The notes under the pieces: generated by a model
What the model saw: only the letters and a program-made list of their open reading frames with translations
Told to the model about the DNA's origin: nothing
Database searches by the model: none
Part shown: positions 1 through 21,620 of the stretch, piece after piece
Numbering within the stretch: the stretch's first letter is position 1
Layout: every line of letters starts with the position of its first letter
IMG/VR virus record: IMGVR_UViG_3300020469_000301
Location: 1 to 21,620 of that record
Origin: a virus
Reading direction: 5' to 3' (one strand)
Length of the DNA stretch: 21,620 nucleotides
Program-made: the position numbers and the translations under genes

Positions 1-1
1 G

Positions 2-814
2 ATAGGAGAAAACCCCTATAACAAGTTGAGGGGAACAGGTACAGCCGCATGGGATGGTAATCTTAATCGAATGCAGAAATCAAGCAACATCACCGCCCCA
101 GCAACCGACGAAGCCAAACAATGGGAAGGTTGGGGTACTGCACTTAAACCAGCGCACGAACCGATTGCAGTCGGGCGAAAACCAATATCCGAAAGTACCG
201 TTGCCAAGAATGTATTAAAACATGGTACTGGCGGGATTAATATTGATGGTTGTAGAGTGGGTCTTGATGGTGAAAAACCACCTAGTGGTAGTGCAAAAAG
301 AGTGTATAAAAATAATGAATATACAGAAAAAAAAATATATGGAGATAATAAAACTACACCAGAGACAGGCAGATACCCAGCAAATATAATGCACGATGGT
401 TCTGAGGAAGTGGTTAAGTTGTTTCCATACACAAAAAGTGGCAGATCAAATGGTAATGCTCCAATTGGAGAAAGTGGGGTAAATGTGCCATTCCGTAGAG
501 GCGTTGTGGTTGAAAGAAATGATGATGGTTCAGCCGCTCGTTTCTTCTATTGCCCAAAAGTATCAAAAAAAGAGCGTGGCGAGAACAACAAACATCCAAC
601 AGTTAAACCACAAGAATTAATGAAATACTTAGTGCGGCTTGTCACACCCAAAGGTGGTACTGTACTTGATCCATTCATGGGTTCTGGCTCTACTTGTATG
701 GCAGCAAAAGATTTGGGGTTTGACTTTATTGGTATTGAGAAATCAGAAGAATATTTCAAAATCTGTCAAGAACGAATTGATGAAACAAACCCACTAAGCG
801 AATTTTTTGACTAG
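2..814 (+). CDS. DNA methyltransferase (N4/N6 type), 5'-truncated by window edge
   Basis: The C-terminal part of a site-specific amino-methyltransferase that would transfer a methyl group from SAM to adenine N6 or cytosine N4 in DNA. The SAM-binding motif I reads DPFMGSGST (nt 668-694), preceded by the typical KHPTVKP segment (589-609) and followed by a conserved FIGIEKSEEYF stretch. Motif I near the C-terminus implies the beta-class order, with the catalytic DPPY-type motif upstream, outside the window. The frame is open to the window edge. A TTG at 26 could serve as a start, but it would leave no catalytic motif, so I read the gene as 5' partial. The segment GWGTALKPAHEPI is familiar from phage methylases. 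A role in protecting or marking phage DNA is inference; target specificity cannot be read. Confidence 0.88.
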   Translation: MGENPYNKLRGTGTAAWDGNLNRMQKSSNITAPATDEAKQWEGWGTALKPAHEPIAVGRKPISESTVAKNVLKHGTGGINIDGCRVGLDGEKPPSGSAKRVYKNNEYTEKKIYGDNKTTPETGRYPANIMHDGSEEVVKLFPYTKSGRSNGNAPIGESGVNVPFRRGVVVERNDDGSAARFFYCPKVSKKERGENNKHPTVKPQELMKYLVRLVTPKGGTVLDPFMGSGSTCMAAKDLGFDFIGIEKSEEYFKICQERIDETNPLSEFFD

Positions 815-840
815 ACAATCATTATAGAATATGCTATAAT
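812..840 (+). promoter_or_regulatory. sigma70-like promoter of the uvsX operon
   Basis: A -35 box TAGACA (812-817, 5 of 6 to consensus) is separated by 17 bases from a perfect -10 box TATAAT (835-840), 25 bases before the uvsX start. An overlapping alternative is TTGACT (807-812), 17 bases, TATGCT (830-835). It overlaps the methyltransferase stop codon, so the replication operon can be transcribed on its own by host polymerase early in infection. Confidence 0.7.
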
Positions 841-865
841 GGTGGAATTAATATAGGAGAATTAT

Positions 866-1921
866 ATGTCAATAATGGACAAACTCAAAAAGAATTCAAA
901 ACTAAAGACCACAGAAGTTCTTTCAGAGTCTAAATTTTTTAATAATAAAGAACAGGTTTCAACACCAGTTCCAATGATGAATGTAGCATTATCTGGATCA
1001 ATAGATGGTGGTCTTACTCCTGGCTTGACTGTATTGGCTGGGCCATCTAAGCACTTTAAAACTTCATTTACGTTGTTGATTGCAGCGGCCTACTTGAAGA
1101 AGTATGAAGATGCTGTAATGTTATTTTATGACTCAGAATTTGGATCACCAGCATCATACTTTGAACAGTTTGATATTGATACCGCGAGGGTTCTACACAC
1201 ACCAATTACAAACGTAGAAGAATTGAAATTTGATCTTATCGCTCAACTTGAAGGAATGGATAAATCTGACCGTGTTATCGTGGTTATTGATTCAATTGGT
1301 AATCTTGCATCTAAGAAAGAAATGGAAGATGCAATCAACGAAAAGTCTGTAGCAGATATGTCAAGAGCAAAGGCACTCAAAGGTCTATTCAGAATGTGTA
1401 CGCCATATTTGGCAATGAAGAACATTCCCATGATTGCAGTCAATCATACATACAAAGAGATTGGATTGTTTCCTAAAGATATTGTGTCTGGTGGAACTGG
1501 CATTTATTATAGTGCAAATAACATTTGGATTCTTGGTCGCAGACAAAATAAAAAGGGAACCGAAATTCAAGGATATGATTTTGTTATCAATGTTGAAAAA
1601 TCTAGGTTCGTTAAGGAAAAGTCCAAAATTCCCATCACGGTTTCTTGGGAAGGTGGCGTTGCACCTTGGTCTGGATTACTAGAAGTTGCTCTTGCTGGTG
1701 GATATGTTGTTAAGCCAAGTAATGGGTGGTATAGTTCAGTTGATATGAATACTGGTGAGGTGTCTGAAAAGAAAGTTCGTGAGGCTGGTACTCTTGAAGA
1801 AAGTTTTTGGAAGCCTATATTTGATAGTACAGATTTTGCTGAATTTATTAAAAAGCAGTATACTATTGGGTATCAGACAGAAATTGATATGGATGAAGTT
1901 ATAATGAATGAGGGTGAATAA
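866..1921 (+). CDS. uvsX: UvsX RecA-like recombinase
   Basis: The 351-residue phage recombinase that forms filaments on single-stranded DNA and drives strand exchange for recombination-dependent replication and repair. Visible signatures: Walker A variant GPSKHFKTS at residues 59-67 (T4 UvsX has the same GPSK-FK pattern), the DSEFG block at 89-93, Walker B VIVVIDS near 137-143, the long conserved stretch around NLASKKE, and the NHTY...SGGTG loop-2 region near 193-212 that contacts DNA. Length is close to T4 UvsX (about 390 residues) with a shorter C-terminus. The start is preceded by AGGAGA (855-860). The stop overlaps the next start by one base (TAATG), so translation is probably coupled. 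Family identity is clear by residue pattern. Confidence 0.97.
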   Translation: MSIMDKLKKNSKLKTTEVLSESKFFNNKEQVSTPVPMMNVALSGSIDGGLTPGLTVLAGPSKHFKTSFTLLIAAAYLKKYEDAVMLFYDSEFGSPASYFEQFDIDTARVLHTPITNVEELKFDLIAQLEGMDKSDRVIVVIDSIGNLASKKEMEDAINEKSVADMSRAKALKGLFRMCTPYLAMKNIPMIAVNHTYKEIGLFPKDIVSGGTGIYYSANNIWILGRRQNKKGTEIQGYDFVINVEKSRFVKEKSKIPITVSWEGGVAPWSGLLEVALAGGYVVKPSNGWYSSVDMNTGEVSEKKVREAGTLEESFWKPIFDSTDFAEFIKKQYTIGYQTEIDMDEVIMNEGE

Positions 1922-2223
1922 TGCCAGAATTTAAAGAAGGTGTAGACTATGAACATATTCCACATCCTAGAGATGATAAAGCATGGTCCATTAGAGTTTT
2001 AGAGGGTGTGTATTCTGAAACAGTAATTTCTTTTGGAACAATCACAATTGATGGTGAGGATAATGAGGATAGTCAAATGACATTTGACTTCACGCTAGAA
2101 AGTTCGCCAATAGATGATCTTGATGAGGGTAGTTTAGAGTTCCAAGACTTTGCTGGTAATCTATTGACTTCTATCATAGAAACTGCTATAATTCATAAAA
2201 CAGGTGAAATGAAGGAACTTTAA
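1921..2223 (+). CDS. small acidic protein between uvsX and gp41
   Basis: A 100-residue acidic protein of unknown function. It lies between uvsX (1-base overlap at the start) and the helicase gene, which starts directly after its stop. The N-terminus (EGVDYEHIPHP...WSIRVLEGVYSETVISFG) suggests a small beta-rich fold and the C-terminal third looks helical. It has no membrane segment, signal peptide or cysteine motif. A small gene in this position is usual in marine T4-like phages, and tight packing in a replication operon suggests a job linked to recombination or replication; that is inference only. Confidence 0.85.
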   Translation: MPEFKEGVDYEHIPHPRDDKAWSIRVLEGVYSETVISFGTITIDGEDNEDSQMTFDFTLESSPIDDLDEGSLEFQDFAGNLLTSIIETAIIHKTGEMKEL

Positions 2224-3597
2224 TTGTCTAATATTGAACAAATAATTCTAAAAAACTTAATCTCTGATGAAAAGTATATGCGTAAAGTTTTACCTTTTAT
2301 CAAACCAGAGTATTTTGAGGGTGTGTATCGGCAAATGTTTACCAATGTTGGCGTATATGCTGGTAAATACAATAGATTACCCACTCAAGAAGCGTTTAGA
2401 ATTGAGATTGATGAATCAGATCGTTATACTGATGAGCAATATAGACATGCTATGGAGATTATTCCACAAATCTTTGATGGAACACCCTCAGATGAAGAAC
2501 ATCTTTTAGAGGTTACTGAGAAGTGGTGTCAAGACCGCGCATTATTCAATGCAGTGATGGAATCAATTAGTATCATTGATGGAAAGCATGAAACACTTTC
2601 TAAAAATGCTTTACCTGATATTCTAAGCACTGCATTGGGTGTTTCATTTGATACGAATGTTGGTCACGATTATCTTGGAAATTTTGAAGAACGCTATGAA
2701 TTTTATCATCGTACTGAAGAAAGATTAGCGTTTGATTTAGAATATTTTAATATGATAACTAAGGGCGGTTTACCTAAGAAAACATTAAATATTATCTTGG
2801 CTGGTACTGGTGTAGGTAAATCTCTTTTTATGTGTCACCAAGCAGCGGCAGCACTTTCAGACGGTAAAAATGTTTTATATATCACGATGGAAATGGCAGA
2901 GGAAAGAATTGCTGAGAGAATTGATGCAAATCTTTTAAACATTCCTATTGATCAAATTAATACTTTGAGCAAAGAAAACTTTTCTGAGAGAGTTGCTAAT
3001 ATTTCAAAGAGAACTAATGGTAAATTCATTATTAAAGAATATCCTACTGGTCAAGCAAATGTCGCTCATTTTAGAAGTTTGCTAAGTGAACTCAAATTAA
3101 AAAAATCATTTGAACCAGATATTATTTTTATAGATTATCTAAATATTTGTGCTAGTAGCAGAATGAAGGCTATGGGGGGATCAATAAATTCGTACACCTA
3201 TATCAAAGCAATCGCAGAAGAAATGCGAGGACTCGCAGTTGAATTTAACGTACCGATTGTCTCAGCAACACAAACCACAAGATCGGGTTTTTCAAATTCC
3301 GATATTGGGTTGGAAGATACTTCTGAATCATTCGGCCTTCCAGCAACAGCAGACCTCATGTTTGCACTCATATCCAACGAAGAACTTGAAGGAATGGGTC
3401 AAATTGCAGTTAAACAATTAAAGAATAGATACAATGATCCGACATACAAAAAGAGGTTTGTCATAGGTGTTGATCGTTCTAAAATGAGGTTGTTTGATGT
3501 AAGTGAAGATCAACAGACTTTAATTGATGATACTCCAGTATTTGATAAAACACCTCAAGGCGAAGATTTAGAAAAATTTAAGGATTTTAAGTTATGA
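2224..3597 (+). CDS. 41: gp41-like replicative DNA helicase (DnaB family)
   Basis: The hexameric 5'-3' helicase that unwinds DNA at the phage replication fork and works with the primase. The 457 residues include an N-terminal DnaB-like helical domain and a RecA-type motor domain with Walker A AGTGVGKS (193-200), the ITMEMAEERIAERIDAN block right after it (220-236), and Walker B IIFIDYLNI (about 300-308). The KQYPTG-like and LLSELKLKK segments match T4 gp41 closely by eye. The start is TTG at 2224, immediately after the preceding stop and supported by AAGGA at 2212-2216; no ATG lies near enough to keep the conserved N-terminus. The stop overlaps the next gene by ATGA. Confidence 0.96.
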   Translation: MSNIEQIILKNLISDEKYMRKVLPFIKPEYFEGVYRQMFTNVGVYAGKYNRLPTQEAFRIEIDESDRYTDEQYRHAMEIIPQIFDGTPSDEEHLLEVTEKWCQDRALFNAVMESISIIDGKHETLSKNALPDILSTALGVSFDTNVGHDYLGNFEERYEFYHRTEERLAFDLEYFNMITKGGLPKKTLNIILAGTGVGKSLFMCHQAAAALSDGKNVLYITMEMAEERIAERIDANLLNIPIDQINTLSKENFSERVANISKRTNGKFIIKEYPTGQANVAHFRSLLSELKLKKSFEPDIIFIDYLNICASSRMKAMGGSINSYTYIKAIAEEMRGLAVEFNVPIVSATQTTRSGFSNSDIGLEDTSESFGLPATADLMFALISNEELEGMGQIAVKQLKNRYNDPTYKKRFVIGVDRSKMRLFDVSEDQQTLIDDTPVFDKTPQGEDLEKFKDFKL

Positions 3598-4109
3598 ATA
3601 GAGCGCATTGGTTAGCAGATCAAATTAGATCAAATAATTATAAGATTGGTGTAGAATTGGGAGTGTTGAGAGGCCCAACATTTAAGTTCATTACAGTAAA
3701 TTGTTCTAATACAACACATATTGGGGTTGATGTATTTTTAAACGATAAGATTTGGAAAGCAAAAGATATATCAACTACAGAGGAATTGTGTGAGCAACCA
3801 CCTGTTGAATGGTATGGCGAACTTATTAAATTTTGTGAAGGTTTTGACGGTAGGGCAAAATTAATTAGAGACTTCACACATCTTGCACACAATCAGTTTG
3901 AAGATGGTTCTCTTGATTACGTTTTTATTGATGCTTCACATGATGGGGATTCCGTAAAAAGGGATATTGAATTATGGACTCCAAAAATTAGAAAAGGTGG
4001 ATTGGTGTCTGGACATGATATAAATCTTATTCAAGTAGCAATGGCTGTTGTGCAATCAACACCAAAACACAAAGTAGGTCCAGATAATGTATGGTGGTAT
4101 ATAAAATAA
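3594..4109 (+). CDS. class I SAM-dependent methyltransferase (Methyltransf_24-like)
   Basis: A 171-residue protein with a Rossmann-type SAM-binding fold: motif I VELGVLRG (20-27), an acidic residue after the second strand (IGVDVF, 43-48), and the diagnostic LDYVFIDASHDGDSVKRD block (107-124) followed by KGGLVSGHD (134-142). This combination is typical of small methyltransferases that act on small molecules or sugars rather than DNA, since no DPPY-type motif is present. It starts inside the helicase stop codon (ATGA overlap), so it is part of the replication operon. The substrate is unknown; modification of a nucleotide, a glycan or a host metabolite are all possible. Confidence 0.82.
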   Translation: MNRAHWLADQIRSNNYKIGVELGVLRGPTFKFITVNCSNTTHIGVDVFLNDKIWKAKDISTTEELCEQPPVEWYGELIKFCEGFDGRAKLIRDFTHLAHNQFEDGSLDYVFIDASHDGDSVKRDIELWTPKIRKGGLVSGHDINLIQVAMAVVQSTPKHKVGPDNVWWYIK

Positions 4110-4172
4110 TGAAATTAAAAAGTCAAATGAATATAAATATAGTTAATTCAGAAAAATGGAGTAATCTTACAA

Positions 4173-4421
4173 ATGGATGATTTTTTAGATCAAGAGAGTA
4201 TAGATAAGATTTCTCAATTGTGGGATAAATTTCATAAAGTAGTTGCTGATTTAAATGAAGAAGAATACAGCCATCTTGAAATTGCAGGACTAATGCAAGC
4301 ATATTCTTTAAAACTTTATAGAATGGAGTTAACTGACGATGAGTATCGTGGGATGTTAAACTATATATTTTTACAACATAATCGTATTATGGAAGATAAC
4401 GAGTCAAAAACACTACATTAA
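4173..4421 (+). CDS. small acidic helical protein, unknown function
   Basis: An 82-residue, acidic, almost entirely helical protein (many Glu, Asp and Leu residues, no cysteine, no membrane segment). GGAG at 4158-4161 lies 11 bases before the ATG, a little far for a ribosome binding site. An exact TATAAATA box lies at 4132-4139, but the surrounding genes are early-type and I do not rely on it. The gene ends just before the thyX ribosome binding site. I do not recognise the family. Confidence 0.72.
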   Translation: MDDFLDQESIDKISQLWDKFHKVVADLNEEEYSHLEIAGLMQAYSLKLYRMELTDDEYRGMLNYIFLQHNRIMEDNESKTLH

Positions 4422-4432
4422 GGAACTACATT

Positions 4433-5116
4433 ATGAAAGCAGTTTTAAAAGCGTACACACAACCATATGAATCACCAGCCTTGGGCGATTTGCAAGAGTT
4501 TGTTGCATATTGCGCTAGGGTATCAAATCCTTCAAATCAAATCAATAGTGCCACTAGCCAAAAACTTCTAGAATATCTGATCAAGCATAAGCATTGGTCA
4601 CCGCTAGAAATGGTATCTGCTACAATGGAAATTGAAGCAACAAGAGATATTGCCCGACAACTCTTGCGGCATAGGTCATTCTCATTTCAAGAGTTTTCTC
4701 AGAGATATGCTAATGTTGATGAATTTGGTGACAATATGTTTGAACTTTGTGAAGCAAGACTTCAAGACACTAAAAATAGACAGAATAGTATAGAAACAGA
4801 TGATGCTGATTTACAATCTGCATGGAATATAATGCAACAAGAGGTGATTGATAAGGCTGAAGAAGCATATCTTTGGGCGATTGGGAATGGTATTGCAAAG
4901 GAACAAGCGAGAAAAGTTTTGCCAGAAGGTCTTACAATGTCGCGTCTGTATGTCAATGGAACGCTAAGATCGTGGATTCATTACATTGAATTGAGAAGTG
5001 CAAATGGGACTCAAAAAGAACATAGAGAATTAGCCATACAATGTGGAAAAGCAATTTCCTTAATATTTCCACTCGCAAACGACTTTTTTAATGAAATAAA
5101 TTTATACCCAACATAA
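4433..5116 (+). CDS. thyX: FAD-dependent thymidylate synthase ThyX
   Basis: ThyX converts dUMP to dTMP using methylene-tetrahydrofolate, FAD and NAD(P)H, supplying thymidine for phage DNA. The signature ThyX motif is present as RHRSFSFQEFSQRY (79-92), with HWSPLEM (54-60) before it and the conserved LRSWIHYIELRSANGTQKEHREL region near the C-terminus, which carries the nucleotide-binding arginines. The 227 residues match the usual size. AAGGA at 4420-4424 supports the ATG. It lies in the DNA-replication operon, consistent with a nucleotide-supply role during infection. Confidence 0.97.
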   Translation: MKAVLKAYTQPYESPALGDLQEFVAYCARVSNPSNQINSATSQKLLEYLIKHKHWSPLEMVSATMEIEATRDIARQLLRHRSFSFQEFSQRYANVDEFGDNMFELCEARLQDTKNRQNSIETDDADLQSAWNIMQQEVIDKAEEAYLWAIGNGIAKEQARKVLPEGLTMSRLYVNGTLRSWIHYIELRSANGTQKEHRELAIQCGKAISLIFPLANDFFNEINLYPT

Positions 5117-5129
5117 AAAGGAGAATAAA

Positions 5130-5372
5130 ATGGGAAAGAAACTTTCAACTTATTGGTCCGACAATAGTAATGATTATTGCGAAATACACTTTGATTATAA
5201 AGAAGAACATGCGTATATAAAATATTTTACAGAAGATGGAACAAAATACTTTGAAGAAACCTTTCCTAATAATTCCCTCAGATATGTAGAAGATGCGGCA
5301 GAAAATTGGTCATTGGGTTATAAAGATTTATCTCCAGAGCATCACACACAATATACTTTAAAATTTGGTTGA
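5130..5372 (+). CDS. small hypothetical protein, beta-rich
   Basis: An 80-residue acidic protein rich in aromatic residues (YW, FDY, YIKYF, YF) with alternating hydrophobic residues that suggest a small beta sheet followed by a short helix (YVEDAAENW). A strong AAAGGAGA site (5117-5124) precedes the ATG. Its 3' end overlaps the -35 box of the next promoter. It is the last gene of the thyX operon. I recognise no functional motif. Confidence 0.8.
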   Translation: MGKKLSTYWSDNSNDYCEIHFDYKEEHAYIKYFTEDGTKYFEETFPNNSLRYVEDAAENWSLGYKDLSPEHHTQYTLKFG

Positions 5373-5397
5373 CAAATGATTTGTAGTATGTCATAAT
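5369..5397 (+). promoter_or_regulatory. sigma70-like promoter before the SleB hydrolase
   Basis: TTGACA (5369-5374), a 17-base spacer and CATAAT (5392-5397; 5 of 6 to consensus), 32 bases before the next start codon. The -35 box overlaps the stop codon of the preceding gene, the same arrangement seen near 20604. Confidence 0.75.
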
Positions 5398-5429
5398 ACA
5401 GACATAAACGAATCAGAACAGGACAACAA

Positions 5430-6035
5430 ATGAAGCGTATAACAACTATCGGAATATTAGCAGTTAATTGTGCTATTGCCGCTGGTATTGGCTATGCTGT
5501 TTTTGAAGCAAAAAAGCAAGTATCTGATACCACTGAGGCAGTAGAACAACTAGCAGAAGAAAGAGCAAATGAAATTGCAGAAGAACATGCAATTGAACTT
5601 GCTCGGCAAGCAGAACAAGTGAAACAAGTACAATGTTTGGCAACAAACATTTATTATGAAACTATGGCATCTTCTTTGGCTGATGCCATGGCAGTTACAG
5701 ATGTGGTTCTCAATAGAGTGGCACACGAAAAATATCCAAACACACCTTGTGAGGTTGTGCATCAATCTTATCTAAACGATAAGGGTGTACCATTACTCAA
5801 TAAATGTCAATTCAGTTGGTATTGTGATGGTAAAGCAGATGAACCACAAAATGAAAATTCTTGGACAAAATCTGTTGACCATGCTGTAACAATGTATAGT
5901 GGTGGAGAGTGGCGAGGATTGACCGAAGGTTCAACACATTATCATGCAACATATGTTTCACCATCATGGGCTAAAGAATTCACTAAAATAGTTCAGATTG
6001 GCGCACATATTTTTTATCGCATGGAAGATAAATGA
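5430..6035 (+). CDS. membrane-anchored SleB-type cell wall hydrolase
   Basis: A 201-residue peptidoglycan hydrolase of the SleB/Hydrolase_2 family. An N-terminal hydrophobic segment (residues 4-25) acts as a signal anchor, then a charged coiled-coil stretch (28-65) leads to the catalytic domain. The domain begins LATNIYYET (70-78), whose Glu77 matches the catalytic glutamate of the family, and includes DVVLNRV (91-97), the CQFSWYCDG block (126-134) and a C-terminal THYHATYVSPSW segment. SleB enzymes cut the glycan strand. With an N-terminal anchor the protein would act in the periplasm, so it is a good candidate for the phage endolysin (signal-anchor-release type); this role is inferred. AGGA at 5420-5423 supports the start. 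Confidence 0.92.
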   Translation: MKRITTIGILAVNCAIAAGIGYAVFEAKKQVSDTTEAVEQLAEERANEIAEEHAIELARQAEQVKQVQCLATNIYYETMASSLADAMAVTDVVLNRVAHEKYPNTPCEVVHQSYLNDKGVPLLNKCQFSWYCDGKADEPQNENSWTKSVDHAVTMYSGGEWRGLTEGSTHYHATYVSPSWAKEFTKIVQIGAHIFYRMEDK

Positions 6036-6604
6036 ATATATTTATTTTAGATAATGACCCTACTATTGCTGCAAAATTGCAATGTGACAAGCACGTTGTA
6101 AAGATGATTGTGGAGAGCGCACAAATGCTCTCCACGGCACATCGCATGTTAGATGGTGATCAAGAGTTACGTCCTTCCAAGTCTGGAAAAAGAATGGTTA
6201 AATATTGGAGATTGCCAGATTACCGTGAAGAAGTTTTGTATAAAGCGGTACACATGGGGCATCCTTGTACAGTATGGACTATGAAAAACGATAATAATTA
6301 TGATTGGCACTACAGGCATTTTGTTGCACTTTGTAAAGAATATACATATCGGTATGATAAAGTACATGCCACAGAAATCTTATTAAAAACAGAATTAGCG
6401 AAACCACCTCAAAATATAAAATCAGGTTACAAATACTTAATGAGTCCATTCGCACTTGCTATGCAGCATGAACCGCAATGTATAAATGAGAGTGACCCAA
6501 TAAAATCATATCAAGACTATTACAACACAAAACAGAAAAATTTTAAGATGGTTTGGACAAAACGACAAATACCAAAATGGTTTAAGGAAAATATTAATGA
6601 GTGA
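6032..6604 (+). CDS. conserved phage protein with CDKHVVKM motif
   Basis: A 190-residue basic protein whose N-terminal third carries a very conserved-looking block: FILDNDPTIAAKLQ, CDKHVVKMIVESAQMLSTAHR (residues 18-38). Proteins with this motif are common in marine T4-like phages and I know of no assigned function. The clustered Cys/Asp/His/Lys residues and later conserved His/Trp residues suggest an enzyme or nucleic-acid-binding protein, possibly metal-binding. It overlaps the hydrolase stop by ATGA and is overlapped at its end by the next small gene. No membrane segment or signal peptide is seen. Confidence 0.85.
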   Translation: MNIFILDNDPTIAAKLQCDKHVVKMIVESAQMLSTAHRMLDGDQELRPSKSGKRMVKYWRLPDYREEVLYKAVHMGHPCTVWTMKNDNNYDWHYRHFVALCKEYTYRYDKVHATEILLKTELAKPPQNIKSGYKYLMSPFALAMQHEPQCINESDPIKSYQDYYNTKQKNFKMVWTKRQIPKWFKENINE

Positions 6605-6770
6605 AGAACATAACTATTGTACCACAAAAGGTTTAGGATGGGCATTTCTCATACTTGCTTTTATGATAGTAGGATTACCTGTCATTATGCTGATGTTGAT
6701 GGTAGGACTTGAAGATTACGCAATGTATTGTAATATGAATATATTACCTTGTTTTGGATTAAGCGAATGA
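6597..6770 (+). CDS. 57-residue single-pass membrane protein
   Basis: A short gene that overlaps the previous one by 8 bases and the next by ATGA. The 57-residue product has a short polar N-terminus (MSEEHNYCTTKG), a long hydrophobic segment (about residues 15-37) rich in Leu, Met, Val and Ile, and a short C-terminus with two cysteines. The overlapping start/stop pattern on both sides supports a real gene. The function is unknown; holin-like or envelope roles are possible because a cell-wall hydrolase lies two genes upstream. Confidence 0.7.
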   Translation: MSEEHNYCTTKGLGWAFLILAFMIVGLPVIMLMLMVGLEDYAMYCNMNILPCFGLSE

Positions 6771-6937
6771 AAAAACTAAAAAATAAAGTTATAGCATATA
6801 GAGTCCACGAATATATTAGGCTCTTTGATTTTCATAAACCACTGCTATCACAGATGCCAGTTATTATGTTGATTGCAATGATATTTGGCATGATATTTCT
6901 TGCTATACCTGTAATATACTCAGAGAGCGGTCACTAA
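6767..6937 (+). CDS. 56-residue membrane protein
   Basis: ATG at 6767 overlaps the stop of the previous gene (ATGA) and is preferred over an upstream TTG at 6749. The product has a basic N-terminus (MKKLKNK), an amphipathic middle and one hydrophobic segment (about residues 31-50, PVIMLIAMIFGMIFLAIPVI), ending in SESGH. This gives an N-in topology by the positive-inside rule. The next gene starts directly after its stop. Function unknown. Confidence 0.7.
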   Translation: MKKLKNKVIAYRVHEYIRLFDFHKPLLSQMPVIMLIAMIFGMIFLAIPVIYSESGH

Positions 6938-7126
6938 ATGAGTTTTCTAAACAAGCATAAGAAGGATCAAATAAATCCAGAAACAATAATTTATACTAAA
7001 AATCCTAGAATTGCTTGTATGGGACAAAACAACGATCATCCCAAAGTTTGGTACAGTGTACCAGAAGTAGGCGAAGGATATGTAGTATGTGGGTATTGTG
7101 ATATTAGATTTGAGAGGAAAGAATGA
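6938..7126 (+). CDS. zf-CHCC zinc-finger protein
   Basis: A 62-residue protein matching the zf-CHCC pattern, the small zinc ribbon related to the C-terminus of mitochondrial complex I subunit NDUFS6. The residues are Cys27, His34, Cys51 and Cys54 in the arrangement C-x6-H-x16-C-x2-C, with the typical DHPKVW and VVCGYCDIRFE contexts. The short basic N-terminus has no membrane segment. It starts right after a membrane-protein gene and overlaps the PsiE-like gene by ATGA. In bacteria such proteins are small soluble zinc proteins of uncertain function; the role in a phage is unknown. Confidence 0.85.
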   Translation: MSFLNKHKKDQINPETIIYTKNPRIACMGQNNDHPKVWYSVPEVGEGYVVCGYCDIRFERKE

Positions 7127-7557
7127 GTTTATTTGGTTTTAGTGATGATAGTGTGAATAGACAATTACACTGGACAACTCTTTACACTGAAAAGGCAATG
7201 CTTGCTGTAATAGGTTGCTTGACTGTAATTGCGGCATCACAAAATGTATTGGAAATGTGGGCACAAAAAAGTGTTACAATTTCCGATTTGTTCCTTCTAT
7301 TCATTTATACAGAAATTGTAGGAATGGTGGGGGCTTTCTTTGTAAGTAATAGAATACCGGTAACTTTACCCATTATCATTTCAATGACAGCACTTTGTAG
7401 ATTAATTGTTTTACATGGTAAAGACGGTGAACCTTTTACACTGGTTGCAGAAGCGAGTGCGGTTTTTATTCTTGCGATAAGCGCATATGTAATATCGCAA
7501 AAAGATAAAATTAGTTTAGAAAAACTTAAAATGAAAGAAACATTGAAAAATGACTGA
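7123..7557 (+). CDS. psiE: PsiE-like phosphate-starvation membrane protein
   Basis: A 144-residue integral membrane protein with about four hydrophobic segments (roughly residues 25-44, 53-75, 80-97 and 105-125). The middle stretch FLLFIYTEIVGMVGAFFVSN and the following PIIISMTALCRLIVLHGKD match the layout of E. coli PsiE (FLYFEFIALI, then ITAIVRLIIVDHK). PsiE is induced by phosphate starvation in E. coli; its molecular function is not settled. In marine phages, phosphate-related genes are recurrent. Here it sits in a run of tiny membrane-protein genes joined by overlapping start and stop codons. No Pho box was identified. Confidence 0.8.
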   Translation: MSLFGFSDDSVNRQLHWTTLYTEKAMLAVIGCLTVIAASQNVLEMWAQKSVTISDLFLLFIYTEIVGMVGAFFVSNRIPVTLPIIISMTALCRLIVLHGKDGEPFTLVAEASAVFILAISAYVISQKDKISLEKLKMKETLKND

Positions 7558-7690
7558 TCATACTACATTAATTTTAGTATCTTTAGTATTTAGTTTATGT
7601 TTTTGGTTTGTAATAATATGTACTTTCTTGTGGGTTAGATATGAAGATAAAAAACTATACCCTGAAAAATATTTGAATTGGATAAAGTAA
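7550..7690 (+). CDS. 46-residue membrane protein
   Basis: A short gene overlapping the PsiE-like gene by 8 bases and the next gene by one base (TAATG). After MTDHTT the product has a hydrophobic segment of about 22 residues (LILVSLVFSLCFWFVIICTFLW), then a charged tail (RYEDKKLYPEKYLNWIK). It has the size and shape of a small bitopic membrane protein. Its place in an unbroken overlap chain is the main support for it being real. Function unknown. Confidence 0.68.
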   Translation: MTDHTTLILVSLVFSLCFWFVIICTFLWVRYEDKKLYPEKYLNWIK

Positions 7691-7890
7691 TGAGTAAAGA
7701 AATAAAAGATGCAGCACAACAACAAGCCGAAGAATCATTTGATGGATTTATGTATTGGATAAAAAAAGGTACTATTATCTCTTGTATATTTTTAGCGGTA
7801 GTAGTAGTTGGTTGTAATTCTGGAGTTGAAGATGATCAATATCCAGCATATAACGGTGAACAATATGATCCTCAAGGAATGAGCAAGTAA
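7690..7890 (+). CDS. 66-residue membrane protein with lipobox-like site
   Basis: ATG at 7690 overlaps the preceding stop (TAATG) and is preferred over TTG at 7678. The product has a polar helical N-terminus (SKEIKDAAQQQAEESFDGF), a hydrophobic segment (about residues 29-41, IISCIFLAVVVVG) ending in GCNSG, and an acidic Tyr-rich tail. VVVGC resembles a lipobox loosely, but the long N-terminal extension is unusual for a lipoprotein signal, so a plain membrane anchor is more likely. One-base overlap with the next gene. Confidence 0.72.
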   Translation: MSKEIKDAAQQQAEESFDGFMYWIKKGTIISCIFLAVVVVGCNSGVEDDQYPAYNGEQYDPQGMSK

Positions 7891-8129
7891 TGGTAAAACC
7901 CAACTTAGATAATTGGAAATTAAACTTAGAAGATATTCATTGGATTGAAAATGCTCTTAGTTACAGACTACAAAGATTGGCAATGAAAAGACTTACTGTA
8001 AAAAAACAGAGTAGTAAAGATAATATAGATAATGAGATAAGACATATAACAGAACTTCAAGGAAAAATGTTTAATCAAAAGGAATGGCGCAGAGCAAAAG
8101 TAGGTGATACACCTTATATAAGCGGATAG
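7890..8129 (+). CDS. small basic helical protein, unknown function
   Basis: A 79-residue basic protein, mostly helical by composition: NLDNWKLNLEDIHWIENALSYRL followed by Lys/Arg-rich segments (LAMKRLTVKKQSSKD). Three tryptophans and no cysteines. The start shares one base with the preceding stop. It could bind nucleic acid given the net positive charge, but no motif supports that. It closes the chain of overlapping small genes before the nucleotide-metabolism genes. Confidence 0.75.
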   Translation: MVKPNLDNWKLNLEDIHWIENALSYRLQRLAMKRLTVKKQSSKDNIDNEIRHITELQGKMFNQKEWRRAKVGDTPYISG

Positions 8130-8138
8130 GATAATTAA

Positions 8139-8561
8139 ATGATTACTAGCGGAATGTCTTTAGGTAACGATGAACCCTCAGAACAAATAGATTTGTTTCA
8201 ACAGCAGAAATTTACTTCTCATGCGGGAATTCCTATGACATGGAAAATTGAAATGGATGCCATATCTGATAAAGAATGGGATTGTCTTGCGGCAATGATC
8301 ATGGATTATCAAAAGGAACCTTTTTCAAAAGTTGTTGGTATTCCTAGAGGTGGGATAAAATTACAAAATGCTCTCAGAAAATATTCTGAGTGGGAACAGA
8401 AACATCCATGGTTGGTAGTTGATGATGTATATACAACTGGAACGTCTTTTAGAGAATTTTGCACTACAAAGGAAACTATGTTTGCATATAAGTGGGTTGT
8501 CTTTGCAAGACAACCTACAGATAAAGATAGCGGTGTAAGAGCATTATTTACAATGCCATGA
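8139..8561 (+). CDS. phosphoribosyltransferase-like protein
   Basis: A 140-residue protein with the PRPP-binding signature of type I phosphoribosyltransferases: VVDDVYTTGTS (93-103), preceded by VGIPRGG (66-72), the expected loop that contacts pyrophosphate. It would transfer a phosphoribosyl group from PRPP to a base or related acceptor. It is short for the family (usually 150-220 residues) and the hood region that selects the substrate is reduced, so the substrate cannot be assigned. The next gene (PurS) overlaps by ATGA and a kinase follows, which points to purine or nucleotide salvage or synthesis. Confidence 0.85.
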   Translation: MITSGMSLGNDEPSEQIDLFQQQKFTSHAGIPMTWKIEMDAISDKEWDCLAAMIMDYQKEPFSKVVGIPRGGIKLQNALRKYSEWEQKHPWLVVDDVYTTGTSFREFCTTKETMFAYKWVVFARQPTDKDSGVRALFTMP

Positions 8562-8794
8562 AATATAAGGCTATGATATGTATTCGTAGAGGCATTTTAG
8601 ATAATGCTGGACAAGCAGTAACACAAGCACTTAAATCATTAGGGTGGCCCGAAGTACAAAATGTAAGATTAGACAAATTAATTGAATTTGAATTAACAGA
8701 ACCTGATTGGGAAAAGGCTGAATCTATAGTTAAATCGCAGACAAATGAAGTAATGGAATATTATGAGTTGGAAGAAATAAATGAGAAAACCTAA
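8558..8794 (+). CDS. purS: PurS, FGAM synthase small subunit
   Basis: A 78-residue PurS-like protein. In bacteria with a split FGAM synthase, PurS bridges PurL and the glutaminase PurQ in step four of purine synthesis. The family pattern is visible: GILDNAGQAVTQALKSLGW (12-30), then VQNVRLDKLIEFEL (33-46), matching the usual D-x-x-G-x-x-V-x-x-AL-x-x-LG and VRxGK-x-IE elements. The typical glycine in VRxGK is replaced by Asp (RLDK). The start overlaps the phosphoribosyltransferase stop. A phage PurS would have to work with host PurL and PurQ or with phage copies outside this window. Confidence 0.88.
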   Translation: MKYKAMICIRRGILDNAGQAVTQALKSLGWPEVQNVRLDKLIEFELTEPDWEKAESIVKSQTNEVMEYYELEEINEKT

Positions 8795-9359
8795 ATTATT
8801 AGTTATAGGTCATGGCAGACATGGCAAAGATACTGTTTCTGAAATTTTATGTCAAGATTTTGGACTATCTTTTATATCAAGTAGCATGTTTGCTTGTAAA
8901 AAATTTATTTATTACGATCTTAAAGAAAAATATCAATACAAATCAATTGAAGAATGTTATAATGATAGGCATAATCATAGGTCTGAGTGGTATAACGCTA
9001 TTGCTTCTTATTGTAAAAATGACCCAGCACAATTAGGTAAAGATATATTTTCTGAGCATGACATATATTGTGGTCTTAGAAATGTTAGAGAATTTACAGA
9101 AATGCAAAAGGAAAAAGTATTTGATGCCTGTATTTGGGTAGATAGATCACTTCATTTACCCTCAGAAAATAATCTTAGCATGACACTGATGCCACAAATG
9201 GCTGGACATATCATAGATAATAATAAATCTTTAGAAGATTTAAAATTTGAAGTTAAGAAAACTTACAATAAGATACTTCGCCAGATGAAGTATTCAAGCC
9301 AACACAAATCTTCTAATAGTCTTGATTACAATCATATATTAGGATATGCTAATGGTTAA
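8781..9359 (+). CDS. P-loop deoxynucleoside monophosphate kinase-like protein
   Basis: A 192-residue P-loop protein whose Walker A is GHGRHGKDT (10-18), the GxxxxGKDT form typical of phage dNMP kinases (T4 gp1 type) and adenylate-kinase relatives. The WVDRS segment (119-123) and following SENNLSM region resemble the base- or phosphate-binding part of that group, where an Arg follows an acidic residue. It would phosphorylate dNMPs to dNDPs. It overlaps purS by 14 bases, in line with a nucleotide-supply cluster. The stop region overlaps the start of the next gene. Confidence 0.83.
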   Translation: MRKPKLLVIGHGRHGKDTVSEILCQDFGLSFISSSMFACKKFIYYDLKEKYQYKSIEECYNDRHNHRSEWYNAIASYCKNDPAQLGKDIFSEHDIYCGLRNVREFTEMQKEKVFDACIWVDRSLHLPSENNLSMTLMPQMAGHIIDNNKSLEDLKFEVKKTYNKILRQMKYSSQHKSSNSLDYNHILGYANG

Positions 9360-9591
9360 CTATAATTGCTCAGTTGATGATATGGGTCCAGAAGAAATAA
9401 AGGAAGCAAATCGTTTAATGTGGGCAGTTAAGGGCATGTTGATCCCAGATGATTACTCTATAAAAGATGTACATGGAGTACTTAATGGATATTTTAAAAG
9501 GCTTTGGTGTAATTGTGACCTTATGCAGTTTGAAGGTTTTGAAGATGCTTGGGTAAAGGAAAGCGAAAGAAAAATAAATCTATATAAATAG
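9346..9591 (+). CDS. small acidic hypothetical protein
   Basis: An 81-residue protein starting at ATG 9346 or at ATG 9352, both inside the end of the kinase gene. It has two nearby cysteines (WCNCDL) and several tryptophans; otherwise a mixed helical profile without recognised motif. The last codons overlap an exact late-promoter box (9583-9590), so the gene is probably the last of the middle or early set before the late fibre genes. Confidence 0.75.
   Translation: MLMVNYNCSVDDMGPEEIKEANRLMWAVKGMLIPDDYSIKDVHGVLNGYFKRLWCNCDLMQFEGFEDAWVKESERKINLYK
9583..9590 (+). promoter_or_regulatory. T4-type late promoter before fibre gene
   Basis: An exact TATAAATA, the T4 late (gp55-dependent) -10 consensus, ends 30 bases before the ATG of the LamG fibre gene. 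There is no good -35 box, as expected for late promoters. The position directly before a structural gene supports function; the same 8-mer also occurs elsewhere in this AT-rich sequence by chance. Confidence 0.65.
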
Positions 9592-9620
9592 TGTTGAAGC
9601 ATTTATATAAGGTTAGTTAA

Positions 9621-12434
9621 ATGGGTAGTTACTCTAGAGAAAGATATGCAACTGAATCAGCAAGTTTTCCTAAAAGCGCAAACTCTGCACCAGCATCATA
9701 TTCATATGCAACTTTTGCTGATTTACCTACTTCTGGTTCTACACCTGGAAATACTGCTTTTGTTGTCGCGACAAATAGATTATATATTTGGAGTGGTGTG
9801 GGATGGTATTTAATTGCTACTGTTACAAACGCATCTCCAACTGCAATTACTGGAGTTAGTGATACATATACACTTGCAACAAATGGAACCGCCACTACAG
9901 TTACTGCTGTATCAACTGACCCAGAAGGATTTGCACTTAGTTGGTCATATTCAGTTTCATCTGGAGCATTAAATGGAACAACTGTTAGTCAAGCAGATAA
10001 TGTTTTTACTATTACACCACATGCAAGCAATCCCACAACCTTTAGTATTACTTTCAATGTTACTGATGGTTTGAATGGGAGTGTTAGTAAAGTAAGCGCA
10101 TTTACGCTGGCATTTACTGTAACAAATTCAAGATACACTGCATTATCAGTTAAGGCGACTGCAACTGGTTCTAATCAAACCTTTGACGATGCTTCTGCTT
10201 CAAATCATACGATTACTGTTGCTGGTAACTCAATAACATCAACATTTAGCCCATATCGTCATGGTGGGTATTCTGCGTATTTTACTACTAGTGGTTCTAC
10301 TTCAGGCAGTGGTGGAACAGGTCAATATATTCAAAGCGATTTGACTTCTGAATTGACACTAGATACCAATGATTTTACAATTAGTTGTTGGGTATATGGT
10401 ATTAGTAAATTACGCAACTATCCTAGAATATTACAAATTGGCCCACAAAATACTCCGTGGGGCGCGAGTCAATTATCAATACTATACAAACACGATAGCG
10501 ATAACGATTCTATAACTTTAGCAATGCAAGGTATTGGAGTCAATTCATTGCTAATTGCAAGCGGCCCAATAAATGATAATCAATGGTATCATGTAGCCCT
10601 CACTAGATCAGGAAGTACATTTACATTGTACATTGACGGGGTATCTGTTGGAACATATACAAGTACAGGAAGTGCAACAGGAGCAGGTAACAAAGCAATA
10701 CTAATTGGTAGTGCTAGTTCCGGTGACAGTGACTTTCATGGGTATATTTCTGATGTGCGTGTTATTAATGGCACATCTATTTACACAGGTAATTTTACAC
10801 CGCCAACTGAACCATCTACCGTTGTCACAAACACAAAATTTTTACTTAGTAACTTACCTTATTTTAAAGATAAATCTGCATCAAATCATGCAATCACTGC
10901 TACTGGTAATGCATCTTTAAGACCAAAATCTTTGTTTGATAATGGTGCATATTCAGAAGCATCTCATGGGGCGTCTGCATATTTTGATGGAACAGGTGAT
11001 TATTTAACTGGCCCAAGTTCTGCAACTATAGGAATTGGTACGGGCGATTTTACAATAGAATGTTGGTTTTATGCAACAGATGGAACAAGCATTGATAGAG
11101 GTATTTGGGAAACTCGCACAGATGGATATCCAAACTGGTCAGAGGGATTATCTCTTACTAGACTAACTGAAACGACATTTAGATTATATGGATCATCTGC
11201 ATTAATAGTGTCTAGTGCAACTACTATTACAAACAATTGGAATCACTTAGCGGTTGTAAGAAATAGTGGAACACTGGAACTCTTTGTTAATGGCGTTTCA
11301 CAAGGCACCGTTTCTAATAGTACAAATATGAACTCTTCTCAACCAATAGCCATTGGCTCTGGTAGGTATACTACCAGTAATAGCACACCAACCCATGCTG
11401 TTAAAGGTTATATTCAAGATTTCAGAGTAGTCAAAGGCACAGCAGTTTACACAAGTAATTTCACACCACCAACTGCACCATTAACAAATTCTCCAACTTA
11501 TCCAGCCATGGCTATAGGTGTAGCAAATTCGGGTGCTAGTGCATATACGTTAAGCGGTGATGTAACTGGTAGTAACGCAACTGTAAATATGGCAGTTGGT
11601 CAAACTGTAAACTTTACTGTAAATGCTTCAGGTCATCCTTTTTATATTAGAGTGTCAGATGGTGGAGCAAATGTCAGTACTCCGGCAGCAACAGGACAAG
11701 GAGCAACAAGCGGTGTAGTTAGTTGGACTCCTAATACTGCTGGTACATATTACTATCAATGCGAAATTCATGCGGGTATGATTGGAACAATTAATGTAAC
11801 TGATGGTGTTAAATTTCTATTAAATCCAGAACCATCTATTTTAGATTTGAGTCAATCAAGTGAAATACAATGTTTTGGTGATGCCGCAACATCTACAACT
11901 CAAGTAAAGTTTGCTGGAACAAAGTCGATTTATCTTGATGGTACTGGCGATTATCTTCAGATCAATAATTACGAAAATTCATGGATAAGTGGATATACAG
12001 GCGATTATACAATAGAATTTTGGTGGTATCCTACAAATGTTTCTACTGGAGCAGCGCAAGAAATATTGACTGCCTCCAATGGGTTTCAATTTTATATTTC
12101 AAACGGGGGTGGTTTATCTTTAGCGGTATCTAGTAATGCCAATAATAGTTTCTTTTGGCATCCACAAGATATACATACAATGGTAATTAATACATGGCAA
12201 CACCTTGCTATTGTTCGCAATGGAAATGTTTATACTATATATGTAGACGGGGTTTCAAAAGCAACTACTACAACAAGTACTCTTATTGAAACTAGTACAA
12301 ATGCTTTTCAATTAGGTGTTTATCAAGGGTCACTATATCCGACTGTAGGATATTTTCAAGACCTTAGAGTAACGAAGGGTCTTGCAAGATATACTTCAGG
12401 ATTTACCCCACCGACAGCGGAATTACAGGGATAA
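9621..12434 (+). CDS. fibre-like structural protein with three LamG domains and a cupredoxin-like domain
   Basis: A 937-residue beta-rich protein. Order: short N-terminus; a WSGVGWYLIATVT module (about 44-70); an Ig/cadherin-like domain (72-166); LamG-type concanavalin-like domain 1 (about 193-395), domain 2 (about 420-620) and domain 3 (about 735-935). Each LamG ends in the same pattern, DVRVINGTSIYTGNFTPPT-like, and carries W-x-H-L/V-A and LYIDG/VNGV strands. Between LamG 2 and 3 lies a cupredoxin-like domain (about 625-726) with His672, Cys714, His717 and Met720, a full type 1 copper ligand set. Such proteins are tail-fibre or virion-surface components that bind glycans. Ribosome binding site AAGG at 9609-9612. 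Confidence 0.88.
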   Translation: MGSYSRERYATESASFPKSANSAPASYSYATFADLPTSGSTPGNTAFVVATNRLYIWSGVGWYLIATVTNASPTAITGVSDTYTLATNGTATTVTAVSTDPEGFALSWSYSVSSGALNGTTVSQADNVFTITPHASNPTTFSITFNVTDGLNGSVSKVSAFTLAFTVTNSRYTALSVKATATGSNQTFDDASASNHTITVAGNSITSTFSPYRHGGYSAYFTTSGSTSGSGGTGQYIQSDLTSELTLDTNDFTISCWVYGISKLRNYPRILQIGPQNTPWGASQLSILYKHDSDNDSITLAMQGIGVNSLLIASGPINDNQWYHVALTRSGSTFTLYIDGVSVGTYTSTGSATGAGNKAILIGSASSGDSDFHGYISDVRVINGTSIYTGNFTPPTEPSTVVTNTKFLLSNLPYFKDKSASNHAITATGNASLRPKSLFDNGAYSEASHGASAYFDGTGDYLTGPSSATIGIGTGDFTIECWFYATDGTSIDRGIWETRTDGYPNWSEGLSLTRLTETTFRLYGSSALIVSSATTITNNWNHLAVVRNSGTLELFVNGVSQGTVSNSTNMNSSQPIAIGSGRYTTSNSTPTHAVKGYIQDFRVVKGTAVYTSNFTPPTAPLTNSPTYPAMAIGVANSGASAYTLSGDVTGSNATVNMAVGQTVNFTVNASGHPFYIRVSDGGANVSTPAATGQGATSGVVSWTPNTAGTYYYQCEIHAGMIGTINVTDGVKFLLNPEPSILDLSQSSEIQCFGDAATSTTQVKFAGTKSIYLDGTGDYLQINNYENSWISGYTGDYTIEFWWYPTNVSTGAAQEILTASNGFQFYISNGGGLSLAVSSNANNSFFWHPQDIHTMVINTWQHLAIVRNGNVYTIYVDGVSKATTTTSTLIETSTNAFQLGVYQGSLYPTVGYFQDLRVTKGLARYTSGFTPPTAELQG

Positions 12435-12437
12435 ATT

Positions 12438-13757
12438 ATGGGTAAGTATTCTGAAACCCGATATGCATACGCACTTCCAACATTTGATCCAGCACCTTTA
12501 TCCGCTTCAGAGGCGGCTGGTCCACAAAAATCTAACATGAGAGTTTACGAAACTCTTGCCGCTTTACCTGCAACTTCTACAGACAAAGGAAATACTGCAT
12601 TTGTTGTAGCAACAAACAATTTATACGTTTGGAACGGTGTTGGTTGGTATCTAGTCGCTGAAGTAACAAATGCTTCACCTTCTTCTATTACTGGTGTAAA
12701 TTCAACATATAGTTTAGCAACTGATGGAACAGCAACTACAATTACTGCCGTTGCTACAGACCCAGAAGGAATGGCTTTAACTTGGAGTTACGCAGTCACA
12801 ACTGGTTCATTAGGGTCAACAGCATCAGTATCTCAGGTAGATAACGTGTTTAATATTATTCCATCTAGTACAGAATCCGATGCTGGAACCTTTACTTTAA
12901 CATTTAGTGTAACAGATGGTGTAAATTCAGCAGTTAGTTATCCATCTGCATTTACATTAGCGTTTGGTCCTCCCCCTTCTAGTTATTTATTTTCAACAGC
13001 GGGAACACATTCTTGGACATGTCCATCTGGACTCACTAGCGTATCAGTAGTGGCTGTTGGTGCTGGCGCAGAAGCAGGATCAGTAGCAGGTGGTGGCGGT
13101 GGTCTTGGTTGGAAAAATAATATATCAGTCACACCCGGCCAATCTTATACGGTAGTTGTTGGTGCTGGTGGTCAAAATAAATCAAATGAACATAGTTACT
13201 TTATAAACACATCAACCGTAATGGGTGAAGGTGGTAATGCCGCAACAGGTGGTGGTTATGTTGGAGATGGTGGTGGAAACGGTGGTGATGGGCAAGGTTC
13301 TGGAACGTATCAGTATTGTGGCGGCGGGGGTGCCGGGGGATATTCTGGAGATGGCGGTGACGGAAAATCTGGTCAAACTGGACAGGCTGGAAATGGTCAA
13401 GGGGGTGGTGCTGGGGGATCAATGGCTAACTCAGGTGGATATACTTGTGGGGGTGGTGGTGTTGGTGTCTATGGTCAAGGATCAAATGGTGTTGGCGGTG
13501 TTGCTAACATACATCCAAATCAACATCCTACGACTACTGGTGCAGGTACAGGTGGTTCTGGTGGTGAAGATGCCACTAGTAGTTATGGTCATACAAATGC
13601 AGGAAATTACGGCGGCGGTGGCGGTGGCGGCGGGTCAGGCGCAGGTGGGGGCAACTCAGGTTCTGGAGCAGTAAGACTTCTTTGGGGTTCTGGTAGATCA
13701 TTTCCTTCTACAAATGTTAGTAATGCTAGTAATGTTGATGCTGAAACAGTAGTATAA
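12438..13757 (+). CDS. glycine-rich tail fibre adhesin-like protein
   Basis: A 439-residue protein. Residues 51-176 repeat the N-terminal module of the previous gene (GNTAFVVATN, VWNGVGWYLVAEVTNASP, then the Ig-like domain). Residues 186-420 form a glycine-rich domain that starts GTHSWTCPSGLTSVSVVAVGAG, continues through many GGGG runs, and ends GAVRLLWGSGRSFPSTN. This is the layout of phage glycine-rich adhesins, where poly-Gly helices form a sandwich and exposed loops bind the receptor (as known for gp38 of some T4-like phages). It is likely the host-range determinant. It follows the LamG gene by three bases with AGGG at 12427-12430. Confidence 0.85.
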   Translation: MGKYSETRYAYALPTFDPAPLSASEAAGPQKSNMRVYETLAALPATSTDKGNTAFVVATNNLYVWNGVGWYLVAEVTNASPSSITGVNSTYSLATDGTATTITAVATDPEGMALTWSYAVTTGSLGSTASVSQVDNVFNIIPSSTESDAGTFTLTFSVTDGVNSAVSYPSAFTLAFGPPPSSYLFSTAGTHSWTCPSGLTSVSVVAVGAGAEAGSVAGGGGGLGWKNNISVTPGQSYTVVVGAGGQNKSNEHSYFINTSTVMGEGGNAATGGGYVGDGGGNGGDGQGSGTYQYCGGGGAGGYSGDGGDGKSGQTGQAGNGQGGGAGGSMANSGGYTCGGGGVGVYGQGSNGVGGVANIHPNQHPTTTGAGTGGSGGEDATSSYGHTNAGNYGGGGGGGGSGAGGGNSGSGAVRLLWGSGRSFPSTNVSNASNVDAETVV

Positions 13758-13791
13758 TCTGTTAAAAAGGTCAATAAAAACTATTTCTCTA

Positions 13792-13822
13792 TTGACAAGA
13801 ATCAAAATTTATGATATAAATA
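13792..13822 (+). promoter_or_regulatory. tmRNA promoter, combined sigma70 and late-type
   Basis: A perfect -35 box TTGACA (13792-13797) and 17-base spacer lead to TATAAA (13815-13820), which extends to an exact TATAAATA (13815-13822), the T4 late box. The element could be read by host sigma70 polymerase early and by the late sigma factor afterwards. Transcription would start near 13827, just before the acceptor piece of the tmRNA. Confidence 0.82.
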
Positions 13823-13826
13823 AAAA

Positions 13827-13889
13827 TGTAGTTGATGATATCAACTTGATGCATACTGGACCGTGGGGCAGTACCACGCATCTCCACCA
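13827..13889 (+). ncRNA. ssrA: two-piece tmRNA, acceptor piece
   Basis: The 3' half of the tRNA-like domain of a circularly permuted tmRNA, placed first in the gene. It ends CATCTCC (13879-13885), discriminator A, and encoded CCA (13887-13889). CATCTCC pairs with GGGGATG at the start of the coding piece (14095-14101), seven base pairs with one G-U. A T-arm lies directly before it: stem CGTGG (13862-13866) with CCACG (13874-13878), seven-base loop GGCAGTA, which is not the usual TTCRANY. TATCAAC (13839-13845) pairs exactly with GTTGATA (14119-14125) to form helix P2. The 5' boundary is estimated. Permuted tmRNAs are known from alphaproteobacteria, some betaproteobacteria and some cyanobacteria. 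Confidence 0.92.
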
Positions 13890-13904
13890 TAAGGATACTA
13901 AAGA

Positions 13905-14093
13905 ATGGAAATTATTTGGCAAATACTACTCACAGTTTGTTCTGGATCAACTTGTTTAGAGCAAGATGTGCAACAGTTTGAGACTAAATTGAAGTGTGAA
14001 ACTATGCTCATAGAATATACAGAATTACCAAATGATGGTCATTGGGATACAGTTAAATATATCTGTAAACCTTTAGGTTCAGTTTCTTTATGA
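13905..14093 (+). CDS. 62-residue protein nested in the tmRNA intervening segment
   Basis: An ORF that fills nearly all of the 205-base spacer between the tmRNA acceptor CCA (13889) and the coding piece (14095). AAGGA at 13891-13895 lies nine bases before the ATG, and the stop TGA ends at 14093, one base short of the expected RNase P cleavage site. The product begins with a hydrophobic stretch (MEIIWQILLTVCSGSTC), has four cysteines (12, 17, 31, 53), and its C-terminal half (EYTELPNDGHWDTVKYICKP) looks like a conserved compact fold rather than random translation. It may be secreted or membrane-associated. Function unknown. tmRNA processing would release it as a short mRNA; that is inference. 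Confidence 0.68.
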   Translation: MEIIWQILLTVCSGSTCLEQDVQQFETKLKCETMLIEYTELPNDGHWDTVKYICKPLGSVSL

Positions 14094-14094
14094 T

Positions 14095-14280
14095 GGGGAT
14101 GAAATAGGATAGACAGGTGTTGATAGGAAAATGGAGACTTCCCCGTACTTGGCTGGGTTAACGCGAAGAAAATACTAAATGCAAACGATAATTTTGCACC
14201 TTCTGGTTACGCACTCGCTGCATAATTAAGGGGGTTGGTCACTTACCTAGCAACAGAAAAGTGACACTATATCACATTTT
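14095..14280 (+). ncRNA. ssrA: two-piece tmRNA, coding (tag) piece
   Basis: The 5' half of the tRNA-like domain and the messenger part of the tmRNA. It begins GGGGATG (14095-14101), which forms the acceptor stem with the upstream piece, and continues AGGATAGACAGGTG, matching the conserved GGAxxGACAGG region of the tmRNA D-arm. GTTGATA (14119-14125) closes P2. Short CCC/GGG and CGT/ACG pairings (14141-14163) could form a PK1-like fold just before the tag frame. After the tag, GTTG (14234-14237) with CAAC (14251-14254) and GTCACTT (14238-14244) with AAGTGAC (14259-14265) interleave as an H-type pseudoknot. Its 3' end is estimated. Together with the tag frame this is a strong identification by structure. 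Confidence 0.93.
14181..14225 (+). other. ssrA: tmRNA proteolysis-tag reading frame
   Basis: Resume codon GCA at 14181 opens a 14-codon frame, ANDNFAPSGYALAA, ending in TAA (14223-14225). AND at the start and ALAA at the end are the classic tag features; ANDNFA is the alphaproteobacterial style, and the ALAA end is what ClpXP and SspB-like systems recognise. The preceding ACTAAAT is A/T-rich as expected upstream of a resume codon. Stalled ribosomes would add this tag to incomplete proteins. Confidence 0.94.
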
Positions 14281-14286
14281 ATTAAG

Positions 14287-14314
14287 AGGAAGAGTTAATC
14301 ACTCTTCCTTTTTT
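14287..14314 (+). terminator. intrinsic terminator of the tmRNA gene
   Basis: A perfect nine-base-pair hairpin, AGGAAGAGT (14287-14295) with ACTCTTCCT (14301-14309), five-base loop TAATC, followed at once by TTTTT (14310-14314). This is a textbook rho-independent terminator and marks the 3' end of the tmRNA precursor. Confidence 0.93.
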
Positions 14315-14317
14315 GTA

Positions 14318-14325
14318 TATAAATA
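14318..14325 (+). promoter_or_regulatory. T4-type late promoter of the envelope-protein operon
   Basis: An exact TATAAATA box three bases after the terminator T-run and 25 bases before the next ATG. Its spacing to the start codon is like that of the box at 9583. The terminator and late box together isolate tmRNA transcription from the late operon downstream. Confidence 0.72.
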
Positions 14326-14350
14326 GTAGGTAATATTTTGGAGATTTTTC

Positions 14351-14926
14351 ATGTTTAGAAAATTATTGAGTATTTTATGTATTGTCATGGTATTTGGATT
14401 TACACAAACGCTTTTTGCTCAAACCGTAGTAGAAACTACAACCGACAGTAAAAGTAAAGTTGATTCACAAGGACAAACAATTGTAATATCGCCACCACCT
14501 TCTGCAATTTCTCCTAGTGCGGGGGGAAGTTCTCAAGACCTTTGTACGGTTGGTATTTCTGGTGCTGTTCAGACTCAAATACTTGGCATTTCTACTGGTG
14601 AAACTGTAACAGATCAAAATTGTGAACGACTCAAGATTTCAAAAACACTTTATGATATGGGTATGAAAGTTGCTGCTGTTTCTGTAATGTGTCAAGATAA
14701 AAGAGTATTTGATGCGATGGGTATGGCAGGGACACCTTGTCCATATGAAGGTAAAATTGGTGAAGAAGCGAAAGAAGCATGGAAAACTTGGAGTGGTAAG
14801 AAAAAGATTCCTATAGAGTTCAAACCGGAGACAAAGGCAGATGTTCAAAAAAGGCAATGGGAAACTGGTAGATCAGTTATTGGCGGTGCTTTGTTGTTTG
14901 TACTTCTGTTGGTCGCCGCCAAGTAA
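14351..14926 (+). CDS. exported protein with C-terminal membrane anchor, unknown function
   Basis: A 191-residue protein with a clear signal peptide (MFRKLLSILCIVMVFGF...LFA, cut near residue 23) and a C-terminal hydrophobic segment (about 175-190, SVIGGALLFVLLLVAA), so the middle would be periplasmic. A Pro/Ser-rich linker (48-60) precedes a domain with four cysteines (65, 91, 114, 130), suited to two disulfides, and a SVMCQDKRVFDAM segment. GGAG at 14340-14343 precedes the ATG. The last 86 bases are shared with the next gene in another frame. Function unknown; late expression and export suggest an envelope or lysis-related role. Confidence 0.85.
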   Translation: MFRKLLSILCIVMVFGFTQTLFAQTVVETTTDSKSKVDSQGQTIVISPPPSAISPSAGGSSQDLCTVGISGAVQTQILGISTGETVTDQNCERLKISKTLYDMGMKVAAVSVMCQDKRVFDAMGMAGTPCPYEGKIGEEAKEAWKTWSGKKKIPIEFKPETKADVQKRQWETGRSVIGGALLFVLLLVAAK

Positions 14927-16775
14927 CGCTACAACAGAAAGTATAACAGTTGACAGCGGAGTAACTACCACTATACCAGAAATCGCAGATTTAAGTGACG
15001 GTACAATAACTAATGGTACATGTGTAGGTGGTTCATCTCATTTGAATTTATTAACTAGTAGTAGTGAAGCGTGGAGTGGTTCACCAACTTTGCAATGGGG
15101 TGCATGTTCTGATACGTTTGCAATGACTATGGCAATAAATGAAGTATTATCAGATGCTGGTACAGGCATAAGTTTAGATAAAATTCATTATCGTTGGAAA
15201 TGGATTAATGGTTGTTTCAATATAACAAAAGCAAATGGCGATAAAGTGTGGTGTTCAACAGATATTGAGAATAGACTTGATGAAAATATGAAACCTACTG
15301 GAGAATATGCAGATCAGTTTGATGCTCTTAATATTGTGATAGAAATTACTGATAGTAATGGAACTGTTATAGAAACAAAAACTTACGATTATGATACTTG
15401 GTATCATTGGAGTGAATCAAATTCGCATAGTACAAATGAAACCACAGATGGTGAAGGTGCTGTTTGGCAAATAACTGAAGATCATATAGAACTTTTTAAT
15501 CATATCACTGGTACTGGAACAATATACACACCAAATCAATTAGGAAATATTAGTTTTGTTGCTAATGCACAAGATAATGGACAGTGGGAAGGATACTATG
15601 GTCCTGTTGCAAGAGATGGTGAAATGTGGTTTACATATCGCAATAATCCATGCGATTTAGATACTCTTTACAATCCATCGTGTAGTGGTTACGCTGAAGC
15701 ATATGTGGCACACCTTTATGATCAATCATGTATTGCGGACTCTTTATTTGATATTGGTTGCCCAAATTATGCGACAGCATATCAAGACCAACAATGTAAG
15801 ATTAATCCATTGTATAGTGTTCAATGTCCAAATTATCAAACAGCATATTTCAATCAACAATGTGATCTTGATCCACAATATGATATTGGTTGTCCTAACT
15901 ACTCTGTACTTACTGTCATGGAAGAAATTGTTGTAACTGATCCTGTCGCAGAAATTATTAATCCAAATATAACTATAACCGAAACTATACCAGAAATTAT
16001 TATGCCAGAAATTGTTGTGCCACCAATTGATATAGTTTCTCAGATAGCACCAGTAGAAGAAATTACCACTCAATCTATTGAGACAGAAATCGCAGCAATA
16101 GAGGCAGAAATAAATGAGCAAATCGTTGAAACAACAATTGTTGAACCAGAATCAGGAGAAACCTCTGGAGAAAGAGGAAATTCTGGAAACACCAGTGGAA
16201 ATACCACTACCCAAGAAACCGAAAAACCCCAGCCAGAGAAAAACGACGAACCTAAATCCGAAACTGATGGAGAAAGTGAAGAAACACCCAATGATGAACA
16301 AAGCGAGTCCAAGAACGATGGTGGAAAAGAAAAAGACGTTGGGAAAGATATTGGCTCTAAAGATGGTAATGGAAAGGATAAAGAAGTAGATGAAAGTGAA
16401 AATAATAACGAAGCCGTTGAATCTGAGGAAGATGTTGTTAGACCTCAGAAAAAAGAAGAAAAGGAAGCCCCAACAGAAGCAGAAAAAAAGAATTCTAGGA
16501 AAGAAAAGATAAGAAGATTGATTGCAGATAAAGTAAACAGTCTTACTAAAAAAGTTGAGGAAGCATCAACTTTAGAAGAACAAGTGGCAGTACAAGCGCA
16601 ATTAGCAGCACTAATTGCATTTGTGCCAGATTTTGATTATGGAGATATGGAAGTACCAGATATTTATTTTTATCCACCAGTGCCGACAGTAGATCATGCA
16701 TTTTCAAGATGGTTCGTGAATGACCCGACATTTGGAATAATGGAGGATTTACAATATCCAAGTTTAAGGCAGTAA
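14841..16775 (+). CDS. large exported Cys-repeat protein with charged linker
   Basis: A 644-residue protein with a signal peptide (about 1-30: MFKKGNGK, hydrophobic LLAVLCCLYFCW, then SPPSNA before the likely cut). Residues 31-265 form a domain with several Trp, Cys and Asn residues and an IHYRWKWINGCF segment. Residues 271-354 hold four tandem copies of a repeat of about 22 residues with the pattern C-x5-L/Y-x4-C-x-x-Y-x-x-AY. Residues 355-432 are Ile/Pro/Glu-rich, 433-550 are a low-complexity Glu/Lys/Asn/Gly linker, and 555-644 form a helical then Tyr/Pro-rich C-terminal domain. It starts 86 bases inside the previous gene. It probably spans or sits on the envelope, or is a virion-associated adhesin; function unknown. 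Confidence 0.83.
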   Translation: MFKKGNGKLVDQLLAVLCCLYFCWSPPSNATTESITVDSGVTTTIPEIADLSDGTITNGTCVGGSSHLNLLTSSSEAWSGSPTLQWGACSDTFAMTMAINEVLSDAGTGISLDKIHYRWKWINGCFNITKANGDKVWCSTDIENRLDENMKPTGEYADQFDALNIVIEITDSNGTVIETKTYDYDTWYHWSESNSHSTNETTDGEGAVWQITEDHIELFNHITGTGTIYTPNQLGNISFVANAQDNGQWEGYYGPVARDGEMWFTYRNNPCDLDTLYNPSCSGYAEAYVAHLYDQSCIADSLFDIGCPNYATAYQDQQCKINPLYSVQCPNYQTAYFNQQCDLDPQYDIGCPNYSVLTVMEEIVVTDPVAEIINPNITITETIPEIIMPEIVVPPIDIVSQIAPVEEITTQSIETEIAAIEAEINEQIVETTIVEPESGETSGERGNSGNTSGNTTTQETEKPQPEKNDEPKSETDGESEETPNDEQSESKNDGGKEKDVGKDIGSKDGNGKDKEVDESENNNEAVESEEDVVRPQKKEEKEAPTEAEKKNSRKEKIRRLIADKVNSLTKKVEEASTLEEQVAVQAQLAALIAFVPDFDYGDMEVPDIYFYPPVPTVDHAFSRWFVNDPTFGIMEDLQYPSLRQ

Positions 16776-16779
16776 TTAA

Positions 16780-17100
16780 TTGGATACAATATTTTTTGGG
16801 TTGGCATTTACAATACATATGGGAATGTCAAATCAGTATAACGGAATACACCCAACCTTTAAATATAAATACAACGAATACACGATAGGAGCATTTTACA
16901 ATAGCGAAGAAAATATAAGTCTTTATACATCACGCGATGTTGATTTAAAAGGTGACTTGAAACTAGAAGGTGGATTAGTGTCTGGATATTCTCAGCCCAT
17001 AATACCATTTATTAGATTGAAATATAATGACTATTTTATTGGACCCGGAATTGAAGGTAAAAAATTAGGAATTGTGTTTGGAAAAGAATTTCAATTTTAA
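16780..17100 (+). CDS. small exported or outer-membrane-like beta protein
   Basis: A 106-residue protein with alternating aromatic and hydrophobic residues (FKYKYNEYTIGAFYNSEENISLYTS, then FIRLKYNDYFIGPGI) ending in KEFQF. A terminal Phe after beta strands is typical of small beta-barrel proteins. The likely start is TTG at 16780, which gives a short hydrophobic leader (MDTIFFGLAFTIHMG); the first ATG (16819) would remove it and has no ribosome binding site. The YNGIHP segment recurs in marine phage proteins as I recall. It lies between two membrane-linked genes of the same late operon. Confidence 0.72.
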   Translation: MDTIFFGLAFTIHMGMSNQYNGIHPTFKYKYNEYTIGAFYNSEENISLYTSRDVDLKGDLKLEGGLVSGYSQPIIPFIRLKYNDYFIGPGIEGKKLGIVFGKEFQF

Positions 17101-17111
17101 GGAATGAGCAA

Positions 17112-17753
17112 ATGGCAGAGATAGAGTATGGTGGAGTCAAGGCAAGCGGTTCAAAATTGCTTTTGATTATACCATTATTAGGTACAATAGGTGGTGGTCT
17201 TTGGGGTGGATTTGAATTCTACAAAGATTACCAAGATATGAAAGAGCAAATACAAAGTTATGTTGCGCCAGATTTATCAGGATTTGATAAACAAATTGCA
17301 ATACAGCAAGAGCATCAAGTGACTGTTGAGAGACATATGGATTTCGTATCAGAAGAATTAGAATTATTTAAAGGTGAATTTGCTGGGGTTCGTGATCGTA
17401 TTACAGAAAATACGGATTATCTCAGAGATGCAAAGCATGATCTGAAAGATGAAATGGTTCGTATGGAAAAACATCTTGATCGTATTGAAATTGAAGTTAC
17501 CAAAGCAGAAGATGAAATGAGGGCTATTTCAGATAAACTTAATGATGATGTAAGAGCATTAATGGATGAAGGCGAAACTGAACAAGATAGACTCAAGAGC
17601 GATGTTCGTGCAATGATTGACGATGCCAATAATCGTTTTAATGATAAAATATCTGGCCTTGAAGGTTATGTTAAACGAGAATTAAGTTCTCTTGAGGAAA
17701 GACTCAACGCTAAATTAACAAAGGCACTTGATAACCCACTCGCTAATCGGTAG
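17112..17753 (+). CDS. membrane-anchored coiled-coil protein
   Basis: A 213-residue protein with a single hydrophobic segment near the N-terminus (residues 15-34, KLLLIIPLLGTIGGGLWGGF) followed by a long charged coiled coil (about 60-205) with heptad-like Leu, Ile, Met and Val spacing. No catalytic motif is seen. AAGGAA at 17099-17104 precedes the ATG. It closes the late envelope operon, and its last 11 bases overlap a convergent gene on the other strand. A structural or spanin-like role at the inner membrane is possible but not supported by specific residues. Confidence 0.84.
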   Translation: MAEIEYGGVKASGSKLLLIIPLLGTIGGGLWGGFEFYKDYQDMKEQIQSYVAPDLSGFDKQIAIQQEHQVTVERHMDFVSEELELFKGEFAGVRDRITENTDYLRDAKHDLKDEMVRMEKHLDRIEIEVTKAEDEMRAISDKLNDDVRALMDEGETEQDRLKSDVRAMIDDANNRFNDKISGLEGYVKRELSSLEERLNAKLTKALDNPLANR

Positions 17754-18021
17754 AGGCCAGCATACCATTAGGTGGTGCTGGTGGTTTAGGATAGTATGAA
17801 GGTTCAACATGAGTTTTTATTACAGGTGTTCCTTCTGGGACACTTGCAGGTATACAATACGCTGTTGCTTGATCTTTTGCTGACCAGTGACCCCATCTTT
17901 TAGATAAGGCTTCAGCAGTTGAGTTACAATATTCCACTGAATAGAAATATAATTTTTCTTCAACTTCTATTCTATTTTCACCAATTCCGATGAAAAGTAT
18001 GAGTGCAAAAACTTGTATCAT
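17743..18021 (-). CDS. small exported protein, Cys-containing
   Basis: A 92-residue protein starting with a hydrophobic leader (MIQVFALILFIGIG) that can act as a signal peptide, then a soluble region with two cysteines (32 and 56) and an EYCNSTAEALSKRW helix, and a Pro-rich tail (PSYYPKPPAPPNG). Two cysteines in an exported protein suggest a disulfide. It is the last gene of the minus-strand block, shares one base with the preceding stop (TAATG on that strand), and converges with the coiled-coil gene. Function unknown. Confidence 0.75.
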   Translation of the reverse strand: MIQVFALILFIGIGENRIEVEEKLYFYSVEYCNSTAEALSKRWGHWSAKDQATAYCIPASVPEGTPVIKTHVEPSYYPKPPAPPNGMLASTD

Positions 18022-18371
18022 TAATCTAGTACCTCGTATGAAATTCTTATTCCCTTATCACCTAATACTGATGCTGTCAAATCTGTGATATTATTAGGAA
18101 TTTTATTCTGTGATTGAAATTTTCTTGTAGATGCTAATAATTCTGCTTCCAACATTTCTTTATATTTAAAACCACTCTCAAGTTCATAAACCACAGAAAA
18201 CACCCAACTTGGTGTTGTTTTAGATTTTTTACGTTGAGATGGTTCTATTTGATAAATGTCAAATTTTGCCCCCTTTGCCTTACAATTTTTTATAGCATCT
18301 AAAATTGCTGGCATCACTTTTTTTGAAATTAATTCTGCTTTATTTTTAATTGCCTTGCCTTTCCCAAACAT
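18021..18371 (-). CDS. basic hypothetical protein
   Basis: A 116-residue basic protein with a Lys-rich N-terminus (MFGKGKAIKNKAELISKK), a helix with the hydrophobic face AILDAI, and a beta-like middle (WVFSVVYELESGFKYKEM). One cysteine, no signal peptide and no membrane segment. It lies between the two other minus-strand genes: six bases after the stop of the upstream gene and overlapping the next by one base. I do not recognise the family. Confidence 0.75.
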   Translation of the reverse strand: MFGKGKAIKNKAELISKKVMPAILDAIKNCKAKGAKFDIYQIEPSQRKKSKTTPSWVFSVVYELESGFKYKEMLEAELLASTRKFQSQNKIPNNITDLTASVLGDKGIRISYEVLD

Positions 18372-18377
18372 AGAATC

Positions 18378-18860
18378 TTACCACCAACCTTCTATTGATC
18401 CTATAATCCAAACTCCACCAAAAATCATTGACAAAATCCCAAAAGATAGTGCCACCATTATCGCACCATTTATCACCGCATGTTTAAATTCTTCCGCTGC
18501 ATATATGGTATCTTCGCGTTCTTTTTTGATAGCGCGTCTTAACTCCATCATTTCATCCCAGGTATTAGGCCCAAATCTCATATTCAACATGAACATGATT
18601 TCCTTCTGTTGCTCTGCCATTTTTTTCTTGTGAGTCAGTATGGCAAATGCCTCTTCTTCTATTGATCCAGACCCCATAAGTTTAGCATGAAGTGGTGGAT
18701 TTTTTCTCTGTTGTTCTGCCCTGTTTATGTCGTTGAGTGCGCCAAACCATTTTCCCAAAGATTCTGTACAATTCTCTAATTCCTGCCCCGCTTGCACGAT
18801 TTTGGTCAGTCCTTTATATGCAGCAGATGCGGCGGCTATAGCCGTAAGTGGGTCAATCAT
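18378..18860 (-). CDS. conserved marine-phage membrane protein
   Basis: A 160-residue protein beginning MIDPLTAIAAASAAYKGLTKI, a start I recall from marine T4-like phage genomes. The middle is a charged helical region (Lys/Glu/Met-rich, about 55-125), and the C-terminus has a hydrophobic segment (about 130-153, INGAIMVALSFGILSMIFGGVWII) followed by GSIEGWW. This is a tail-anchored layout with the bulk in the cytoplasm. A purine-rich GAAGAGAG stretch lies about ten bases before the start. Function unknown; a C-terminal anchor and phage context leave room for a lysis or membrane-remodelling role. Confidence 0.82.
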   Translation of the reverse strand: MIDPLTAIAAASAAYKGLTKIVQAGQELENCTESLGKWFGALNDINRAEQQRKNPPLHAKLMGSGSIEEEAFAILTHKKKMAEQQKEIMFMLNMRFGPNTWDEMMELRRAIKKEREDTIYAAEEFKHAVINGAIMVALSFGILSMIFGGVWIIGSIEGWW

Positions 18861-18930
18861 AACTTTTTCTCTCTTCTAACATATCTTTAGTATAATATAA
18901 ATCAATAAAAAATCATGTATTTCACAATAC

Positions 18931-18938
18931 TATTTATA
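18931..18938 (-). promoter_or_regulatory. possible late promoter of the minus-strand block
   Basis: TATAAATA read on the minus strand, about 70 bases before the start at 18860. The distance is greater than for the plus-strand late boxes. It is the only strong candidate in this intergenic region for the minus strand; a TATATTATAC stretch closer to the gene is an alternative. Confidence 0.4.
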
Positions 18939-18948
18939 AGTTTAGGGG

Positions 18949-18977
18949 TTGACATTTGTTATAGAAAAAGTTAAGTA
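18949..18977 (+). promoter_or_regulatory. sigma70-like promoter
   Basis: TTGACA (18949-18954), 17 bases, then TAAGTA (18972-18977), a weaker -10 box within an AT-rich stretch. It lies 33 bases before the next ATG and starts the early-type gene string on the plus strand, opposite in direction to the minus-strand block. Confidence 0.6.
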
Positions 18978-19010
18978 TATTACATAACGAATCTCAAAGG
19001 AGCGTGAATC

Positions 19011-19238
19011 ATGAATGAAGTATTACAAGACATTCAGACACTTGAGAATGCAATCATTAATTTGGTTGAGGGCGCAAGTGATGAAAAGCGCATGGCGATT
19101 AATAGCCTGTCTGCAATGATTGAACTCAAGCGTATGCAAGTAGAGCAATTTGAGCAAGAGGCTCATGATGAAAAAATTGATGATATACTTCTTCAATCTA
19201 TCTGGGAAGAAGAACTTTGGATTGAAAGTAGGGGATAA
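19011..19238 (+). CDS. small acidic helical protein
   Basis: A 75-residue, acidic, all-helical protein (NEVLQDIQTLENAIINLV, SAMIELKRMQVEQFEQEA) that may form a coiled coil or dimer. AAGGAG at 18997-19002 gives a strong ribosome binding site. No cysteine and no membrane segment. It has its own promoter, like many small early phage genes that act on host processes, but nothing in the sequence identifies a target. Confidence 0.78.
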   Translation: MNEVLQDIQTLENAIINLVEGASDEKRMAINSLSAMIELKRMQVEQFEQEAHDEKIDDILLQSIWEEELWIESRG

Positions 19239-19249
19239 TAAGAATCATG

Positions 19250-19293
19250 TTGACAAATCTTCTGAGTAATGCAATAAACCTAATTGTTATAAT
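19250..19293 (+). promoter_or_regulatory. promoter region with TTGACA and an extended -10
   Basis: TTGACA at 19250-19255 with a weak AATAAA 17 bases on (19273-19278). A perfect extended -10, TGTTATAAT (19285-19293), lies further downstream. Which is used cannot be settled by eye; either would drive the gene starting at 19330. Confidence 0.5.
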
Positions 19294-19329
19294 AGCAATC
19301 ATAGAACTGATAATGTAAAGGAGAATGAA

Positions 19330-19536
19330 ATGAAAAACGTAAATATGGGAAGTGTGGAAATGGAATGTATTGATATGAATGATTATCCAGATTTTTGTGA
19401 TGCATACATTTCGTTTGCAGAATATGAAGATGGTGAAATCCTATCAGATGCCGAATTGGAAGATTTGCAGTGTGATCTGGAAAACGATGGTGACATTTGG
19501 GAAATTATAAACAATCAACTATGTGGGAATTTTTAA
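19330..19536 (+). CDS. small very acidic protein
   Basis: A 68-residue protein with many Asp and Glu residues and very few Lys or Arg, so strongly acidic. It has four cysteines (13, 23, 48, 65) spread along the chain without a zinc-finger pattern. AAGGAG (19318-19323) supports the start. Strong acidity is seen in DNA-mimic proteins of phages, but it is only a compositional hint here. The next gene starts one base after its stop. Confidence 0.75.
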   Translation: MKNVNMGSVEMECIDMNDYPDFCDAYISFAEYEDGEILSDAELEDLQCDLENDGDIWEIINNQLCGNF

Positions 19537-19537
19537 T

Positions 19538-19711
19538 ATGAATGATCTATCAACATATGTAATAGCACTCACTGGGCCAGTTATATCTAATGGTGGTCCT
19601 ATAAGTAGAAGGGTAACGGTGAAAGATCGTAAAGAGGCTATAAAACATGCGAAAATGTTTTATGGTAATAGAAAGGTGTCTATCATCAAAATCGGAAAAG
19701 GGATAGTATAA
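19538..19711 (+). CDS. 57-residue hypothetical protein
   Basis: ATG at 19538 directly follows the previous stop and is preferred over an upstream GTG at 19523. The product has a beta-like N-terminus (STYVIALTGPVISNG), then a basic stretch (RRVTVKDRKEAIKHAKMFYGNRKVSIIKIGKG). The EAIKHAKMFYG helix between two strands resembles small beta-alpha-beta folds. No stronger identification. The next gene starts at 19712, immediately after its stop. Confidence 0.68.
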   Translation: MNDLSTYVIALTGPVISNGGPISRRVTVKDRKEAIKHAKMFYGNRKVSIIKIGKGIV

Positions 19712-19879
19712 ATGACCATTCAAGAAGCATGGAGCATCGTAGGCAATCAACCTAAGTGGGCGATTAAGAATATGATCAAGGCACTTAGTATGATGAAGTC
19801 TTTGAACACTTCAGAAGAAAACCGTAGACTTGAAGCAGGAAAGATTTGCTTAAAGACTACTAATCCGAGGTACACATAA
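19712..19879 (+). CDS. 55-residue conserved phage protein
   Basis: A short gene directly after the previous stop and sharing one base with the next start (TAATG). The product, MTIQEAWSIVGNQPKWAIKNM and onwards, is helical with a NTSEENRRLEAGKIC segment that I recall from small proteins of marine T4-like phages (pattern W-A-x-K-N-M-x-K-A-L, then L-N-T-x-E-E-N-x-R-L-E-A). Function unknown. The overlap with neighbours and the recognisable pattern support it. Confidence 0.75.
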   Translation: MTIQEAWSIVGNQPKWAIKNMIKALSMMKSLNTSEENRRLEAGKICLKTTNPRYT

Positions 19880-20088
19880 TGCAAGTCGTAACAGTTAGAT
19901 TTACAGGATCAATGGTTCAACCTTCACACCACGATTGTCAAATTGTAGAAGGTTCTATGCAAATGAAGTTTGATGCTGGTCTACAAGACATAAATCGTCC
20001 AGTATGTAAAATTGTTTCACCATTTGGTAAAGATAATACATTAGAAGCATTCTATCTTTACGAAAACTGGAATTGTAACTTAGATTAG
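19879..20088 (+). CDS. 69-residue hypothetical protein
   Basis: A beta-rich small protein (MQVVTVRFTGSMVQPSHHDCQIV, CKIVSPFG, EAFYLYENW) with three cysteines and a His pair next to the first one. The start shares a base with the preceding stop. The gene ends just before the first repeated promoter cassette. No motif gives a function. Confidence 0.7.
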   Translation: MQVVTVRFTGSMVQPSHHDCQIVEGSMQMKFDAGLQDINRPVCKIVSPFGKDNTLEAFYLYENWNCNLD

Positions 20089-20090
20089 TA

Positions 20091-20153
20091 TTGACAAACC
20101 TCTACTCTTATATTAGTTTATAAGAGTAGAGAGAATCACTGAAAGGGTTCATA
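20091..20153 (+). promoter_or_regulatory. repeated promoter cassette, copy A
   Basis: TTGACA (20091-20096), 17 bases, TAGTTT (20114-20119), a weak -10. Overlapping it is a perfect 13-base inverted repeat: 20100-20112 and 20119-20131, six-base loop. The leader GAGAATCA and GAAAGG before the start codon are shared with copies at 20604 and 21376. The inverted repeat has no T-run, so it is not a terminator; an operator is possible. Confidence 0.68.
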
Positions 20154-20300
20154 ATGCTTCGTATTCAACAAATTTCCGAAATTTTGAATTGCTCCAAAAC
20201 TGTCGCAGAAGAAGTTTTGAGTAAGATTTCTCATATGGACCTGAGTGAGATGGGTCAAGAAGAATGGGAATTTTGGGTTAACTTTTACGGAAAGGTGTAA
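20154..20300 (+). CDS. 48-residue protein with helix-turn-helix-like start
   Basis: A short gene with its own promoter cassette. The N-terminus (MLRIQQISEILNCSKTVAEEVLSKI) has the helix, short turn and helix pattern of a small DNA-binding motif, with C13-S14-K15 at the turn, though the match is weak. The C-terminus is acidic and Trp-rich (EEWEFWVNFYGKV). GAAAGGG (20141-20147) serves as ribosome binding site. If the motif is real it could bind the nearby palindrome; this is speculation. Confidence 0.65.
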   Translation: MLRIQQISEILNCSKTVAEEVLSKISHMDLSEMGQEEWEFWVNFYGKV

Positions 20301-20304
20301 TAGC

Positions 20305-20607
20305 ATGGCATACGCTCCAGATTCAGTAGGTTTTACTTATGGTGATGGTTCAATCCTTGGCTCTTTTACTGAACAGGATTGTGAAAATCTTTTTGAGTTT
20401 TCCACCAATCATGAAGAAATGACAGATGAGTGGGATTTTCCTCATTTGATTTGGGTTTCTCATAATGCGGTAGGTCAATGGAATGCTAGGTATGGCAAAG
20501 TCTTAAAGACTGTCGCTTACATTGCCATTGATGAGGATGAGTATGGCAATCCTGTTGTTGAAAAGTGGGATATTAAAAAGTATCGGAAATATTCCAAAAT
20601 GGCTTGA
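20305..20607 (+). CDS. 100-residue hypothetical protein
   Basis: ATG at 20305, four bases after the previous stop, is preferred over an ATG-containing upstream extension that would overlap that gene. The product is acidic and aromatic-rich (DEWDFPHLIWVSHNAVGQWNARYGK), beta-like, and ends in a basic segment (KKYRKYSKMA). Its stop codon forms part of the -35 box of the next cassette. No functional motif is recognised. Confidence 0.75.
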   Translation: MAYAPDSVGFTYGDGSILGSFTEQDCENLFEFSTNHEEMTDEWDFPHLIWVSHNAVGQWNARYGKVLKTVAYIAIDEDEYGNPVVEKWDIKKYRKYSKMA

Positions 20608-20669
20608 CAAACTCTTACTCTTATACTAGATTATAAGAGTAGAGAGAATCAGTCTTGAAAGGACACAAA
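20604..20669 (+). promoter_or_regulatory. repeated promoter cassette, copy B
   Basis: TTGACA (20604-20609), 17 bases, TAGATT (20627-20632). A ten-base inverted repeat, TACTCTTATA (20616-20625) with TATAAGAGTA (20632-20641), has a six-base loop, and a one-base bulge extends it by three pairs. The leader GAGAATCAGTCTTGAAAGGACA is nearly identical to copy C. Confidence 0.7.
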
Positions 20670-21023
20670 ATGACTTCAGCAGTTTCAATCGTTTCAAATA
20701 CTCCCGGCTCACTCGTAGTGAGCAATGCAGATGCTGTTTTGCCTTTGGACCGTGAAGGTGCTGGTGACTCGCTTATGTCATCCATCAACATTACCATTCG
20801 GGCATTCGCCAATGATAAATATGAGTGGGTGCGGAACTATACTGTTGGTTGGGACAGTGAAGATGGTCACTGGGCCTTTGGTAATGGTTCAATGGTAACA
20901 TCCTCTAAGACTGAACAGAAAGTCTACCTTGGCTATGAGATTGGTGATACAATCAATATCGCTGGTGAGGTTCTTACTATTTGTGCCGCAAACAACCACA
21001 ACATTAAGTTTGTAGGAGCGTGA
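20670..21023 (+). CDS. 117-residue hypothetical protein, beta-rich
   Basis: ATG at 20670 follows AAGGA (20659-20663); a TTG at 20655 is less likely. The product begins MTSAVSIVSNTPGSLVVSN, contains an INITIRAFANDKYEWVRNYTVGW stretch and a compact C-terminal segment GYEIGDTINIAGEVLTICAA that resembles a small beta-barrel turn. No signal peptide or membrane segment. It is separately promoted by cassette B and nearly joined to the next gene. Confidence 0.75.
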   Translation: MTSAVSIVSNTPGSLVVSNADAVLPLDREGAGDSLMSSINITIRAFANDKYEWVRNYTVGWDSEDGHWAFGNGSMVTSSKTEQKVYLGYEIGDTINIAGEVLTICAANNHNIKFVGA

Positions 21024-21025
21024 AA

Positions 21026-21373
21026 ATGAGAGTGGAAGTCTATTACAATCTCCACAAACATATCTTTTCTGTCAGACATAAGGGGCGTGTCATCGCTCAT
21101 ATGTCTGATGTGACAATTATGAACCCAACTTATGTGGTTCGTCAGGCTGGACGTTTAAAGGTTCTAAAAGAGGGCCGCAAGAATGTTCACGCGATGGTTC
21201 GTGGAGAAATGTCTGAAGAAATTTTCGGTTTAAATAATGGTGTTGCAGTCACATATGACCCCTACAAATACAGTTCATTTGTAACAAAGGCAGATGAACA
21301 GCCTATCCTTGAAAGCAAAGTTGCTGTTCTCCATAAGCCAGAAATTGGCGGTCCAAAGATTATGGCATATTAG
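21026..21373 (+). CDS. conserved marine-phage protein, unknown function
   Basis: ATG at 21026 has AGGAG (21014-21018) at the right distance; the GTG at 21020 is too close to it. The 115-residue basic product starts MRVEVYYNLHKHIFSVRHKG and continues RVIAHMSDVTI, RQAGRLKVLKEGRKNVHAMVRGE and VTYDPYKYSSFV, a pattern I recall from many marine T4-like phages where it has no known role. The basic, His-containing segments suggest nucleic-acid binding, without proof. Its stop precedes the third cassette. Confidence 0.82.
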   Translation: MRVEVYYNLHKHIFSVRHKGRVIAHMSDVTIMNPTYVVRQAGRLKVLKEGRKNVHAMVRGEMSEEIFGLNNGVAVTYDPYKYSSFVTKADEQPILESKVAVLHKPEIGGPKIMAY

Positions 21374-21375
21374 GG

Positions 21376-21441
21376 TTGACAACCACCTCAACACATACTA
21401 GATTATAAGAGTAAAGAGAATCAGTCTTGAAAGGACATACT
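21376..21441 (+). promoter_or_regulatory. repeated promoter cassette, copy C
   Basis: TTGACA (21376-21381), 17 bases, TAGATT (21399-21404). The right arm TATAAGAGTA (21404-21413) and leader GAGAATCAGTCTTGAAAGGACA match copy B, but the left arm of the inverted repeat has diverged. The conserved part is therefore the -10 and leader, not the palindrome. Confidence 0.7.
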
Positions 21442-21620
21442 ATGCAAGTTTATGTTTATCATGCACAACGCAATCGTGAAACTGGTGATGTTGAAGATCA
21501 GACTTTAGTGGCAGAAGTAAATCTGCCAAGTTCTATCACTGATCAGAATGAGGCTCTTGAGTATGCCTTTCGCTGGACACAAAATATCATGGGTTCTTGG
21601 AGCCGTGATGATATTGCTGA
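21442..21620 (+). CDS. hypothetical protein, 3'-truncated by window edge
   Basis: An open frame from ATG 21442 to the end of the window, with AAGGA at 21431-21435. The visible 59 residues start MQVYVYHAQRNRETGDVEDQ and include an acidic helical part (EALEYAFRWTQNIMG). It belongs to the same family of separately promoted small genes. The C-terminus lies outside the window and no function can be assigned. Confidence 0.75.
   Translation, partial: MQVYVYHAQRNRETGDVEDQTLVAEVNLPSSITDQNEALEYAFRWTQNIMGSWSRDDIA

Follow-up and report, generated by a model that had tools for sequence, protein, structure and literature searches.

Domain organisation of the fibre-like protein

The window, by which we mean the whole stretch of DNA analysed, is the entire IMG/VR record IMGVR_UViG_3300020469_000301 and comprises 21,620 bases. 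We assign this DNA to a T4-like marine phage, as a fragment of its genome, since the nearest match of its UvsX is Phage C48C1 (Kyanoviridae) and its DnaB-like helicase is nearest to that phage and to cyanophages. The record reads on the plus strand apart from three minus-strand ORFs at 17743-18860. Positions 14841-16775 encode a secreted-looking predicted protein with a run of similar Cys-bearing repeats (CDLDTLYNPSC, CIADSLFDIGC, CKINPLYSVQC), an acidic C-terminal half and no Pfam match above cut-off. The features of the fibre-like protein studied here, and its neighbour, are as follows.

9621..12434, + strand: LamG/cupredoxin fibre-like protein, 937 aa (ORF translation, Pfam, PHROG)
9621..10136, + strand: N-terminal region, residues 1-172, 57% identical to the next ORF (sequence comparison)
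10314..10769, + strand: first LamG domain, residues 232-383 (best Pfam Laminin_G_3 stretch)
10971..11492, + strand: second LamG-like region, residues 451-624, boundaries approximate (PHROG match)
11508..11804, + strand: cupredoxin domain, residues ~630-728, ~99 residues (Pfam, PHROG, profile, AlphaFold2, Foldseek, VIA-align)
11634..11636, + strand: His672, predicted copper ligand 1, in the H-P-F motif ASGHPFY (sequence, conservation)
11760..11762, + strand: Cys714, predicted copper ligand 2 (sequence, conservation)
11769..11771, + strand: His717, predicted copper ligand 3 (sequence, conservation)
11778..11780, + strand: Met720, predicted axial ligand (sequence, conservation)
11850..12428, + strand: third LamG-like region, residues 744-936 (PHROG match)
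12438..13757, + strand: neighbouring paralogue with the same N-terminus, then a glycine-rich domain (sequence comparison, Pfam)

The N-terminal region of the 937-residue protein is presumed to be its virion-attachment part. Three Laminin_G_3 stretches are recognised in it by Pfam, and the cupredoxin domain follows the second LamG-like region and precedes the third. A preliminary description of this DNA had placed the domain between two LamG domains, as the PHROG matches bear out, and had named H672, C714, H717 and M720 as ligands, the last three within YYYQCEIHAGM; the translation of ORF 9621-12434 has all four at those positions. The virion fibre that it named, putative for the window's own phage, agrees with the architecture and with homologues that carry gp9, tail fibre or virion protein annotations.

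The protein and the next ORF (12438-13757) are 57% identical over their first ~175 residues and differ downstream, where the latter has a glycine-rich domain and gave no cupredoxin match. We found 100 distinct proteins with this N-terminus, 74 of them complete, and a cupredoxin domain is present in seven of the complete set. The shared N-terminus with a different downstream domain, and the count of 7/74, indicate that in this adhesin-like fibre the cupredoxin is a module that can be swapped. While optional in the window's fibre type, the domain is widespread in cyanophage gp9.

Sequence and structural evidence for a cupredoxin fold

The domain is a genuine cupredoxin. Single-sequence searches gave weak matches: the window domain scores ~19.4-19.5 bits against Pfam Copper-bind (PF00127), for which the gathering cut-off, a reporting threshold and not a biological trait, is 21.2. 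The best match in a single-sequence PDB search was plastocyanin, at E 0.0015, and an NCBIfam search of the window protein returned cupredoxin models below threshold only. Across the family, 36 of 48 members have a Copper-bind match at E ≤ 0.01, the best at 1.1e-8, and the homologue L101 passes the cut-off with 26.5. We then have a 48-row profile, A2, which 47 of 52 representatives entered and from which copies with long insertions or without the full ligand set were excluded. Against the PDB it matched 169 sequences at E ≤ 10, and all 60 of the matches listed are cupredoxins, including nitrite reductase, plastocyanin, amicyanin, pseudoazurin and rusticyanin. The A2 alignments pair all four ligands with those of plastocyanins 2plt and 1b3i; because ligand-incomplete copies were left out of A2, its invariant columns are not evidence of conservation. 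Weak Pfam matches of the domain to PPC and Ig_3, below cut-off, were rejected.

The AlphaFold2 model of the domain has a mean pLDDT of 94.4, a pTM of 0.86 and eight strands. Read from sequence and DSSP, the ligand positions are as in cupredoxins: the first His lies just ahead of strand 57-60 (model numbering), the Cys ends strand 91-97, and the second His and the Met lie in the loop before the last strand. Foldseek matched the model at E ≤ 0.001 to PDB chains numbering 166, and each of the 50 matches listed has the cupredoxin fold, with rusticyanin first among them (8e-6). In superpositions with VIA-align, the top match was 2dv6_A (Z 11.6, 1.9 Å rmsd over 94 residues). Structure prediction and superposition, which the preliminary description had put forward as a check, thus match the model to cupredoxins, and its cupredoxin-like domain with a full ligand set is supported by profile, predicted structure and conservation alike.

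Two other origins of the motif were considered and rejected. The 937-residue protein has four Cys, and when its sequence was shuffled 20,000 times, C..H..M arose at any position in 10 of the shuffles; this result, with the family-level profile, AlphaFold2 and Foldseek matches, argue against a chance motif. A plastocyanin proper, or a captured petE, is not consistent with a TIGR02656 score of 21.2 bits against an equivalog cut-off of 87.85. As for the metal itself, a Bacillus cupredoxin-like protein crystallised with zinc (4hcg) is among the Foldseek matches listed, and the site might hold zinc or some other metal instead of copper in the virion. However, His-Cys-His-Met is the copper set and the closest structures are copper proteins, so we regard another metal as highly improbable.

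Conservation and coupled loss of the ligands

The ligand residues could not themselves select hits, because the four ligand columns were masked in the search profiles. We found 161 distinct domains and dropped 21 with a gapped ligand column (fragments, or copies truncated by the locus end or by the alignment), leaving 140. Among the loci behind this set, L021-L100 are the best 80 of at least 539 confirmed stretches, and one of the two scan patterns that produced them fixes His2 and Met. With the masked-ligand HMM, H-C-H-M is present in 131 of these 140 fully covered domains. Free loss of the ligands among homologues, which the preliminary description had set against its own proposal, was therefore not seen. 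The other nine comprise one HCHQ, one HCNM and seven domains without Cys (HSAM three times, YSAM, DSTI, ESSA and FAVM), and the second His is absent from all seven. Cys and His2 are thus both kept in 132 domains and both missing from seven, with Cys alone kept in one. A pattern-free tblastn search of isolate and single-phage (SAG) records gave 26 domains, namely 22 HCHM, one FAVM (S-B05) and three partial, so that HCHM holds for 22 of the 23 domains with full coverage. At 70% redundancy, HCHM is found in 59 of 65 representatives. The median pairwise identity of these 65 is 0.40 and the residues between the ligands vary freely, while the top seven of 92 columns by conservation include all four ligands (Met, Cys, His1 and His2).

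Loop length also varies with the ligands kept, as in the C-x4-H-x2-M of L063, L072, L078 and L125 (isolate S-SKS1), and in L068 the axial Met is replaced by Gln with the other ligands in place. Ligands kept through changes in loop length and axial residue form the pattern expected of a metal site. One-sided breaks are few (HCNM in L084 and C-x2-H-x2-A in L113), and one copy in L062 has the Cys with Tyr in place of both His. In a 71-row tree, in which few branches are resolved, Cys changes five times; in three independent pairs on starred branches, too few for significance, His2 is almost always lost with Cys. The cellular domain L138 appears as NCSM in this tree owing to misalignment of its longer, plastocyanin-like loop. 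Multiple cupredoxin copies per protein or locus were observed in L053, L054, L058 and L084, with ligands intact in some copies and lost in others. A disulphide as the general role of the Cys was rejected: 119 of the 140 domains contain exactly one Cys, and in 7/10 gp9-type phage proteins the ligand Cys is the sole Cys of the protein (L110, L119 and L120 have more).

These data bear on whether the fold is simply reused without metal, as a β-sandwich spacer or adhesin in which the four residues persist through packing or recent ancestry. The seven Cys-less copies retain the surrounding sequence, and the existence of such natural ligand-less copies indicates that the fold can serve without metal; Big_9, Cadherin-like and LamG are other β-sandwich modules that occupy similar places in carrier fibres. 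However, the ligands stand out in conservation at a divergence where the intervening residues vary, and Cys and His2 disappear together. We consider a metal-free scaffold unlikely, and regard selection for metal binding as having kept the ligand site, as one part of the fuller explanation given below. A redox-active copper, in which a one-electron site would sense contact with the host surface or react with oxidants on the virion, appears distinctly unlikely. A complete type 1 ligand set with a variable axial residue is a natural design for electron transfer, but conservation does not extend to the residues of the ligand loop, which therefore shows no evident conserved docking patch, and the carriers scanned showed no electron-transfer partner domain.

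Distribution in phages and cells

The preliminary description had expected copper binding in a virion fibre to be unusual, a view that must be corrected, as marine phages commonly carry the domain. With the window domain as query, 276 of 50,697 phage records match at E ≤ 0.01; a gp9-type copy as query gives 354 matching records of the same 50,697, a set that may overlap with a separate set of 307 records. The matching records are nearly all from phages of Synechococcus or Prochlorococcus, where 'baseplate wedge tail fiber connector' is a frequent annotation, and the best matching PHROGs of the domain have 'unknown function' or tail names. In nine of ten gp9-type phage records the domain ends ≤1 residue before the C-terminus, the exception being L119. 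It also occurs in the autographivirus P-GSP1, in S-TIM5 and in subtilase-like proteins; phage subtilase-family (S8) proteins carrying it were observed in L020 (2342-4348), where it is C-terminal, and in L116. A pelagiphage tail fibre (the Pelagibacter phage copy L124) matched the domain by tblastn and was absent from the masked-profile hits. The S-SCSM1 homologue is annotated '(virion protein)' in its record. The available text of PMC9602691 reports 45 S-SCSM1 virion proteins detected by mass spectrometry, and in the accessible portions of published cyanophage virion proteomes we found no table tying peptides to the S-SCSM1 fibre. Matches of the AlphaFold2 model in BFVD included proteins of giant viruses, namely a 'beta-sandwich protein' of Marseillevirus and of Pithovirus and a Fadolivirus 'Blue type 1 copper protein'.

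In cells, matches at E ≤ 1e-8, seeds included, were obtained for 13 of 196 genomes in the order of one marine Bacteroidetes genome and for 3 of 190 genomes in one alphaproteobacterial class. Both copies in genome G004 resemble phage gp9. Where a stop is in view, the distance from domain end to C-terminus is no more than 10 residues in 10 of 12 distinct cellular copies, and several carrier proteins have a lipobox-like N-terminus, as judged by eye. Loci L101-L105 and L129-L133 encode lipoprotein-like proteins of marine Bacteroidetes with the cupredoxin domain at the end. The domain tree has two groups, both 99*, with phage and cellular copies in each, and on this basis the domain has probably been exchanged across the phage-cell boundary more than once.

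The presence of the same domain on lipoprotein-like proteins of marine bacteria, and its optional status in receptor-type fibres, would fit a copper 'Trojan horse', in which copper on the virion would be presented to copper-acquisition or surface proteins of the host, or be recognised by them. Against this, the domain is widespread in gp9-type connectors, which suits a structural role. We know of no host copper protein that acts as a receptor for these phages, and a type 1 site usually holds copper too tightly for easy delivery. The analogous iron proposal for HxH tail fibres, in the available text of PMC11705849, lends the idea some precedent, and overall we hold it to be very unlikely.

Proposed role of the domain

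The explanation that we favour, and judge reasonably probable as a whole, is a cupredoxin with a type 1 copper site (His672, Cys714, His717 and Met720) that is selected for metal binding and serves in a static role as an extracellular module of a LamG fibre. Judging from sequence and model, the domain is probably a metal-loaded, extracellular type 1 copper module put to static use in adhesive or connector parts. It would be inserted between the LamG domains of a tail-fibre-like adhesin in a T4-like marine phage, as one member of a family common to marine phage tail and baseplate proteins and the surface lipoproteins of marine bacteria. Bound copper would rigidify the small domain and fix the surface loop that carries His717, and the rigidified domain could then help a connector or receptor-binding part. 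A static role fits both settings, since making a small domain and its exposed loop more stable suits an optional fibre module as well as gp9. Alongside the computed fold, topology of ligand positions, ligand conservation, coupled ligand loss and module swapping, we infer that the virion binds copper and that the job of this copper is static, rather than electron transfer.

The recurrence of the domain, with its ligands, in marine phage tail and baseplate proteins suggests that the particles of these phages carry copper. It is plausible, though somewhat short of probable, that marine T4-like phages hold type 1 copper in both baseplate connectors and fibres, with several copper atoms per particle and a function in attachment or infection, and that the domain is traded with surface proteins of marine bacteria. 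The cupredoxin fold is already known, and its place in phage tail proteins appears to be unannotated: in the open-licence papers searched we found no description of copper, cupredoxin or plastocyanin domains in phage tails or virions, and in the accessible portions of cyanophage papers plastocyanin refers to petE or photosynthesis. If copper is truly bound, the particles of many marine phages, a large group, would be copper proteins, with a bearing on phage attachment, particle stability and ocean trace-metal chemistry. Isolated cyanophages would allow a direct test, as the same domain is present in gp9 of phages grown in the laboratory.

Comparison with known systems

The window domain shares its fold, strand order and ligands with cupredoxins (PF00127) such as plastocyanin, amicyanin, rusticyanin and the N-terminal domain of Hyphomicrobium nitrite reductase (2dv6), but is embedded in a phage fibre-like protein and has no known electron partner. 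The first ligand stands in H-P-F, where plastocyanin has H-N, and the C-x2-H-x2-M loop is shorter than the C-x2-H-x4-M of plastocyanin in the A2 alignment; we take the shorter loop to have the spacing of amicyanin. Cyanophage gp9, the 'baseplate wedge tail fiber connector' (phrog_677), has a homologous domain at its C-terminus. Its N-terminus is T4_gp9_10_N (L019, L106), whereas Pfam finds LamG domains but no T4_gp9_10_N match in the window protein.

The phage-encoded plastocyanin PetE (phrog_515) is also a cupredoxin and matches the window domain weakly (E 0.00072); the available sections of PMC3037559 and PMC2984593 report PetE in phages as a photosynthesis gene and not as part of the virion. 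The iron-binding HxH tail fibres (T4 gp37; R22Y) place a metal in a phage fibre (PMC11705849), as the window protein would. They hold iron in an octahedral His site, and both their fold and their ligand set differ from those of the window domain.
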